NCBI RefSeq assembly: GCF_001465795.2 | Contig: NZ_CP013659.2 | Coordinates: 693,501-757,500, forward strand | Direction of reading: 5' to 3' | Source of the DNA: Planococcus rifietoensis | GTDB lineage: Bacteria; Bacillota; Bacilli; Bacillales_A; Planococcaceae | Length of the DNA: 64,000 bases | Part shown: positions 1 through 64,000 of the stretch, in pieces | How positions within the stretch are numbered: position 1 is the stretch's first letter | Layout: each line of letters starts with the position of its first letter | Made by a program: the position numbers and the translations under genes | Notes under the pieces: generated by a model | Seen by the model: only the letters and a program-made list of their open reading frames with translations | Told to the model about the DNA's origin: nothing | Databases searched by the model: none

Positions 1-174
1 GAATTGCTGAATGAATTGGATACGGAAAATGTAGAACCGACGACGCATGTATTGCCGCTGGTCAATGTGATGCGCGAAGACAAGTCGATCGAAGGCTTGC
101 CGCGTGAATTGGTAATGAAAAACGTAAAAGAACATGAAGGCGGACAAGTGCGTGTGCCAACGATTCTGGACTGA
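1..174 (+). CDS. gatC: Asp/Glu-tRNA amidotransferase subunit C, C-terminal part (cut by window edge)
   Basis: Only the last 57 codons are inside the window, read in frame from base 1 to a TGA at 172-174. The visible part ends with a conserved-looking tail (LPRELVMKN, then [11 protein letters not shown]) typical of GatC. GatC is the small subunit that wraps around GatA and GatB in the transamidosome, which converts Glu-tRNA(Gln) to Gln-tRNA(Gln). It lies 18 bp before gatA and is followed by gatB, the standard gatCAB order, so the three genes are surely one transcript. The N-terminus and promoter are upstream of the window. Confidence 0.93.
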
Positions 175-192
175 TTGTGAGGAGGGAAAAAG

Positions 193-1662
193 ATGAAGTT
201 AGCTGATAAAACTGCAAGCGAATTGCAGGAATTACTACATAGCAAAGAATTGACGATTGCGGAGTTGACGGAAGCGACATTCAAGCGCATCAAGGAATTA
301 GACCCGAAAGTTGATGCCTTTTTGGCTTTGAATGAAGAGCAGGCGACAAAGCAAGCAGCTGAAATGGATCAAACGGATACAGGGGAACGTGGCCCGCTTT
401 ACGGCTTGCCGATCGGCGTAAAGGATAATATCGTCACGGAAGGACTCGAGACGACAGCATCGAGCTTGATCCTGAAAGGCTTCAACCCAATCTACAACGC
501 AACGGTTGTGGATAAATTGCGCGAAGCCGGCATGGTCATCGTCGGTAAATTGAATATGGATGAATTCGCAATGGGTTCTTCCAATGAAAACTCTTACTAT
601 AAAAACACGAAAAACCCGTGGAACTTAGAAACTGTTCCAGGCGGTTCGTCGGGCGGTTCAGCTGCGGCTGTAGCAGCAGGTGAAGTTCCGTTCACACTCG
701 GTTCCGATACAGGCGGATCCATCCGTCAGCCAGCTGCTTTTTGTGGTGTTGTCGGCATGAAGCCGACATACGGCCGTGTATCCCGTTTTGGGTTGATCGC
801 TTATGCGTCATCGTTCGACCAAATCGGCCCGATCACGCGCACGGTTAAAGACAACGCCCTTCTTTTGAATGCCATTTCCGGGCACGATGAAAAAGACTCG
901 ACATCCGCAAATGTTGAAGTGCCTGACTTCACAGCAGCACTCACTGGCGACATCGAAGGCCTTCGCATCGGTGTGCCGAAAGAATATTTCGCAGAAGGCG
1001 TCAGCGAAGCATCGAAACAAGCTGTAAAAGATGCACTGAAAGTATTGGAAGAAAAAGGCGCAACATGGGAAGAGATTTCCTTGCCGCATTCCAAATACGC
1101 GCTTTCTACGTATTACATCTTGGCTTCATCTGAAGCATCTTCCAACTTGTCCCGTTTCGACGGCATCCGTTACGGCTACCGCACGGAAAAAGCCGGAAGC
1201 TTGCTTGAGTTCTACATGAACACACGCTCTGAAGGCTTCGGCGACGAAGTGAAGCGCCGCATCATGCTCGGAACGTACGCACTCAGCTCGGGCTATTACG
1301 ACGCTTACTACAAAAAAGCGCAAAAAGTGCGTACTTTGATCAAGCAGGATTTCGATAAAGCGTTCGAAAACTTCGATGTCATCGTCGGGCCGACAACGCC
1401 GACACCGGCATTCAAGATCGGCGAAATCATCGATGATCCTTTGACAATGTATGCGAACGATATCTTGACGATTCCTGTCAACTTGGCAGGCGTTCCAGCC
1501 ATTTCAGTCCCATGCGGCTTCGAAAACGGATTGCCGCTCGGATTGCAGATCATCGGCAATTATTTCGATGAAGAAACCGTCTACCGCGTCGCGGATGCTT
1601 TTGAGCAGGCGACCGAGTTCCATAAAGAAATACCGCAAACATGGGAGGGAGCAGCACAATGA
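193..1662 (+). CDS. gatA: Glu-tRNA(Gln)/Asp-tRNA(Asn) amidotransferase subunit A
   Basis: A 489-residue glutaminase subunit of full family length. It releases ammonia from glutamine, and GatB uses the ammonia to amidate Glu-tRNA(Gln) in the cytoplasm. The amidase-signature triad is visible: Lys77 in GVKDNI, the cis-Ser at 152-153 in PGGSSGGS, and the nucleophile Ser176 in GSDTGGS. The ATG at 193 follows a GGAGGG ribosome binding site at about 181-186. Gene order gatC-gatA-gatB with an ATGA overlap to gatB implies translational coupling. A paralogous free-standing amidase lies at 12368. Confidence 0.98.
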
Positions 1663-3089
1663 ATTTCGAAACGATCATCGGGCTTGAAGTCCACGTCGAA
1701 CTGAAGACGGAATCCAAAATGTTCTCGCCTTCCCCAGCTCATTTCGGTGCTGAACCGAATACCAACACAAACGTGATCGACCTTGGCTACCCTGGAGTCT
1801 TGCCGGTCGTCAATAAAACGGCAGTCGATTGGGCGATGAAAGCGGCACTTGCGTTAAACTGTGAGATTACGCGCCACACCAAATTCGACCGTAAAAACTA
1901 TTTTTATCCGGATAACCCGAAAGCCTACCAGATTTCCCAGTTTGATCAGCCGATCGGTGAACATGGCTGGCTTGAAATCGAAGTGAACGGCGAGAAAAAA
2001 CGCATCGGCATCACGCGTCTCCATATGGAAGAAGACGCAGGAAAGCTGACGCATACCGGAAATGGCCATTCTCTTGTCGACTTTAACCGTCAAGGCACGC
2101 CATTGATCGAAATCGTCTCGGAACCGGATATCCGCACGCCGGAAGAAGCGTATGCGTATTTGGAAAAAATCAAATCGATTATCCAATACACAGGCGTTTC
2201 CGATGTGCGCATGGAAGAAGGCTCGCTTCGCTGCGACGCCAATATCTCCTTGCGCCCATACGGCCGCGATGAATTCGGCACGAAAACTGAGCTGAAGAAC
2301 TTGAACTCGTTCAACTTCGTTAAAAAAGGCTTGGAGCACGAACAGATCCGCCAAGAGCAAGTATTGCTTGCAGGCGGCATCATCGAGCAGGAAACACGCC
2401 GCTACGATGAATCAACTGGCAAAACTTTGCTGATGCGCATCAAAGAAGGCTCGGATGATTACCGTTACTTCCCGGAACCGGACCTGGTTGATATCGTCAT
2501 CGACGACGCATGGCTCGAGCGCGTGCGTGCAGAAATTCCGGAACTTCCGGATGCCCGTAAAGCCCGCTACGTATCAGAACTTGGCTTGTCGTCATATGAC
2601 GCGATGGTGTTGACTTTGCAGAAACCAATTTCCGATTTCTTCGAAGCGACCGTTAAAGCCGGCGCTGATGCGAAACTGGCATCAAACTGGCTCATGGGCG
2701 AAGTGTCCGCTTACCTCAATGCTCAGAATAAAGAGCTTGAGGAGACGGAACTGACGCCGGAAGGACTTGCCGGCATGATCAAATTGATCGGCGAAGGCAC
2801 GATTTCTTCGAAAATCGCCAAGAAAGTCTTCAAGGAATTGATCGAAAAAGGCGGCGACCCGAACAAGATCGTCAAAGCGCAAGGCTTGGTGCAGATCTCG
2901 GACGAAAACGTATTGCTTGAGTACGTCACCAATACTTTGGACGCCAACCCCCAATCGATCGAAGATTACAAGAACGGGAAAGACCGTGCAATCGGTTTCC
3001 TCGTCGGGCAAATCATGAAAGCGACAAAAGGGCAGGCTAACCCGTCGCTCTTGAACAAAATCCTCCTCGAGGAAATCGCGAAACGTTAA
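1659..3089 (+). CDS. gatB: Glu-tRNA(Gln)/Asp-tRNA(Asn) amidotransferase subunit B
   Basis: The 476-residue kinase/amidotransferase subunit that phosphorylates the tRNA-bound Glu and replaces the phosphate with ammonia supplied by GatA. It opens with the typical [14 protein letters not shown] and keeps HMEEDAGK and the YRYFPEPDL segment. A helical and YqeY-like tail follows from about residue 330. I start it at the ATG at 1659, which overlaps the gatA stop (ATGA) and follows GGGAGG inside gatA. An in-frame ATG at 1641 would leave no binding site. A strong terminator follows immediately, so this is the end of the operon. Confidence 0.98.
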
Positions 3090-3093
3090 TCAG

Positions 3094-3127
3094 AAAAAGG
3101 ATGGCTCACTCAGCCATCCTTTTTTTT
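3094..3127 (+). terminator. Intrinsic terminator of gatCAB
   Basis: A 9-bp stem AGGATGGCT/AGCCATCCT with a CACTC loop is followed by eight T. It sits 4 bp after the gatB stop. Confidence 0.95.
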
Positions 3128-3220
3128 GTGGTTTATTTTAGTGAATGCGATCCAAAAGTTAAATCTGGTAGTCGAAATGTTCTTTCCTTGAGATTCCGCT
3201 GCAAGGGGCACGCTTGAGGT

Positions 3221-3275
3221 CTGCAGGATGCAGGTCATGCAGCTGATGCGACAGGAAGTCGCGTTTTCAGCTGCC
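3221..3275 (-). ncRNA. Paired UCCU-loop hairpins, Bacillaceae-1-like RNA motif
   Basis: Read on the minus strand, an outer stem CAGCTGA/TCAGCTG encloses GCGAC-TTCCT-GTCGC. A spacer then leads to a second hairpin, CTGC-ATCCT-GCAG. The same architecture with different stem sequences occurs at 35455-35510 on the plus strand. As I remember it, the Rfam Bacillaceae-1 motif has two hairpins with RUCCU loops; here the second loop fits exactly and the first has U in place of R. No gene is next to it in a position to be regulated. Confidence 0.5.
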
Positions 3276-3319
3276 CGGGTACAGGGCGGGTGTTGAGCCA
3301 AGGTGGCTAATGTCACTGC

Positions 3320-3425
3320 GTTCGAACATCAGATAAAAAGCGTTGCTCCCACATCTGCTACGCAGATGCGTCGCAAATGAATGGACTCGGCTCCTCCTCG
3401 CCATCCATTCGCCCCTTTCCGCTCC
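3320..3425. repeat. Palindrome-rich intergenic element
   Basis: The segment contains CATCTGC-tac-GCAGATG at about 3352-3368 and a longer imperfect hairpin with arms GAATGG/CCATTC around a CTCCTC-rich core at about 3379-3410. It has no start codon with a ribosome binding site and no conserved reading frame. The style (CTCCTC core, dense short palindromes) resembles intergenic repeats common in Bacillales. I cannot assign it to a named family. Confidence 0.35.
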
Positions 3426-3544
3426 ATCTCTAGGTATAGAATAGAAATTCAAATGTTTTCTGCATTGAAATTATGTGAACAGTTTTGATTTGTTCGATAA
3501 ATGCGCGGAAAAGATGAATCATCCTTAATATTAATATTGAGTCT

Positions 3545-3912
3545 AGCTAGGCGTCTTCACCAGCGGACGAATATAATAAAAAAAGACGCGTCCTCGCATG
3601 CAACATCCAATGAAATCCAAAAGCCGAACCACGCACACGGGCGAGCCGAAGCAATGAGACGAGCGTCTTTCTCGGCTCATTGCGAAAGGCCAGCCCAAAG
3701 CGGGAGGCGATTGCTTCATGATGAAATAATCAATGGATATTTCATCTTACTATCAATTCCAGCCAAGCGACGATACCAGCGGACGAAGACAATCAAAAGT
3801 GACGCTTCTTGGCACATAACACCCAATGAAATCTAAAAGCCGAACCGCGCACACGGGCGAGTCCAAAGCGGGAGGCAGCTATCTCGTGATAAAATGTATA
3901 ATGAATTATCCA
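3545..3912. repeat. Two diverged copies of a non-coding direct repeat
   Basis: Copy 1 (about 3550-3710) and copy 2 (about 3768-3875) share ACCAGCGGACGAA, AATGAAATC, AAAAGCCGAACC and CGCACACGGGCGAG in the same order, then AAAGCGGGAGGC. Copy 1 carries an extra hairpin (GCAATGAG/CTCATTGC, about 3652-3681) that copy 2 lacks. Each copy starts with arms that can pair (GCGTCTT/AAGACGC in copy 1, AAGCG/CGCTT in copy 2). With the preceding elements it fills most of the 945-bp gene-free gap between gatB and the next gene. Confidence 0.6.
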
Positions 3913-4073
3913 TCTCGCGCTCACGTCTAACTTACTGCTCCGCATTCTGCATTATAAAACAGAAACCGACTGCGAAATGTAGAGTTAATTGGAACAATTC
4001 ACAGCTTTTTGCTTAAAAGTTTGCCGCAAAGGGAAAAGAACAGGTAAACTGTTTTGTAAGGAGACGTGATAGA

Positions 4074-4634
4074 ATGATGACGGAACTGGAATATTTTGAG
4101 CATGCCATCTCACTGGAGAAATATATGGCGCAGATGGAATCCAATCAGGAAAAAACCTACACGATCTATGAGAAATTCGAGTTGCCGGACGATCCGGAAT
4201 TTATCGATATGCTGAAACAGCAGCAATTGAACATCTTGGCGATTACCGAAGATTGGTGTGGTGATGCGATGATGGTCAACCCGATTCTCCGGAAATTGGC
4301 GGAAGCGGCGGATCTCGAAGTCCGCTGTGTTTACCGCGACGACAATCCGGAACTCATGGACCGTTATTTAACGAATGGCGGCAAGTCGATCCCGAAATAC
4401 ATTTTTCTGTCCGAAAGCGGAGAAGTGAAAGGGTCGTGGGGGCCACGGTCACCAAAAGTCCAGCAGATGGTCGATGAAAAGAAAGCAAGACTGCCGGAAA
4501 AAGAAGATCCTCAATACGAGCTGCACTGGAAAACGGTAATCGGGGAGATTTCGGATCGTTTCACATCCGACCCGGAGCTTTGGCAAGAGACGTATGAAGA
4601 CATTCGCAAGAGCTTGCAAAAAAGCTTGGCTTAA
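4074..4634 (+). CDS. Thioredoxin-like family protein
   Basis: A 186-residue cytosolic protein with a thioredoxin-like core. Residues about 50-65 read NILAITEDWCGDAMMVNP, matching the Thioredoxin_9-type family. In that family the usual WCGPC site is reduced to one cysteine (WCGDA), so it is probably not a classical dithiol reductase. A cis-Pro segment (KSIPKYIFL) and GSWGPRS follow. The ATG at 4074 is preceded by AAGGAGA at 4058-4064; the next codon is also ATG, so the start could be 4077. It stands alone after a long non-coding gap. The substrate is unknown. Confidence 0.85.
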   Translation: MMTELEYFEHAISLEKYMAQMESNQEKTYTIYEKFELPDDPEFIDMLKQQQLNILAITEDWCGDAMMVNPILRKLAEAADLEVRCVYRDDNPELMDRYLTNGGKSIPKYIFLSESGEVKGSWGPRSPKVQQMVDEKKARLPEKEDPQYELHWKTVIGEISDRFTSDPELWQETYEDIRKSLQKSLA

Positions 4635-4650
4635 CACTATACAGACAGCC

Positions 4651-4688
4651 GGCTGCAGAATGCCCGTCCGCGGGAACTTTCTGCAGCC
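4651..4688. other. Intergenic hairpin without U-run
   Basis: A 10-bp perfect inverted repeat, GGCTGCAGAA/TTCTGCAGCC, with an 18-nt GC-rich loop lies between the thioredoxin-like gene and the lipid kinase gene. No T-run follows, so it is not a standard intrinsic terminator. It could be an mRNA-stabilising or leader structure for the kinase. Confidence 0.4.
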
Positions 4689-4734
4689 CTGTCATGTCCT
4701 GTTTCTATAGAATGGTCCAGAAAGGCTGAATCCG

Positions 4735-5649
4735 ATGAAACGAGCACGCATAATTTATAACCCGACATCCGGCAGGGAACTGTTCCGCCGCCACCTCCCG
4801 GAAGTATTGGAAAAAATGGAAATTGCAGGATACGAAACGTCCTGCCATGCGACCACCTGTGAAGGGGACGCAGTAAAAGCGGCGGAATATGCGGTCGAGC
4901 GCAAATTTGATTTGGTGGTGGCAGTCGGTGGGGACGGGACACTCAATGAAGTCGTTTCCGGAATCGCCAAATACCCGGTACGCCCGAAAGTGGGCTTGAT
5001 TCCGATGGGCACGACCAATGATTTTGCACGGGCTGTGCGCATTCCACGCGATATTAACCGCGCTGTCGATATCATCATCAAAGGCGAGTCGATCCCTGTC
5101 GATATCGGGGTTATGAACGATGACCGCTATTTCGTCAATATTGCAGGAGGCGGGCGCTTGACGGAATTGACGTATGAAGTTCCGAGCAAGCTCAAGACGG
5201 TGCTTGGCCAATTGGCGTATTATTTGAAAGGCATCGAGATGATTCCCTCGATTCGCTCATCTCGTGTCCGCATTGAATACGATGGTCAAGTGTTCGACGA
5301 CAAAGCGATGATGTTTTTGATCGGCTTGACCAATTCCGTCGGCGGCTTTGAAAAACTGGCGCCGGATGCCAGCATCAACGACGGCAAATTCACCTTGCTC
5401 ATCCTGAAGGAATTGAACATGGCGGAATTTATCCGTGTGGCATCACTTGCGCTTCGCGGGGAGCATTTATCCGACCCGCATGTGTTGTATGTGAAAGCGA
5501 GCAAGATTTCCGTGACGTCCAATGAACGCGTCTTGCTGAACCTCGACGGCGAGTTCGGCGGTATTTTGCCGGCTACCTTCGAAAACCTGGAGCGTCATAT
5601 TGAAATGTTCGTGCCGCTGGAGTATATCAAAGAAAAAGACCGCAAATAA
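4735..5649 (+). CDS. dagK: Diacylglycerol kinase (lipid kinase, DgkB/YegS family)
   Basis: A 304-residue soluble lipid kinase that phosphorylates diacylglycerol released by lipoteichoic acid synthesis, returning it to the phospholipid pool. The catalytic-domain signature AVGGDGTLNE is at residues 64-73, preceded by RIIYNPTSGR at 5-14 (nucleotide-binding loop). A C-terminal domain carries the conserved LNLDGE near residue 267. Its position after gatB and before the RlmCD gene matches the B. subtilis dgkB(yerQ)-yefA neighbourhood, which supports orthology with DgkB. Confidence 0.95.
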   Translation: MKRARIIYNPTSGRELFRRHLPEVLEKMEIAGYETSCHATTCEGDAVKAAEYAVERKFDLVVAVGGDGTLNEVVSGIAKYPVRPKVGLIPMGTTNDFARAVRIPRDINRAVDIIIKGESIPVDIGVMNDDRYFVNIAGGGRLTELTYEVPSKLKTVLGQLAYYLKGIEMIPSIRSSRVRIEYDGQVFDDKAMMFLIGLTNSVGGFEKLAPDASINDGKFTLLILKELNMAEFIRVASLALRGEHLSDPHVLYVKASKISVTSNERVLLNLDGEFGGILPATFENLERHIEMFVPLEYIKEKDRK

Positions 5650-5696
5650 AAAAGCGATCCGCTCAATCCGAATGGGGATGAGTGGATCGCTTTTTT
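5648..5696. terminator. Bidirectional terminator, dagK / Nudix gene
   Basis: AAAAAAGCGATCC-GCTCA pairs with TGAGT-GGATCGCTTTTTT. The A-run and T-run on either side let it serve both convergent genes. Confidence 0.93.
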
Positions 5697-5703
5697 GAAT
5701 AGA

Positions 5704-6138
5704 TCAGTATTCCAGCAATTCGATTGCTTCGTCCTGGTCCGCCGCAAGCTTCGGCAAGCCTTCAATCGGCTCCCAGCGATACTGAACGATAAGGCCATTG
5801 TCGCGCCCTTCGCTTTTGATGGTATGTTCGAACTCGTCGATTTTTTCGCCAGTGTATTCAAAATGGAAGATGTTGCGCTCGTACGCTTTGTCTTTATGCG
5901 CCGGGTAGTAATTGTATTTGTGGATTTTCCCGACGAATTCCAGCACATCGCGCGGCAAGCCGGTTTCTTCTTTCACTTCGCGGTATAGGGCATCGATCAA
6001 TAATTCGCCTTCCCCAATCGTTCCGCCTGGCACTTGTAAGCCGACTTCGGGTTCGCCTTTGTACTCAAATAAGAGCAATTCTCGGTTGTGTTCTTCGCCT
6101 CTGGTAATATAGGCAAATACCTTTCTGCTTGTTTCCAT
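5704..6138 (-). CDS. Nudix hydrolase
   Basis: A 144-residue Nudix protein. The Nudix box G-x5-E-x7-REVKEETGL is complete at residues about 39-61 and gives the Mg2+ site for hydrolysing a nucleoside diphosphate linked to another moiety. The substrate cannot be told from sequence. I use the second in-frame ATG (6138), because AAAGGA lies 8 nt before it. The first ATG (6147) overlaps that binding site. It is convergent with dagK and shares its terminator. Confidence 0.9.
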   Translation of the reverse strand: METSRKVFAYITRGEEHNRELLLFEYKGEPEVGLQVPGGTIGEGELLIDALYREVKEETGLPRDVLEFVGKIHKYNYYPAHKDKAYERNIFHFEYTGEKIDEFEHTIKSEGRDNGLIVQYRWEPIEGLPKLAADQDEAIELLEY

Positions 6139-6337
6139 ATGAATCATCCTTTTCTTTTGTTCATTATAGAATACTAAAAATTCAGCAAAATTTCAATGGG
6201 GATGTTTTCATTTTGTCACAGCTTATTCAAACATCGGGCGGAATCGGATGCCTCACAGAAGTCTATGGGAGGGCCTTTAAGGTACAATAAAACATATAAC
6301 GGGCTGTGCTTTGGCCCATGTAAAGGGGACGAGAATT

Positions 6338-7681
6338 TTGGGATTTGAAGATGTGGCTTTACAAAGCCGGATACTGACCTTGATGACCCTATCATTCCAC
6401 ATCATCTACGCGACGATCGGTGTGGGGGTCCCACTCATGATCATGATTGCCCAATGGGTCGGGATCAGAAAAAATGACGAGCATTATATTCTCCTGGCAC
6501 GCCGCTGGGCGAGAGGGTTCGTCATCACGGTAGCGGTCGGTGTCGTGACCGGTACCGCAATCGGGCTGCAATTATCCTTGTTGTGGCCAAACTTTATGCA
6601 GATGGCAGGGAATGTCATTGCGCTTCCGCTGTTTATGGAAGTTTTCGCCTTTTTCTTTGAAGCGATTTTCCTCGGAATTTATTTATATACGTGGGACCGT
6701 TTTGAAGACCAGCGCAAACATTTCCTATTGCTGGTTCCGGTCGCACTCGGAGCAGCTGCTTCCTCTGTATTTATCACCATCGTCAATTCGTTTATGAATG
6801 CGCCGCAAGGTTTTGATGTGTTGAACGGCGAGTTGGTCAATGTGAGCCCATTGCTCGCGATGTTCAGCCCGGCCGTGCCGACGAAAGTCGCACACGTCCT
6901 GTCGACAGCGTTCATGACGAGCGCCTTCGTGTTGGCATCGATCGCTGCCTTCCGTTTGCTGCGCGGATCGAATCATATTTACCATAAGAAAGCATTGTTC
7001 CTGACCATGAAGCTCGCGCTAGTCTTTTCGGTTGCCACCGCTATCATCGGCGACTTTTCAGGGAAATACTTGGCCGAATACCAGCCAGAGAAACTGGCGG
7101 CTGCCGAATGGCATTTTGAAACGGGATCGGAAGCTGAACTGGTGTTGTTCGGTGTGTTGGACGGCGAAGAGCCGAAATACGCAATCCGCATTCCATACGC
7201 GCTCAGCATTTTGGCGCACGGTGTACCAAGCGGTGAAGTCATCGGCTTGAATGATTTCCGGGAAGATGAAATTCCGCCGCTGTGGATCCATTACCTCTTC
7301 GATACGATGGTCACCCTCGGCATGTGGCTCGCGTTCTTCTCCTTCGTTTACGTCGTCGGAGCGTGGCGCGGCTGGTCCATTGTCACAAGGAAATGGTTCC
7401 GCTGGCTGACTGTACTGAGCGGGCCACTCGCGATGCTCGCGATACAGGCCGGCTGGTGGTTCACGGAAGTCGGCAGGCAGCCGTGGATCTTGCGCGGCTA
7501 TATGAAGACCAGTGAAGGGGCAACGACAAGCGGGCAAGTCGATTTGATGATCGTCATGTTCGCCGGTCTCTATGTCATTCTCGGAATCGGCACAGTTGTC
7601 GTCTTGTCACGCATGTACAAACGCAACCCGGTCGAGAAGGAATTGGCACAGCGTGAATCCGTAAAAGGCGGTGAAGAATAA
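6338..7681 (+). CDS. cydA: Cytochrome bd ubiquinol oxidase subunit I
   Basis: The catalytic subunit of a bd-type terminal oxidase in the membrane, which oxidises quinol and reduces O2 to water. It has about nine membrane segments. Likely haem ligands are His21 (SFHIIYA) and a His in KVAHVLST, and the GRQPW motif is present near residue 390. The periplasmic Q-loop is short, as in Bacillus YthA-type oxidases. The TTG at 6338 has AAAGGGG 8-9 nt upstream, whereas the further-upstream in-frame TTG at 6311 has none, so I take 447 residues. The stop overlaps the cydB ATG by one base (TAATG). Confidence 0.96.
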   Translation: MGFEDVALQSRILTLMTLSFHIIYATIGVGVPLMIMIAQWVGIRKNDEHYILLARRWARGFVITVAVGVVTGTAIGLQLSLLWPNFMQMAGNVIALPLFMEVFAFFFEAIFLGIYLYTWDRFEDQRKHFLLLVPVALGAAASSVFITIVNSFMNAPQGFDVLNGELVNVSPLLAMFSPAVPTKVAHVLSTAFMTSAFVLASIAAFRLLRGSNHIYHKKALFLTMKLALVFSVATAIIGDFSGKYLAEYQPEKLAAAEWHFETGSEAELVLFGVLDGEEPKYAIRIPYALSILAHGVPSGEVIGLNDFREDEIPPLWIHYLFDTMVTLGMWLAFFSFVYVVGAWRGWSIVTRKWFRWLTVLSGPLAMLAIQAGWWFTEVGRQPWILRGYMKTSEGATTSGQVDLMIVMFAGLYVILGIGTVVVLSRMYKRNPVEKELAQRESVKGGEE

Positions 7682-8709
7682 TGACACTCGAAATTATCGG
7701 GATTTCCGTTCTTTGGCTGTTTTTATTCCTCTACGTCATCGTGGCGTCGATTGATTTCGGCGCTGGATTCTTTAACGCCTACAGTGCTTTTTCCGACAAG
7801 CAGCATATTTTGACAGGCATCATCCAGCGTTATCTGTCGCCGGTATGGGAAGTCACGAACGTCTTTTTCGTGTTCTTCTTCGTCGGCATCATCGGGTTTT
7901 TCCCGCAGACGGCGTTCTATTACGGCACGACGCTTCTTGTGCCGGCAAGCATTGCGCTTATCTTGCTGGCAGTGCGTGGTTCCTATTACGCGTTCGCCAC
8001 ATACGGTGCGAAGATCAACCACCGCGGTTATATCTATATGTACGGCTTATCCGGCCTAATGCTTCCGGCGGCACTGTCGCCGGTGCTGGCCATTTCAGAA
8101 GGCGGCTTTATGCGCCTGGAGGGCGGGCAGCCGTCGCTTGATTACTGGGCGCTGTTTACAAGCCCCTTGATGTGGAGCATCGTCGTCTTGAGCATTGCCG
8201 CAGTATTGTATATTTCTGCCGTGTTCTTGACTTGGTATGCGTGGAAAGCTGGAGACGAGAAAGCGACTCAGCTCGTCCGCAAATACGCATTGGTTTGGGC
8301 AGGCCCGACAATTGTCACGGCGACCGGCATCATTTTCGAGCTTCGCGGGCACAACCCGGAACATTATGCGAGCTTGCTCGATTTGTGGTGGATGTTCGCG
8401 CTGTCGTTCCTGTTGTTCCTCGGTACCGTGTTCTTGATCTGGAAGAAACGCAATTACGGCTTGGCGTTCATCTTGCTCGTCGGCCAATTCTTTACCGCGT
8501 TTTTTGCCTACGGGGCGTCTCATTACCCTTATCTGTTGTATCCGCACCTGACGATTTACGATAGCTTCACGAATGAATCGATGGCGATCGCCTTGATCAT
8601 CGCCTTTATCGCAGGGCTCGGGCTATTGCTGCCATCGCTTTATCTCTTATTCCGCCTGTTCCTATTCGACAAAGATTACGTCAAAGGGAAATCGGATTAT
8701 CATGCCTAA
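7681..8709 (+). CDS. cydB: Cytochrome bd ubiquinol oxidase subunit II
   Basis: A 342-residue polytopic membrane partner of CydA. It starts with LEIIGISVLWLFLFLYVIVA followed by the family-typical SIDFGAGFF near residues 23-31. It stabilises the haem b595/d site and is needed for oxidase assembly. The start codon overlaps the cydA stop, so translation is coupled. A further small subunit gene follows 14 bp later, making a three-gene oxidase operon closed by a terminator at 8833. Confidence 0.96.
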   Translation: MTLEIIGISVLWLFLFLYVIVASIDFGAGFFNAYSAFSDKQHILTGIIQRYLSPVWEVTNVFFVFFFVGIIGFFPQTAFYYGTTLLVPASIALILLAVRGSYYAFATYGAKINHRGYIYMYGLSGLMLPAALSPVLAISEGGFMRLEGGQPSLDYWALFTSPLMWSIVVLSIAAVLYISAVFLTWYAWKAGDEKATQLVRKYALVWAGPTIVTATGIIFELRGHNPEHYASLLDLWWMFALSFLLFLGTVFLIWKKRNYGLAFILLVGQFFTAFFAYGASHYPYLLYPHLTIYDSFTNESMAIALIIAFIAGLGLLLPSLYLLFRLFLFDKDYVKGKSDYHA

Positions 8710-8723
8710 GGAGGCTGTGAAAG

Positions 8724-8834
8724 ATGAATGATTTCTTCATTTTCTATGCGCCGTTTCTGGTGATCATCCTGGCGATTGCCGTCGGGTTCTGGATATCACT
8801 GAAAGATGGCCCGGTAACGAAAGACAAAAAATAA
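8724..8834 (+). CDS. cydS: CydS-like small subunit of cytochrome bd oxidase
   Basis: A 36-residue protein with a single membrane helix: MNDFFIFYAP, then about 15 hydrophobic residues, then FWISLKDGPVT and a lysine tail. Its pattern (FxIxYAPxxV...FWxxLKD) resembles the CydS subunit that I recall from the Geobacillus bd oxidase structure, where a short helix packs on CydA and blocks one haem channel. AAGGAGG lies at 8708-8714, about 9 nt before the ATG. The gene sits directly behind cydB and before the operon terminator, which supports its being a true third subunit. Confidence 0.85.
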   Translation: MNDFFIFYAPFLVIILAIAVGFWISLKDGPVTKDKK

Positions 8835-8867
8835 AACTGTGGCGGGAATTTCCCGCCGCAGTTTTTT
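8833..8867 (+). terminator. Terminator of the cydABS operon
   Basis: The stem AAACTG-t-GGCGGGA / TCCCGCC-g-CAGTTT is followed by T6, starting at the cydS stop codon. Confidence 0.93.
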
Positions 8868-8922
8868 ACTGCTTAAAAAGTAGATATGTTACAATAAGTC
8901 AATGTGAAATGGAGTGAACGTA

Positions 8923-10284
8923 ATGAAACCAGTAACGAAAAATGACCGCTTGTCCGTCTACGTCGAAGACTTGACGCATGATGGTGCCGGCGTTGCCAAA
9001 GTGGACGGCTATCCGCTGTTCATCAAAGATGCATTGCCCGGTGAGACCGTAACGGTGCATGTATTGAAAACATTGAAATCCTACGGGTTTGCGAAACTCA
9101 TCTCGATCGAAGAGAAATCCGCAGACCGCATCGATGCGCCGTGCCCGGTGTTTGAGATTTGCGGCGGCTGCCAATTGCAACACCTGTCCTACGAAGGGCA
9201 ATTGAAATACAAAGAGAAAGTCGTGCGCGATGCGATGGCGCGACTCGGCAAATTGCCGGACGTGCCGGTCCATCCGGTCAAAGGCATGGACAATCCGTGG
9301 CGCTACCGCAACAAATCGCAAATCCCGTTTGGCCTTGATGACGGCCGAGTGGTGGCTGGTTTTTACCAGCCGCGCTCGCACCGTATTGCGGATACCGATA
9401 TCTGCTTGATCCAGACGCCGGAAGCGGATATTTTGATGGCGTCGCTCAAGCGCAATTTGGTAGATATGGGCATCGAGCCGTATGAAGAGAAGACACACCG
9501 CGGCATGCTGCGCCACGTCGTCCTGCGCAAAGGGCGCGTAACGGGCGAATTGATGGTCGTGTTGGTGACGAAGAAGCAGAAATTCCCTCAAGCAGAGCGC
9601 GCCGTGGAAGCGATCCGTGCGGCTTTGCCGGACGTGACGTCGATCATGCAGAACGTTAACCCAGAAAAGACCAATGTCATTTTCGGGAATGAAACGATCA
9701 ATCTATGGGGCAAGGACATCATCGAAGACCGGATCGGCGATGTGCGCTTCGAGATCTCTGCGCGTTCGTTCTATCAGGTCAACCCGGAACAGACGGAAGT
9801 GCTGTACGGGCAGGCGCTAGATTACGCGGGGCTGACAGGAACGGAAACGGTGATCGATGCGTATTGCGGCATCGGCACGATTTCGCTATTCCTTGCACAG
9901 CGCGCGAAATTCGTCATGGGTGTCGAGATCGTCCCGCAGGCGATTGAAGATGCCAAACGCAATGCCGATTTGAATGGTTTTACGAATACCTTATTTGAAG
10001 CAGGACCCGCCGAAGAAGTCATTCCGCGCTGGTATAAAGATGGCAAAGAAGCCGATGTGCTTGTCGTCGACCCGCCGCGCAAAGGCTGCGATGAAGCACT
10101 CCTTCAAACGATGCTCGAACAACAGCCAGAGCGCATCGTTTACGTTTCCTGCAACCCGGCGACGCTGGCACGCGACCTGCGAATTTTGGAAGACGGCGGC
10201 TACCGGACGCAGGAAGTCCAGCCGGTCGATATGTTCCCGCAGACGACGCACGTTGAATGTGTCGCGTGGCTGACGAGAAGCTAA
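8923..10284 (+). CDS. rlmCD: 23S rRNA (uracil-C5)-methyltransferase, RlmCD/TrmA family
   Basis: A 453-residue SAM-dependent enzyme that makes 5-methyluridine in 23S rRNA. An N-terminal TRAM domain (about 1-60) precedes the iron-sulfur cysteines C-x5-C-x2-C ([10 protein letters not shown], about residues 73-82) and a fourth Cys in DICLIQ. The SAM loop [15 protein letters not shown] is near 310, DPPRKGC follows, and the catalytic Cys is in [12 protein letters not shown]. The start ATG 8923 has GGAGTG 8 nt upstream; a GTG at 8914 lies inside that site. Its position downstream of dagK matches B. subtilis YefA (RlmCD), which methylates U747 and U1939. A paralogue is at 43835. Confidence 0.93.
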
Positions 10285-10312
10285 TTCTTTATTAGTTAAT
10301 GGAATTAAATGT

Positions 10313-10362
10313 AAAACCCCACCCCTGATGACTGTTCTTTGAACAGCATTGGGGGTTTTTTT
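10313..10362 (+). terminator. Terminator after rlmCD
   Basis: AAAACCCC pairs with GGGGTTTT across an inner CTGTTC-ttt-GAACAG hairpin, followed by a seven-T run. Confidence 0.88.
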
Positions 10363-10495
10363 ATGCAATAGGGGATCAAAATGAAAATTTGTACTTTAGC
10401 AGGAAGGAATATTCTGCGGGGCAGGGAAGTAATCAATCATCATTGATGGAGTGCGGCCATGGGATTGCGGATGTTTCAACGAAGGAGGGAACGGT

Positions 10496-10972
10496 ATGAA
10501 AATCGGTATTATCGTGCATTCCCAGACCGGGCATACCTTGCTTGTCGGGGAACGGCTTCGTGAAAAATTACAAAGTGATGGGCATGAAGTTCGTTTAATG
10601 AGGATGCAAAATCTAGAGAAAGAAGAAGCGAAAAACCCTACAGATGTACAATTGGATTCATTGCCGGAAACCAAAGGATATGATGCTTTGATTTTTGGCG
10701 CATGGGTACAGGGCTTTACGCTATGTCCTGGGTTTATAAAGTATGCGGAACAACTTCCGGATCTCGGCCAAGCGTCGGTATCTTGTTTTTTGACGCAGCA
10801 ATTCCGCTATAAATGGATGGGCGGCAATAGGGCCATGTCCAAAATGACGACATCGCTTGAAACAAAAGGGGCAGTGGTCAAATCGACCGCCATCATCAAT
10901 TGGTCCCATAAGAAAAGAGAACAGCAAATCGAGGAATTGGCGGAACGCTTCACTAGACAATACAAAGCGTAG
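10496..10972 (+). CDS. Flavodoxin-family protein
   Basis: A 158-residue protein with a flavodoxin fold. The phosphate-binding loop SQTGHT (residues 9-14) is the FMN 5'-phosphate site, and LIFGAWVQGFTLCPG forms the usual second FMN loop. It resembles flavodoxin/NADPH-dependent FMN reductase-type proteins, but the electron partner is unknown. The ATG 10496 follows AAGGAGGGAA. An upstream in-frame ATG at 10451 has no ribosome binding site. It starts a run of three small same-strand genes that may be co-transcribed. Another flavodoxin-like protein is at 43145. Confidence 0.85.
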   Translation: MKIGIIVHSQTGHTLLVGERLREKLQSDGHEVRLMRMQNLEKEEAKNPTDVQLDSLPETKGYDALIFGAWVQGFTLCPGFIKYAEQLPDLGQASVSCFLTQQFRYKWMGGNRAMSKMTTSLETKGAVVKSTAIINWSHKKREQQIEELAERFTRQYKA

Positions 10973-11020
10973 GCACTGGTAAGAGAGCAGGGCAAGTAGC
11001 AAGAAAGGGAGTCGGAAATC

Positions 11021-11491
11021 ATGTCAGACATCCACTTTAAACGGCTGGCGGATGATGCACAGTCGCTGGAGCGGTTCAGGGAATTGAATGCTTTGTTTGC
11101 GGATGCATTTGAAGAGGACGAAACGTATCTTGGAAACCCACCGTCCGATGGCTATCTCCAATCTTTATTGGCAAAAGAGCATGTCCTCGTTTGTGTGGCA
11201 TTGTCCGGCGGCGAACTTGCAGGCGGGCTTGTCGCATACGTCTTGGATAAATTCGAGCAGCAGCGGAAAGAAGTATACATCTATGATTTGGCAGTGGCCA
11301 GCAAATACCGCAGAAGAAAAGTCGCGACCAGGCTGATCCGGTTTGTCCAGGCGGAAGCGCAAGAGTTGGGCGCATGGGTCGTTTTCGTGCAGGCGGATCC
11401 TGTGGACACGGCTGCTGTGAAACTATACAGTTCGCTCGGAACAAGAGAAGATGTATTTCATTTTGATTTCACCTTAGCGGAACGAAAATGA
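11021..11491 (+). CDS. GNAT acetyltransferase resembling AAC(3)-I aminoglycoside acetyltransferases
   Basis: A 156-residue GNAT-fold protein. Segments such as ALFADAFEEDETYLG, NPPSDGYLQSLL, KEVYIYDLAVASKYRRR and LYSSLGTREDVFHFD match, as I remember them, the AAC(3)-I group that acetylates the 3-amino group of gentamicin-type drugs with acetyl-CoA. The acetyl-CoA loop is RRRKVATRLI. It has no integron, IS or plasmid context, so it looks like a chromosomal homologue whose natural substrate and resistance effect are unproven. AAAGGGAG precedes the ATG. Confidence 0.8.
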   Translation: MSDIHFKRLADDAQSLERFRELNALFADAFEEDETYLGNPPSDGYLQSLLAKEHVLVCVALSGGELAGGLVAYVLDKFEQQRKEVYIYDLAVASKYRRRKVATRLIRFVQAEAQELGAWVVFVQADPVDTAAVKLYSSLGTREDVFHFDFTLAERK

Positions 11492-11587
11492 CCATCACGT
11501 TCCGTATCGGGCGTTAGGTGTTGAGGCAGGACAATGGACATTGTATGTGGAAGTAGAGACCAAGAGTTTTCAGGAGGAGGATGAGCA

Positions 11588-12013
11588 ATGTACGAACAAA
11601 AAACGAAAGAACACGAAGGCAGCGTCATTGAGTTCATCGAGTCGGTCGAAAAGCCGTCAAAAAAAGAAGATGCCTACCGGCTGTTGGAGATTTTCGAACA
11701 AGCGACCGGCCATCCGGCGAAAATGTGGGGAGATAGCATCATCGGTTTCGGGTCTTACCATTATCGCTACGCGACAGGCCATGAAGGCGACGCGCCTCTA
11801 GCCGGGTTTTCCCCGCGCAAAGCGAAAATCAGCTTATACCTGACAGGCTGTGCAGAAAAAGAGCCAGATGCGCTTGAGCGCCTGGGGAAATGCACGTCGG
11901 GCAAATCCTGCATCTACATCAATAAACTCAGCGATATCGATTCGGAAGTGCTGAAAGAATTGATCCAAAATGCAGCAGCGTATTTGCAGGAGCGCTATCC
12001 TGACAAAGGCTAA
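11588..12013 (+). CDS. DUF1801 domain protein
   Basis: A 141-residue soluble protein of the DUF1801 (YdhG-like) family. It carries GHPAKMWGDSIIGFGSYHYRY at residues about 37-57 and GKCTSGKSCIYINKL near 100-114. Function is not established; related proteins are small SRPBCC-adjacent stress or iron-related proteins in many bacteria. AGGAGGAGG lies 6-8 nt before the ATG. It is the last of three small co-directional genes. Confidence 0.82.
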   Translation: MYEQKTKEHEGSVIEFIESVEKPSKKEDAYRLLEIFEQATGHPAKMWGDSIIGFGSYHYRYATGHEGDAPLAGFSPRKAKISLYLTGCAEKEPDALERLGKCTSGKSCIYINKLSDIDSEVLKELIQNAAAYLQERYPDKG

Positions 12014-12073
12014 GCTGAAATTTGTCGAAACGAGGGCGGACCAAAAAATTATCGGCAGTTTTTCTTTTGGCAG

Positions 12074-12100
12074 GTTTTAGGCTGTGATCGTTTCGGGTAT
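12074..12100 (+). promoter_or_regulatory. Candidate sigma-B (general stress) promoter
   Basis: GTTTTA, a 15-nt spacer and GGGTAT fit the sigma-B consensus GTTTAA-N12-15-GGGTAT. The site lies about 40 bp before the FbpA-like mini-gene and points toward it. Confidence 0.5.
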
Positions 12101-12139
12101 AGAAATAGTGATACTATCTGCAAGGAGAGAAGAAGCACG

Positions 12140-12298
12140 ATGGAACACATACCCGAGTCAAAATTCGAAGACAAACGGTCGATGGTCATTGATGAGCTCG
12201 TTTCGAAGAATGTCTTCAAGATCAACGGCAGGCAGCTTTACGAACTGTCCTTATATGAACTGTTAAAGGAATATACCGATAAAAGCCTAAGCTCATGA
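12140..12298 (+). CDS. FbpA-family (Fur-regulated basic protein-like) mini-protein
   Basis: A 52-residue soluble protein. The core DKRSMVIDELVSKNVFKING followed by RQLYELSLYELLKEY matches the small FbpA family (an RNA-chaperone-like partner in the iron-sparing response of B. subtilis). AAGGAGAGA precedes the ATG by about 10 nt. The stop codon is inside the terminator stem, so the last codons are part of the hairpin. I see no clear Fur box upstream; a sigma-B-type promoter fits better. This ORF is easily missed because of its size. Confidence 0.75.
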   Translation: MEHIPESKFEDKRSMVIDELVSKNVFKINGRQLYELSLYELLKEYTDKSLSS

Positions 12299-12312
12299 GC
12301 TCAGGCTTTTTT
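12281..12312 (+). terminator. Terminator overlapping the FbpA-like gene's 3' end
   Basis: The hairpin AAAAGCCT-a-AGCTCATGAGCT-c-AGGCTTTTTT contains the gene's TGA stop at 12296-12298. Confidence 0.9.
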
Positions 12313-12367
12313 AGATATCCATGGCCCTGGAAAAGGGTTTATTTTGCATCATGTGGGAGGAACAGTC

Positions 12368-13816
12368 ATGCATCATCAAAAACTGGAAGACTACCGCAAA
12401 AACAAGCTCGACGAAATGACGATTGCCCAGTTGCAAAAAGAAATGGAAACGGGCAAGCTGACGTCGGAAGAACTTGTGCTCATGTATAAAGAAAACATTT
12501 CACTGCGTGACAAGAATACAAGAGCCGTGCTTGAGATCAACCCCGACGCCTTGCTTATTGCCCAAGCGCTAGATTTCGAACGGAAGCATAGAGGGCCGCG
12601 CTCGAAACTGCACGGCATCCCTCTGCTCGTCAAAGACAATATGGACAGTGGCGATAAAATGCATACAAGTGCCGGTTCACTCGCCATGGCAGACCATTAC
12701 GCGCTGCGCGATGCGAAAGTGGTGGAAAAACTGCGTGCGGCGGGTGCGATCATCCTCGGAAAAACCAATATGACCGAGTGGGCGAATTTCATGAGTGATA
12801 AAATGACCAACGGCTATAGTTCGCGCGGCGGCCAAGTGAAAAACCCATACGGCACATTCGATGTCGGCGGGTCGAGTTCAGGATCGGCGGCCGGAGTGGC
12901 TTCGAATCTGGCTACGGCTGCGGTCGGGACGGAAACTTCCGGTTCGATCATCAATCCGGCAGCGCAGAACAGCCTCGTCGGCATTAAGCCGACGATCGGC
13001 CTCATCAGCCGCGCAGGGATCATTCCTTTATCGCATACGCAAGACACTGCCGGGCCGCTTGCGCGCACAGTGGAAGATGCGGTTACGGTGTTTGCGGCTT
13101 TGGTCGGGACGGACCCGGATGACGAAATCACGCTGTTTGCTGAGCAGTTCAAGGGCTATGATTGGCAGCAGCATTTAAAACAAGACGGGTTATCTGGGGC
13201 TGTATTCGGTGTGGACCGCCAATTGTTCACGGATATTACGGAACAGCAATCTGCTGCATTCGAACAGGCCGTGGAGCAGCTGCGGGCACGCGGAGCCACA
13301 ATCAAAGAAATCGATCTTGGCGCCGATCAGGAAGATCTCGGCTTTGCGGTGTTGCTCCACGAATTTAAATCAGACTTAAACGCCTATTTGGCGCGCTCGA
13401 ATCCTAACCATCGGATCCGTTCAATGAGTGACATCATTTCATATAATGAAGCGCATGCGGAGCGGATGTTGAAATTCGGCCAGAATTTATTGGAGCAAGC
13501 CAATGGCATGAGCGGAAACTTGACGGAGAGGGAATACGTCGAGGCGCTTGAACGCAACCGTTTCCTGGCGGCTGAACAGGGCATGAATAAGCGCCTTGGG
13601 CAAGCCGGAGCAGATGCGCTTGTTCTGCCGCAGGATTTTGGCTGCAATATCGGTGCCGCTGCCGGGTTCCCTTCAATCACCGTGCCAGCAGGCTTGACGG
13701 AATCAGGCGAACCGTTCGGCATCACGTTTGCCGGGCAGGCATTTGATGAACCGAAGCTGATTGAATATGCTTATGCGTTTGAGCAAGCAGCAGCGGGGCG
13801 GAGGCGTCCCTCATAA
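12368..13816 (+). CDS. Amidase family protein
   Basis: A 482-residue amidase-signature hydrolase. The triad is intact: Lys89 in LLVKDN, the cis-Ser at 169-170 in GGSSSGS, and nucleophile Ser193 in GTETSGS. Unlike the gatA product it has its own N-terminal KLEDYRKNKLDEMTIAQL segment and stands alone with its own terminator, so it is a free hydrolase of an unknown amide rather than a transamidosome part. The ATG at 12368 follows GGGAGGAA. An earlier in-frame ATG at 12344 has no binding site. Confidence 0.93.
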   Translation: MHHQKLEDYRKNKLDEMTIAQLQKEMETGKLTSEELVLMYKENISLRDKNTRAVLEINPDALLIAQALDFERKHRGPRSKLHGIPLLVKDNMDSGDKMHTSAGSLAMADHYALRDAKVVEKLRAAGAIILGKTNMTEWANFMSDKMTNGYSSRGGQVKNPYGTFDVGGSSSGSAAGVASNLATAAVGTETSGSIINPAAQNSLVGIKPTIGLISRAGIIPLSHTQDTAGPLARTVEDAVTVFAALVGTDPDDEITLFAEQFKGYDWQQHLKQDGLSGAVFGVDRQLFTDITEQQSAAFEQAVEQLRARGATIKEIDLGADQEDLGFAVLLHEFKSDLNAYLARSNPNHRIRSMSDIISYNEAHAERMLKFGQNLLEQANGMSGNLTEREYVEALERNRFLAAEQGMNKRLGQAGADALVLPQDFGCNIGAAAGFPSITVPAGLTESGEPFGITFAGQAFDEPKLIEYAYAFEQAAAGRRRPS

Positions 13817-13862
13817 AAAAATCCCCTTCCTTGGAATTTCATCCGAGGAAGGGGATTTTTCA
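13815..13862. terminator. Bidirectional terminator, amidase / TetR gene
   Basis: AAAAATCCCCTTCCT pairs with AGGAAGGGGATTTTT around a 14-nt loop. Convergent genes end on both sides. Confidence 0.93.
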
Positions 13863-14699
13863 TTTGATCTGGCGCCATACATGTTCCAAGAAAATCTGCA
13901 GTTCGGCATCGTCCGTGCTTTGGCCTAAAGTAGTCAGCACGCTATTGACGATCGCTTTACGCGGATTTGGAGCTATAAGTTCATCGGCAAGAAATGCGAT
14001 CATTTGCTGCAAGTCCGGATTTTTTTCAGCAGCGGCAAGCGCCTGCAATTGCTTTGAGCTGTCGGCTAAAGTTGGCGACTGACCGTTTTGCTCTAGCAGA
14101 TGCTCGGATAAAAATCGCTTGCCGTCTTTTAATTGAGCCTGTACTGCTTGTTTCATGCGATGAACGATATAGACGGTCAGTTCATCAAGCGGCAGCTGCT
14201 GGCCGGTGCCGAGCCGCCAAACATGCATCAATTGCTGGAGCGCTCCGTTGGCCATCGCGGCATTTTCCAGTGCATAAGGACGCGCCTCTTCACCGAACAT
14301 ATCCACAATGCGGCTGCTCAGCCACTTGAGCTCCGCAATGTACTGGCTTTTCCCGAAAGCTTTCAATTCCTCGTCTTGTGAATAGAAGATGCTTTCGTAA
14401 AGGGAGAATAGGTTCTTCTCATGATTCATGCGGATGCGAATCGCTAATTGTCTCGCAAACAGGTCGGTGTCGGATGGAGATTCCCCGAAAGCGGCGGCGA
14501 TGCGTTGTGCGCGGATATCTTCACTGATCGATTCCATCAAAGCGATCAGGCATTCCGATTTCGACGTGAAGTAATTATAAAAAGTTCCTTTGGAGATGCC
14601 GGCTTCATCCAGAATGTCCTGAATAGATGAAGCGTTATAGCCCTTCTGGATGAATAAGCGATGGGCGGCATGGACAATTTGCTGTTTTTTAGGATTCAT
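13860..14699 (-). CDS. TetR/AcrR-family transcriptional regulator
   Basis: A 279-residue repressor-type protein. The N-terminal helix-turn-helix is clear: IVHAAHRLFIQKGYNASSI then DILDEAGISKGTFYNYF at residues about 8-43. The long C-terminal ligand domain (about 230 residues) is larger than usual for TetR proteins. It is divergent from the DHA2-type drug exporter at 14882, with 182 bp between them. That is the classic arrangement for a local repressor of an efflux pump. The inducing compound is unknown. Confidence 0.93.
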   Translation of the reverse strand: MNPKKQQIVHAAHRLFIQKGYNASSIQDILDEAGISKGTFYNYFTSKSECLIALMESISEDIRAQRIAAAFGESPSDTDLFARQLAIRIRMNHEKNLFSLYESIFYSQDEELKAFGKSQYIAELKWLSSRIVDMFGEEARPYALENAAMANGALQQLMHVWRLGTGQQLPLDELTVYIVHRMKQAVQAQLKDGKRFLSEHLLEQNGQSPTLADSSKQLQALAAAEKNPDLQQMIAFLADELIAPNPRKAIVNSVLTTLGQSTDDAELQIFLEHVWRQIK

Positions 14700-14808
14700 A
14701 ATATCCCCTTTTTGGACTGATAGTATAAAAAAAGCATACCGTCAAAAGCTGATGAAATCAATGTTTCGAACTTATAGACTGTTCTCAAGACGTCTTTCTT
14801 GTAAAAAA

Positions 14809-14823
14809 TATACCGCGAGTATA
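14809..14823. promoter_or_regulatory. Candidate TetR operator in the divergent intergenic region
   Basis: A perfect 15-nt inverted repeat, TATAC-CGCGA-GTATA, lies about 60 bp before the MFS start, next to -10-like TATAAA and TATAAT sequences. Related half-sites (AGTATA, GCATAC) recur at 14721-14738 near the regulator start. Confidence 0.4.
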
Positions 14824-14881
14824 AAATGTGTCAATAGAGTATAATCAGCCGAATTAAATCGGCGAGACGGAGGAAAGAAAG

Positions 14882-16348
14882 ATGAAAGAAACAACGAAAC
14901 CACCTTATGCAATCATCGCCATTTTGTTCACCGGAGCATTTGTGGCGATTTTCAACCAAACCCTTTTGAATATTGCACTCCCGGAAATCATGATCGACTT
15001 GAACGTAGACGCTGCGACAGCCCAATGGCTCGTCACAGGTTATATGCTCGTCAACGGTATCCTGATTCCGGCGAGCGCTTATTTGATCCAGCGTTATTCC
15101 AACCGGGCCATCTTTATTGTCGCGATGTCCTTGTTCTCACTCGGGACTTTGCTTGCCGCACTCGCCCCGACATTTGCTATCTTGTTGATCGGCCGTATGG
15201 TCCAGGCGTCAGGCGCTGCACTCATGATGCCTTTATTGATGAATGTCATGCTCGCCGCGTTTCCTGTCGAAAAAAGAGGGCAGGCGATGGGCGTCTTCGG
15301 GATGGTCATGGTCGTGGCGCCGGCGATCGGCCCGACGCTCTCAGGCTTTATCGTCCAAACCTACTCATGGAGAATCCTGTTCTTTATCGTATTGCCGGTC
15401 GCTTTGATTCCATTATTGCTCGGGATTTTCAAATTGAAAAACCTGACCTTTCAAAACCGTGAGCTGTCGCTTGATCCGTTGTCTCTCGTGCTATCGAGCC
15501 TTGGGTTCGGCGGCTTGCTTTACGGATTCAGTTCAGCTGGATCGCTCGGCTGGGAAAATCCGGCTGTTTATTTAACGATAGCGGTCGGCCTGTTGTCCTT
15601 AACAGCCTTTGCGTTCCGACAAATGAAGTTAAAAGAGCCGCTATTGGAACTGCGCGTCTATAAGCATCCGATGTTTGCATTGTCTTCGGTCATTTCAGTC
15701 ACTTTGTCGATGGCAATGTTTTCGGCCATGATCCTCATGCCGATCTATATCCAGACCATTAAAGGCATCTCCCCGATTCAATCCGGTTTGATGATGCTGC
15801 CGGGAGCGCTCGTCATGGGAGTTATGTCTCCAATTACAGGCCGCATTTTTGACCGATACGGAGCTAAAGTGCTGGCATTGCCTGGCCTGGCACTGGTTGT
15901 CATCACTACCTATTTGTTCAGTAATTTAACACTGGATACGGGTTACTATGAAATTATGGCCATCTATACATTGCGCATGTTCGGCATTTCGATGGTCATG
16001 ATGCCGGTCATGACGAACGGGCTCAACCAATTGCCGATGAAATTTTATCCGCACGGAACGGCCATCAACAATACTTTGCAACAGGTTTCCGGCGCAATTG
16101 GTTCAGCGTTTCTTGTCACTTTGATGAATACGCGCACCGAATCGACGGCACAAGAACTGGTTGCTTCGGGGACAAGCGCCCAGGAAGCGACCATTCCTGC
16201 CATGCTCGAAGGCATTAACTTCTCCTTTACGGTGTCGACTTACATCGCACTCGCTGCGTTTCTGTTGGCGTTATTCATTAAAAAGCCCGACCAGAGAGCG
16301 ACAGAAAGACAAAAAGAACGCGTTTATAAACAACGCTATGCAGAATGA
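14882..16348 (+). CDS. DHA2-type MFS multidrug exporter (14 TM)
   Basis: A 488-residue membrane protein with about 14 predicted helices. It has the DHA2 motifs: NIALPEIMIDL near residue 34-44, GRMVQASGAALMMPL near 105, and motif C-like APAIGPTLSGF near 145. Such proton antiporters expel drugs, dyes or lipids. It is divergent from a TetR regulator, which probably represses it. AGGAAAGAAAG precedes the ATG and a terminator follows. The substrate is not predictable. Confidence 0.93.
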   Translation: MKETTKPPYAIIAILFTGAFVAIFNQTLLNIALPEIMIDLNVDAATAQWLVTGYMLVNGILIPASAYLIQRYSNRAIFIVAMSLFSLGTLLAALAPTFAILLIGRMVQASGAALMMPLLMNVMLAAFPVEKRGQAMGVFGMVMVVAPAIGPTLSGFIVQTYSWRILFFIVLPVALIPLLLGIFKLKNLTFQNRELSLDPLSLVLSSLGFGGLLYGFSSAGSLGWENPAVYLTIAVGLLSLTAFAFRQMKLKEPLLELRVYKHPMFALSSVISVTLSMAMFSAMILMPIYIQTIKGISPIQSGLMMLPGALVMGVMSPITGRIFDRYGAKVLALPGLALVVITTYLFSNLTLDTGYYEIMAIYTLRMFGISMVMMPVMTNGLNQLPMKFYPHGTAINNTLQQVSGAIGSAFLVTLMNTRTESTAQELVASGTSAQEATIPAMLEGINFSFTVSTYIALAAFLLALFIKKPDQRATERQKERVYKQRYAE

Positions 16349-16350
16349 CA

Positions 16351-16385
16351 AGAGGCGGCTCCTTCTAAAAAAGGAACCGCCTTTT
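16351..16385 (+). terminator. Terminator after the MFS exporter gene
   Basis: GAGGCGGCTCCTT pairs with AAGGAaCCGCCTTTT. Confidence 0.88.
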
Positions 16386-16457
16386 CATTTGCCGAAAAAG
16401 GCGGCAAAGAGCCGGATATGGTACACTTAAGGCATCGAAAAGAAGGTGGAATGACAC

Positions 16458-17615
16458 ATGAATTTTATAAAAGAACTAAGTCCTGTCTGGCAGGATAAAT
16501 GGAAACAAACCGGCTTTACCGAAGCGATGCCGATCCAGGAACAGATGATTCCGGAAATGCTCTCAGGAAACGACATCGTAGCGGAATCTCCGACCGGTTC
16601 GGGGAAAACACTGGCTTACCTGTTGCCGATCTTGGAACGCGTCGATCCGAAAAAACCGAATACACAAGCGATGATCATCGCGCCTTCACAAGAGCTCGCG
16701 ATGCAAATCGTCAACGTCTTGCGTGAATGGACAACGGGGACGGATGTCACAGTCACGCCGTTGATCGGCGGCGCGAATATCCAGCGCCAATTGGACAAGT
16801 TGAAGAAAAAACCGACGATCGTCGTCGGCACCCCGGGACGCTTGAATGAATTGGTCAAGACCAAGAAACTCAAGATGCACGAGGTGCGCATCATGGTTCT
16901 TGATGAAGGCGACCAATTGATGGCCCGGGAACACCGCGGCATCATGAAGGACCTCATTGAAAGAACGCAGCAGGATCGCCAGCTTGTGTTGGTATCGGCG
17001 ACCATTACAGAGGAAATCGAATTGGTCGCAGAGCGCCTGATGAAGCAGCCGACAAGATTGCAAGTATCGGCTGAACAGTTGCCGAAACAAGGAAAAGTGA
17101 CGCATTCGTTCATTAAAGTCGATGAACGCGACAAGACCGACTTGCTTCGCAGCCTATCGCATATGACAGGCGTAAAAGCACTTGCATTCGTCAATAATCT
17201 CGACCAAGTGTTGATGAAGGAAAGTAAGTTGAAATTCCGCGACGCCAAAATCGCGACTTTGCATTCCGAAATGAAAAAAGAAGAACGCAAGAAAGCATTG
17301 GACGATTTCCGCAAAGGCGACACGGCGGTATTGATTGCAACCGAGGTGGCAGCGCGCGGGCTTGATATCGATCAATTGACGCATGTTATCCATGTCGATG
17401 CGCCGATGACAGTCGAGCAATATTTGCACCGTTCCGGCAGAACCGGTCGCGCAGGGGCTGATGGGGAAGTGTTGACGCTTCTGGCTTATGCCGATGAAAA
17501 GCATTATAAGAAGTTGACGAAAGAATTGCCGAATAAGCCGGTGCAGAAAATTATGCATGGCGGCGAATTGATGGAAGGCAATAGCAAAACCATGACAGCA
17601 AAGGGGAAAAAATGA
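16458..17615 (+). CDS. DEAD-box-type RNA helicase, YfmL-like
   Basis: A 385-residue minimal RNA helicase with two RecA domains and no C-terminal RNA-binding extension. Motif Q is around 20-28 and motif I SPTGSGKT at 44-51. Motif II reads DEGD (149-152) in place of DEAD. Motif III SAT and motif VI HRSGRTGRAG are present. Its length and the segments KKLKMHEVR and IIAPSQELAMQI recall B. subtilis YfmL, which takes part in ribosome assembly and cold growth. It overlaps the following aminopeptidase gene by 4 bp, so the two are co-translated. Confidence 0.92.
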   Translation: MNFIKELSPVWQDKWKQTGFTEAMPIQEQMIPEMLSGNDIVAESPTGSGKTLAYLLPILERVDPKKPNTQAMIIAPSQELAMQIVNVLREWTTGTDVTVTPLIGGANIQRQLDKLKKKPTIVVGTPGRLNELVKTKKLKMHEVRIMVLDEGDQLMAREHRGIMKDLIERTQQDRQLVLVSATITEEIELVAERLMKQPTRLQVSAEQLPKQGKVTHSFIKVDERDKTDLLRSLSHMTGVKALAFVNNLDQVLMKESKLKFRDAKIATLHSEMKKEERKKALDDFRKGDTAVLIATEVAARGLDIDQLTHVIHVDAPMTVEQYLHRSGRTGRAGADGEVLTLLAYADEKHYKKLTKELPNKPVQKIMHGGELMEGNSKTMTAKGKK

Positions 17616-18838
17616 TGAGCTTTCAGGACAAGTTAGCGCAATATGCGGAATTGACTGTCCGTGTCGGCGTCAACATCCAGCCGGGGCAGGAGCTATTGAT
17701 TGCGACGACGACGGATACCGTGGAATTCACGCGTTTGGTCGTTGAAAAAGCCTACGAAGCCGGGGCTAAGCAAGTCCATGTCGCGTTTTCGGACCCGTCA
17801 GTTATACGGACGCATTACGAATTGGCACCGGACGCCGCGTTTCATGAATTTCCGGATTGGGTCGTCAAACAGCGCGACGCTATCATCGACCATAAAGGCG
17901 CATTCTTGTGGATCGATGCGGAAGACCCGGATTTGCTTACAGGTATTCCGGCAAAACGCCTAAGCGATGCTCAAAAATCCGCTGGAAAGGCATTGGAACG
18001 CTATCGCCAGGCTGTCGGATCCGATAAGATCGCTTGGTCGATCGTTGCGATCCCCTCTGAAAAATGGGCGCAAAAAGTGTTCCCGGACGAACAGGATCGA
18101 ATGGCCGCTCTGTGGCAAGCGATTTTCCAGACCGTGCGCATCGGAGACGGTGACGCAGTCGCATTGTGGCAGGAGCATATCGCCAACTTGGAACGGCGGG
18201 CGGCCGCATTGAACGAACGGCGCTACCGGAAATTGCATTACCGTGCGCCAGGAACCGATTTGACGATCGGTTTGCCAGATGGCCATATTTGGATGAGCGG
18301 CGCTTCCCGCACGCCGGACCAAGTGCCGTTCATCGCCAATATGCCGACTGAAGAAGTATATACCGTGCCGGCCAAACTGGAAGTCGAAGGCACCGTGCGC
18401 AATACGAAGCCGCTCGTTTACCAAGGCAATATCATCGATGGCTTCACGTTGCGCTTCGAAAACGGCCGTATCACACAAGCGCGAGCGGAAATCGGCCAGG
18501 AACTATTGGATGAATTGCTTTTAGCCGACGAAGGCGCAGCATATCTTGGGGAAGTAGCACTTGTGCCGGTTGAATCGCCGATTTCGGCTTCCGGCATTTT
18601 GTTCTACAATACCCTATTCGATGAAAATGCATCGAATCATTTGGCAATCGGCGATTCCTACCCGACTTGCCTCGAAGGCGGAAAAGACTTGGAACGCGAT
18701 CAATTAAAGGATTACGGATTGAATACATCGATCGTCCATGAAGATTTCATGATCGGTTCGAGCGAGATGGACATCGACGGCATTACAGAAGACGGCAAGA
18801 CCGAAGCGATTTTCCGAAAAGGAAATTGGGCATTCTAA
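17612..18838 (+). CDS. M29-family metal-dependent aminopeptidase (AmpS-like)
   Basis: A 408-residue cytosolic aminopeptidase of the thermophilic AmpT/AmpS family, which uses two metal ions to remove N-terminal residues from peptides. Family segments seen are ELTVRVGVNIQPGQEL at the N-terminus, MPTEEVYTVP (metal ligand Glu) near 245, FDENASNHLAIGDSYP near 340, and HEDFMIGS near 375. It overlaps the helicase gene (ATGATG at the junction, so the start may be 17612 or 17615). A close paralogue is encoded at 29170. Confidence 0.95.
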   Translation: MMSFQDKLAQYAELTVRVGVNIQPGQELLIATTTDTVEFTRLVVEKAYEAGAKQVHVAFSDPSVIRTHYELAPDAAFHEFPDWVVKQRDAIIDHKGAFLWIDAEDPDLLTGIPAKRLSDAQKSAGKALERYRQAVGSDKIAWSIVAIPSEKWAQKVFPDEQDRMAALWQAIFQTVRIGDGDAVALWQEHIANLERRAAALNERRYRKLHYRAPGTDLTIGLPDGHIWMSGASRTPDQVPFIANMPTEEVYTVPAKLEVEGTVRNTKPLVYQGNIIDGFTLRFENGRITQARAEIGQELLDELLLADEGAAYLGEVALVPVESPISASGILFYNTLFDENASNHLAIGDSYPTCLEGGKDLERDQLKDYGLNTSIVHEDFMIGSSEMDIDGITEDGKTEAIFRKGNWAF

Positions 18839-18850
18839 CGAGGTGAGCAT

Positions 18851-19786
18851 ATGAAAAAGACGATGATTGCAATGGCGGCGGGAATGATGCTAGTGGCAGC
18901 AGGGAACCCGGCGTCTGCGGAGCCGCAAATTCCTGCCGCTTATGTGGCGATCGGCGATTCACTGGCGGCAGGCCAGACGCCGAACCGGTCAATCGACAGC
19001 GGTTATACAGATTTGATTGCGCAGGAATTGACGCGCAACCAGCCGCTGGCGTTCTATTCAAAAGACTTGGCGTTTCCTGGATTCACCACAGGAGATGTCC
19101 TGGAAAGCATCGAGTCGGATGAAGCAAAAGAGCTGCTGGGCCAGGCGAACATCATCACGGTGTCTGCCGGAGCGAATGATTTGCTGCGCCTCGTGCAAGC
19201 GAATGCCGCTGAAGGGGCGTTGAGCTTTGAAGAGATCCAAGCGGATTACGCGCTGAATGCGGCGCGTGAAAACGTCGAAACAATTCTTTCTGAACTGGAG
19301 GAGCTTGCGCCGACAGCGGATATCTATATAATGGGCTATTATTTTGCATACCCGCATGCCCGTGACAGCCAAAAACAAGGCACGGCTGGGCAATTGGAAC
19401 AATTAAACGACATCCTCAAGCAGGAAGCAGAACAGGCGGGCGCGACATTTGTCGATGTAGCCGACCGTTTCGGTGAGGATGCCGTGGAACTCGTCCCGAA
19501 TTCCGGAGACGTCCATCCGAACGTAGATGGCTATCAGGAGATGGCGAATGCATTCTTCGAGCAATACGGCGAAGGGTTTAAAGTGGAAGATGCAGAACTT
19601 CCGGAACCGGCGCCTGTAACGTTCGAAGAAATCCAGCAAATGCAAGAACAGGAAGAGCCGTCAGGTGAAGCGGATGAAGAAGAAGCCGATTCGGAAGATG
19701 TTTCTAGTGACGATTCTGCCACCAAGCCTTCTGAAGGCAAGGATCTGGATTATTTAGCGATTCGCCAGGCATTGCCGCTCATTTAA
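18851..19786 (+). CDS. Secreted SGNH/GDSL-family lipase or esterase
   Basis: A 311-residue exported hydrolase. A signal peptide (MKKTMIAMAAGMMLVAAGNP) ends at ASA, residue 23. The GDSL block AIGDSLAAG carries nucleophile Ser37, SAGANDLL is block III, and DVHPNVDGYQEMA gives the Asp/His dyad. The last ~55 residues are an acidic, low-complexity tail rich in Glu, Asp and Ser. The substrate (lipid, acetylated cell-wall sugar or other ester) is unknown. It lies 12 bp after the aminopeptidase gene and ends at a terminator. Confidence 0.93.
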   Translation: MKKTMIAMAAGMMLVAAGNPASAEPQIPAAYVAIGDSLAAGQTPNRSIDSGYTDLIAQELTRNQPLAFYSKDLAFPGFTTGDVLESIESDEAKELLGQANIITVSAGANDLLRLVQANAAEGALSFEEIQADYALNAARENVETILSELEELAPTADIYIMGYYFAYPHARDSQKQGTAGQLEQLNDILKQEAEQAGATFVDVADRFGEDAVELVPNSGDVHPNVDGYQEMANAFFEQYGEGFKVEDAELPEPAPVTFEEIQQMQEQEEPSGEADEEEADSEDVSSDDSATKPSEGKDLDYLAIRQALPLI

Positions 19787-19802
19787 AAAACTTAAGCAAT
19801 AT

Positions 19803-19844
19803 AAAAAGGCCGGAGAAAATGATTCATTTTCTCCGGCCTTTTAT
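19803..19844. terminator. Bidirectional terminator after the SGNH hydrolase gene
   Basis: AAAAGGCCGGAGAAAATG pairs with CATTTTCTCCGGCCTTTT around ATT. It also closes the small minus-strand gene next to it. Confidence 0.93.
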
Positions 19845-19847
19845 TGT

Positions 19848-19997
19848 TCAGCGGCTTTTTCGTGAGTCGCTGCGGTTACGTGCATCATTTTCATTGTTTG
19901 CGTTGTTCTTCTTGCGGTTGTTCATCACTTTGCGGATGATTGGGTATGCAATCGGTCCGTATTTAATCGCAGATCTGACAAGTCTTCCAATAGCCAT
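19848..19997 (-). CDS. Small basic hypothetical protein (49 aa)
   Basis: A short gene with GGAG 8 nt before its ATG and a shared terminator right after its stop. The product starts MAIGRLVRSAIKYGPIAYPI and continues with RKVMNNRKK. It then becomes an Asn-, Arg- and Ser-rich hydrophilic tail. The N-terminal half could form an amphipathic helix that touches the membrane. The opposite strand carries a longer open frame, but that frame has no ribosome binding site. I do not recognise a characterised homologue. Confidence 0.65.
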   Translation of the reverse strand: MAIGRLVRSAIKYGPIAYPIIRKVMNNRKKNNANNENDARNRSDSRKSR

Positions 19998-20061
19998 ATT
20001 TATCGCTCCATTCATTTTTTCGTATTGAGGTTTATTAGAGTTTTCCCGGTTTCAGCCTTTT

Positions 20062-21162
20062 TTAAACCTCTGTCGGGGCGATGGCGTGTGCGATCAGAAT
20101 ATCCTTATAGGAATGGACGCTTGAAATCGAGACGTATTCCGCATTGCCATGCCAGTCGTCTCCACTCGGCCCGAACTCGATGGCGCCTTGCCCGCCGATT
20201 TTCTCGGCGTAATAACGGGTATCGGCAGCACCGTGCTGGCCGAACAGCACCGGCTGTTCCGAAAGCGTCGATTCGACGGCCTTCATCAAGGTCTGGATAT
20301 ACGGATGGTCGTCCGTCGTCGTCAAGGCAGGGGTCGAGCCGCTCGCTTTGTATTCCATATCGACACCGAGCGTGTTGGCCAGCTGTTCCATTTGGCGGAC
20401 GATCTCATCCTTGTCCTGTCCCGGCATGAAGCGGATATCGTAGGACATCTTGCAGATTTCAGGCACGACATTATAACGATCGCCTGCATTGATGATCGGC
20501 AAGTTGACGGAAGGCTGCTCATAGTATTCCGTCGATTCTTTGCGGAACGGCAAATCGTTCATGCCGGCATGGAATTTCATCGCCGATTCGATGGCGTTAA
20601 TGCCTTCCCATGGGCGCGATCCGTGAGCCGGTTTGCCTTTGAATGTCAAATCCATTCTCAGGATGCCTTTCGATTGCAAGCCGATCTTCAAATGGGTCGG
20701 TTCACCGCAAATGACGAAGTCGCCGTAATGGCCTTGGTCGACGAGCCATTTCGAAGTATTGCGTCCGCCAATCTCTTCATCGGTGACAATGTGCAAATGC
20801 ACTTCACGCGGCAATGCAGAAGCGTCGAGTTCGACAAATGCCTGCATCATCGCAGCAACCCCGGCTTTCATGTCTGCCGACCCGCGGCCATATAGTTTAT
20901 CGCCTTCTTCGATTGGGGAAAATTGCTCTTTATGCCCGGGCACGACGTCGACATGGCCGTTCCAGATGATCTTTTCGGCGCCTTGCCCTTTAACTGCTGT
21001 CAGCATGAGGTAGCCGTCGTTATCGTGTACTTCGACTTCTTCGCCTTTCGCCTTTAGCCAGGCAGAGCAGAACATCAGCGCTTCGTTCGCTCCTTCTTTC
21101 GTATCGCTTTCGATTTTGATCAAATCCTTCAATAAATCAATCATTGATCCGGCAGTTTTCAA
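20062..21162 (-). CDS. M20-family peptidase/deacylase (ArgE/DapE type)
   Basis: A cytosolic zinc hydrolase of about 366 residues. The metal ligands are visible: His in NGHVDVVPG, bridging Asp in GRGSADMKAG, the Glu pair in TDEEIGG, and CGEPT. A dimerisation domain fills the middle and a late His lies in DDWHGNAEY. ArgE/DapE relatives remove acetyl or succinyl groups from amino acids, but the exact substrate is unclear. I choose TTG at 21162, preceded by GGTGGTGGAGG. A GTG at 21183 and an ATG at 21123 are alternatives. It is divergent from the thiT riboswitch unit. Confidence 0.88.
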   Translation of the reverse strand: MKTAGSMIDLLKDLIKIESDTKEGANEALMFCSAWLKAKGEEVEVHDNDGYLMLTAVKGQGAEKIIWNGHVDVVPGHKEQFSPIEEGDKLYGRGSADMKAGVAAMMQAFVELDASALPREVHLHIVTDEEIGGRNTSKWLVDQGHYGDFVICGEPTHLKIGLQSKGILRMDLTFKGKPAHGSRPWEGINAIESAMKFHAGMNDLPFRKESTEYYEQPSVNLPIINAGDRYNVVPEICKMSYDIRFMPGQDKDEIVRQMEQLANTLGVDMEYKASGSTPALTTTDDHPYIQTLMKAVESTLSEQPVLFGQHGAADTRYYAEKIGGQGAIEFGPSGDDWHGNAEYVSISSVHSYKDILIAHAIAPTEV

Positions 21163-21231
21163 ACTGCCTCCACCACCTTCCACAAAGTTTGCTAGTTTCT
21201 ATCTACCCTAATCCGTTTGGCTGAAACGGCC

Positions 21232-21260
21232 TTGCAAGCCAAGTATGCGTTGTGTACAAT
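21232..21260 (+). promoter_or_regulatory. Sigma-A promoter of the thiT riboswitch unit
   Basis: TTGCAA, 17-nt spacer, TACAAT, about 25 bp upstream of the riboswitch aptamer. Confidence 0.6.
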
Positions 21261-21285
21261 ACACATAATAGCGGAATAATTGTAT

Positions 21286-21374
21286 ACACCACAAGGGGAG
21301 CTTTGGCTGAGAGTGAACGAGTAAGTTCTTACCCTTCGAACCTGTAAGTTAACACTTGCGCAGGGATGTGGATG
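21286..21374 (+). ncRNA. TPP (thiamine pyrophosphate) riboswitch
   Basis: A THI-box aptamer. P1 pairs CCACA (21289-21293) with TGTGG (21367-21371). The invariant blocks GGGG...TGGCTGAGA, ACCCTT-cg-AACCTG and GCAGGGA occur in the right order. Bound thiamine pyrophosphate should stabilise this fold and allow the downstream terminator to form, shutting off the thiamine transporter when the vitamin is plentiful. Confidence 0.96.
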
Positions 21375-21390
21375 GAAAACCGGCCCAAGC

Positions 21391-21422
21391 GGCGCCAGGA
21401 TCTGTCCTGGCGCCGTTTTTTA
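21391..21422 (+). terminator. Riboswitch-controlled terminator before thiT
   Basis: A perfect 10-bp stem GGCGCCAGGA/TCCTGGCGCC plus a T-run lies between the aptamer and thiT, the expression platform of a transcription-OFF switch. Confidence 0.9.
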
Positions 21423-21481
21423 TATGGTTTTTTAAAAACGGCCCTTCTGGTGATGTGCAAATCCAAAAGGAGGCAGTTTGA

Positions 21482-22057
21482 ATGAGGAATAAACGTGTAT
21501 TGTTAATGGTCGAAATTGCGATTTTTGCAGCTCTCGGCTTTGTATTGGATTTTATCGCCTTTCGCATGCCGCAAGGGGGATCGGTCAGCCTGGTCATGAT
21601 CCCGATCGTGCTGATGGCATTCCGCAGGGGCATCGGAGCGGGTGTCATCACGGGCCTTTTAGTCGGCTTGCTGCAAATTGTCACGGGCTTTATCTCGGTA
21701 GCGCCGCTGTCGTTCGGCTTTGTGGTCATGCAAGTCATTTTGGATTATTTGCTGGCATATGGCGTCGTCGGTTTGGCCGGTATGATGCGCGGCCGTTACT
21801 TGGAAGCCGTGCGTGCGAGAAAGACCGGAAAAGTCATTGCCATGGTCGCACTTGGCGTATTGATTGGGTCATTTCTCCGTTATGTGATCCACGTCATTAC
21901 GGGGATCCTATTCTTCGGCATGTTTGCGGAAGGCAATGTCTTCGTCTATTCAGCAGTCTATAACGCTACTTATATGATTCCCGTTGCGATCGTCGCAGCG
22001 ATTGTTTGCTCTTTGTTGTTCATTACAGCGCCGCGTTTGACGCAGCCGGATTCATGA
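21482..22057 (+). CDS. thiT: Thiamine ECF transporter S component ThiT
   Basis: A 191-residue membrane protein with about six helices. It binds thiamine outside and works with the shared EcfA/A'/T energy module, which is encoded elsewhere. It begins MRNKRVLLMVEIAIFAALGF, and the VLDFIAFRMPQGGSVSLVMIP segment is typical of ThiT (YuaJ). The ATG follows AAAAGGAGG. The TPP riboswitch and terminator directly upstream confirm the substrate and its feedback control. A terminator follows the gene. Confidence 0.95.
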   Translation: MRNKRVLLMVEIAIFAALGFVLDFIAFRMPQGGSVSLVMIPIVLMAFRRGIGAGVITGLLVGLLQIVTGFISVAPLSFGFVVMQVILDYLLAYGVVGLAGMMRGRYLEAVRARKTGKVIAMVALGVLIGSFLRYVIHVITGILFFGMFAEGNVFVYSAVYNATYMIPVAIVAAIVCSLLFITAPRLTQPDS

Positions 22058-22059
22058 TC

Positions 22060-22089
22060 AAAAAACCGCCTATCGCTAGGCGGTTTTTT
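22060..22089 (+). terminator. Terminator after thiT
   Basis: AAAAAACCGCCTA-tcgc-TAGGCGGTTTTTT. Confidence 0.94.
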
Positions 22090-22176
22090 GATGGATAAAG
22101 AAAATAATGAATGCTGTTTATTGGTTATTTATGGGAAATCATCGGAAGGTAGGAGAGGCGAGAGCGGCTTATTCTA

Positions 22177-22185
22177 TGTTATAAT
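22177..22185 (+). promoter_or_regulatory. Extended -10 promoter element of map
   Basis: TG-t-TATAAT lies 34 bp before the map start. No convincing -35 is seen, as is common for extended -10 promoters. Confidence 0.5.
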
Positions 22186-22218
22186 GTCCAAATAGAATAG
22201 TTTGAAAGAAGGGTCAGT

Positions 22219-22971
22219 ATGATAGCGACTAATGAAAAAGATATTGAAGGTTTGAAAAAAGCCGGACAAATGGTGGCAGAAATCCGCGAAACGATGAAAG
22301 CAGCCGTGAAGCCGGGCATTACGACGAAAGAACTCGATGAACTGGGCGGCCGCCTGTTCAAAGAATGGGGCGGCGTTTCTGCCCCGAAATCGGAATATGA
22401 TTTCCCGGGCTATACATGCATCAGCGTTAACGAAGAAGTGGCGCACGGAATTCCTGGTAAGCGTGTCATCAACGATGGCGACATCGTCAATATTGATGTG
22501 TCTGGATCATACGGGGAGTATTTCGCGGATACGGGCATTTCATTCGTGGTCGGAGAAGGGCACGAAGCGAAAGAAAAACTTTGCCAAGCGGCAGAATCCG
22601 CATTCGAACGTGCCATGATGAAAGTGAAAGCCGGCGCCAAACTGAATCAGATCGGCAAGGCAGTCGAACGCGAAGCGAAAGACCAAGGCTTGTTCGTCAT
22701 CAAGAACCTGACAGGTCATGGCGTTGGAAAATCGCTTCACGAGGCGCCGCAATATATCCTTAATTATTACGATGCGTGGGAAACGACGATCTTGAAAGAA
22801 GGCATGGTGCTTGCAGTCGAACCGTTTATTTCCCAAAAGGCTGAGCATATCATCGAATCAGGGGACGGCTGGACCTTTATCACACCGGACCAATCGCTCG
22901 TCGCACAGATCGAACATACCGTACTCGTCACAAAAGGCGAACCGATTTTGTTGACGAAACTCGAAAAATAA
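22219..22971 (+). CDS. map: Type I methionine aminopeptidase
   Basis: A 250-residue cytosolic enzyme that removes the initiator Met from new proteins. The dinuclear metal site is complete: Asp in VNIDVS, Asp in YFADTG, His in LTGHGVG, Glu in LAVEPF and Glu in AQIEHTV. The conserved substrate His is in VAHGIPG. It is a stand-alone gene with its own promoter and terminator. Genomes of this group often encode a second copy in the ribosomal protein cluster, so this is probably the accessory MapB (YflG) type. Confidence 0.95.
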   Translation: MIATNEKDIEGLKKAGQMVAEIRETMKAAVKPGITTKELDELGGRLFKEWGGVSAPKSEYDFPGYTCISVNEEVAHGIPGKRVINDGDIVNIDVSGSYGEYFADTGISFVVGEGHEAKEKLCQAAESAFERAMMKVKAGAKLNQIGKAVEREAKDQGLFVIKNLTGHGVGKSLHEAPQYILNYYDAWETTILKEGMVLAVEPFISQKAEHIIESGDGWTFITPDQSLVAQIEHTVLVTKGEPILLTKLEK

Positions 22972-22983
22972 AATCAACGAATA

Positions 22984-23018
22984 TAAAAAAACAACCATCA
23001 GCCGATGGTTGTTTTTTT
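22984..23018. terminator. Bidirectional terminator, map / TspO-like gene
   Basis: AAACAACCATC-agcc-GATGGTTGTTT with A- and T-runs on the two sides, between convergent genes. Confidence 0.93.
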
Positions 23019-23757
23019 ATGGTGTCATACCTGTTTTTGCCGGCTTCTTCTTAATCAAAAGAATGCCGGTCAGTAAGACTCCGCTTAAGAATAAAGCTGC
23101 CGTGCTGACCAATAGTTCATCCATGCCGTGGCGTACGGCAATCGCGACGAACGCCCAGATAAAGACCAAAGTCAGCGGGATATCCGAATGGTGGAAACGT
23201 ATGTGAAGCGCCAATGCGGTCGCCACGGTCAGCATGATGACCGTCCATAATTGATCGCTCAGCCCCCAGCCGCTCCAGCTGTAGAAAGTCAGGACATAGC
23301 TAATATTAGCGATGGTCGCGACACTGATCCAGCCCAGATTGACAGAGACCGGCAAACGTTCTGTAAAGCCCCGTTCGCCGTTTCCGTATTCCAAGTACAA
23401 AGCGATCAGCGACAATAGATAGGCAATCATTGCAGCGATCGACCAAATAAAGAACTCATAATGCCAGCAAAGCAGCCAGGCGATATTGAAAACAGCGCTC
23501 AAGATGAAATACAATGACACTTTTGCTGAAGGGTGCACTCCTTTTTTCAAGCGCAGCCAAAAGCCGATGATCCAGATAGCCAATAAAATATATATAACGG
23601 ACCAGATGGAAAATGCATAACCGGCCGGCGTAAAGAGGACCGGCACACGGTCGGAGATTTCACCGGTAGTCTGACCGTTGATCGGCAAAATATTCGCCAA
23701 GGCATTCATGGTGACGACGGCGATAAATGCCAGCGTCATCAGCAGTACGCGAATCAT
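23017..23757 (-). CDS. TspO/MBR-like (tryptophan-rich sensory) membrane protein
   Basis: A 246-residue integral membrane protein with about seven hydrophobic helices. The segment FTPAGYAFSIWSVIYILLAI resembles the WTPPGWVF...WxxLY signature of TspO. The protein is longer than the 160 residues usual for that family and belongs to the longer Bacillales version. TspO proteins bind porphyrins or tryptophan-like ligands; its role here is unknown. The ATG 23757 follows GAGGAGGG, so the in-frame upstream extension is not translated. Confidence 0.6.
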   Translation of the reverse strand: MIRVLLMTLAFIAVVTMNALANILPINGQTTGEISDRVPVLFTPAGYAFSIWSVIYILLAIWIIGFWLRLKKGVHPSAKVSLYFILSAVFNIAWLLCWHYEFFIWSIAAMIAYLLSLIALYLEYGNGERGFTERLPVSVNLGWISVATIANISYVLTFYSWSGWGLSDQLWTVIMLTVATALALHIRFHHSDIPLTLVFIWAFVAIAVRHGMDELLVSTAALFLSGVLLTGILLIKKKPAKTGMTP

Positions 23758-23891
23758 ATGAAATCCCTCCTCAAATATCAGTATAAACTCGCCAGCCCGC
23801 ACGACCAACAAGAAAGTGCAGGAAGTTTTTGAAAAATGGCGATATCGTGAAATGTACCAGGCAGTCGTCGTTCCCGTTCCTTGAAGGGAGA

Positions 23892-23900
23892 TGTTATACT
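23892..23900 (+). promoter_or_regulatory. Extended -10 promoter element of pepF
   Basis: TG-t-TATACT is located 44 bp before the pepF start codon. Confidence 0.45.
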
Positions 23901-23943
23901 TATTAATGTATTTTGAAAATTCGTGACTGCAGGGGGAAAAAAG

Positions 23944-25743
23944 ATGACGAATACGTATCCGGAAGTCTGGGAGCTCGATAGTTTATTTTCAGGGGGAAGC
24001 GATTCAGCTGAGTTGAGAACGCATCTGGACGCGACAGGCAAAAAACTGGCCGATTTTGAACAAACTGCTGCTACATTTGACGTGCCAAACCGAAGAGCCG
24101 ACGCGCAGCTAGTAGCGGCGTTCTTGGAACAGACCAGTGATGTATCGGTGGACCTCCGCCAAGCCGGGGCGTTTATCGGCTGCTTGATGGCGCAAAACAC
24201 CGAAGACAAAAAAGCGGCATTGCTGCAAAGTGAACACGCATTGCTGCGGTCGCGTTTCCAAAGTGCTTTCTTGAAATTCAAGCAGGCCCTAATGGAGGCG
24301 GATCCGAATCTCTGGTCAGATCTGCTTTCGACTGAAGACTTGAAGGAATTTGCCTTCATTTTGGACGAATGGCGCAAAGAAGCGAAACGGCTATTATCTG
24401 AACAAGAGGAAGGGCTCATTACATCGCTCGGCATCGATGGCTATCACGCGTGGAGCGAATTATACGATTTGCTGATCGCTTCCGTATCGGTCCAAGTGGA
24501 AGTCGATGGGGAAGATAAGACCTTGTCTGTTGGGCAGGCAAATAATTTGAGCTCCCACCGAGATGCAAGCGTACGGAAGGAAGCTTACGACAAGCTGGAA
24601 GCGGCATGGGGCGAAAAAGAAGAGCTATTTGCCAAAACCTTGAACTCACTCGCAGGGTTCCGGCTGCAAATGTATAAAAAGCGCGGCGTCGACAATGTGC
24701 TAGAAGAGCCGTTGCAGATGAACCGCATGAAACAGGAAACCTTGGACGTCATGTGGCAAGCCATCAGCGAACATAAACAGCCATTTGCGGATTACTTGGC
24801 GCGCAAGGCGCAACTGCTCGGTAAAGAAAAGCTCGCCTGGTACGATGTCGACGCGCCGGTCGTGGAAAACTCCCAGTCGTTCGACTACGAACAAGGGTCG
24901 GAGTTCATCATCCGCCATTTCGGGAAATTCGGCCCGGAATTGGAGAAATTCTCCCGCCACGCGCTGGAAAACGGCTGGGTGGAAGCGGAAGACCGCGCGC
25001 ATAAGATGCCGGGGGGCTTTTGCACATCGCTTCCGAAAAGCGGCGAATCGCGCATCTTCATGACCTACAGCGGATCGATGTCCAATGTCGCGACATTAGC
25101 CCATGAATTGGGGCATGCCTTCCATACGCATGCGCTGCAACCGATGCATGACTTGAACCGCAGCTATGCGATGAACGTCGCCGAAACGGCGTCGACTTTC
25201 GCGGAAATGATCGTAGCCGACGCAGCGGTCAAGAATGCTGTGACCAAAGAAGAGAAAATCTCGTTGCTGGAAGACAAGATCCAGCGCAGCGTGGCGTTTT
25301 TCATGAACATCCATGCCCGCTTCCTGTTCGAGACTAGATTCTATGAAGAACGCAAGAATGGCGTAGTTCCGGCAAGCCGCTTGAACGAATTGATGGAACA
25401 GGCCCAAAAGGAAGCGTTTGCCGGCAGTTTATCGGAAGGGCATCCACATTTCTGGGCATCGAAATTGCATTTCTATATCACCGATGTGCCGTTCTATAAT
25501 TTCCCGTATACATTCGGTTACTTGTTCTCGCTCAGCGTGTACGCGAAAGCGCTCGAAGAGGGACAAGGGTTCGAAGAGAAATATATGGCCTTGCTCCGTG
25601 ACACAGCGGTCATGAGTACAGAACAATTGGCGATAAAGCATCTCGGAGAAGATATCACCGAAAAAGGGTTCTGGGAAAAAGGCATTGCCTTATGTACAAA
25701 AGATGTTGAGGAATTCATCAAATTGACTGCAGAAGAGGGATAA
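23944..25743 (+). CDS. pepF: M3-family oligoendopeptidase F
   Basis: A 599-residue cytosolic zinc metallopeptidase that cuts oligopeptides of roughly 7-17 residues. The HExxH site lies in TLAHELGHAFHTHAL near residue 390, and the third ligand Glu in NVAETASTFAEM about 27 residues later. An N-terminal helical domain covers about 1-200. The ATG 23944 follows AGGGGGAAAA. It is followed one base later by a GNAT acetyltransferase gene whose ribosome binding site lies inside pepF, so the two are co-transcribed. Confidence 0.96.
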   Translation: MTNTYPEVWELDSLFSGGSDSAELRTHLDATGKKLADFEQTAATFDVPNRRADAQLVAAFLEQTSDVSVDLRQAGAFIGCLMAQNTEDKKAALLQSEHALLRSRFQSAFLKFKQALMEADPNLWSDLLSTEDLKEFAFILDEWRKEAKRLLSEQEEGLITSLGIDGYHAWSELYDLLIASVSVQVEVDGEDKTLSVGQANNLSSHRDASVRKEAYDKLEAAWGEKEELFAKTLNSLAGFRLQMYKKRGVDNVLEEPLQMNRMKQETLDVMWQAISEHKQPFADYLARKAQLLGKEKLAWYDVDAPVVENSQSFDYEQGSEFIIRHFGKFGPELEKFSRHALENGWVEAEDRAHKMPGGFCTSLPKSGESRIFMTYSGSMSNVATLAHELGHAFHTHALQPMHDLNRSYAMNVAETASTFAEMIVADAAVKNAVTKEEKISLLEDKIQRSVAFFMNIHARFLFETRFYEERKNGVVPASRLNELMEQAQKEAFAGSLSEGHPHFWASKLHFYITDVPFYNFPYTFGYLFSLSVYAKALEEGQGFEEKYMALLRDTAVMSTEQLAIKHLGEDITEKGFWEKGIALCTKDVEEFIKLTAEEG

Positions 25744-25744
25744 G

Positions 25745-26293
25745 ATGAATCTGCTTTTTGAAGGCAAAACCTGTTATCTGCGCACACTCACCGTAGAAGA
25801 TGCTGAAGACATGGTGCGGATCCTGGTGAAAAACCGCGATTATTGGGCGATTTATGAGCCGAGGCATCGCGATAGTTATTTCACGATCGCCGTACAGCGC
25901 GAGAAAATCCGTGAATCGATCTACCAAGCGAGAGAAAACCGGGAATACAGTTTTGGGATTTTCTCACACGACACCAATCAGCTGATTGGTCATATTTCCA
26001 TATACAGCATCAAGCGCTTGCCGTTCCTAAGCGCCTTGGTCGGCTACTCGATGGACGAAGAGTTTATCGGCCGCGGCATTGCGAGTGAAGCGGTCCGCTT
26101 GATCACGGCTTTCGGATTTGAGCAATTGCGCCTCCACCGTGTGGAAGCGTATGTCGCCCCGGATAACATCGGCTCGTTGCGCGTGCTCGAAAAAGCGGGA
26201 TTTGAAAAAGAAGGCTTGCTCAAGCAATTCCTGTTCATCAATGGGGAATGGAAAGACCATTATTATTACGCATTGCTCGAACAGGATTTTTGA
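25745..26293 (+). CDS. GNAT N-acetyltransferase, RimJ/RimL type
   Basis: A 182-residue acetyl-CoA-dependent acetyltransferase. Strand-helix elements and the CoA loop appear in EEFIGRGIASEAVRLI (residues about 100-115). They are followed by the RimJ-like RLHRVEAYVAPDNIGSLRVLEK. It probably acetylates a protein N-terminus or small amine. The start codon is one base after the pepF stop, with GAAGAGGG within the end of pepF, which indicates tight coupling. Confidence 0.9.
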   Translation: MNLLFEGKTCYLRTLTVEDAEDMVRILVKNRDYWAIYEPRHRDSYFTIAVQREKIRESIYQARENREYSFGIFSHDTNQLIGHISIYSIKRLPFLSALVGYSMDEEFIGRGIASEAVRLITAFGFEQLRLHRVEAYVAPDNIGSLRVLEKAGFEKEGLLKQFLFINGEWKDHYYYALLEQDF

Positions 26294-26372
26294 AAGGGCA
26301 AGGCCGCTTATCTGAGATGGTGGAAGGATATGCGGAGATGGTTTGAAAGATAAAGAAGGGAGAGGGTGCTAT

Positions 26373-26855
26373 ATGGATCCCGAGAAATTATTTGCCTATC
26401 ACCAATGGGCCACTCAAAAGGTTCTGCAATTGGTGGAAGACTCAGGCGAAGAGTATTACACGAGAGCGGGTCAGAATTCATTTCCATCGATCCGGGAAAC
26501 GGTTGCCCATGTCATTGGCGTCGAAAAGATGTGGTTCAAACGGATGAATGGGGTCAAGAGCCCGGAATTTGAACATTTCGATGTCGACACGGTCGAGAAA
26601 GCGAAAAATGCCTTGCTCTTGCTTCATGCGGAGATGGAATTGTATTTCGCCTCACTATCAGAAGAAAGCTGGCAAGAAGAGCTGAATTACCGCAACATGA
26701 AAGGCGACGAGTTTCGCCACAGCCGCGAAGAAATGCTTTTCACTGTCGTCAACCACGCGAGCTACCACCGCGGGCAGATCACTTCTTTATTGCGCCAATT
26801 CGGCAAAGCCGGAATCCCGCTCGATTATATTTATTTCCAAAAAGAAAACCGCTGA
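26373..26855 (+). CDS. DinB-family protein
   Basis: A 160-residue four-helix-bundle protein of the DinB/YfiT group. The three-His metal site is visible: VAHVIGVEKMWF near residue 50, and VNHASYHRGQI near 128-138 with two His. Members are damage-inducible in B. subtilis or act as bacillithiol-dependent transferases. The ATG 26373 follows AAGGGAGAGGG. The gene ends -KENR and its stop lies inside a palindromic terminator, a copy of which ends the convergent carbonic anhydrase gene. Confidence 0.88.
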   Translation: MDPEKLFAYHQWATQKVLQLVEDSGEEYYTRAGQNSFPSIRETVAHVIGVEKMWFKRMNGVKSPEFEHFDVDTVEKAKNALLLLHAEMELYFASLSEESWQEELNYRNMKGDEFRHSREEMLFTVVNHASYHRGQITSLLRQFGKAGIPLDYIYFQKENR

Positions 26856-26873
26856 GATTTCTCAGCGGTTTTC
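26845..26873. terminator. Palindromic terminator after dinB-like gene (copy 1)
   Basis: The 29-nt hairpin AAAACCGCTGAG-attt-CTCAGCGGTTTTC includes the TGA stop of the upstream gene. An identical 29-nt copy lies at 27189-27217. Confidence 0.93.
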
Positions 26874-26984
26874 TTTGAATATTGAAGAACTCTATTAATC
26901 CGTTATGAATTAAAAGTAGAAACAGGTTTTCAACATTCAAAATCAATGACCTATTTAAGTATTTGGAGAAGCGTTCGCTCGTAA

Positions 26985-27165
26985 CCCCTTCTGCTCAATA
27001 ATGCTGCGCATTACTTTCGCAAAGATAATGTCTCCCGTAGGTCGACCTTATCTTTCCAGTGGATCAGCGAGACGACCGAGACCCCGCAAGACGCGCAGCG
27101 GCTGAGGAGGCTTGGGCGCGAGCCCACGGAAAGCGAGCGATAAGCTTCGGAAAATACGACTTCTG
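26985..27165. repeat. Bacillales-type intergenic repeat
   Basis: Read on the minus strand it contains GCTCGCTTTCCGTGGGCTCG, then CCTCCTCAGCCGCTGCGCG, and TGCGGGGTCTCGGTCGTCTC followed by GCTGATCC. This order (GCTTTCCG..GGGC, CCTCCTC, TGCGGGGTCT) matches a repeat I recall as common between genes in Bacillaceae and Planococcaceae. Paired arms GATAATGTCTCCCGTAGG/CCTTATC flank it. It has no ORF and fills the ~310-bp gap between the duplicated terminators. Confidence 0.6.
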
Positions 27166-27188
27166 ACCTTTTTTCGACAAGCCGAAAA

Positions 27189-27217
27189 AAAACCGCTGAG
27201 ATTTCTCAGCGGTTTTC
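27189..27217. terminator. Palindromic terminator of carbonic anhydrase gene (copy 2)
   Basis: The same 29-nt palindrome as 26845-26873. Read on the minus strand it carries the final Glu-Asn-Arg-stop codons of the carbonic anhydrase gene. Confidence 0.92.
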
Positions 27218-27778
27218 GTCTTTATTGCCATCGATGACGACATCGAGTTTTCCGGTTTTCGGGTCGATGACAAGGCCGTGGACGGGAACGGTTTTATCCA
27301 TCAATGGGTGATGGCGGACCATGTCGACGCTGTGGCGCACGCTATCCGTTACGTTGTCGAAGCCTTGCAGCCACTCGTCGAGGTTGACACCTGAGAATTT
27401 CATCTGTTCGATCGTACTCTCTTCAACGCCGCGGGCTTTCATCTTTTCGATGATGCCTTCCGGTTTCACTTTGGCCATCCCGCAGTCGTGGTGCCCGATA
27501 ATATAGATCTCGTCGGCATTCAATTCGTATACTGCCACGAACAAGCTGCGCATGATGCCGCCAAACGGATGGTTGATGACAGCGCCGGCACTTTTGACGA
27601 TTTTCACGTCACCGTTCTTGAAGTTCATCGCTTTTGGCAATAGTTCAAGCAGGCGGGTATCCATGCAAGTCAAGATGACGATCCGCTTATCCGGGAGATT
27701 GGTGGTGATGAATTCCTCATAATGTTTTTCTTCTACAAATTTTTCGTTGTAATCCAAAATCTCATTCAATAAAGACAT
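27206..27778 (-). CDS. Beta-class carbonic anhydrase
   Basis: A 190-residue zinc enzyme that interconverts CO2 and bicarbonate in the cytoplasm. Zinc ligands and the catalytic dyad are visible: Cys38-x-Asp40-x-Arg42 (TCMDTR) and His96-x2-Cys99 (GHHDCG). It resembles B. subtilis YtiB. AAGGAGGAAAAACG precedes the ATG. It lies 30 bp downstream of mreBH on the same strand and is probably co-transcribed with it. The gene ends inside a palindromic terminator (-DENR). Confidence 0.93.
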   Translation of the reverse strand: MSLLNEILDYNEKFVEEKHYEEFITTNLPDKRIVILTCMDTRLLELLPKAMNFKNGDVKIVKSAGAVINHPFGGIMRSLFVAVYELNADEIYIIGHHDCGMAKVKPEGIIEKMKARGVEESTIEQMKFSGVNLDEWLQGFDNVTDSVRHSVDMVRHHPLMDKTVPVHGLVIDPKTGKLDVVIDGNKDENR

Positions 27779-27808
27779 CGTTTTTCCTCCTTGATGGTGG
27801 TTTGGGAT

Positions 27809-28816
27809 TTAACGCGACATTTTCTCGAGCTGGTCGATCATGCCGAGCGAGCGGCCAGTGCCGATCGCAACGGATTCCAACGGATCCGGCGCAATATGGA
27901 CCGGTACGGAAATTTCTTGCGCCAGCCATTCCTGCAAGCCTTTCAACAAGGCACCGCCGCCAGAAATGACGACACCCTGGTCGACCATATCGCCTGACAA
28001 TTCAGCGGGGCAATTTTCCAGTGTGGCACGGATACATTCCAAGATGGCTGACAAGGATTCACTGAGTGCTTTTTGCATTTCGTCAGAACTCAATTCAATC
28101 GTTTTCGGTAATCCGCTCAATACGTCACGGCCGCGGATATTCATCTTTTTCGGTTCGTGAGGGATTGGTGCATAGCCAATTTCTTTTTTGATTGTCTCAG
28201 CCGTTTTCTCGCCGATCAATAAATTATAATGCTTGCGGACGTATTGGATGATGTCTTCATCCATCCGGTCGCCTGCGATCTTGATCGTATTGGAAGACAC
28301 CACGCCGCCAAATGAAATGATGGCGACTTCTGTCGTGCCTCCTCCAATATCGACGATGACCGAAGCGACAGGTTCCGTAATCGGCAAGTCAGCGCCGATT
28401 GCTGCGGCAACTGTTTCTTCGATCAGGTGCACGGATTTTGCGCCACTTTGTTTGACGGCATCATGGATGGCCCGGCGTTCAACAGCCGTTGCGCCGGACG
28501 GGGTACATACCATGACTTTCGGCTTTCTGAGAGAGCCGCCGAGTTGTTTAGCCGCTTTTTGCATGACCAGCTTCAAGAGCTCGCGGGTCACGTCAAAGTC
28601 GGCGATGACGCCTTCTTTCATCGGGCGCACGATACGGATGGAATCGGGCGCTTTGCCGAGCATCGCTTTCGCTTCGGTTCCGATGGCAATGACAGCGCCA
28701 CTGCGGGCATCCAGGGCGACAATCGATGGTTCATTCAAGATGACGCCTTTTGATTTTGTATAGACGAGAATATTGGCGGTACCGAGATCGATCCCGATAT
28801 CCGTTGCAGAAAACAT
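27809..28816 (-). CDS. mreBH: Rod-shape MreB-family actin homologue (MreBH type)
   Basis: A 335-residue bacterial actin that polymerises under the membrane and guides lateral wall synthesis. Nucleotide-site motifs are [12 protein letters not shown] near residue 7-18, [13 protein letters not shown] near 155, and [11 protein letters not shown] near 285. The length and segments such as [16 protein letters not shown] and [20 protein letters not shown] are closest, as I recall, to MreBH. The ATG 28816 follows AGGAGGAATT. It sits apart from any mreCD genes and precedes a carbonic anhydrase gene. Confidence 0.9.
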
Positions 28817-28902
28817 GGATGAATTCCTCCTAATCGGTATAAACACTGCTTATTCAAATTTTATCACTTTTCTGTGAGATGTGATAGAGGGAGGAGAAAC
28901 AG

Positions 28903-28942
28903 AAAAAAGCCCTGCCCCGCATATGCGAGGCAGAGCTTTTTT
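28903..28942 (-). terminator. Terminator of the 46-aa membrane protein gene
   Basis: On the minus strand, AAAAAAGC-t-CTGCCT and its partner AGGCAG-g-GCTTTTTT form a hairpin with CGC/GCG extension and T-run. Confidence 0.85.
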
Positions 28943-28944
28943 AC

Positions 28945-29085
28945 TTAATGACGCTCTTTCGGAAGCGGATCGATATGCTCTGCATCATGGCTATGAAGCT
29001 CTTTGCCAAGGAAATGAAGCAGTGTGAAGAAGAACATGAAGATCACAGCCATAAATCCGAGGACAGCAGTAATACCGTATAGCAT
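28945..29085 (-). CDS. Small single-span membrane protein (46 aa)
   Basis: A short gene with AGAGGGG 8 nt before its ATG and its own terminator right after the stop. The product begins MLYGITAVLGFMAVIFMFFF, one membrane helix. A hydrophilic tail rich in His follows (FLGKELHSHDAEHIDPLPKE). The histidines could bind a metal. I do not recognise a characterised family. It lies between mreBH and an M29 aminopeptidase gene, all on the minus strand. Confidence 0.68.
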   Translation of the reverse strand: MLYGITAVLGFMAVIFMFFFTLLHFLGKELHSHDAEHIDPLPKERH

Positions 29086-29169
29086 AGTGATAACCCCTCT
29101 CTAAACTGTAATAATCCTATTCAGTATACATGAAAACGGATGGAAAATTAAGTGTCGAATTATCGACCT

Positions 29170-30402
29170 TTAAAATGCCCAGTTGCCGCCTCGGAAGATC
29201 GGTTCGCGCGTGCCGTCTTCCAAAATGCCGTCGATGTCCATATCTGCAGACCCGACCATGAAATCGACATGGGTGATGCTTTGGTTCAAGCCGTGTTCTT
29301 TCAATTCATCCGCTGACATCGTCTTGCCGCCTTCTAGGCAGAACGCATAGGCGCTGCCGATCGCGAAGTGGTTGGACGCATTTTCATCGAATAAAGTATT
29401 GAAGAACAAGATGCCGGAATCCGAAATTGGCGATTGGTGAGGCACTAATGCCACTTCGCCGAGGCGGTGGGAGCCTTCGTCCGTGGCGACCAATTCCTTG
29501 AGCACTTCTTCGCCTTGTTCGGCTGTGACATCGGTGATGCGCCCGCCTTCGAACGTGATTTTAAAGCCGTCGATGATATTGCCGCCGTAGCTGAGTGGCT
29601 TGGTGCTGGAGACGAAGCCGTTGACATCGTCTTTATGAGGCACTGTAAACACTTCTTCTGTCGGCATATTGGCCATGAAAGTATGTCCTTTTTCATTGAC
29701 TGAACCAGCGCCTGCCCATAGATGGCCTTTTGGTAGCGCGACTTCGAGGTCGGTGCCAGGTGCCTGGTAATGAAGCTTGGCGTATTTCTTGTCATTCAAA
29801 TAATCGGCTTTGGTGTGGAGCGTGCGGTCATGCTCGAGCCAAGCTTCAATCGGGTCTTTCGTATCTGCACGGACAGCCTTGAAAATCGCTTCCCAGAGCG
29901 CTTCTACTTGCTCGTTTTCCGGGAGGTCCGGGAACACTTTGTTCGCCCATTGTGCAGACGGTGCTGCTAGGACGCACCAGCTGATTTTATCGGATTGGAC
30001 GTATTGGCGGTATTTATTTAGCGCTTGGCCGGTCGCTTTCTGGGATGCAGAAATGCGTTTGGAATCGATGCCTTTCAGCAGGTCCGGGCTTTGCGAAACG
30101 ACGCTGATGAACGCAGCACCTTGTTCGGCCAATTGCTCGCGCTCCTGGACTTTCCATTCCGGGAATTCGGCAAAAGAATCTTCCGGTGCTTTTTCGAAGC
30201 GCGTGCGGGAAATCACATCGTCGCTCCAATCCACGAATACTTGTCTCGCACCTTCTTCATAAGCTTTCTTGACAATCAAGCGGACAAACGGTGCTGCATC
30301 TATGGAAGCTGCAATATACAATTTTTGGTCAGGCTGGATATTGACGCCTACCTTTACCGCCAATTCAGCATAGCGGGATAACTTTTCATCAAATGTAGTC
30401 AT
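29170..30402 (-). CDS. M29-family metal-dependent aminopeptidase (second copy)
   Basis: A 410-residue paralogue of the enzyme at 17612. Shared blocks include ELAVKVGVNIQPDQ, MPTEEVFTVPH, FFNTLFDENASNHFAIGSAY and HVDFMVGS, which hold the metal ligands. It removes N-terminal amino acids from cytosolic peptides. The ATG at 30402 follows GAGAGGAG; the longer in-frame extension to 30471 has no good binding site. It is divergent from the psuKG operon. Confidence 0.94.
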   Translation of the reverse strand: MTTFDEKLSRYAELAVKVGVNIQPDQKLYIAASIDAAPFVRLIVKKAYEEGARQVFVDWSDDVISRTRFEKAPEDSFAEFPEWKVQEREQLAEQGAAFISVVSQSPDLLKGIDSKRISASQKATGQALNKYRQYVQSDKISWCVLAAPSAQWANKVFPDLPENEQVEALWEAIFKAVRADTKDPIEAWLEHDRTLHTKADYLNDKKYAKLHYQAPGTDLEVALPKGHLWAGAGSVNEKGHTFMANMPTEEVFTVPHKDDVNGFVSSTKPLSYGGNIIDGFKITFEGGRITDVTAEQGEEVLKELVATDEGSHRLGEVALVPHQSPISDSGILFFNTLFDENASNHFAIGSAYAFCLEGGKTMSADELKEHGLNQSITHVDFMVGSADMDIDGILEDGTREPIFRGGNWAF

Positions 30403-30487
30403 TTCCAAAAACACTCCTCTCATCCTTTCTATAGTAGCAATATTCAAACACGTAGCGCAATAGTGGGGCACATGAAAGAAAAACGAT

Positions 30488-30516
30488 TTGCATTATTTAT
30501 TATAAAAGTTTAAAAT
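30488..30516 (+). promoter_or_regulatory. Sigma-A promoter of psuK-psuG
   Basis: TTGCAT, 17-nt spacer, TAAAAT, about 31 bp upstream of the psuK start. Confidence 0.55.
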
Positions 30517-30522
30517 ATAAAC
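30508..30522. promoter_or_regulatory. Palindrome over the psuK -10 region, possible operator
   Basis: GTTTA-aaata-TAAAC overlaps the -10 box, and the direct repeat AAAAGTTT flanks it on both sides. A repressor bound here would block the promoter. Confidence 0.4.
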
Positions 30523-30546
30523 AAAAGTTTGAAAGGGAGGGAGCCA

Positions 30547-31641
30547 ATGAATCGCAACGAACAGAAAATCCTGGAGCTAATCGAGCATGATCCGTATTTG
30601 TCCCAACAGGAAATGGCAGATGCGCTCGGGATTTCACGGCCATCTTTAGCCAATCTGATCTCCGGGCTCATCAAGCAAGGCCGGATTCTCGGCCGTGCAT
30701 ATGTGCTGCCCGAAGAAAATGCGATCTTGTGTATCGGCGGGGCGAATGTGGACCGGAAATTCCATTTGAAAGCACCGTCTGTCCACGGCACCTCGAATCC
30801 GGCAACGGTGACGAGGAGCGTCGGGGGCGTCGCGCGTAATATCGCTGAAAACCTGGGCCGTCTTGGCCACGAAGTCCAATTGGTATCGGTTGCCGGAGAC
30901 GATCCGGAATGGCGTTTCATCGAAGAAGTGTCTTCGCCTTATATGGACACTGCCATGACCAAGACGCTTTCACAAGGCGCAACCGGCAGCTATACCGCTG
31001 TGTTGGAACCTGACGGCGAAATGACTTTGGCACTGGCGGACATGGACATCTACACGGAAATGACACCTAGCTACCTGGAGCATCACCGCAGCAAGTTAAT
31101 GCGTGCGAAACTATTGGCAGTCGACTTGAACTGCCCGAAAGAAACCGTTATGTACCTACAGGCTCTCGCATCGTCTTCGAATGTGCCGCTGGCTGTCATT
31201 CCCGTATCAGCCCCTAAAATGGATCGGTTAGGAGAAGACTTGAGCGGGATCAGCTTTCTGATCTTGAACCGCGACGAAGCAGCTCTCAGGCTCGGCATTT
31301 CCATCCAGGATCAAGCGGATTGGAAGCGCTCGGTTGAAATGCTTCTTGAGCAAGGCGCAAAAACGGCCGTCGTAACTGGCGGAAAAGACGGGGCCATGGC
31401 GGGCGACGAAAATGGCGTGATGCATTTCCCGGCAATCGAAACGCAGCAAGTGGAAGACGTCACGGGAGCTGGAGATGCCTTCTCTGGCGGCCTACTTCAC
31501 GCCCACCTATCCGGCTATGGTTTTCATCAAGCGGTACAGATGGGCATGCTCAATGCATCCAAGACACTCGCAAGCAGCCAGACAGTGCGCCCTGAATTAA
31601 CGGAAACAGTGTTAACTAAAGAACTGGAGGAATTGAAATGA
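30547..31641 (+). CDS. psuK: PfkB-family pseudouridine kinase with N-terminal HTH
   Basis: A 364-residue fusion. Residues about 1-55 form a winged helix-turn-helix ([20 protein letters not shown] then [19 protein letters not shown]). From about 60 a ribokinase/PfkB domain follows ([11 protein letters not shown]; substrate GG motif [12 protein letters not shown]; catalytic [12 protein letters not shown] near 310). It should phosphorylate pseudouridine from RNA turnover to the 5'-phosphate, which PsuG then splits. The ATG 30547 follows GGGAGGG. The gene overlaps psuG by 4 bp. The HTH suggests self-regulation through the palindrome over the promoter. Confidence 0.9.
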
Positions 31642-32549
31642 CAAACATGATCAGCTATTCAACAGAAGTACAGGAAGCCATCGAACAGAAAAAACCACTC
31701 GTCGCTTTGGAGTCGACAATCATCTCTCACGGCATGCCGTATCCACAAAACGTGGAAACGGCGCGTGAAGTCGAGCAGATCGTCCGCGACAACGGAGCCG
31801 TTCCGGCAACGATCGCATTGATGGACGGGCAAATCAAAATCGGCTTGTCGGATGAAGAACTTGAACTTCTGGGCAATTCACCGGACGTTGCGAAAGTATC
31901 CCGACGCGACATCGGCCAATTGCTTGCCACGAAAAAAATCGGCGCAACGACGGTTGCCGCGACGATGATCTGTGCAGAACTCGCCGGCATCCGCGTCTTC
32001 GCGACCGGCGGCATCGGCGGAGTTCACCGCGGGGCAGAAGCGACGATGGATATTTCGGCTGATTTGGAAGAGTTGTCGAATACAGGGGTTGCGGTCGTCT
32101 GTGCAGGCGCGAAGTCGATTCTCGATATCGGGCTGACACTTGAATACCTCGAGACCAAAGGCGTGCCGGTCATCGGCTACCAGACAGACGAGATGCCGGC
32201 GTTCTACACACGCCACAGCGGCTTCCCGCTAAGCTACGGTTCGCAAACGACTGAAGAGCTTGCGGCTATCCTAAAAGCGCAATGGTCGCTCGGCTTGAAA
32301 GGCGGGGCGGTCATTGCCAACCCGATCCCACAAGAACATGCACTCGATAAAGACTTCATCGATGGCATCATCGAACAGGCGATGGCGGAAGCGAAAGCAA
32401 ACGGCATCAACGGCAAAGACGTCACGCCGTTTCTTCTCGGCAAAGTGAAAGAGTTGACGGAAGGCAAGAGCTTGGTCGCCAATATCGAACTCGTCAAGCA
32501 CAATGCCAAAGTCGGTGCGGAACTGGCCGCTTCATACGGAGCACTTTAA
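31638..32549 (+). CDS. psuG: Pseudouridine-5'-phosphate glycosidase
   Basis: A 303-residue cytosolic enzyme that breaks the C-C glycosidic bond of pseudouridine 5'-phosphate, giving uracil and ribose 5-phosphate. Recognisable blocks are [16 protein letters not shown] near residues 23-38, [14 protein letters not shown] near 122-135, and [15 protein letters not shown] near 180-195. ATGA overlap with psuK means translational coupling. A terminator closes the two-gene operon. Confidence 0.96.
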
Positions 32550-32561
32550 GAACAAATTGTG

Positions 32562-32590
32562 AAAAAAAGACCCTTCGAGGGTCTTTTTTT
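32562..32590 (+). terminator. Terminator of psuK-psuG
   Basis: AAAAAAAGACCCT-tcg-AGGGTCTTTTTTT. Confidence 0.94.
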
Positions 32591-32659
32591 AGTGTTTGCC
32601 GGCAGTTCTGTTTTCACGGGCTCGTTTTCAGGGTAAGGAAAGTCAAGGAGTTGAAGCTC

Positions 32660-33967
32660 ATGAAAACGGATGTGTTCATCGGCGGAGGGGGAATAGGCGG
32701 GCTGACGCTCGCATTGAAACTGGCGAGGCGCGGCTTTGATGTCGTTCTGGCCGAGCGCATGGCCGTCCGCTCGCCGACCTACAAGGGAGAGTTGCTGCAG
32801 CCGAAGAGCATGCAAGTATTCGATGGCCTTAATGTATACGATGCGATTTGCGATCGGTCCAATGAAATCAAAGTGCTCGATATGCTGGAACTGTCCAGCA
32901 CCTTGAAAGTGAAAGATCAATCGTTCATGGATTACAGTGTGTTGCCCGGAAAATACAACGCCGCTTATATGATCCATCACGAAGAGCTAAAGACCATCAT
33001 TCGGAAAGCGGCTTGCGAATACGACAACTTCCGTTACTTGAAAGGCACTGCTTGCAAAGGATATACCGAAAACACCGCCATTCTTCAAAAAGGAACCGAA
33101 AAGTTCGAAGTGGAAGCCAAGTTTTTCTTCGGGGCGGAAGGCCGGTCATCGGTGACCAGAAAAGCGATGGACATCGAAGTGAAGCAGACGACGTACAACC
33201 ATCATTTCCTGACGGTGACGTTTCCTCGGGCTGAGAACTTCACGGACGGCAAGATCATCTCGACTTACAACCGCTTTCTCGGTTTATTTCCGCTTCCAGA
33301 TGACCAAGTGCGCAGCGTCTATTTGATTCCGCCAGGGGATTACAAAACCTTGAAAGAAAAGCCGATCAGCCATTTCCATAAACTTTATACCGATTTGGCA
33401 CCGGCCGTGGACGGCTATGTCCAGCGCTTGACCGACTGGAAGAAAATCCAGTTGATGATCCCGGTTATGTATCATGCTGAATCCTATGTAAAGGGCAATA
33501 AAGCAATCATCGGGGATGCGGCACATGCTGTCCATCCGATGGCGGGAGAAGGCATGAACATGGCCATACAGGACGCTGACGTTTTGGGTGAGCTTGCGGC
33601 TGACATTTTATCCGATGGAAAAATCGACCCGGAAAATCTTAAGTGGTACGAAAAAGTGCGCTACCGCCGGGCGGACCATGTCATCCAGCTAAGCCATCTG
33701 GCGGCGCTCGCCTATTCATTCCCGTATCGTCCAGTCAGCTATTTGCGCCAACGCACTTTCGAGCGCATGGAAGAAGATCCGATTCTTCATTTCAAGCAAA
33801 TGTTGAATGTCTCGGGGCTTGGCTTATGGAAAGAGAATGTCCGGGACCGCTTTATCCAAGGCGGGTTCATGCCGGTCCGCGCGAAGGAACTGACAGAAGA
33901 CACGAAAGAACTGAAATACTACAAACCGGAAGATGACTACCCGTGGAAAGTGGAGGGACTTATATGA
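32660..33967 (+). CDS. FAD-dependent monooxygenase (UbiH/PHBH-like)
   Basis: A 435-residue class A flavoprotein monooxygenase. The FAD dinucleotide fold GGGGIGGLTLALKLA is at residues about 8-22, followed by an Arg-containing RSPTYKGELLQP region. The second FAD motif IIGDAAHAVHPMAGEGMNMA is near 285-305. Such enzymes hydroxylate aromatic or quinone-like substrates with NAD(P)H and O2. The ATG 32660 has AAGGAG about 9 nt upstream. It overlaps the next gene, a methyltransferase, by 4 bp, so hydroxylation plus O-methylation of one substrate is plausible. The substrate is unknown. Confidence 0.88.
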   Translation: MKTDVFIGGGGIGGLTLALKLARRGFDVVLAERMAVRSPTYKGELLQPKSMQVFDGLNVYDAICDRSNEIKVLDMLELSSTLKVKDQSFMDYSVLPGKYNAAYMIHHEELKTIIRKAACEYDNFRYLKGTACKGYTENTAILQKGTEKFEVEAKFFFGAEGRSSVTRKAMDIEVKQTTYNHHFLTVTFPRAENFTDGKIISTYNRFLGLFPLPDDQVRSVYLIPPGDYKTLKEKPISHFHKLYTDLAPAVDGYVQRLTDWKKIQLMIPVMYHAESYVKGNKAIIGDAAHAVHPMAGEGMNMAIQDADVLGELAADILSDGKIDPENLKWYEKVRYRRADHVIQLSHLAALAYSFPYRPVSYLRQRTFERMEEDPILHFKQMLNVSGLGLWKENVRDRFIQGGFMPVRAKELTEDTKELKYYKPEDDYPWKVEGLI

Positions 33968-34962
33968 TCGATATAATGAAGATGGTAAAAGCAAGAACGT
34001 ATATGAAACGAAATGAGCCCTTCCTGTACAGCTGGCATGCTTATGTTGGCTACGAATTGGATCTGTTCAAGGCATTTGAACGCCCGATGACCCAGTTTGA
34101 TGTGGCGGATGCTTTGGAACTCGATGAGCAGTTGCTTGCGCAATGGGTAGCGATCGGCGTCTCGATCGGCTATTTAAAAGAAACCGGGCGCAACCGCTAC
34201 CAAATAAAGAACCGCTGGAAATTGCCGAAATCCAAAGGCAATAATTCATCGGGTGTATTGCTGAAGGAAATGATGGAACTGCACATTCCGACGCTTTTGG
34301 AGTACCCGAAAATGATGCGCAACCAAAGCCGTCTTCACTTTGATGAAGATGAGCACGCATCGACTGTCGCAGAAACGAGCCGTCTGCTTGAAGTATTGGC
34401 TTATCCGAAAATGGCCAAGAGATTGAAGGAAAAAGACTGCCGCCGTGTGCTTGATATCGGCTGCGGAGAAGGCGGCTACATAAAGAAATTGGGCCAGCGA
34501 TTCCCAACGACGCAATTCACGGGAATCGAAATCAGCGAAGAAGTTGTCGAGAAGGCGAAAGAACTGACAGCAAACCAAAACAACGTCTCCATCGAGCAGG
34601 CGGATTTGTGGAATTACAAACCCGAATCCCCACAAGATATGGTGATGCTCAATAACGTGCTGCATTACATCCCGCTCGAGAAGCGCCAGGCCTTGTTCAA
34701 GGAAATCAGCAGCTGGATTGCACCGGGAGGCATTTTCTCGGTCGTCACCCCAATCGCCGGCGGCCCGGACAGCCCGCCTTTCGCCAATGTCTTCAATAGC
34801 TTCTTCTCATCATTCGACAATCTCTACAGGCTGCCGAAAAGGGAAGAAGTCATCGAATGGGGCGAAGAATCAGACCTCGAAATCCTCAGCCTCCGCACCG
34901 TCATCAAAGAAGGCGGCTGGTACATCGTGCAATATGAAAAGAAAAGCGAGAGCGCCCGTTAA
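33964..34962 (+). CDS. SAM-dependent methyltransferase (winged-helix plus Rossmann)
   Basis: A 332-residue protein with an N-terminal helical/winged-helix dimerisation domain (about 1-90; WHAYVGYELDLFKAFERP, then VADALELDEQLLAQW). A class I methyltransferase domain follows, with SAM motif VLDIGCGEGGYIKKLG near 165-180 and a post-motif GIEISEEVVEKAK. The layout resembles O-methyltransferases acting on hydroxylated aromatics. It overlaps the monooxygenase by 4 bp; GGAGGG precedes the ATG. Its last codons (SESAR, stop) are encoded by the first copy of the downstream structured repeat. Confidence 0.88.
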   Translation: MIDIMKMVKARTYMKRNEPFLYSWHAYVGYELDLFKAFERPMTQFDVADALELDEQLLAQWVAIGVSIGYLKETGRNRYQIKNRWKLPKSKGNNSSGVLLKEMMELHIPTLLEYPKMMRNQSRLHFDEDEHASTVAETSRLLEVLAYPKMAKRLKEKDCRRVLDIGCGEGGYIKKLGQRFPTTQFTGIEISEEVVEKAKELTANQNNVSIEQADLWNYKPESPQDMVMLNNVLHYIPLEKRQALFKEISSWIAPGGIFSVVTPIAGGPDSPPFANVFNSFFSSFDNLYRLPKREEVIEWGEESDLEILSLRTVIKEGGWYIVQYEKKSESAR

Positions 34963-35544
34963 GCTTCGACAGGCATAAGGCGAGTTTCCGAAGCGGCGCT
35001 CTTTGCCGCACAGGAAAATTGACTTATGACCCAAGAAGCTGGGCGATCGAGCTGGACAAAGAAAAGCTGAGACAGCCATGTAGACCCGACAAGCACAAGA
35101 CGGTTTGCTGAAGCGGCGTTACTTGCCGCGTAAGCAAAATGGCTTGTGACCTCGAGGGTCTGGCTGTCGAAGCTAGCCAAAAAGAAAAGCTGAAGTGGCC
35201 GTTCTGGCTCGACAGGCGTAAGCCGAGTCCCCGAAGCGGCGTATTTCAGCCGCACAGGGGAATTGGCTTACGGCCCGAGAGTCAGGCCACTGAAGCTAGA
35301 CAATAAGAAAAGCTGAAGCAGCCGTTTAGATTCGACAGGCATAAGACGGATGGCCGAAGCGGCGCTTTTTGCCGCACAGGACAGTTGGCTTATGACCCGA
35401 GAATCTGGTTGCTGAAGCTAGACAAAGAAAAGCGAAAGCGCCCGTTTTTAGGAAGCTAACCTAAGGACGCGACGTCCTGTCGCAACGGTTAGCTGACCCA
35501 CATCCTGTGGCTCCTCGACAGGTGTAAGGCGAGTTTCCGAAGCG
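34941..35544 (+). repeat. Tandem array of a structured 120-123-nt repeat (four full copies, one interrupted)
   Basis: Unit starts, each at GAAAAGC, are 34941, 35061, 35184, 35307 and 35427. Each full copy folds into one long hairpin with nested stems. In copy 2, GACAGCC (35071-35077) pairs with GGCTGTC (35162-35168), AGACCC with GGGTCT, CACAAG with CTTGTG, TTTGCT with AGCAAA, and GCGGC with GCCGC. Other copies have different bases but keep the pairing. Copy 5 is broken by another element and lacks its 3' half. The array fills the 625-bp gap and begins inside the upstream CDS. Confidence 0.9.
35452..35512 (+). ncRNA. Paired RUCCU-loop hairpins, Bacillaceae-1-like RNA motif
   Basis: The outer stem GCTAACC (35455-35461)/GGTTAGC (35487-35493) encloses GCGAC-GTCCT-GTCGC (35469-35483). 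A second hairpin, CCAC-ATCCT-GTGG, lies at 35498-35510. Both loops fit RUCCU. The element sits within copy 5 of the tandem repeat. The same architecture with different outer and second stems occurs at 3221-3275 on the other strand. Confidence 0.6.
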
Positions 35545-35550
35545 AATCAC

Positions 35551-35586
35551 AAAAAAAGCCCTGAAGCGTTTAGCTTCAGGGCTTTT
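35551..35586 (-). terminator. Terminator of yfkK
   Basis: GCCCTGAAGC/GCTTCAGGGC stem; on the minus strand it ends in a seven-T run just after the yfkK stop. Confidence 0.92.
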
Positions 35587-35587
35587 C

Positions 35588-35809
35588 TTATTTGCGCAAT
35601 GAACCGAGTTCAGAGGCAATGGCCTGCATTTCGTTCGGGCTGAAATTATCGCGATTTTTAACCATCTCGTAAATTTCACGCAAGTCTTCGTACTCGGACG
35701 TGTTGAAATGCTCTGCTTTCATTGCATCCACATTGACCATGCGCAGTTTCGTTTTTATTTCTTCAATCATAAAATCGACGTTCTCAGGTGATTGTTTGGA
35801 TAAATCCAT
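35588..35809 (-). CDS. yfkK: DUF1128 family protein YfkK
   Basis: A 73-residue soluble, charged, mostly helical protein: a [20 protein letters not shown] helix, then [20 protein letters not shown]. It belongs to the DUF1128 family and is the likely orthologue of B. subtilis YfkK, whose function is unknown. The full family length is present. On the minus strand GGAATGG precedes the start. YfkH is encoded about 2 kb away on the other strand, a partly conserved neighbourhood. Confidence 0.85.
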
Positions 35810-35867
35810 GAGCCATTCCTGCCTTTCGGGTGGGTATGCTTTATCATTTCATTATTCAAATGGAATG

Positions 35868-37229
35868 TCAATTGCCAGAACGCGCCTGTTCTTTCTCTTC
35901 TTTGATCTTCGCCGTGATTTTCTTCGTCTCGTAAACGATGACGCCAGAAAGTCCGAGAAGGCCGATCAAGTTCGGGAAAGCCATCAAGCCGTTCATGACG
36001 TCCGAGAATGTCCAGACGACATCAAGCGAGACTGTCGCGCCCACAAAGACCATCGCGACGAAAGCGATACGGTAGACAATCAACAAGCTTGGATTCTTGA
36101 ACAGGTACTGGAAACATTTCTCGCCGTAGTACGACCAGCCGATGATTGTCGAAGAAGCGAAGAAGATCAAGCCGATCGCCACGATAATCGGGCCGGCACC
36201 GCCAAGGAACTGTTCGAATGCAGCCGTAGTCAGCGCAGCGCCTTCAAGGCTGTCATCCAGATACAGGCCGGACATGACGATAGTGATACCTGTGATTGAA
36301 CAGATGATCAAAGTATCGAACAACACTTGCGTCATCGATACCAAAGCCTGGCGTCCAGGCATGTCGGTTTTTGCTGCAGCTGCAGCAATCGGAGCAGATC
36401 CAAGGCCCGCTTCATTGGAGAAGACGCCTCGTGCGACACCGTAGCGGATTGCAGCACCGATGGCACCGCCGACTGCCGCTTCGCCTGTGAAGGCGGCGCT
36501 GAAAATCGTGCCGATCGCTGCAGGAATAAGATCCATATTGAGAATCATGATGATGATTCCCGCAATGATATAGAATAAGGCCATGAATGGAACAAAGAAT
36601 GCTGTAACTTTACCGATTGTCTTGATTCCGCCGATGATGACGATAGCAGCGAAGACGGTCAGGATGATGCCCGTGATCCATGTCGGCACAGAGAACGTAT
36701 CGCGCACGACGGATGCAACGGAGTTGGACTGCGTGCCGTTACCGATACCGAATGCTGCGATGGCGCCGAAAATGGCAAATAGCACGGCCAACCATTTTTG
36801 TTTCAAACCGTGTTCAAGGTAATACATTGGCCCGCCGGCCATTTGTCCTCGAGCATCCACGATGCGGTATTTGACGGCGAGTACGGCTTCACCGTATTTT
36901 GTCGCCATCCCGAAGAATGCTGAAAACCACATCCAGAAGACGGCTCCCGGGCCGCCCAAAATAACGGCAGTGGCGACGCCGACAATGTTCCCTGTTCCGA
37001 CTGTCGCGGCCATTGCCGTCGACAAGGCCTGGAAATGGGAGATATCGCCTTGTGATTCAGTATCGGGATTTTTGCTGAATGTTAGCTTTAATGCGTACGG
37101 CAAAAGGCGCAATTGCAAGAGCCCCAGACGTATAGTCAGGAAAATCCCTGTCCCCACCAGGAGAATCAAAAGCGGCGGTCCCCATACATAACCGCTGACA
37201 GTGCCTAGAAATTCTGTTAATGCCTCCAT
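35868..37229 (-). CDS. Sodium:alanine/glycine symporter (AGCS family)
   Basis: A 453-residue Na+-driven amino acid transporter with about 11 membrane helices. AGCS hallmarks include GTGNIVGVATAVILGGPGA near residues 77-95, FFGMATKYGEAVLAVKYR near 104-121, and a GGPMYYLEHGL segment, along with NEAGLGSAPIAAAAAKTD. It imports alanine or glycine with sodium. A gene of this family in B. subtilis is alsT/yrbD. The start has AAAAGGGGGAG upstream on the minus strand. It stands alone. Confidence 0.94.
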   Translation of the reverse strand: MEALTEFLGTVSGYVWGPPLLILLVGTGIFLTIRLGLLQLRLLPYALKLTFSKNPDTESQGDISHFQALSTAMAATVGTGNIVGVATAVILGGPGAVFWMWFSAFFGMATKYGEAVLAVKYRIVDARGQMAGGPMYYLEHGLKQKWLAVLFAIFGAIAAFGIGNGTQSNSVASVVRDTFSVPTWITGIILTVFAAIVIIGGIKTIGKVTAFFVPFMALFYIIAGIIIMILNMDLIPAAIGTIFSAAFTGEAAVGGAIGAAIRYGVARGVFSNEAGLGSAPIAAAAAKTDMPGRQALVSMTQVLFDTLIICSITGITIVMSGLYLDDSLEGAALTTAAFEQFLGGAGPIIVAIGLIFFASSTIIGWSYYGEKCFQYLFKNPSLLIVYRIAFVAMVFVGATVSLDVVWTFSDVMNGLMAFPNLIGLLGLSGVIVYETKKITAKIKEEKEQARSGN

Positions 37230-37343
37230 CTTTTCTCCCCCTTTTCAGTTCTCTTTTCTTTAGGAAAAATTCCTCCTGTAGAGTTAATATTCCGAAAGTT
37301 TTATGGCATAGTCAAGTTATTTTTAAAAAATAATTTGTGAAGT

Positions 37344-37369
37344 GTTTAGATTATGGAGGAACAGGGAAA
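37344..37369 (+). promoter_or_regulatory. Candidate sigma-B promoter of the YtxH gene
   Basis: GTTTAG, 14-nt spacer, GGGAAA, fitting GTTTAA-N12-15-GGGWAW, 49 bp before the start. YtxH-type genes are known general-stress genes in B. subtilis. Confidence 0.5.
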
Positions 37370-37417
37370 AATTCGAAGTATGATAGAAACTATATTTTAT
37401 ACTAGGAGGAATTTGGA

Positions 37418-37882
37418 ATGAGCCAAAACAAATTGATGACAGGATTATTAATAGGGGCGGCAGTCGGCGTGCTTGTATCGCTGCTTGACCGGAATACCCG
37501 TGAGGATGTTATGAACAAATCGAAAAAAGCGAGCGAAAACGCAAAATACTATGCAAACAATAAAGATGAATTGAAATCAGCATTCAAAGAACAGGCAGAG
37601 CGTGCGCAAAATCTATATGCCCGCATTTCAGAAGATGCTGCATATGTCGGCGGCAAAGTAGAGCAAGTGAAAAAGCTTGTCCCTGAAGTGAAAGAAGTGG
37701 CAATGGAAGCAAAAGGCGCCGTACTGGAAACAAAAGATGCGGTTGTCGAATCCAAAGATGATGTTGTATCAGCGGTCAAAGAAGATAACCCGTCACCGAG
37801 TTCTTCACTGACGGACGATTCTTCTTCTACAAACGGCCCTTCATCAAACACCACCAACTCTCAGAACCAGAACCGCAACTAA
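37418..37882 (+). CDS. YtxH-domain general-stress-type protein
   Basis: A 154-residue protein with one short N-terminal hydrophobic segment (LMTGLLIGAAVGVLVSLLDR). A long Lys/Glu/Ala-rich coiled helix follows at residues about 25-115. The C-terminal tail is of very low complexity, rich in Ser, Asn, Thr and Gln. This is the YtxH/YhaH layout, a membrane-anchored stress protein of unknown mechanism. TAGGAGGAA precedes the ATG and a sigma-B-like promoter lies upstream. The yfkH gene starts 11 bp after its stop and is probably co-transcribed. Confidence 0.85.
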   Translation: MSQNKLMTGLLIGAAVGVLVSLLDRNTREDVMNKSKKASENAKYYANNKDELKSAFKEQAERAQNLYARISEDAAYVGGKVEQVKKLVPEVKEVAMEAKGAVLETKDAVVESKDDVVSAVKEDNPSPSSSLTDDSSSTNGPSSNTTNSQNQNRN

Positions 37883-37893
37883 AGGCCAGGTTC

Positions 37894-38808
37894 ATGGCAA
37901 CACATAAAAAAGGCGGCCAGTCCCAAGTACGGAAACCAAGATACGACGTGCTGACTGGCCGTGGATTTATAAAAGAATTAGGAATACGGATCAAAGACGT
38001 CGATGTGCAGGGACTCGGAGCGCAATTGGCGTTTTTTTTCCTATTATCGATTTTCCCTTTGCTAATTTTTCTTGTCACTTTGCTTCCATATTTGAATCTG
38101 CCGAGGGAAGAAGTCTTCCTGTTTATGGAAGATGTCATTCCATCGGAAGTATATGTGTTGATTGAGCAAACCTTGAACGAAATTTTGACGGATCAAAATA
38201 GTGGCTTGTTATCATTCGGTGTGCTTGCGACGATCTGGTCAGCGAGCCTGGGCATGGATGCATTGATCAAATCCTTGAATGCTACCTATGGAGTCAAAGA
38301 AAGCAGGCCGTTGTTAGTAGCGAGGGGCATGTCGATTTTAATGACCATTCTGTTGATCATTATGCTGGTGGTAGCGCTGGCACTGCCGATATTCGGCCGC
38401 CAGATCGGCTTATTCTTCTTTGCATTCCTCGGCCTGGAAGAAGGATTCCTTGAATTATGGGGCATGATCCGTTTCACCATTCCAGCCTTGATTACATTCA
38501 TTGTATGCGCAGTGATCTATTGGCTTGCGCCGAATGTCCGGATCAGTTTCTGGACGGTGCTGCCCGGAGCGGCTTTCGCATCGCTCGGCTGGCTATTGCT
38601 GTCATTTTTGTTCTCCATCTACATCAATAATTTTGGCAACTTCTCAGCCACGTACGGAAGCATCGGCGGGATTATCCTGCTATTGCTATGGCTTTACCTT
38701 TCAGCGATGCTCTTGATCATCGGCGGGCAAATCAATGCCGTCATGCAAGGAAGGCGGCACTCCAGAAAACGGCTGCATAAAAAAAAGACGGCTCTTCCCG
38801 GTAAATGA
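37894..38808 (+). CDS. yfkH: YihY/BrkB-family inner membrane protein (YfkH)
   Basis: A 304-residue polytopic membrane protein with about six helices. Family blocks seen are GLGAQLAFFFLLSIFPLLIF near residues 39-58, SASLGMDALIKSLNATYGV near 115, and SIGGIILLLLWLYLSAMLLI near 255-275. It was once called ribonuclease BN and now counts as a transporter-like protein of unknown substrate. It follows the YtxH gene closely. Its basic C-terminal tail (HSRKRLHKKK) overlaps the terminator. Confidence 0.9.
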   Translation: MATHKKGGQSQVRKPRYDVLTGRGFIKELGIRIKDVDVQGLGAQLAFFFLLSIFPLLIFLVTLLPYLNLPREEVFLFMEDVIPSEVYVLIEQTLNEILTDQNSGLLSFGVLATIWSASLGMDALIKSLNATYGVKESRPLLVARGMSILMTILLIIMLVVALALPIFGRQIGLFFFAFLGLEEGFLELWGMIRFTIPALITFIVCAVIYWLAPNVRISFWTVLPGAAFASLGWLLLSFLFSIYINNFGNFSATYGSIGGIILLLLWLYLSAMLLIIGGQINAVMQGRRHSRKRLHKKKTALPGK

Positions 38809-38826
38809 GGGAGAGGCGTCTTTTTT
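38779..38826. terminator. Terminator, yfkH / P-type ATPase
   Basis: AAAAAAGACG/CGTCTTTTTT with an inner CTTCCC/GGGAG stem. The stop codon of yfkH is in the loop, and the convergent ATPase gene begins its 3' end just beyond. Confidence 0.85.
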
Positions 38827-38834
38827 GTGTGATT

Positions 38835-40709
38835 TCAGACATTGCGATTGAGCATGCGCAATCCATTCAAGATGACCAAGATGGTGCTGCCTTCATGCCC
38901 GATGACACCGAGCGGCAACGAAATCGCCTGGAAGAAATTCGATAGGATAAGCAACAAGATGACTGCCACAGAGAAAAAGATATTCTGCTTGATGATGCGC
39001 TGCATTTTTCTTGCCAGACGGATCGAATAGGATATACGGGATAAATCATTTTTCATCAAAATGACGTCCGCAGTTTCTAGGGCGATGTCAGTTCCTTCAC
39101 CCATGGCGATGCCGGTTGTCGCTGTCGCTAGAGCTGGAGCGTCGTTAATGCCATCTCCAGTCATCGCCACATATTTGTACTGAGCCAATAATTTTTTCAA
39201 GTGCTGCACTTTATCGCCAGGCAGGCATTCGCCGATGTACTCATCGACACCGGTTTCTTCTGCAATGGCTTTTGCGGTTTTCCGGTTATCACCGGTCAGC
39301 ATGATGCAATAAATGCCGCGGTCCTGAAGTTCCGCGATGGTGGATTTGGTAATGTCGCGGACCGTATCTTTGAGCGCCATGGCAGCGAGAATCCCATGCC
39401 CGTCCCTGACAAAAGTGACGGTCTTTCCTTGATTCGCCAGGCTTTCTAGAATGCCCCTTTGAAACGCGTAAGCTTCATGCTCACCAACAAAGCCGGGTTT
39501 ACCGATCAGGATTTCATCGCCATTCAATTGCGTTTTCAACCCGTTCCCGGGCACGTCCACAACTTGCAGATTGCGCAGCGGCTCGAACCCTTGCTGAATG
39601 ACAAAATCGGTCATCGCTTTTGCAAGCGGATGGTTGGATTGGGATTCAATTCCTGCGACCAGCGCCATCACTTGTTCGCGATCTGCGTCTTGGCGAATGA
39701 TGAAATCTGTCACTTCGGGTTTGCCGCGTGTCAATGTGCCGGTTTTATCGAATGCGATGGCTTTAATGACGCTTAAATTCTCCAGATGCGCACCGCCTTT
39801 AAAGATGACACCGCTCTTGGCACCGTTGGAAATGGCAGCAAGCGTGGCGGGCATAATAGAAGCGACCAGTGCACAAGGCGATGCGACCACAAGCAGCACC
39901 ATGGCCCGGTAGAATGTTTCATTCCAGCTCCAGCCTGCTAAAAAATGCGGCAGGAAAAGCATGAGCACGAATACGATCAGGACAATTTTGACATAACGGC
40001 CTTCGAAGCGTTCGATAAATTGTTGGGAAGGAGACTTCTCGCTTTCAGCGGATTGCACGAGCTCGATGATTTTTTGGAACATCGTTTCAGAACTCGGTTT
40101 GGTCATGACCATCGTGACCGAGCCCGACAGATTGACGGTGCCCGCAAATAAATTATCGTGTTGGTATTTGGACACCGGAATCGCTTCACCGCTGATGGCA
40201 GATTCGTCGACGGCGGTTTGTCCTGAATGGATTTCACCGTCGACAGGAATGCGTTCGCCGGGCTTTACGGCGATGAGGTCTCCTGTGTTCAATTCACCGA
40301 CCGGAACGCGCACTGTCTCGCCGGATTCTTTCAATAGCCACGCTTCATCCGGCTGCATCTCCATGAGGGCTGAGAGTTCTTTACGGCTTTTGTTCATCGT
40401 ATAAGTTTCAAGTGCGCCGCTTAATGCAAAGATGAAGATCAGGATGGCGCCTTCCGTCCAATAACCGATGATGGATGCGCCGACAGCTGCCAGAATCATC
40501 AGGAATTCGACATTCAATTCTTTGTCTTCGATGGTTTTCTTGATGCCGTATTTCGCCTTGGCGTAACCGCCGATTACAAAAGCCAGCAAATAGATGGCGA
40601 CGGAAGGAAGAGCGATATCCTGTAATTCCAGGATATAGGCGATGATGATCAGGACGCCTGATAACACCGCGGCGATCAATTCGATATGAGGCCGAACTTT
40701 ATTCCACAT
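38835..40709 (-). CDS. Heavy-metal P1B-type ATPase (Zn/Cd/Co class, ZosA/CadA-like)
   Basis: A 624-residue ion pump with six to eight helices and no N-terminal heavy-metal-binding domain. The intramembrane SPC motif is in VVASPCALVASIMPAT. Phosphorylation Asp is in AFDKTGTLTRGKPEV, HP motif in SNHPLAKAM, and ATP hinge motifs are LTGDNRKTAKA and MTGDGINDAPAL. This fits the SPC-type Zn2+/Cd2+/Co2+ group, with ZosA (a PerR-controlled Zn pump) one candidate orthologue. Ion and direction are not certain. The ATG 40709 follows GGAGG by 7 nt; the in-frame GTG at 40715 is within the binding site. Confidence 0.9.
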   Translation of the reverse strand: MWNKVRPHIELIAAVLSGVLIIIAYILELQDIALPSVAIYLLAFVIGGYAKAKYGIKKTIEDKELNVEFLMILAAVGASIIGYWTEGAILIFIFALSGALETYTMNKSRKELSALMEMQPDEAWLLKESGETVRVPVGELNTGDLIAVKPGERIPVDGEIHSGQTAVDESAISGEAIPVSKYQHDNLFAGTVNLSGSVTMVMTKPSSETMFQKIIELVQSAESEKSPSQQFIERFEGRYVKIVLIVFVLMLFLPHFLAGWSWNETFYRAMVLLVVASPCALVASIMPATLAAISNGAKSGVIFKGGAHLENLSVIKAIAFDKTGTLTRGKPEVTDFIIRQDADREQVMALVAGIESQSNHPLAKAMTDFVIQQGFEPLRNLQVVDVPGNGLKTQLNGDEILIGKPGFVGEHEAYAFQRGILESLANQGKTVTFVRDGHGILAAMALKDTVRDITKSTIAELQDRGIYCIMLTGDNRKTAKAIAEETGVDEYIGECLPGDKVQHLKKLLAQYKYVAMTGDGINDAPALATATTGIAMGEGTDIALETADVILMKNDLSRISYSIRLARKMQRIIKQNIFFSVAVILLLILSNFFQAISLPLGVIGHEGSTILVILNGLRMLNRNV

Positions 40710-40833
40710 AGCCACTCCTCCATCAAATAGTCAGATATCGGTAATTACTGTCAGTTTACCATAAGGCTCTCCGGATAGAAGCGGGATTTTGCTTAATAGA
40801 TGTCATTTTGGCTAATCCTTTTGCGAATGACAT

Positions 40834-40872
40834 AAAAAGCCCTAAAGCTTTCATTGAAAGCTTCAGGGCTTG
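40834..40872 (-). terminator. Terminator of the SE1561-family gene
   Basis: AAGCCCTGAAGCTTTC-aat-GAAAGCTTTAGGGCTTTTT read on the minus strand. Confidence 0.9.
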
Positions 40873-40876
40873 GGGA

Positions 40877-41074
40877 TTATTCGTTTTCAGTAGATGGCCG
40901 GTTTTTGAATTGCTGCATTTTGTTGTCCAAATCGTCGACCATGGCAATCAGCCGGTCAATATCTTCAAGCTCCGTGCTTTCCGGTTCGATGGCATCTAAC
41001 ACATCGAGGAACATGCTGAGCCTTTGTTTCATATAAGTTACTTGCTGTTCCTTATCAGTAATGGATTTTCCCAT
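40877..41074 (-). CDS. SE1561-family small protein
   Basis: A 65-residue acidic helical protein beginning MGKSITDKEQQVTYMKQRLS, then FLDVLDAIEPESTELEDIDR. It matches the pattern that I know as the SE1561 family of Bacillales, function unknown. The ATG 41074 follows GAGGTGG 7 nt upstream. An in-frame ATG at 41083 would overlap that site. It has its own terminator and is divergent from the orphan RNA candidate at 41204. Confidence 0.8.
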   Translation of the reverse strand: MGKSITDKEQQVTYMKQRLSMFLDVLDAIEPESTELEDIDRLIAMVDDLDNKMQQFKNRPSTENE

Positions 41075-41174
41075 TGATTCCACCTCATTTCCATTGTATA
41101 TAGTAGCTGATAACTAAAGGAATATCAATAGTACACAAAAAATGCGGGAATAACAAAAAAATATTAATTGAATA

Positions 41175-41203
41175 TTTACACTATTCGATTAATGTGATAT
41201 AGT
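41175..41203 (+). promoter_or_regulatory. Sigma-A promoter of an orphan transcript
   Basis: TTTACA, 17-nt spacer, TATAGT. No plus-strand gene begins within the next 650 bp; only the RNA candidate and its terminator follow. Confidence 0.65.
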
Positions 41204-41396
41204 AGCATCAATCCTTTACGAGGGGAGGACAAGACGGATCACCGAACCATAAAGAACGCGATCGGAAAGAGGAGGCGATTCGAGCATTTAGGTGGCTTCA
41301 CCGACAGTGCGATTATGGAAACGAACTGTAAACATAAAACATAAAGGCTCAGCCCGCAATCTGCCATGCAGAAACGGACTGAGCCTTTTATGTGTT
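41204..41396 (+). ncRNA. Candidate stand-alone small RNA of unknown family
   Basis: The promoter at 41175-41203 and a strong terminator (41338-41396) frame about 185 nt with no ORF that has a start codon and binding site. Local hairpins include CGG-atca-CCG (about 41235-41244), GGTG-gctt-CACC (41291-41302) and ACAGT/ACTGT (41304-41329). It is rich in purine runs (AGGGGAGGA, GAAAGAGGAGG) that look like free ribosome-binding-site mimics. It does not match any riboswitch or sRNA family I can recall. Confidence 0.55.
41338..41396. terminator. Bidirectional terminator, orphan RNA / OsmC gene
   Basis: AAAGGCTCAG and CTGAGCCTTTT close a stem topped by CCG/CGG and CTGC-cat-GCAG. Matching ACATAAA/TTTATGTG arms extend it. 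It serves both convergent units. Confidence 0.88.
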
Positions 41397-41776
41397 TAAA
41401 TCAATTCGTATGTCTCCACAATATCAATGGTCTCTTCAACAGAACGGACCATCGAGCAGTTTTTACGCGTCAGTTCCATCACGCGGGGCATTTTCGATTC
41501 ATTGATATCGCCTTTGATGCGGAAATGCAGATGGACTTTTGAAACGCGGTCCGCTTCTTCGGCGACGCGGACGATTTCCTTCACTTCCACTTCGATGTCT
41601 TCTGCCGGCATCCGTTGCTTGTCCAGTACTTTGCGGATGATGCCTGCGCTGCAGATGGCCAGTGAAGAGACCAGCAACTGATAAGGGCGGAACCCGTATT
41701 CTTCATTGGTTGAGACGTGGAGCTCACCAAAAGGCAAATGCCCGGTAAATCCGTGTTCATTCATGGAAAATTTCAT
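41396..41776 (-). CDS. OsmC-family protein
   Basis: A 126-residue OsmC/Ohr-fold protein. The two redox cysteines are visible in SLAICSAGII (near residue 45) and in TRKNCSMVRS (near 105), the arrangement of OsmC peroxidases that reduce organic hydroperoxides. The ATG 41776 follows AGGAGGAG. The longer in-frame extension to 41854 is rejected, because it would overlap the divergent MFS gene's control region. Confidence 0.9.
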   Translation of the reverse strand: MKFSMNEHGFTGHLPFGELHVSTNEEYGFRPYQLLVSSLAICSAGIIRKVLDKQRMPAEDIEVEVKEIVRVAEEADRVSKVHLHFRIKGDINESKMPRVMELTRKNCSMVRSVEETIDIVETYELI

Positions 41777-41855
41777 CTTGTATCTCCTCCTTATGTTAAA
41801 ATTGTAGCGGAAACTTCCAAAAATAGAAAAGAACGTGCTCGTTCGGGGAGGCATT

Positions 41856-43028
41856 ATGAAATATTATTTATCAAGCGCCCGCGCCCGCTTTTGGATTTTG
41901 GTTGCTATTGTGTCGATATCAGGGTTTTCGCAAGGCATGCTATTGCCGCTCATTGCCGTCATTTTCGAACAGGACGGCGTGTCATCTGCGCTAAACGGAC
42001 TCAGTGCAACAGGCTTATACATAGGTATTATCGCTGTCGCTCCGTTCATGGAGCCACAGCTGAGAAAGTTCGGGTTTAAACCGCTGATTCTCGTGGGCGG
42101 CGCAATGGTCATCCTTGCACTGCTTGCGTTTCCATTATGGAAAAGCGTCTTGTTTTGGTTTATCTTGCGCATTTTGATCGGCGTAGGGGACCAGGCGCTG
42201 CATTTTTCGACGCAGACCTGGATCACCAGCACTTCGCCTCACCATAAGCTGGGCCGCAATATCGCGATCTATGGCATGTCATTTAGTGTCGGTTTTGGTG
42301 CAGGTCCGCTGTTCGTGCCGCTCGTCGAAGTGTTCGAAGCATTGCCGTTCATCATTTCCGGGGTTCTCTGCTTGATTGCCTGGTCGTTGGTATTTTTCCT
42401 GCGCAACGATTTTCCGGAGCATTCCGCCAGTTCAATGGGGGCCAAAGGAACCTTGCAGCGCTTTCAAACGGCTCTTGTCATCGGCTGGGTCGCTTTTTTG
42501 CCCCCGCTCGGCTATGGTTTTTTGGAAGCATCACTGAGCGCGATCTATCCGGTCTATGCTTTGCGCCAATCATTCGATATCAGTATGGTCTCCTATATTC
42601 TCGCTGCCTTTTCCATCGGAGCGATTGCGACGCAATTGCCGCTCGGTGAACTCAGTGACCGCATCGGACGGAAAAAGGTATTGATGATTGCGCTAAGCGG
42701 CGGGGGGATGGCGTTTTTGGTGGCGACGTTCTTTGAATCAAATGCCTGGCTCACGCTCGTTTTGTTTGTGGTGGCTGGCATGTTTGTCGGATCGACTTTT
42801 TCGCTCGGCATTTCTTATATGACTGACTTGATGCCGAAAGAATTACTGCCGACGGGAAATTTATTATGCGGTGTGGCATTCAGCGTCGGCAGTTTGCTCG
42901 GCCCAGCGGCAGGGGGCTTGTTCCTTGAAGTCACAGAGCAGCTGAGTTTCCTATTGCTGATCACCGGGATCTTATTGACCTTGTTCACCATCATCGCTTT
43001 TAAAGGGCCGCGCAAACAGACGGCCTAA
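41856..43028 (+). CDS. MFS transporter (12 TM)
   Basis: A 390-residue major facilitator with about 12 helices. It begins MKYYLSSARARFWILVAIVS, and motif A occurs as LPLGELSDRIGRKKVLMIAL in the second half (near 260-280). A first-half SPHHKLGRNIAIYGM segment precedes a motif C-like GFGAGPLFVPL. This layout suggests a drug/proton exporter, with substrate unknown. The ATG 41856 has GGGGAGG 7 nt upstream. It is divergent from osmC with an 80-bp spacer. Confidence 0.92.
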   Translation: MKYYLSSARARFWILVAIVSISGFSQGMLLPLIAVIFEQDGVSSALNGLSATGLYIGIIAVAPFMEPQLRKFGFKPLILVGGAMVILALLAFPLWKSVLFWFILRILIGVGDQALHFSTQTWITSTSPHHKLGRNIAIYGMSFSVGFGAGPLFVPLVEVFEALPFIISGVLCLIAWSLVFFLRNDFPEHSASSMGAKGTLQRFQTALVIGWVAFLPPLGYGFLEASLSAIYPVYALRQSFDISMVSYILAAFSIGAIATQLPLGELSDRIGRKKVLMIALSGGGMAFLVATFFESNAWLTLVLFVVAGMFVGSTFSLGISYMTDLMPKELLPTGNLLCGVAFSVGSLLGPAAGGLFLEVTEQLSFLLLITGILLTLFTIIAFKGPRKQTA

Positions 43029-43053
43029 CTTCTGAAATTAATTTGGTGTTGTT

Positions 43054-43087
43054 AAAGTTTAGGGGCAGACGCTTCCTAAACTTTTTT
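43054..43087 (+). terminator. Terminator of the MFS gene
   Basis: AAAGTTTAGG/CCTAAACTTT stem with a trailing T-run. Confidence 0.85.
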
Positions 43088-43095
43088 AGTTCCAT

Positions 43096-43141
43096 GAAAA
43101 AAAGCCACAGGCCCCGTATTCAACGGTTTGGCCTGTGGCTT
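43096..43141 (-). terminator. Terminator of the minus-strand flavodoxin gene
   Basis: AAGCCACAGGCC/GGCCTGTGGCTT stem; on the minus strand it runs into a seven-T tract. Confidence 0.88.
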
Positions 43142-43144
43142 GAA

Positions 43145-43696
43145 TTATGTCAGCGTTTTGGGATCTTGATCTGCGTGCATTGCCATTTCAATGAAGAACC
43201 TGATTTCTTGATCGAATTGGCTGAAATGCTCACGCTTGAGCCGGAACTTATTGGTGTACTTAATTTTATTGCGCTGTTCTTCAGGGAGCAGGTTGTTGAT
43301 CCACAACTCGGCTAATGCGGATGGTTCGTGGGAGGTGAGCGCAAGCAGTTCTGCGCCGATCTTTTCCCGCTGTCCAGGCCCGCCGCTGCAAATGGTGATA
43401 AACGAGTAATCGATTAAACCATCTTTTGACTTTTTAATAAAGGTCCGCATCGGCGCTGCAATTTTTCCAGCCCAAATCGGAGCCAGCAAAATCACCGGGC
43501 TGTATTCTCTCAGGTCAAAATCCAGTGGTGCCAAACGGGAGTCGCGCTTGATAAGGAAATCCATCAAGATCGATATATCTTTCCGTTTCTTTTGTTCTTT
43601 GATTTCGCGCAATTCGCACCCGATCCGGCTTTGCAGTTCTATCGCTAGCTTTTGATTGTTCTCGGAATGGGAGTAATAGACGATCAACGGCTTCAT
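43145..43696 (-). CDS. Flavodoxin-like protein
   Basis: A 183-residue protein with a flavodoxin-type start (KPLIVYYSHSENNQKLA), where SHSENN forms the FMN phosphate loop. LLAPIWAGKIAAPMRTFI and ICSGGPGQ form the other FMN-contact loops, as in long-chain flavodoxin-like quinone reductases. The partner and reaction are unknown. GGAGGGATC precedes the ATG. It lies 138 bp downstream of the RlmD-like gene on the same strand with no terminator between, so the two may be read together. Confidence 0.85.
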   Translation of the reverse strand: MKPLIVYYSHSENNQKLAIELQSRIGCELREIKEQKKRKDISILMDFLIKRDSRLAPLDFDLREYSPVILLAPIWAGKIAAPMRTFIKKSKDGLIDYSFITICSGGPGQREKIGAELLALTSHEPSALAELWINNLLPEEQRNKIKYTNKFRLKREHFSQFDQEIRFFIEMAMHADQDPKTLT

Positions 43697-43834
43697 GACG
43701 ATCCCTCCTGATTAGCTGGTTTCACCTGGGCTTTGGCAATAAGTGCCTTCAAAACCTGATGGACTGCTAAAAAATCAAATACATTGGCTGGAGTCGAGAG
43801 TATGCGAAGCGCGAATCAAAGAGCGGGAAACCTT

Positions 43835-45199
43835 CTATTTCAAGGTCAACAAGCACACCGCTTCCACTTGCGAAGTCTGCGGGAACATATCGATCGGCTG
43901 GATGTATTCGACGCGGTAAATCTTCGTCAATTGCTGCAAGTCTTTCGCAAGCGTGGACGGGTTGCAGGACGTATAGACAAAACGTTTCGGTTTTACTTTC
44001 AAGATGGTTTTCAAAAGCGAATCCGCAAGCCCGGTGCGCGGCGGGTCGACTGTCAACACATCCGGTACATACCCTTCCTTGCGCCAAGTATCGAGCCATT
44101 TTTCTGCTGTGCCCGTCACATAAGTGGCTTGGTGGCCTTGTTTTTTTGCGTTGGCTTTTGCATCGGCAACGCTTTCCGGGATGGTGTCCATGCCACGGAT
44201 TTCACGGGCGGAATCCGCCAGCCACAGGCCGATTGTGCCGACGCCGCAGTACGCATCGACGACGGATTCCTTGCCGGTCAGTTTCGCCGCGCGCTTGATT
44301 TCATCGTAGAGCTTCACGGTCTGTTCCGGATTCAATTGGAAAAACGCACGGGCAGACAAGTCGAACGATAATTCGCCGAGTTCTTCGTGAATGGTCGGTT
44401 TCCCGAACAGCGTACGTGTCGTTTCGCCGAATACGAGTGAAGTTTTTTCGGTATTGACATTTTGGACGATGGACACCAAGTTCGGGTCGATTGCGCTCAA
44501 TCGTTCGACGAGCACTTTTTCTTTCGGGATGTCTTTGCGCGTCGTGATGAGCACAAGCTGGATTTCGCCGGTTTTGACGGCTGTACGGACAGCGATCGTC
44601 CGGACCAGTCCTTTCATCGATTTGCCGTCGTAGATGGATAGGTTCAATTCTTCGATGATGCGCTTCGCGGCATTAGTGATTTTCACCGTATCCGGATGCT
44701 GGACGAGGCATTGTTCGATATCGAGCAGCTGTTGGGAGCCTTCCGCGAACAAGCCGGCCATTACTTTGCCGTCTTTCTTGCGTGTTTGGAACTGGCTCTT
44801 ATTGCGGTAATGCCAAGGGTCGTCCATGCCGATCGTCTTGCGTACTTGGATGTCCGTCCCGCGCAAATAACGGTCGAGTGATTGCAATACCAGATCGCGT
44901 TTTTCAACGAGCTGCTGGCTATAGGATAAATGCTGCAATTGGCAGCCGCCGCATGTTTCAAAAATTGGGCACGGCGGCGTCTGGCGGTGGGGGGAAGCTT
45001 TACGGATTTTCAATATCCGGGCTTGTGCGAAATTATGTTTCACAATGGTCACTTGTGCTGTTACTTCTTCACCTGGCAGTGCGCCCGGAACGAAGACGAC
45101 ATTGCGCTTGAAAAAGCCGACCCCTTCTCCGTTAATGCCGAGCTTTTTAATGGTTAAGGGGAATTTCTGCCCCATTTCAATGATTGGTTTTTCAGTCAT
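43835..45199 (-). CDS. 23S rRNA (uracil-C5)-methyltransferase paralogue (RlmD/TrmA family)
   Basis: A 454-residue second member of the family seen at 8923. It has the TRAM domain, Fe-S cysteines [10 protein letters not shown] and a fourth Cys in IEQCLVQ. The SAM loop is [15 protein letters not shown], followed by DPPRTG and the catalytic Cys in [12 protein letters not shown]. It probably methylates another uridine in 23S rRNA; B. subtilis has YfjO in this role. The ATG at 45199 follows GAAGGAC, whereas a GTG at 45208 abuts that site. Confidence 0.92.
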
Positions 45200-45240
45200 G
45201 CAGGTCACGTCCTTCAGTTGGTCATCCCTTCATTATACGC

Positions 45241-46140
45241 TTATTTGTATATGTCAGCCAGTGCTTCCGGCAAATTCGGGAACTCGAACTTAAATCCATG
45301 GTCGAGAAGGACGGTTGGCAGTGCCCGCTGTCCTTCGAGCACCAGCCTGCTTTTATCGCCGAGCGCCGCTTTCAACGCAAACGAAGGGGCAGGGATCCAA
45401 TGCGGCCGGCCGAGCGCTCGCCCGATTTCCTTGCCGAACGCCTTCATGCGCTGCGGGTTCGGAGCTGTCACATTGAATGGGCCTGTAAGTTCTTTTTGTT
45501 CGATTGCGAAAAGAACCGCGCGCGCTGCATCGCGGACGTGGATCCACGACAGCCATTGTCTGCCGCTGCCGACTGTGCCCCCGGCGAACAATTTATACGG
45601 AAGCGCCATTAATGGTAGGGCGCCTTCTTCTTTTCCAAGCAGGATGCCGAAGCGCGCATAAGCGGCGCGGACGCCATCAAGTTGCGCCTGTTCGGCTAAG
45701 CTTTCCCAAGCGAGCACCGTTTCGGCAAGAAAATCATTGCCATATTCGCGGTCAGCTTCGGTATAGGTTTTGTATTCAGAAGCCGGATAGATTCCGATCG
45801 CGCTTGCATTGATGAGCACTTCCGGTTTTTTTTCAAGCGCTGAAATGATGCGCAGCACTTCTTTTGTCGCCGATACGCGGCTTTCATAAATTTTCTTTTT
45901 TTGTTTATCTGTCCACAAGCCATCGTTGATCGACGTACCGGCTAAGTTGACCAGCGCATCGATGCCTTCCAGCTGAGCTTCTGGGCGTGCCCCGTTAGAC
46001 AGCCAGCGGACATACGTGATGCCTCGCTCTTTCGGTTTATCGGAACGTGTTAAAATAAACACTTCATGTCCTTTTTCCACCAGTAATTCCGTCAAGACAG
46101 AACCGAGAAACCCAGTGCCGCCAGTTATCGCTATTTTCAT
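45241..46140 (-). CDS. yfhF: TIGR01777-family epimerase-like protein (YfhF)
   Basis: A 299-residue Rossmann-fold protein of the SDR-extended, sugar-nucleotide-epimerase-like group. The NAD(P)-binding GGTGFLGSVLTELL is at residues 6-19, ALVNLAGTSIN near 75, and a YPAS/K-type segment near 125. The C-terminal DUF1731-like part ends in ALADIYK. Its reaction is unknown. The ATG 46140 follows GGAGGCG. The in-frame upstream extension to 46674 is the antisense shadow of recX. It is divergent from recX, as in B. subtilis yfhF-recX. Confidence 0.9.
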   Translation of the reverse strand: MKIAITGGTGFLGSVLTELLVEKGHEVFILTRSDKPKERGITYVRWLSNGARPEAQLEGIDALVNLAGTSINDGLWTDKQKKKIYESRVSATKEVLRIISALEKKPEVLINASAIGIYPASEYKTYTEADREYGNDFLAETVLAWESLAEQAQLDGVRAAYARFGILLGKEEGALPLMALPYKLFAGGTVGSGRQWLSWIHVRDAARAVLFAIEQKELTGPFNVTAPNPQRMKAFGKEIGRALGRPHWIPAPSFALKAALGDKSRLVLEGQRALPTVLLDHGFKFEFPNLPEALADIYK

Positions 46141-46239
46141 TTCCATCGCCTCCATTTCTATCCCATACCCAATTCGAGCGAAGCATATGCCAAGAGGGCG
46201 TGCAAAGTGTATAATGGTAGGAGAAGCGAGGGGAAATTG

Positions 46240-47046
46240 ATGCCGATCATTACGAAAATAACCCGCGGAAAAAACAATCCGGAACGCTATAATATTTATT
46301 TGGAAGAAAAATTTGCGTTCAGTGTCGACGAAACTTTGATCATCCGCTACCAATTGACCAAAGGCAAAGAACTCGACCAGTGGACGATCGAAGAAATGAA
46401 CTTTGAGGATGAAGTCCGCAAAGCATTCAATAAAGCGTTGCATTACCTTGGCTTCCGCATGCGCAGCGAGGGCGAAGTCCGCAAGAAGTTGAAGGAGAAG
46501 GAATTCGGCGAAGCCGTCATCGATGAAGCGGTCAAGAAGCTCTACGAACTCAGCTTCCTCGATGATCAGCAGTTTTCGGAAGCCTTGCTCCGAACACAAA
46601 TTAAATCCGGCAAAAAAGGGCCGCGCGCAATCCAGCAGGATATGCAAAAGAGAGGAATTGATAAGGCTATGCAAAAAGATGTCTTAACCAATTACAGTGA
46701 AGAAGAGCAGCTCGAAGTCGCCACCGGCCTTGCGGAAAAAATTGCAGCGAAAGAACAGTCGAAAACCCCGAGCCAGGTCAAACAGAAAATCAATGATTCA
46801 TTGATGAGAAAAGGCTATCCTTACGCGATCATCAAGCAAGCGATCGAAACCTTGGATCTTGAACGCGACGGAGACCAATGGCTCGACAGCGTCCGCCAAC
46901 AAGGGGATAAATTATGGCGCAAGCACGAAAGCAAATTGTCGGGGAACGACCTGAGCCGGAAAGTGAAGCAAGGCCTGTATCAAAAAGGCTTCCCGGGCGA
47001 TGTGATCAGCCAGTACATCGAAGAAAAGGAGCTTGAAGATGAGTGA
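46240..47046 (+). CDS. recX: Recombination regulator RecX
   Basis: A 268-residue all-helical protein with repeated three-helix modules: AFNKALHYLGFRMRSEGEV (first), then ELSFLDDQQFSEALL and later RKVKQGLYQKGFPGDVI. RecX binds the groove of RecA filaments and limits strand exchange. This is the long Bacillales form (about 265 residues). The ATG 46240 has GAGGGG 7 nt upstream. The end overlaps yfhH by 8 bp, so the pair is translationally coupled. Confidence 0.94.
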   Translation: MPIITKITRGKNNPERYNIYLEEKFAFSVDETLIIRYQLTKGKELDQWTIEEMNFEDEVRKAFNKALHYLGFRMRSEGEVRKKLKEKEFGEAVIDEAVKKLYELSFLDDQQFSEALLRTQIKSGKKGPRAIQQDMQKRGIDKAMQKDVLTNYSEEEQLEVATGLAEKIAAKEQSKTPSQVKQKINDSLMRKGYPYAIIKQAIETLDLERDGDQWLDSVRQQGDKLWRKHESKLSGNDLSRKVKQGLYQKGFPGDVISQYIEEKELEDE

Positions 47047-47371
47047 ACATAAACCATATTCACAAATGGACGAAACGGAACTGCGCAATGAAATCGCCCG
47101 TCTGAAAGAAAAAGCGCGCAAGGCGGAACAGCTCGGCATCGTCAATGAATTCGCGGTGCTCGAGCGCAAAGCCATCATGGCGGCATCGTTCCTGCTGGAT
47201 CCAAAAGACTTTAAGCCAGGAGAAGTCTACCGTGTGGAAGGCGACCCGAATGTCTATTTCCAAATTGATTACTTAAAAGGCAATTTTGCCTGGGGTTACC
47301 GCATGGGCGGCGACAAGTATACGGAAGCGCTGCCGATTTCCATGCTCCGCCCATTAAAGGAAGGGAAGTGA
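47039..47371 (+). CDS. yfhH: YfhH (DUF1811) family protein
   Basis: A 110-residue soluble protein. The N-terminal half is a charged helix (ETELRNEIARLKEKARKAEQ). The C-terminal half is a small beta domain with FKPGEVYRVEGDPNVYFQI and GNFAWGYRMGG. It is the DUF1811/YfhH type, function unknown. AAGGAG lies 7 nt before the ATG at 47039, inside recX. It is followed 4 bp later by yfhJ, keeping the B. subtilis gene order. Confidence 0.88.
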   Translation: MSEHKPYSQMDETELRNEIARLKEKARKAEQLGIVNEFAVLERKAIMAASFLLDPKDFKPGEVYRVEGDPNVYFQIDYLKGNFAWGYRMGGDKYTEALPISMLRPLKEGK

Positions 47372-47375
47372 ATCG

Positions 47376-47630
47376 ATGAAAGAAGTCATTGAGCAGTTAA
47401 TCATCGAATTGAGAGAAAAAAATCCGCAGCTGTCTGAAGACAAAGCCCGGACGTGGATTGAACTTTTGGTATCCGATTTTGAATCTTCATACGCGAAAGC
47501 AGGATATGATTATCAAGGAACGGCAGTCGTCGAGAAAGTCGTGCGCCAGTGGATCGAAAGTTATGGCGATAAAATTCACGAATTTGCGGGGAACAACCCG
47601 AAATACGCACACCTTTTGCATGATTCTTAA
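47376..47630 (+). CDS. yfhJ: YfhJ (WVELL-type) small protein
   Basis: An 84-residue helical protein with ARTWIELLVSDFESSYAKAG at residues about 24-43, the family's WVELL-like signature, here WIELL. Function is unknown. GGAAGGGAAG precedes the ATG. It is the last gene of the recX-yfhH-yfhJ operon and is followed by a terminator. Confidence 0.86.
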   Translation: MKEVIEQLIIELREKNPQLSEDKARTWIELLVSDFESSYAKAGYDYQGTAVVEKVVRQWIESYGDKIHEFAGNNPKYAHLLHDS

Positions 47631-47635
47631 ACGAT

Positions 47636-47671
47636 AAAAAACGGCCAGGGATAAGTACCCCGGCCGTTTTT
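47636..47671. terminator. Bidirectional terminator, yfhJ / yfhP
   Basis: AAAAACGGCC-a-GGG...CCC-c-GGCCGTTTTT between convergent genes. Confidence 0.92.
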
Positions 47672-47675
47672 CTGT

Positions 47676-48656
47676 TCAGTTATGGCTGAAATCGAGCTTT
47701 TTCCTCAATTTGTCTTCGCTGAAAATCCATCCTGTATAGGAGTTCAGGATGTTATGGTCCTCGTCCAGATGGGCAACCGCGACAAACGGATAATAATCGT
47801 TGCTGCGGTAGCGCAAATCGATCAAGCGGACTTCGTAGATTTCTCCGTATTGATTGATCTCCCAGCGATAAAGTGGGGAAAACGAGACGAAGGCATCCAG
47901 GTTCTTGTCTTTCATTGCCGTCTGGATCAAGTCGTTTTCAGGCATCGGCTTTTTCAGGAATTTATCATAGATATTGATCGAGCGGCCATATGCCTGGCCG
48001 ACATAATGGTGCCGGTCGGTGTCAGCGGCGATGCGCCACTGAAAATAGCGCATCGTCGGCGCGACAAACACATCGTTCGTGCCCGGGATCGTATTGCGGA
48101 TCGCCTGCTTGATCGCTGACTGCAGCGCAAAGCGCGAGACGTAATAGAAGAACAAGATGGCATACAAAATGCTCATCGTCCAAACCGGATCGGCTCCGAA
48201 CGCCCAGATCATGAGGGCCACGACGTGTGCGCCGAAAATAATCGGGTCAAAAGTATTGATGACGCCGAGCGCCACCCAATGATTGGAAAATGGCCGGAGT
48301 GCCTGTGTACCGTATGAATTGAATATGTCCACAAATACATGCAGGAACACAGCCAGGAAAGTCCATAGCCATAAATGAAGCAAATTGGCTTCCGGGAAAA
48401 TAAGGTAGATGGCGCCGGAGAGCAAAATAGGCCATGACAGCACGGCCGGCACTGAATGTGTTATGCCACGGTGATGGCGTATATACACCGCGTTGTCGCG
48501 CAGTTTTAAAACAGTATCGATATCGGGGATTTGTGAGCCGATAATGGTGCCGGTCATGACGGCAGTCCAAGTGGCCGGATGGGTAGCGACAACGGGATCG
48601 GCCATTGCCAACCCGCCGAGCGCAATGCCCATGACGATATGAGTTCCTGTATCCAT
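47676..48656 (-). CDS. yfhP: YdjM/YfhP-family membrane-bound metal-dependent hydrolase
   Basis: A 326-residue protein with about four membrane helices in the first half. The metal-site motifs are DTGTHIVMGIALGGLA at the start, GSQIPDIDTV, then HHRGITHSVPA near residue 61-71, and LHVFVDIFNSYGTQ near 105. Members are called LexA-binding or metal-dependent hydrolases, but no substrate is established. The soluble C-terminal half has no familiar motif. It is divergent from mutY, as in B. subtilis yfhP-yfhQ. Confidence 0.88.
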   Translation of the reverse strand: MDTGTHIVMGIALGGLAMADPVVATHPATWTAVMTGTIIGSQIPDIDTVLKLRDNAVYIRHHRGITHSVPAVLSWPILLSGAIYLIFPEANLLHLWLWTFLAVFLHVFVDIFNSYGTQALRPFSNHWVALGVINTFDPIIFGAHVVALMIWAFGADPVWTMSILYAILFFYYVSRFALQSAIKQAIRNTIPGTNDVFVAPTMRYFQWRIAADTDRHHYVGQAYGRSINIYDKFLKKPMPENDLIQTAMKDKNLDAFVSFSPLYRWEINQYGEIYEVRLIDLRYRSNDYYPFVAVAHLDEDHNILNSYTGWIFSEDKLRKKLDFSHN

Positions 48657-48793
48657 CGACGCATCCCCCTTCTTTGCGAGCGTTTATAATATCTTGTGTG
48701 CTCGCCATTTGATAAAATAAGCATATTCCCTAAATATACATACCCGCTTCAGGGCCGGAATAATCAGCACGAACGGAGGCAGAAAACATAAAT

Positions 48794-50601
<1,808 letters not shown>

Positions 50602-50704
50602 TTCTCGCAACTTTCGGCTTATTGCTGTATGTTTTCAGAATTGATTGATATAATGAACGGGAGATAACATATAGTGATAGTTAGACGAAAAGGTGGGATG
50701 GTGC

Positions 50705-51250
50705 ATGGCGGTTCCTGCGGAGGGTGAAACAATCCAGATCCACAGTTACAAGCACAACGGACGCATCCACCGTGTCTGGCAGGAAACAACTGTACTGAAA
50801 GGGACGAACAATATTGTGATCGGCGCGAACGAACGCACGCTGGTGAGGGAATCGGACGGCAGGACATGGTTGACGCGAGAACCGTCGATCTGTTATTTCC
50901 ATGCCGAACATTGGTTCAACATCATCTGTATGCTGCGTGACGACGGCGTTTATTATTATTGCAATATCAGCTCCCCGTTCGTCTACAATAATGGATCGTT
51001 GAAATACATCGATTATGACTTGGATGTAAAAGTGTTTCCGGATATGTCTTACACGCTGTTGGATGAAGACGAATTTGAAGACCATAAGCGGCAAATGGGC
51101 TACCCAGAAGTCATCGATCAAATACTCTACCGAAATGTGGACAAGCTGATCAGCTGGATCAAGCAAAGAAGAGGCCCTTTTGCCCAGGACTTTATCGAAG
51201 TATGGACGAGCCGGTATGAATTTCATAAGCATAACCGGATTCATGATTAA
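50705..51250 (+). CDS. ntdP: Nucleoside tri-/diphosphate phosphatase, DUF402 family (YgaC/Ntdp)
   Basis: A 181-residue beta-barrel DUF402 protein. Conserved parts are [16 protein letters not shown] near residues 10-25 and [19 protein letters not shown], with metal-site acidic residues in [13 protein letters not shown] near 100-112. Homologues hydrolyse nucleoside tri- and diphosphates with divalent metal. AGGTGGG is 7 nt before the ATG at 50705. The in-frame GTG at 50693 is inside that site. It matches B. subtilis ygaC and precedes ygaD. Confidence 0.88.
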
Positions 51251-51310
51251 CATGGAAAACCTGTTGCCTGCCAACAGGTTTTTCGTTTTGAACAGAATGG
51301 AGTGAACAGT

Positions 51311-53056
51311 TTGAGCAGTATGAAACGCTATATGAAATTCGTCAAGCCCTATTATTGGCAGATTGCCTTGACGATCTTCATCGGGATATTCAAGTTTGCG
51401 ATCCCTCTTTTTATCCCTCTTTTAATCAAAATCGTCATTGATGATATCATCGGCGCAGAGGCATTGTCGGATGCGGAAAAACTCAGCCAGCTTTATCTAT
51501 GGCTCGGGGGCACGGCGATCGTGTTCTTCCTGCTGCGCCCGCCGATCGAATATTTCCGGCAATATTACGCACAATATGTCAGCAATAAAATTCTCTACGA
51601 TATCCGCAGCTATCTTTACAGCCACCTGCAGCGCCTGAGCTTGCGCTATTATGCAAACACACGTGCCGGGGAAATCATTTCACGGGTCATCAATGATGTT
51701 GAGCAAACGAAGAACTTCGTCATGATCGGCTTGATGAATGTCTGGCTTGATGTCGCGACGATTCTCATCGCCATCATCATCATGCTTACCATGGACGTTT
51801 CCTTAACGATTGTTGCGCTATTGGCGTTTCCGTTTTATGCATTCAGCGTCAAGTATTTCTTCGGCCGCTTGCGTGATTTGACGCGCGAACGTTCCCAGGC
51901 ACTCGCCAACGTCCAAAGTTATTTGCACGAACGCGTCCAGGGCATGAGCATCATCAAAAGCTTTGCGCTCGAAAAGCACGAAGAAAAGATTTTCAATAAC
52001 ACGAACGATCAATTCCTGGAAAAAGCGATCGACCATACGAAATGGAATGCCAAGGCATTCGCGGTCGTCAACACCATCACCGACGTGGCGCCGCTACTGG
52101 TCATCGGCTACGCCGGTTACCAGGTCATCCAGGGGAATTTGACGCTCGGGACGATGGTGGCGTTCATCGCCTATATCGAACGCTTGTATAATCCACTGCG
52201 CCGCCTCGTCAACTCATCAACGACACTCGTCCAGTCGCTCGCTTCGATGGACCGCGTCTTCGAGATGGTCGATGAAGAATACGACGTAACAGATAAACAA
52301 GGTGCGCGCGAACTTGGGCGCGTCGATGGCAAACTTGAATTCCATAACGTCTCGTTCCATTATAATGACGGGGGAAGCGAAGTGCTGTCGAACCTCAACT
52401 TCACGGTCCGCCCAGGAGAAACAGTGGCATTTGTCGGCATGAGCGGCGGCGGCAAATCGACGATCGTCTCGCTCATCCCGAGATTCTATGATGCCACGGA
52501 AGGCACGATCCGTATGGATGGCCACGACCTAAAAGACGTGACGATCCATTCCTTGCGCGATCAGATCGGCCTCGTCCTGCAGGATTCGATCCTGTTCAGC
52601 GAGTCGGTCAAAGAAAATATCCTGATGGGTAAACCCGATGCGACCGATGAGGAAGTCATCGCGGCAGCCAAGGCGGCGAATGCCCATGAATTCATCAGTA
52701 ACTTGCCGGAAGGCTACGACACGAAAGTCGGCGAACGCGGCGTCAAGTTATCCGGCGGGCAAAAACAGCGCATCGCCATTTCCCGTGTCTTCCTAAAAGA
52801 CCCTGCGATCCTCATCTTGGACGAAGCCACATCCGCACTCGACCTCGAAAGCGAGGCGCTGATCCAGGACTCCTTAGAACGCCTTGCGCACGACCGTACA
52901 ACATTGATGGTCGCGCATCGTTTGTCGACCATCACCCACGCTGACCAAATCTTGGTCATCGACAACGGCCAATTGGCTGAACAAGGCACGCACGAAGAGC
53001 TGTTACAAAAGCGTGGCGTCTATTACAAACTATTCCAAGTGCAGAACATAGGTTAA
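51311..53056 (+). CDS. ygaD: ABC-type multidrug exporter half-transporter (YgaD)
   Basis: A 581-residue fused membrane-plus-ATPase half-transporter acting as a homodimer. There are six helices in residues about 1-310. The nucleotide-binding domain has Walker [10 protein letters not shown] near 375, signature LSGGQKQR near 480, Walker [13 protein letters not shown], and the H-loop VAHRLST. The exported compound is unknown. The TTG at 51311 has GGAG 8 nt upstream; a GTG at 51302 is too close and an ATG at 51320 is possible. A terminator follows. Confidence 0.92.
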
Positions 53057-53063
53057 CTATTTC

Positions 53064-53092
53064 AAGCTCCCCAATTTTTGGGGAGCTTTTTT
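53064..53092 (+). terminator. Terminator after ygaD
   Basis: AAGCTCCCC-aattttt-GGGGAGCTTTTTT. Confidence 0.93.
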
Positions 53093-53209
53093 AATAGGAA
53101 GGAAGGCTTTCGCCAATCTCCCGAAAACTATTGCATTACTACTAATATTACGTATAATGGAAACACGGAGAATGTTCTGAATAATTTAAAATGAAGAAGG
53201 AGGATCTCT

Positions 53210-54229
53210 ATGGACGAACGTAAAACCATCTTGGATGTGAAAGGGCTGCGCACTTCCTTTTTCACTGATGATGGAGAAGTACCGGCAGTCGACAACGTGG
53301 ATTTCCATATCCGCCAGGGAGAAGTGCTCGGCATTGTAGGGGAATCAGGCTGCGGCAAAAGTGTTACCTCATTGTCCATAATGGGGCTGGTGCCAAGTCC
53401 TCCAGGTAAAATTGTCAGCGGGGAAATTTTATTCCAAGATAAGGATTTGACGAAACTATCCGATAAAGAAATGCGCCAGATTCGCGGCGACGATATCGCG
53501 ATGATTTTCCAGGAGCCGATGACTTCACTGAATCCTTTGTTTACCATCGGCAATCAATTGCGCGAAGCGTTGAAGATCCACAAAAAGGATTGGTCGAAAA
53601 GCCAAATCCAGGAACGCGCTGTCGAAATGATGAAGCTGGTCGGCTTGCCACGCGCAGAAGCTTTGCTTAATGATTATCCTCACCAATTATCTGGAGGCAT
53701 GCGCCAGCGCGTCATGATCGCGATGGCTTTATTGTGCGACCCGAAAGTGCTGATCGCCGATGAACCGACCACGGCACTCGACGTGACGATTCAAGCGCAG
53801 ATCCTTAAATTGATCAAGAATTTAAATGAACGGCTCGATACCGCCGTCTTGCTGATTACCCATGACCTTGGGGTCGTCGCAGAAACTTGCGAACGCGTCG
53901 TTGTCATGTACGCGGGTAAAGTGGTCGAAGAAGGGCCAGTACATACCATTTTCAATGATCCGCAGCATCCATATACCCGCGGCCTTCTAGAAAGCGTACC
54001 CGATATGCGCTTCAAGAAAGAGCGGCTATACTCTATTCCAGGAAACGTGCCAAAACCGGGATCGATCAAAGTAGGCTGTAAATACGCAGCACGTTGTGAA
54101 TTTGCTTTCGATCGTTGCCGTGTGGAAGACCCGGCATTATACCAGACGGCAGAAGACCACAAGACGCGCTGTTTCCTATTCGATCCAAAGGAGGCCGAGT
54201 CGCATGACAGAACCGTTGTTGAAAGTTGA
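53210..54229 (+). CDS. Di/oligopeptide ABC importer ATPase, D subunit
   Basis: A 339-residue ATPase of the OppD/DppD/AppD group. Walker A is GESGCGKS at about residues 44-51, signature LSGGMRQR near 161, and Walker [13 protein letters not shown]. The C-terminal cysteine cluster [17 protein letters not shown] probably holds a 4Fe-4S site, as in related ATPases. It pairs with the F subunit to power peptide uptake. AAGGAGG precedes the ATG. It is the first gene of a five-gene operon in D-F-A-B-C order, as in the B. subtilis app operon. Confidence 0.93.
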
Positions 54230-55187
54230 AGGCTTAAAGAAATATTTTCCGGTTACGGGCGGCATGTTCGGCCGTGTCAAAGGGCAGGTCAAGGCAGTTG
54301 ATGACATCTCTTTTTATGTAAATGAAGGCGAAACGCTTGGAATCGTCGGCGAATCGGGCTGCGGCAAGTCGACGACCGGGCGTATGCTTATGCGCTTGCT
54401 CGATCCGACAGAAGGCAAAGTGACATTTGACGGACAGGAATTGACCAGTTTGTCAGCGTCGGAAATGCGCAAGGCCAGACGCGACATCCAAATGGTGTTC
54501 CAGGATCCATATGCGTCACTCAATCCGCGCCACAGCATTGAAAAAATCTTGATGGAGCCGCTCAATGTCCATAATATCGGCGATCCGAAAGAGCGTAAAC
54601 GCAAAGTTTACGAGTTTCTCGAAATCGTTGGGCTCAGCAGCTACCACGCTAAACGCTATCCGCATCAATTCAGCGGCGGCCAGCGCCAGCGTATTGGAAT
54701 CGCGCGCGCGCTCATGACCAACCCGAAACTGATCATCGCTGATGAGCCGGTTTCTGCGCTTGATGTATCGATTCAAGCACAAGTGCTCAATCTGATGCAG
54801 GATCTGCAGCGCGATTTGAAACTGACGTACATATTCATCGCCCATGATTTGGGCGTCGTTCGCCATATCAGCGACCGCGTGGGCGTCATGTATTTGGGCA
54901 ATATGGCGGAACTTGCGGATACAGAAAGCCTGTATGAGAAGCCGCTTCATCCTTATACGCAAGCGCTGCTATCGGCAGTGCCTGTTCCGGATCCTGATTT
55001 TGTCCGCGAGGAAGTAGTGATTAAAGGGGATGTGCCGAGCCCAGCAAACCCGCCATCTGGCTGCCGCTTCCATACACGCTGCCCATTCAAGATGGATATC
55101 TGCTCGCAGGAAATTCCGCGTTTTGCGGAAGTTGAACCAGGTCATTCTGTGGCTTGCCACCTCTATGAGGAATGCAGGCCGCAATGA
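54204..55187 (+). CDS. Di/oligopeptide ABC importer ATPase, F subunit
   Basis: A 327-residue partner ATPase. Walker A is GESGCGKST, signature FSGGQRQR and Walker B LIIADEPVSALD. The C-terminal Cys-rich segment is GCRFHTRCPFKMDIC. The ATG 54204 has AAAGGAGG upstream and overlaps the preceding ATPase gene by 26 bp. The in-frame extension upstream to 54096 would overlap deeply and has no binding site. Coupled translation should give equal amounts of D and F. Confidence 0.93.
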   Translation: MTEPLLKVEGLKKYFPVTGGMFGRVKGQVKAVDDISFYVNEGETLGIVGESGCGKSTTGRMLMRLLDPTEGKVTFDGQELTSLSASEMRKARRDIQMVFQDPYASLNPRHSIEKILMEPLNVHNIGDPKERKRKVYEFLEIVGLSSYHAKRYPHQFSGGQRQRIGIARALMTNPKLIIADEPVSALDVSIQAQVLNLMQDLQRDLKLTYIFIAHDLGVVRHISDRVGVMYLGNMAELADTESLYEKPLHPYTQALLSAVPVPDPDFVREEVVIKGDVPSPANPPSGCRFHTRCPFKMDICSQEIPRFAEVEPGHSVACHLYEECRPQ

Positions 55188-55216
55188 TAATAAAAAAACA
55201 AAACGGAGGGGTTATT

Positions 55217-56824
55217 TTGGGGAAAAAGAAAATTGTATCAATCGCTTTCCTGATGCTGCTTTTGCTGTCCACAGCGCTTTACGGCTGTTCAGGCGGTGAT
55301 TCGGAGTCAGGCGGAGAAGGCGGAGAATCAGGCGACGAAAAAGTCCTGATCTTTGGCCGCGGAGGCGACTCGGTTTCACTGGATCCAATCACGGTTACAG
55401 ATGGAGAGTCTTTCAAAGTAACGAAAAACATCTTCGATACATTGATCAATTTCGGTGAGCAGGATACGGAAATTGAAGCAGGTCTTGCCAGCGATTGGGA
55501 AGCTTCTGAAGATGGCTTGACTTATACGTTCCAATTGCAAGAAGGCGTCACGTTCCATGATGGAACGGATTTCAACGCAGAAGCAGTTGTCGCAAACTTT
55601 GAACGCTGGGCTGCTGGAGATGCAGACCAATTCCCGTACTATAAATCAATGTTTGGCGGATTTGGCGAAGAAGAAGAACACGTCATCGAATCTGTTGAAG
55701 CGACTGGCGATTACGAAATCGTCATTACATTGAAGCGCCCACAGGCACCATTCTTGAAAAACTTGGCGATGAGCCCGTTCGGCATCGCATCACCGACAGC
55801 ATTTGAAGAAGCTGGCGAATCATTCGGCGACAATCCAGTCGGCACAGGCCCATTCAAGTTCGTTGAATGGCAGCGCAATGACACGGTAACAATCGAGAAA
55901 TTCGATGATTACTGGGTGGATGGAGAGCCGAAACTCGATCAAGTCGTGTTCCGTGCAATTCCAGATAACTCAGCTCGCTTGAATGCATTATTGTCTGGCG
56001 AAATCGATTTGGCTGACGGCATTACGCCATCAGATTCAGAAACGATCGAAAGCGATGAAAACCTGCAATTGTTCGAACGTCCGTCGATGAACGTCGGCTA
56101 CCTTGGTTTGACGACTACTCGTGAGCCATTCGACGATCCGAAAGTCCGCCAGGCGATGAACCATGCGATCGACCGCCAGGCAATTGTTGATTCATTCTTC
56201 GAAGGCCGTGCAGAAGTCGCCAAAAACCCGATGCCTCCGGTAATCAGCGGTTATAACGACAGCATCGAAGGATATGAGTACGACCCTGAAAAAGCGAAAG
56301 AACTATTGGCTGAAGCAGGACTTGAAGAAGGCTTCACAATGGAACTATGGGCAATGCCGGTTCCACGTCCGTATATGCCGGATGGCCAAAAAGTAGCGGA
56401 AGCAATCCAAAGTGATTTGGCGGAAGTCGGAATCACAGCTGAAATCGTTTCTTACGAGTGGGCAACATACCTCGAAAAAGCGGCAGCAGGAGAAGCGGAT
56501 GCATTCCTTCTTGGCTGGACAGGCGATAACGGCGATGCGGATAACTTCTTGTATGTATTGCTTGACCAAGACAATATCGGTTCAAACAACTACACATACT
56601 ACGAAAACCAGGATCTTCACGATATCTTGATCGAAGCTCAAACAGAAGTTGATGAAGATGCCCGCAACGAATTGTACATGCAGGCTCAGGAAATCATCCA
56701 CGAAGACGCGCCATGGGTACCGCTTGCGCACTCTACACCGCTTCTTGCCGGTGGGACGAACGTAATCGACTTTAAAGCGCATCCAACTGGCTCTGATAAA
56801 CTGTCTTCAGTAGATTTGGAGTAG
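55217..56824 (+). CDS. Di/oligopeptide-binding lipoprotein (DppA-like, SBP_bac_5)
   Basis: A 535-residue extracellular solute-binding lipoprotein. A signal sequence with lipobox LYGC gives lipid-modified Cys22. An acidic Gly/Ser/Glu linker leads to the family-5 domain (TYTFQLQEGVTFHDGT near residue 95). Segments NPMPPVISGYND, LWAMPVPRPYMP and LGWTGDNGDADNF resemble E. coli DppA as I remember it, so dipeptides are a likely substrate. The start is TTG with GGAGGGG 5 nt upstream. Its position between the ATPase and permease genes is the app order. Confidence 0.92.
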   Translation: MGKKKIVSIAFLMLLLLSTALYGCSGGDSESGGEGGESGDEKVLIFGRGGDSVSLDPITVTDGESFKVTKNIFDTLINFGEQDTEIEAGLASDWEASEDGLTYTFQLQEGVTFHDGTDFNAEAVVANFERWAAGDADQFPYYKSMFGGFGEEEEHVIESVEATGDYEIVITLKRPQAPFLKNLAMSPFGIASPTAFEEAGESFGDNPVGTGPFKFVEWQRNDTVTIEKFDDYWVDGEPKLDQVVFRAIPDNSARLNALLSGEIDLADGITPSDSETIESDENLQLFERPSMNVGYLGLTTTREPFDDPKVRQAMNHAIDRQAIVDSFFEGRAEVAKNPMPPVISGYNDSIEGYEYDPEKAKELLAEAGLEEGFTMELWAMPVPRPYMPDGQKVAEAIQSDLAEVGITAEIVSYEWATYLEKAAAGEADAFLLGWTGDNGDADNFLYVLLDQDNIGSNNYTYYENQDLHDILIEAQTEVDEDARNELYMQAQEIIHEDAPWVPLAHSTPLLAGGTNVIDFKAHPTGSDKLSSVDLE

Positions 56825-56904
56825 GCGTTTCTTTGGGGGAGAGGTCATACTGATTTCTCCCCCTTTTCAATACATAATGCAATTGAGATGGAGAGGTGAA
56901 GAAG

Positions 56905-57909
56905 ATGCTTCACTATATCGGGCAGCGGCTTTTGCAATTGATTCCTGTCTTACTCGGAATGACGTTTATCGTCTTTATGATCATCCGGGCAATTCCAGGC
57001 GATCCTGCACAGGTCATCCTTGGGCAACAAGCATCCGAAGAAGCAATTAAAGCATTACGGACCAGTCTGGGGCTTGATAATCCCTGGTACATCCAATATT
57101 TCGATTACTTAAAAGGCCTGGTTACGGGCGACATGGGGGATTCACTGCGTACCCGTTCACCTGTTTCAGAAGAAATTTGGCCATATCTGGCAGCGACATT
57201 TGAATTATCTTTATTTGCGATCATCATTGCCGTCGTCATCGGAATCAATGCGGGAATCATCTCTGCATGGTTCCAGAACTCGTGGTTCGATTATACAGCG
57301 ATGGTGCTAGCCTTGATCGGCGTTTCCATGCCGATCTTCTGGCTCGGCCTCATGAACCAATGGATTTTCTCGATTGAACTCGGTATATTGCCGACGACAG
57401 GGCGTGAAAACGTCCGGGACCCAATCAATAACATCACCAATTTTTATGTGTTGGACACCATCATTCAAGGCGATTTCAACCAATTGGCGACCGTATTGAA
57501 GCATTTGGTGCTTCCAGGCACGGCGCTAGCCACCATTCCGATGGCGATCATCGCGCGGATGACACGCTCTTCAATGCTTGAAGTCATGCGTTCGGATTAT
57601 GTCCGGACAGCGCGCGCTAAAGGCGTCAAGATGTTCTGGGTCGTCTACAAGCATGCATTGAAAAATGCGATCATTCCAGTTCTTACAATCATTGGCTTAC
57701 AGATGGGCTTATTGCTCGGCGGCGCCATTTTGACAGAAACCATTTTCGGATGGCCAGGCATCGGGCGCTATATTTATGAAGCGATCGGTTTCCGCGATTA
57801 TCCGGTTATCCAATCCGGCATCCTAGTCGTCGCATTTATATTCGTTATGATCAATCTCTTCGTCGACTTGCTTTACGGCTTGGTCGATCCGAGGATCAAA
57901 TATGATTAG
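56905..57909 (+). CDS. Di/oligopeptide ABC importer permease, B subunit
   Basis: A 334-residue permease with about six helices. It starts MLHYIGQRLLQLIPVLLGMT, and the ATPase-contact EAA loop is RTARAKGVKMFWVVYKHAL near residue 235. It pairs with the C permease to form the membrane channel. The ATG at 56905 has GGAGAGG 8 nt upstream; the GTG at 56896 overlaps it. It is separated from the binding-protein gene by 80 bp with no terminator. Confidence 0.94.
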   Translation: MLHYIGQRLLQLIPVLLGMTFIVFMIIRAIPGDPAQVILGQQASEEAIKALRTSLGLDNPWYIQYFDYLKGLVTGDMGDSLRTRSPVSEEIWPYLAATFELSLFAIIIAVVIGINAGIISAWFQNSWFDYTAMVLALIGVSMPIFWLGLMNQWIFSIELGILPTTGRENVRDPINNITNFYVLDTIIQGDFNQLATVLKHLVLPGTALATIPMAIIARMTRSSMLEVMRSDYVRTARAKGVKMFWVVYKHALKNAIIPVLTIIGLQMGLLLGGAILTETIFGWPGIGRYIYEAIGFRDYPVIQSGILVVAFIFVMINLFVDLLYGLVDPRIKYD

Positions 57910-57926
57910 GAAGGGGGAGGAGCACA

Positions 57927-58811
57927 TTGGCTGAAACAGCAGCAGCAGACAAGCAGGAAATGCAAAAAGTCGCCGGTCCTTGGAAAGAGGCATGGCGCGG
58001 ATTCCGCAAAAGTAAAGTCGCGGTCGTCGGCATGGGCATCGTCATTTTCTTCATTCTTTTGGCGATTTTCGGTCCGTTATTTACACCGCAAGGCATCAAC
58101 GAACAAAATCTTTCCCAGCGGCTTCTGCCTCCTTCCGGCGATCATTGGATGGGTACAGACGATTTCGGCCGCGATATCTTGTCGCGTGTCGTATACGGAG
58201 CGCGCATCTCGCTATGGGTTGGATTCCTGGCGGTTATCGGCTCGGTAGTTGTCGGCAGTATTCTCGGCATTTTGGCCGGCTATTATGGGCGCTGGGTTGA
58301 TACTATCATTTCCCGGTTGTTCGATATCATGCTGGCATTCCCCAGTATTCTTCTTGCGATTGCGGTGGTATCGGTTCTTGGGCCGTCCCTGCGCAATGCA
58401 TTGATTGCGATTGCCATTATCAACGTTCCGAACTTCGGACGCTTGATCCGATCGAAGGTATTGAGCATTAAGGAAGATGAATACATCATGTCAGCGAAAG
58501 CGATCGGCATGAAAGACAACCGCATCTTGGTTTCGCATATTTTGCCGAACTCCATGGCGCCGGTTATCGTCCAAGGCACGCTCGCGATTGCGACAGCGAT
58601 CATTGAAGCGGCGGCACTCGGCTTTCTCGGGCTCGGAGCGCAGGCACCTTCCCCGGAATGGGGCAAGATGTTGGCCGATTCCCGCTCGTACTTGACCAAT
58701 GCACCGTGGACGATGATTTTCCCAGGTGTGGCGATTATGTTGACCGTACTTGGATTTAACTTAATGGGAGACGGGCTGCGCGACGCACTCGACCCACGAA
58801 TGAAATCATAA
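57927..58811 (+). CDS. Di/oligopeptide ABC importer permease, C subunit
   Basis: A 294-residue permease with an N-terminal cytosolic stretch and about six helices. The OppC-type signature LLPPSGDHWMGTDDFGRDIL is near residues 65-84, and the EAA loop is SAKAIGMKDNRILVSHILPN near 190. It starts with TTG at 57927, with GGGGGAGG upstream. It closes the operon with a terminator right after the stop. Confidence 0.94.
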   Translation: MAETAAADKQEMQKVAGPWKEAWRGFRKSKVAVVGMGIVIFFILLAIFGPLFTPQGINEQNLSQRLLPPSGDHWMGTDDFGRDILSRVVYGARISLWVGFLAVIGSVVVGSILGILAGYYGRWVDTIISRLFDIMLAFPSILLAIAVVSVLGPSLRNALIAIAIINVPNFGRLIRSKVLSIKEDEYIMSAKAIGMKDNRILVSHILPNSMAPVIVQGTLAIATAIIEAAALGFLGLGAQAPSPEWGKMLADSRSYLTNAPWTMIFPGVAIMLTVLGFNLMGDGLRDALDPRMKS

Positions 58812-58843
58812 AAAAACGCCCGGAAATTTTCCGGGCGTTTTTT
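58811..58843. terminator. Bidirectional terminator, peptide importer / ygaE
   Basis: AAAAAACGCCCGGAAAA/TTTTCCGGGCGTTTTTT, a nearly perfect palindrome between convergent genes. Confidence 0.94.
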
Positions 58844-59927
58844 ATATGGCGTTTTCGATATCTCTGTCGACTTCTTCGCTATGGTAATTATGGTACGCGA
58901 TGATCAGCAAGTCCAAATGCTCCAAATGCTCTTCGTAGTCAAGCAGGGCAGAGAGGACATGCATCAAATGGTAAACTGAAAATTCGTCTTCTTCGACTTC
59001 AGTCGATAGATTGATTTCCTTAACGAAAATCGACATGACTTCGTTGCGTTTCAACACCGCATCCGGCCCTGAACTTTCGCTATGTTCCGGACGGATTTTT
59101 CCGATGTATTTCATATAAAGCTGTTCATGGTAGCTCGCCAAGCTCTCGAGTCGTTCCTGAACCATCATATGGAATTGTTCGGGCAGGTCGCGCAGTTCAT
59201 TCTCATAACGGTTCAGGCGCCGCAAAACTTCGAGGCTCTTTTTCGATGTGGCAATCATCTGCCTATAGAGTACCAGCTTGCGTGCTTTTGTATACTGCTG
59301 CTTTTTCGTATAACTGCGTTCTTCTTTATAAAATGAATACCATTGGTCCACTTTCACCAGCTTCTCGGTCAATTTGTCTATATCTTCTTTTACCGAGGAA
59401 TGATCGGAAGCATGGCGAATCGAAATCCGGATCCACCGTATGACATCTTCGCTGACGGAATGGATTGACTGGAACAAGCGCGTTTCGTATTTTGGCGGCA
59501 AAAAGATCATATTGACGATAAAAGCCGATAAAATCCCCAATAACACTGTCAGGAATCGCAAAGAAGCGAAGACGAGGAAGTCATCCGATTGCGAGTCCAT
59601 AATGATGATCAAAGTGACCAATGTCAGGGGAACTGTATTTTCCAGCTTTAATTTCAGCATAATGATAATCGCTAAAATAGCAGCGACGCCAATCGTCAAA
59701 TAGTTCGGGCCAAGCGTCAACACGAAGATAACGGCAATCGAAGCACCAATCAAATTGCCGTAAACTTGGTCGAGTAACGTCAGGTATGACCGGTAAATGG
59801 AAGGCTGTATGGCGAAAATCGCCGCTACCCCTGCAAATACTGGCGTCGGAAGTTCAAGAAGCGTCGCCAGAAACAAGGCAAGTGATATAGCGATACCGGT
59901 TTTGAATATGCGCGCACCGAGTTTCAT
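58842..59927 (-). CDS. ygaE: Aromatic-acid-exporter/FUSC-like membrane protein (YgaE)
   Basis: A 361-residue protein with about five or six helices in residues 1-145 (FAGVAAIFAIQPSIYRSYLT; LEKTVPL-type loop in LKLKLENTVPLTLVTLIII). A long charged, coiled C-terminal domain follows. This fits the FUSC/ArAE_1 group of putative efflux proteins with no known substrate. The ATG at 59927 has GGGGGTG 7 nt upstream; a TTG at 59933 is alternative. It keeps the B. subtilis position before gsaB, but the peptide importer separates it from ygaD. Confidence 0.85.
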   Translation of the reverse strand: MKLGARIFKTGIAISLALFLATLLELPTPVFAGVAAIFAIQPSIYRSYLTLLDQVYGNLIGASIAVIFVLTLGPNYLTIGVAAILAIIIMLKLKLENTVPLTLVTLIIIMDSQSDDFLVFASLRFLTVLLGILSAFIVNMIFLPPKYETRLFQSIHSVSEDVIRWIRISIRHASDHSSVKEDIDKLTEKLVKVDQWYSFYKEERSYTKKQQYTKARKLVLYRQMIATSKKSLEVLRRLNRYENELRDLPEQFHMMVQERLESLASYHEQLYMKYIGKIRPEHSESSGPDAVLKRNEVMSIFVKEINLSTEVEEDEFSVYHLMHVLSALLDYEEHLEHLDLLIIAYHNYHSEEVDRDIENAI

Positions 59928-59960
59928 CGGCAAACACCCCCTTCAGAAAGGAATCCGTTT

Positions 59961-61247
59961 TTACAATTGGGCAAATGCATGCTCTACCGCCCGAATCGAC
60001 GTATCGATATCTTCCTCTGTATGTTCAGTGGTCAAAAACCAGGCTTCGTATTTGGAAGGCGCCAAATTGATGCCTTGTTCAAGCATCAGTTTAAAGAAAC
60101 GCCCGAACATTTCGCCATCCGTTGCTTCTGATTGTTCGTAATTTTTCACTTTTTGATCAGTGAAATAAATTGTCAACGCGCCTTTTAAACGATTGATCGT
60201 AATCGTGACACCGTGTTTGTCAGCAGCAGCCAAAATTCCTGCTTCAAGGCGCGCACCGAGTTGGTCCATGCGTTCGTAAACACCTTTTTCTTGCAACACT
60301 TCAAGACAGGCGATGCCTGCTTGGATCGAAGCCGGATTGCCGGCCATCGTCCCTGCCTGATAAGCGGGCCCGAGCGGGGCGACCGTTTCCATGATTTCAC
60401 GCTTCCCGCCGTATGCACCGATCGGCAAACCGCCGCCGATGATTTTTCCAAGCGCCGTCAAGTCCGGCTCAAGTCCGAGTAAGTTCTGCGCACCGCCGTA
60501 ATGAAAGCGGAAAGCCGTAATGACTTCATCATAGACAATCAATGCACCTTTCTCTTTCGCCAGTGCATGGACTTCTTCAAGAAATCCCTCTTCCGGTTCA
60601 ACAATGCCGAAGTTGCCGACAATCGGCTCGACGAGGATGCAGGCAATTTCGTCTCCCCAACGGTTAATCGCTTCGTTGAATGCCCCCGGATCGTTAAAAG
60701 GAATCGTGATGACTTCTTCAGCGATCGATTTCGGGACGCCTGCCGAATCAGGTGTGCCGAGTGTAGCGGGGCCGGAACCAGCCGCAACGAGCACTAAATC
60801 GGAATGGCCATGATAGCATCCGGCGAATTTCATGATTTTGGTCCGTCCTGTGTAGGCACGTGCTACGCGGATGGTCGTCATGACCGCTTCTGTCCCGCTA
60901 TTGACAAAACGGACTTTATCCATCGCAGGCATCGCTTGTTTCAGCATTTTGGCGAATGTCACTTCGTGCTTTGTCGGGGTGCCGAATAATACACCTGTTT
61001 CAGCAGCATGGGCAATGGCTTTCGCGATATGCGGGTGGCCATGGCCTGTGATGATCGGGCCGTAAGCCGCTAAATAATCGATGTATTTATTTCCATCTAC
61101 ATCATAAAAATGGGCGCCTTTTCCATAATCCATCGCGATAGGAGAGCCGCCTCCTACAGCTTTATAAGAGCGGGAAGGGCTATTAACCCCGCCGACAATA
61201 TGTTCTAACGCTTCTTGGTGCAATTGTTCGGAAATCGAGTGATCCAT
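59961..61247 (-). CDS. hemL: Glutamate-1-semialdehyde 2,1-aminomutase
   Basis: A 428-residue PLP enzyme that makes 5-aminolevulinate, the haem precursor, from glutamate-1-semialdehyde. Its segments include [34 protein letters not shown], and PLP-lysine context [19 protein letters not shown] near residue 267. By position between ygaE and bcp it is the GsaB-type copy. A second hemL usually lies in the hemAXCDBL operon. GGAGG precedes the start. It is divergent from bcp. Confidence 0.95.
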
Positions 61248-61311
61248 AAAATGCCTCCTAAAATAATCTATTCCTTATTGTAGACAATATCAGCTGCAAA
61301 CGCCAAAGAAA

Positions 61312-61340
61312 TTGAAAGTAATGAAACCGTCCGGTACGAT
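61312..61340 (+). promoter_or_regulatory. Sigma-A promoter of bcp
   Basis: TTGAAA, 17-nt spacer, TACGAT, 26 bp before the start codon. Confidence 0.55.
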
Positions 61341-61365
61341 AGAAGAAAGAAAAGGAGTGATGGGT

Positions 61366-61842
61366 TTGGCTACATTAGAAGGATTGGCAGCACCTGACTT
61401 TACATTGCAAAATGAACAAGGCGAAACAATTTCCCTATCGGATTATGCAGGGAAAAGATACGTAGTGCTCTATTTTTATCCGAAAGATATGACACCGGGT
61501 TGTACGACCCAAGCATGCGATTTCCGCGATGCCGAAAAAGATTTCTCGGAGCTTAACGCGGAGATTTTGGGCGTCAGTGCAGATTCCAAAGAACGCCATC
61601 AAAAATTCATCGACAAGCACGGCTTGCCATTTTCGCTTCTCGTTGACGAGGATCACCAAGTGTCTGAAGCTTATGGGGTTTGGAAGCTCAAGAAAATGTA
61701 CGGCAAAGAATTCTGGGGCATCGAGCGCTCGACATTCTTAATCGACCCGACAGGCACCGTCATCAAGGAATGGCGCAAAGTGAAAGTGAAAGAACATATC
61801 AAAGAAGTGTTGGAAACTGTAAAAGCAATCAGCGGTGACTGA
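61366..61842 (+). CDS. bcp: Thiol peroxidase of the Bcp/PrxQ family
   Basis: A 158-residue peroxiredoxin. The peroxidatic Cys is in FYPKDMTPGCTTQACDF, and the second Cys five residues later is the resolving Cys of the atypical 2-Cys PrxQ type. It reduces H2O2 and organic peroxides with thioredoxin. The TTG at 61366 lies 8 nt after AAAGGAG, so I prefer it. An ATG at 61360 is only 2 nt from the site. It is followed by two more same-strand genes and then perR. Confidence 0.92.
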   Translation: MATLEGLAAPDFTLQNEQGETISLSDYAGKRYVVLYFYPKDMTPGCTTQACDFRDAEKDFSELNAEILGVSADSKERHQKFIDKHGLPFSLLVDEDHQVSEAYGVWKLKKMYGKEFWGIERSTFLIDPTGTVIKEWRKVKVKEHIKEVLETVKAISGD

Positions 61843-61857
61843 GAGAGGAAGAATCTG

Positions 61858-62799
61858 ATGGACGTCCTATTTACATTTGTGCCAAGAGAAAACCAGCAGG
61901 AACGGCTTCAAGCGGAATTCCCTGAAGTGAATTTCCGCTTCTTATATAAGGACAAGTCATTTTTGCCGACAGCCGATATTGTTGTCACATACGGAGAGGA
62001 TTTAACAGCGGAAGATATCGAAAGCGCTGAAAACTTGAAATGGATCATGGTGGCAAGTGCAGGCATCGAAAAAATGCCCCATGCTGCCATAGCAAAAAAG
62101 GAAATCATCGTTTCGAACGTCAAAGGAATCCATAAAACTCCGATGGCGGAATCCGCATTGGCCCATGTGCTGTCGCTCAAACGCTCCTTGCCATTCATTT
62201 ATGAGAGCCAGCGCAACAGGGAATGGAACCGGAAAACCAAATCATCCGAATTGGCAGGCTCCACCGCTGTCCTGTTGGGACCTGGGGCAATCGGTTCGGA
62301 AATCGGCCGCTTGCTCCAAGCATTCGGAGTTAAGACGATCGGCTGCAACCGTTCGGGAAATGATGCTGAGTATATGGATGAAATGGTTTCTATTGAAAAT
62401 GTATCAGCCGTTCTTCCAGATGCTGATATCGTGCTCTCCGTATTGCCGAGCACGAAAGAAACTTATCATCTATTGAAGAAAGAGCATTTCCAGGCGATGA
62501 AAGAAGATGCGATTTTCATGAATTTAGGCCGAGGTGATCTGGTGGAAGACCAAGTGATGCTTGGAGCGCTGGAAAACGGCGAAATTGGTTATGCTGTATT
62601 GGATGTTTTCGAAGAAGAGCCGCTGCCGGCAGACCACCCGTATTGGAAGATGGACAATGTCATCGTTTCCCCGCATGTTTCGAGCCATTCCGGAAAATAC
62701 GTCGAGCGCGCCTTGGATATTTTCATTCCGAATTTACACGATTGGATCGAAGGCGATAAATCACCATCAAATCCAGTGGATATGAAAAGGGGTTATTGA
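61858..62799 (+). CDS. D-2-hydroxyacid dehydrogenase family protein
   Basis: A 313-residue NAD(P)-dependent oxidoreductase. The dinucleotide fold appears as LLGPGAIGSEIGRLLQAFGV near residues 138-157. The catalytic triad elements are Arg in NLGRGDLV, Glu in VFEEEPLP and His in VSPHVSSHSG. It reduces or oxidises a 2-keto/2-hydroxy acid of unknown identity. GAGAGGAAG precedes the ATG, 15 bp after bcp. Confidence 0.9.
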   Translation: MDVLFTFVPRENQQERLQAEFPEVNFRFLYKDKSFLPTADIVVTYGEDLTAEDIESAENLKWIMVASAGIEKMPHAAIAKKEIIVSNVKGIHKTPMAESALAHVLSLKRSLPFIYESQRNREWNRKTKSSELAGSTAVLLGPGAIGSEIGRLLQAFGVKTIGCNRSGNDAEYMDEMVSIENVSAVLPDADIVLSVLPSTKETYHLLKKEHFQAMKEDAIFMNLGRGDLVEDQVMLGALENGEIGYAVLDVFEEEPLPADHPYWKMDNVIVSPHVSSHSGKYVERALDIFIPNLHDWIEGDKSPSNPVDMKRGY

Positions 62800-62801
62800 A
62801 G

Positions 62802-63353
62802 ATGAAAATCTATACGAAAACAGGAGATAAAGGAACGACTTCACTTGTATACGGCAGCCGCGTCAAAAAGAACGACCCGCTCGTCGAAGCCTATGGAACG
62901 TGTGACGAAGCCAACACGATGATCGGTCTCGGTGTAGGGCATTTGAATGGAGAATTTTTCGAGCAAAAAGAAGCTCTTTGTGAAATCTTCCATCAGATCC
63001 AAACAATTCTCTTCCACGTTGGAGCGGAATTAGCGACCCCGGCAGGAAAAGAAGTGAAATGGAAACTTGAGGAGGAACATATCACTCGACTGGAAACATG
63101 GATCGATGAATATGACGCAGAACTCCAACCACTTAGTAACTTCATCTTGCCAGGCGGCCATCCCGCAGGAGCGGCATTTCATGTAGCCCGGACGATCGTG
63201 CGCCGCGCCGAGCGCAATGTTATTGCAATAGGGGAAGGCGTCTCGCCTAACGTACTGGCATATTTGAACAGGCTTTCCGATTTTCTCTTTGTCGCAGCAC
63301 GATTCGTCAACCAGCAACTAGGTTCTAAAGAAAAAGGGCTTCACGCAGAGTAA
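62802..63353 (+). CDS. Cob(I)yrinic acid a,c-diamide adenosyltransferase, PduO type
   Basis: A 183-residue ATP:corrinoid adenosyltransferase that makes the active adenosyl form of vitamin B12. The N-terminal ATP-binding KIYTKTGDKGTTSLVYGSRV and the C-terminal AAFHVARTIVRRAERNVIAI are both intact. It works on imported cobinamide or cobalamin. The ATG 62802 has AAAAGGGG 9 nt upstream; an in-frame TTG at 62796 overlaps the previous stop. It sits 2 bp after the dehydrogenase gene. Confidence 0.93.
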   Translation: MKIYTKTGDKGTTSLVYGSRVKKNDPLVEAYGTCDEANTMIGLGVGHLNGEFFEQKEALCEIFHQIQTILFHVGAELATPAGKEVKWKLEEEHITRLETWIDEYDAELQPLSNFILPGGHPAGAAFHVARTIVRRAERNVIAIGEGVSPNVLAYLNRLSDFLFVAARFVNQQLGSKEKGLHAE

Positions 63354-63364
63354 GCAGAAACTTC

Positions 63365-63397
63365 AAGCAGTTGGGTTCTATACCCGGCTGCTTTTTT
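63365..63397 (+). terminator. Terminator after the adenosyltransferase gene
   Basis: AAGCAG-tt-GGG...CCC-gg-CTGCTTTTTT. Confidence 0.88.
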
Positions 63398-63452
63398 AAT
63401 TCAAAAATTAGGCAGTTGAATAAACAGAAAATTAGCGTCCTATAGCGATTTC

Positions 63453-63482
63453 TTGACACGCCAAGGTTTTTTTAGGTACACT
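63453..63482 (+). promoter_or_regulatory. Sigma-A promoter of perR
   Basis: TTGACA, 18-nt spacer, TACACT, 51 bp before the start codon. Confidence 0.65.
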
Positions 63483-63484
63483 AA

Positions 63485-63499
63485 TTATAACGATTACAA
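63485..63499. promoter_or_regulatory. PerR box (autoregulatory operator)
   Basis: TTATAAC-G-ATTACAA matches the consensus TTATAATNATTATAA at 12 of 14 defined bases and overlaps the predicted transcription start of perR. Confidence 0.75.
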
Positions 63500-63532
63500 T
63501 GTAAGAATATATATGAAGTGAGGTGCCCAGCG

Positions 63533-63976
63533 ATGTCTGAAGCCCAATTGAAAGACGCACTCGATACATTGAAGTCTACAGGTGTCAGAATTACACCACA
63601 GCGTCATGCGATTTTGGAGTTTATGATTCATTCTACATCGCATCCGACAGCAGATGATATTTATCGCGCGCTTGAAAAAGCCTTCCCCAATATGAGTGTA
63701 GCCACCGTTTATAATAATTTGCGTGTTTTCAAAAAAGCAGGGCTGGTAAAAGAATTAACCTACGGGGATTCTTCAAGCCGCTTTGATTTTGTCACACACG
63801 ATCATTATCATATGATCTGTAACGAGTGTGGGAAGATTGTCGATTTCCATTATCCTGGATTGGACGAAGTGGAACATCTGGCGTCCCATGTAACAGGCTT
63901 CCAGGTGGATTACCACCGTTTGGAAATCTACGGTACATGCCGCGATTGTTATAGCGAGTCAGCTAAAGCCCAATAA
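63533..63976 (+). CDS. perR: Peroxide-sensing Fur-family repressor PerR
   Basis: A 147-residue metalloregulator. With the start at ATG 63533 (GTGAGGTG upstream), every regulatory-metal residue falls at the B. subtilis PerR number: His37, Asp85, His91, His93 and Asp104. The structural Zn cysteines are C96, C99, C136 and C139. The DNA-binding helix region is [17 protein letters not shown]. Peroxide oxidises the His ligands when Fe2+ is bound, releasing DNA. A PerR box over its own promoter shows autorepression. Confidence 0.97.
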
Positions 63977-64000
63977 AAAAGAATGCCCGCCGATTTGGCG
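63975..64000 (+). terminator. Start of the perR terminator (cut by window edge)
   Basis: An A-run, then AATGCCCGCC-gattt-GGCG, whose remaining 3' arm would lie outside the window. Confidence 0.55.

What the first reader, a model, noticed from the sequence alone, without database searches (positions are those of the whole stretch)
34941..35544. Tandem array of a 120-nt RNA-like repeat with stems that covary between copies
Four full copies and one broken copy lie head to tail. Sequence identity is moderate, but base pairing is conserved. The outer stem is CGCCC/GGGCG in copy 1, GACAGCC/GGCTGTC in copy 2, GTGGCC/GGCCAC in copy 3 and AGCAGCC/GGTTGCT in copy 4. The adjoining stem changes from AGCTTC/GAAGCT to AGACCC/GGGTCT to AGATTC/GAATCT. 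The next is CATAAG/CTTATG or CACAAG/CTTGTG, and the next TTTCC/GGAAA, TTTGCT/AGCAAA or TCCCC/GGGGA. Compensatory change in at least four stems argues for selection on structure rather than simple duplication. I recall similar units scattered in Bacillales genomes, but not a named function; the tandem arrangement may be a new structured RNA or a protein-binding array.
Basis: seen in the sequence. Interest (0 to 1): 0.78.

Follow-up and report, generated by a model that had tools for sequence, protein, structure and literature searches.

The report
Mobile hairpin repeat at gene ends
The tandem units are copies of what looks like a jumping, roughly 120-base DNA repeat that folds into one long hairpin, is scattered through many Bacilli genomes, and often sits exactly at the end of a gene; I found no name for it.

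Summary
Four full units (120-123 nt) lie head to tail at 34939-35424; a fifth, partial unit is split by a known element, Rfam RF01690 Bacillaceae-1. Structure is strongly supported: in 130 matches from 69 loci 34 of 36 pairs show two-sided changes, and the 27 strongest of 6,903 column couplings are all predicted pairs.

It is no local invention. This genome (a Planococcus, judged from synteny) holds 22 units in 12 places. All 24 same-genus genomes of one search match, as do 16 of 19 genera searched in the family and 19 genomes of nine other families of the class. No Rfam family reaches its cut-off on the units.

Three of seven tested insertions have clean empty sites in relatives, and units nest inside units, so the repeat is mobile. 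Its 5' end lies within 4 nt of a sense stop codon in 24 of 55 arrays (nearby positions 2.6%), and in one genome right after 23S rRNA. 40 of 69 arrays are followed by the 5' part of another unit.

Best reading: a non-autonomous mobile hairpin (like bcr1, BOX, ERIC) entering gene 3' ends. Mobilising enzyme and any cellular function are unknown.

The parts
34939..35058 (+). unit 1; supplies the stop codon (TAA 34960-34962) of the upstream methyltransferase gene
   Evidence: 129.0 bits to model R1; ORF 33943-34962
35059..35179 (+). unit 2
   Evidence: 123.9 bits
35182..35302 (+). unit 3
   Evidence: 128.7 bits
35305..35424 (+). unit 4
   Evidence: 133.9 bits
35425..35544 (+). unit 5: 5'-partial unit (unit positions 1-22 and 28-57) split by Bacillaceae-1
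   Evidence: direct repeats D4 and D6; only 14.5 bits, E 0.056, to R1
35445..35511 (+). Bacillaceae-1 RNA (RF01690), with a CGACGTCCTGTCG hairpin like CGTC-tagged REPs
   Evidence: 71.8 bits, E 3.1e-11; the CGTC-REP likeness is by eye against passages of PMC3733652
35551..35589 (.). terminator-like inverted repeat after the array
   Evidence: 17-nt arms, 94% complementary
33943..34962 (+). upstream methyltransferase gene; its last codons lie in unit 1
   Evidence: PF13649, E 1.9e-19
35588..35809 (-). downstream convergent DUF1128 gene
   Evidence: PF06569, E 1.2e-33

Best explanation
The unit is a non-autonomous mobile element of about 120 nt (about 150 nt with its 3' tail in some genera) that forms one long hairpin on one strand. 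It spreads through Bacilli chromosomes, often lands with its 5' end at the 3' end of a gene (stop codon; also 23S rRNA and, once, a tRNA), and multiplies head to tail. Shown: dispersal, present/empty sites, nested copies, a strand-biased structure under selection, a polarity of arrays (5' parts at the downstream end), and frequent placement right after a stop codon. Inferred: the folded single strand (RNA or ssDNA) is what an unknown mobilising enzyme recognises. Inferred, less sure: once inserted, the co-transcribed hairpin acts as a 3'-UTR or intercistronic processing or stability element, as reported for BOX, ERIC and REP. In the window the array lies between the stop codon of the methyltransferase gene and a terminator-like hairpin, so it is probably that gene's 3' UTR.
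For: Copies: 22 sense-strand units in the own genome; 11 to 90 matches, 90 being the scoring cap and a few being antisense echoes, in each of 24 same-genus genomes; 191 of 250 genomes and 16 of 19 genera of the family; 19 genomes of nine other families among the 40 matching of 299 in the class. Mobility: clean empty sites for 3 of 7 tested insertions (23, 2 and 2 of the 30 loci fetched); nested units. Structure: the 27 strongest of 6,903 couplings are structure pairs; 34 of 36 pairs with two-sided change; on 125 sense rows G.U 262 cells against A.C 30, or 162 against 30 without one loop-closing pair. Placement: 5' end within 4 nt of a sense stop codon in 24 of 55 arrays (21 of 52 with strict grouping), 3' end within 4 nt of an antisense stop in 1 of 55, nearby positions 2.6%; in another family 4 of 7 first-of-array units (7 picked by eye from 15 loci) have a stop codon 1 nt upstream; the unit starts at the 23S end in both rrn operons read, with 8 equal-scoring copies in that genome, and in L091 3 nt after a tRNA-Met gene. 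Polarity: 40 of 69 arrays are followed by the 5' part of a unit, 2 of 69 in the control, 0 of 69 preceded by a 3' part.
Against: No consistent target-site duplication (8 of 41 share a 5-mer, null 5.2, P 0.13). No mobilising enzyme found: a Y1 transposase gene occurs in 16 of 24 genomes but not in unit-rich G017 and G008, and none of 10 such loci has a unit or Bacillaceae-1 beside it. For four of seven tested insertions no clean empty site was fetched. No blastn match in plasmids or phages. Arrays persist at the same sites between species, which a purely parasitic repeat need not do. TAA is not clearly enriched among the stop codons abutted (14 of 19 against 29 of 53 window ORFs, P 0.18). No expression data were available.
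Confidence: 0.76

Rival explanations
1. A host-serving 3'-UTR RNA element (mRNA stabiliser, RNase III or Mini-III substrate, or attenuator). Structure is kept in place by selection on gene expression; mobility is only its origin.
For: Frequent place right after a stop codon, and between operon genes such as atpG-atpD and rpmI-rplT (AtpG and L20 by Pfam, atpD and rpmI named by eye). At the atpG-atpD slot 5 species keep the hairpin with 8 of 34 pairs changed on both sides and 9 of 170 cells broken.
Against: At the same slot others of the 30 loci read carry stubs, hybrids or type II units. Of 81 arrays (orthologs included, ORFs called mechanically) 24 lie antisense between co-directional genes and 7 between divergent genes. 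Gene conversion from other copies could mimic in-place selection; not tested.
Confidence: 0.3
2. A ligand- or protein-binding regulatory RNA array.
For: Conserved internal-loop letters (AAAAGC, cGACagGC, GACcCgAG) beside covarying stems.
Against: Dispersed, in varied orientation to genes, and present or absent at one site between species. Functions of the flanking genes were not surveyed.
Confidence: 0.05
3. An ordinary MITE of a transposase with terminal inverted repeats; units without the 3' tail are truncated copies.
For: In several genera the unit is followed by a tail ending TTATACTTTCTTAT, inverted to the 5' ATAAGAAA: 57 pattern rows (two places listed twice) in 10 of 17 genomes against 7 for the reversed pattern; 8 of 94 arrays against 4 of 561 windows, P 4e-5.
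Against: Not every pattern match follows a unit (L247, L252, L253). Exact tail pattern absent from the own genome, and only one Planococcus array (L052) shows it. No target-site duplication.
Confidence: 0.3

Closest known systems
bcr1-bcr18 repeats of the Bacillus cereus group
   Same: 100-400 bp intergenic repeats, bcr1 with mobile traits; 40-51% of copies in two strains found in mRNA, as UTRs, within operons or in ORF-less transcripts (passages of PMC3446304 and PMC6542083)
   Different: bcr mobility is linked to TTTAT motifs and bcr repeats are described as specific to the B. cereus group; the present unit shows no consistent flanking duplication and spans at least ten families. Sequences not compared
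BOX elements of Streptococcus pneumoniae
   Same: structured, co-transcribed; in 36 cases BOX supplies a gene's stop codon (passages of PMC3049150)
   Different: BOX is modular (boxA, tandem boxB, boxC); here whole units repeat in tandem
ERIC (127-bp enterobacterial repeat)
   Same: similar size, intergenic, inserted into operons (passage of PMC3049150; size from the listing of PMC2759123, where RU-1 is ERIC by recall)
   Different: other phylum; no tandem arrays recalled. Sequences not compared
Bacillaceae-1 RNA (RF01690) and CGTC-tagged REPs
   Same: found inside unit 5 and, by eye, inside other units
   Different: a separate 67-nt element; units 1-4 do not match its model

Membership tests
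Any Rfam 15 family | match above the gathering score | tested here: not met
   only Bacillaceae-1 within unit 5; over units 1-4 only sub-threshold matches, best mir-191 at 23.1 bits against 54; in 10 other loci no match lies on a unit listed
bcr1 | flanking TTTAT-type target repeats | tested here: not met
   no consistent flanking repeat; bcr consensus sequences not compared
MITE | terminal inverted repeats | tested here: inconclusive
   present as a 3' tail in some genera, not found in the own genome
MITE | target-site duplication | tested here: not met
   8 of 41 against null 5.2, P 0.13
REP with RAYT transposase | Y1 transposase gene flanked by the repeat | tested here: not met
   10 Y1 loci fetched of 18 matches, no unit and no Bacillaceae-1 beside them
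REP (GTAG/CGTC) | 20-40 bp palindrome with a GTAG or CGTC tag | tested here: not met
   the unit is about 120 nt and begins AAGAAAAGC
small interspersed mobile repeat (general kind) | dispersed, intergenic, insertion polymorphism | tested here: met
mobile element | demonstrated transposition | not testable with these tools
   needs an experiment

The most novel reading that the evidence does not exclude
A mobile element that copies itself in a one-ended way from a folded RNA or ssDNA strand: a fixed 5' end aimed at gene 3' ends (stop codon, mature rRNA or tRNA end), a variable 3' end (unit n times plus the 5' part of a unit), and a leading AAG that restores a TAA stop when inserted after the T of a stop codon. 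It would be a new transposition mode tied to gene or transcript ends.
Probability: 0.14. Interest if true: 0.82.

Novelty: new variant of a known kind. Interest (0 to 1): 0.56.

Why it matters
It is a large, apparently unnamed family of covarying hairpins in Bacilli, found inside atp and ribosomal-protein operons and, in one genome, in rRNA operons. It gives a test of whether insertion near stop codons is targeted or selected, warns that covariation can come from mobile repeats, and shows a host structure in which the orphan Bacillaceae-1 RNA recurs.

Tried and rejected
Known Rfam RNA: rejected. Local tandem duplication only: rejected. Y1/RAYT transposase as mobiliser: no link seen. Target-site duplication: exact 5-nt repeats noticed by eye (L072, L108, L094, L102) did not exceed chance as a set. 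TAA preference among abutted stops: not significant. Spread on plasmids or phages: no blastn match (records very near the window's genome may be left out there). Integron attC was considered from memory and dropped because the recalled end motifs are absent; no formal test. Literature: 8 searches showed no description of this unit in their listings; subscription journals are mostly not held, so this is weak evidence of absence. The paper defining bcr1-bcr18 was seen only as a reference, and its consensus sequences were not compared.

Limits. The stop-codon count used mechanical ORFs (65 codons or more) and loci biased to the best-scoring hits. One search grouped 81 loci into 52 clusters and found 19 near a stop when only the longest upstream ORF was used. 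For one search I kept 55 representatives, three of them (L026, L103, L108) from clusters already represented; all three are among the 24, so strict grouping gives 21 of 52 (P). Two of the 24 (L053, L055), and L103, have antisense or divergent neighbours, so their sense ORF may be chance. include orthologous loci. In one search the compared length was capped near 60 nt, so the longest 'parts' may be degenerate further units. A5 holds 5 antisense hits (include them; searches do not). Cells are not independent, so the G.U P value is not used. R-scape was not available; one search is a substitute.

Full report
What is there. At 34939-35424 four units of 120-123 nt lie head to tail, each a single long hairpin with conserved internal-loop letters. 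A fifth is a 5'-partial unit split by Bacillaceae-1 RNA. The first unit overlaps the end of a methyltransferase gene and supplies its stop codon; a terminator-like inverted repeat follows.

Structure. On 15 units of this genome 22 of 36 pairs change on both sides and 97.2% of cells pair. On 130 matches from 69 loci of many genera (127 distinct rows), 34 of 36 pairs do so and 95.2% of cells pair. In an APC-corrected coupling test on 68 sense units filtered at 85% identity the 27 strongest of 6,903 column pairs are all structure pairs; 7 of the 36 rank between 32 and 101 and 2 rank low (993 and 2,679). The call did not name the low ones; pairs 7-221 and 8-220 hardly vary. On 125 sense rows G.U cells (262) outnumber A.C cells (30); 100 of the G.U cells come from one loop-closing pair, and without it the ratio is 162 to 30 (with antisense rows gave 262 to 40). 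So the sense strand is the one that folds. The strongest coupling outside the structure joins unit positions 3 and 119 (G with C in 92, T with T in 22 of 125), the two termini.

Distribution. 22 sense units in 12 places of the own genome (the list also holds one antisense echo and two weak fragments). 24 of 24 same-genus genomes and 0 of 16 others in the first relatives search. Family: 191 of 250 genomes, 16 of 19 genera. Order: 199 of 261, all matching genomes in the same family. Class: 40 of 299, of which 19 lie in nine other families. Phylum, with a broader model: 5 of 398, all five in the window's class. Searches of more than 40 genomes used stricter filters that lose weak matches. The genus name is inferred from 14 syntenic contigs titled Planococcus or Planomicrobium. 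A second core type (CGACAAGCGCTGGAGG / CCGAAGCGAC) occurs beside the window's type.

Mobility. Joined flanks of seven insertions were searched in 46 same-genus genomes. Three sites gave clean empty sites among the 30 loci fetched: 23, 2 and 2. For the other four sites the rows listed cover mostly one flank. Units sit inside units (L072; L144; L227 and L250, at the same place of the host unit; read by eye). At the methyltransferase slot all 14 contigs carry a unit or part of one, from a partial unit (L071, 18.5 bits) to four, with units that look hybrid or exchanged. At atpG-atpD 30 loci (one cut by a contig end) show full, tandem, hybrid, nested, type II, reduced or stub forms (by eye).

Placement and polarity. 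The unit's 5' end is within 4 nt of a sense stop codon in 24 of 55 arrays (21 of 52 with strict grouping), its 3' end within 4 nt of an antisense stop in 1 of 55; nearby positions give 2.6%. Orientation over 81 loci, orthologs included: 33 sense between co-directional genes, 24 antisense, 17 between convergent and 7 between divergent genes. In genome G069 eight equal-scoring copies include two that I read, identical to each other and both starting within 1 nt of the 23S rRNA end in the 23S-5S spacer. In L091 the first unit starts 3 nt after a tRNA-Met gene and another tRNA gene lies downstream. 40 of 69 arrays are followed by the 5' part of a unit. In some other genera the unit is followed by a tail ending TTATACTTTCTTAT, inverted to the 5' end, so the complete element may be about 150 nt there (144-152 nt counted from AAAAGC in 12 rows, two of them the same places read twice).

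Mechanism. Shown: a dispersed, mobile hairpin with a preferred folding strand. Inferred: recognition of the folded strand by an unknown enzyme, and co-transcription as 3'-UTR or intercistronic RNA (most secure where the host is an operon gene or rRNA). Whether placement at stop codons is targeting or survival is open. Some arrays had hundreds of bases to the next called ORF downstream (L094 844, L100 921, L099 428), which favours targeting; 14 of 19 stops were TAA, not a clear excess over 29 of 53 window ORFs, though a leading AAG recreates TAA when inserted after the T of any stop. In-place selection has modest support (8 two-sided changes at one slot), but gene conversion is not excluded.

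Known relatives. It works like bcr1, BOX and ERIC, but of their defining features only the bcr-type flanking repeat was tested, and it was not met; their sequences were not compared. Bacillaceae-1-like cores recur inside or beside units: the window, by eye L005, L007, L008, L009 and L245, and Rfam matches near units in L093, L096 and L100. PMC3733652 reports CGTC-REP dimers inserted within palindromic sequences (passage), a useful parallel.

Noticed in passing
3220-3285 (-): A second Bacillaceae-1 RNA (36.3 bits, cut-off 35); no unit match beside it
   Followed up: partly
21284-21383 (+): TPP riboswitch (60.1 bits)
   Followed up: no
L181, L182 (G069): The unit sits at the 23S rRNA 3' end in the 23S-5S spacer; eight equal-scoring copies in that genome, two read
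   Followed up: partly
L091 (G059), 1378-1620 (-): Two units lie between a tRNA-Met and a tRNA-Glu gene
   Followed up: partly
L183 (G235:C1:1604000-1607000): Five equal-scoring units in exact 120-nt tandem, apparently a fresh amplification
   Followed up: no
L143, L145, L147 (atpG-atpD): Units reduced to the outer stem only, a mini hairpin of about 20 nt
   Followed up: no
alignment A5 columns 3 and 225: Non-pairing coupling of the two unit termini (G-C or T-T), perhaps two end types read by different enzymes
   Followed up: partly
G000:C1:2169474-2169809 (L201): A lone Y1 transposase gene, family found in 16 of 24 same-genus genomes, without a unit or Bacillaceae-1 beside the 10 loci fetched
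   Followed up: partly
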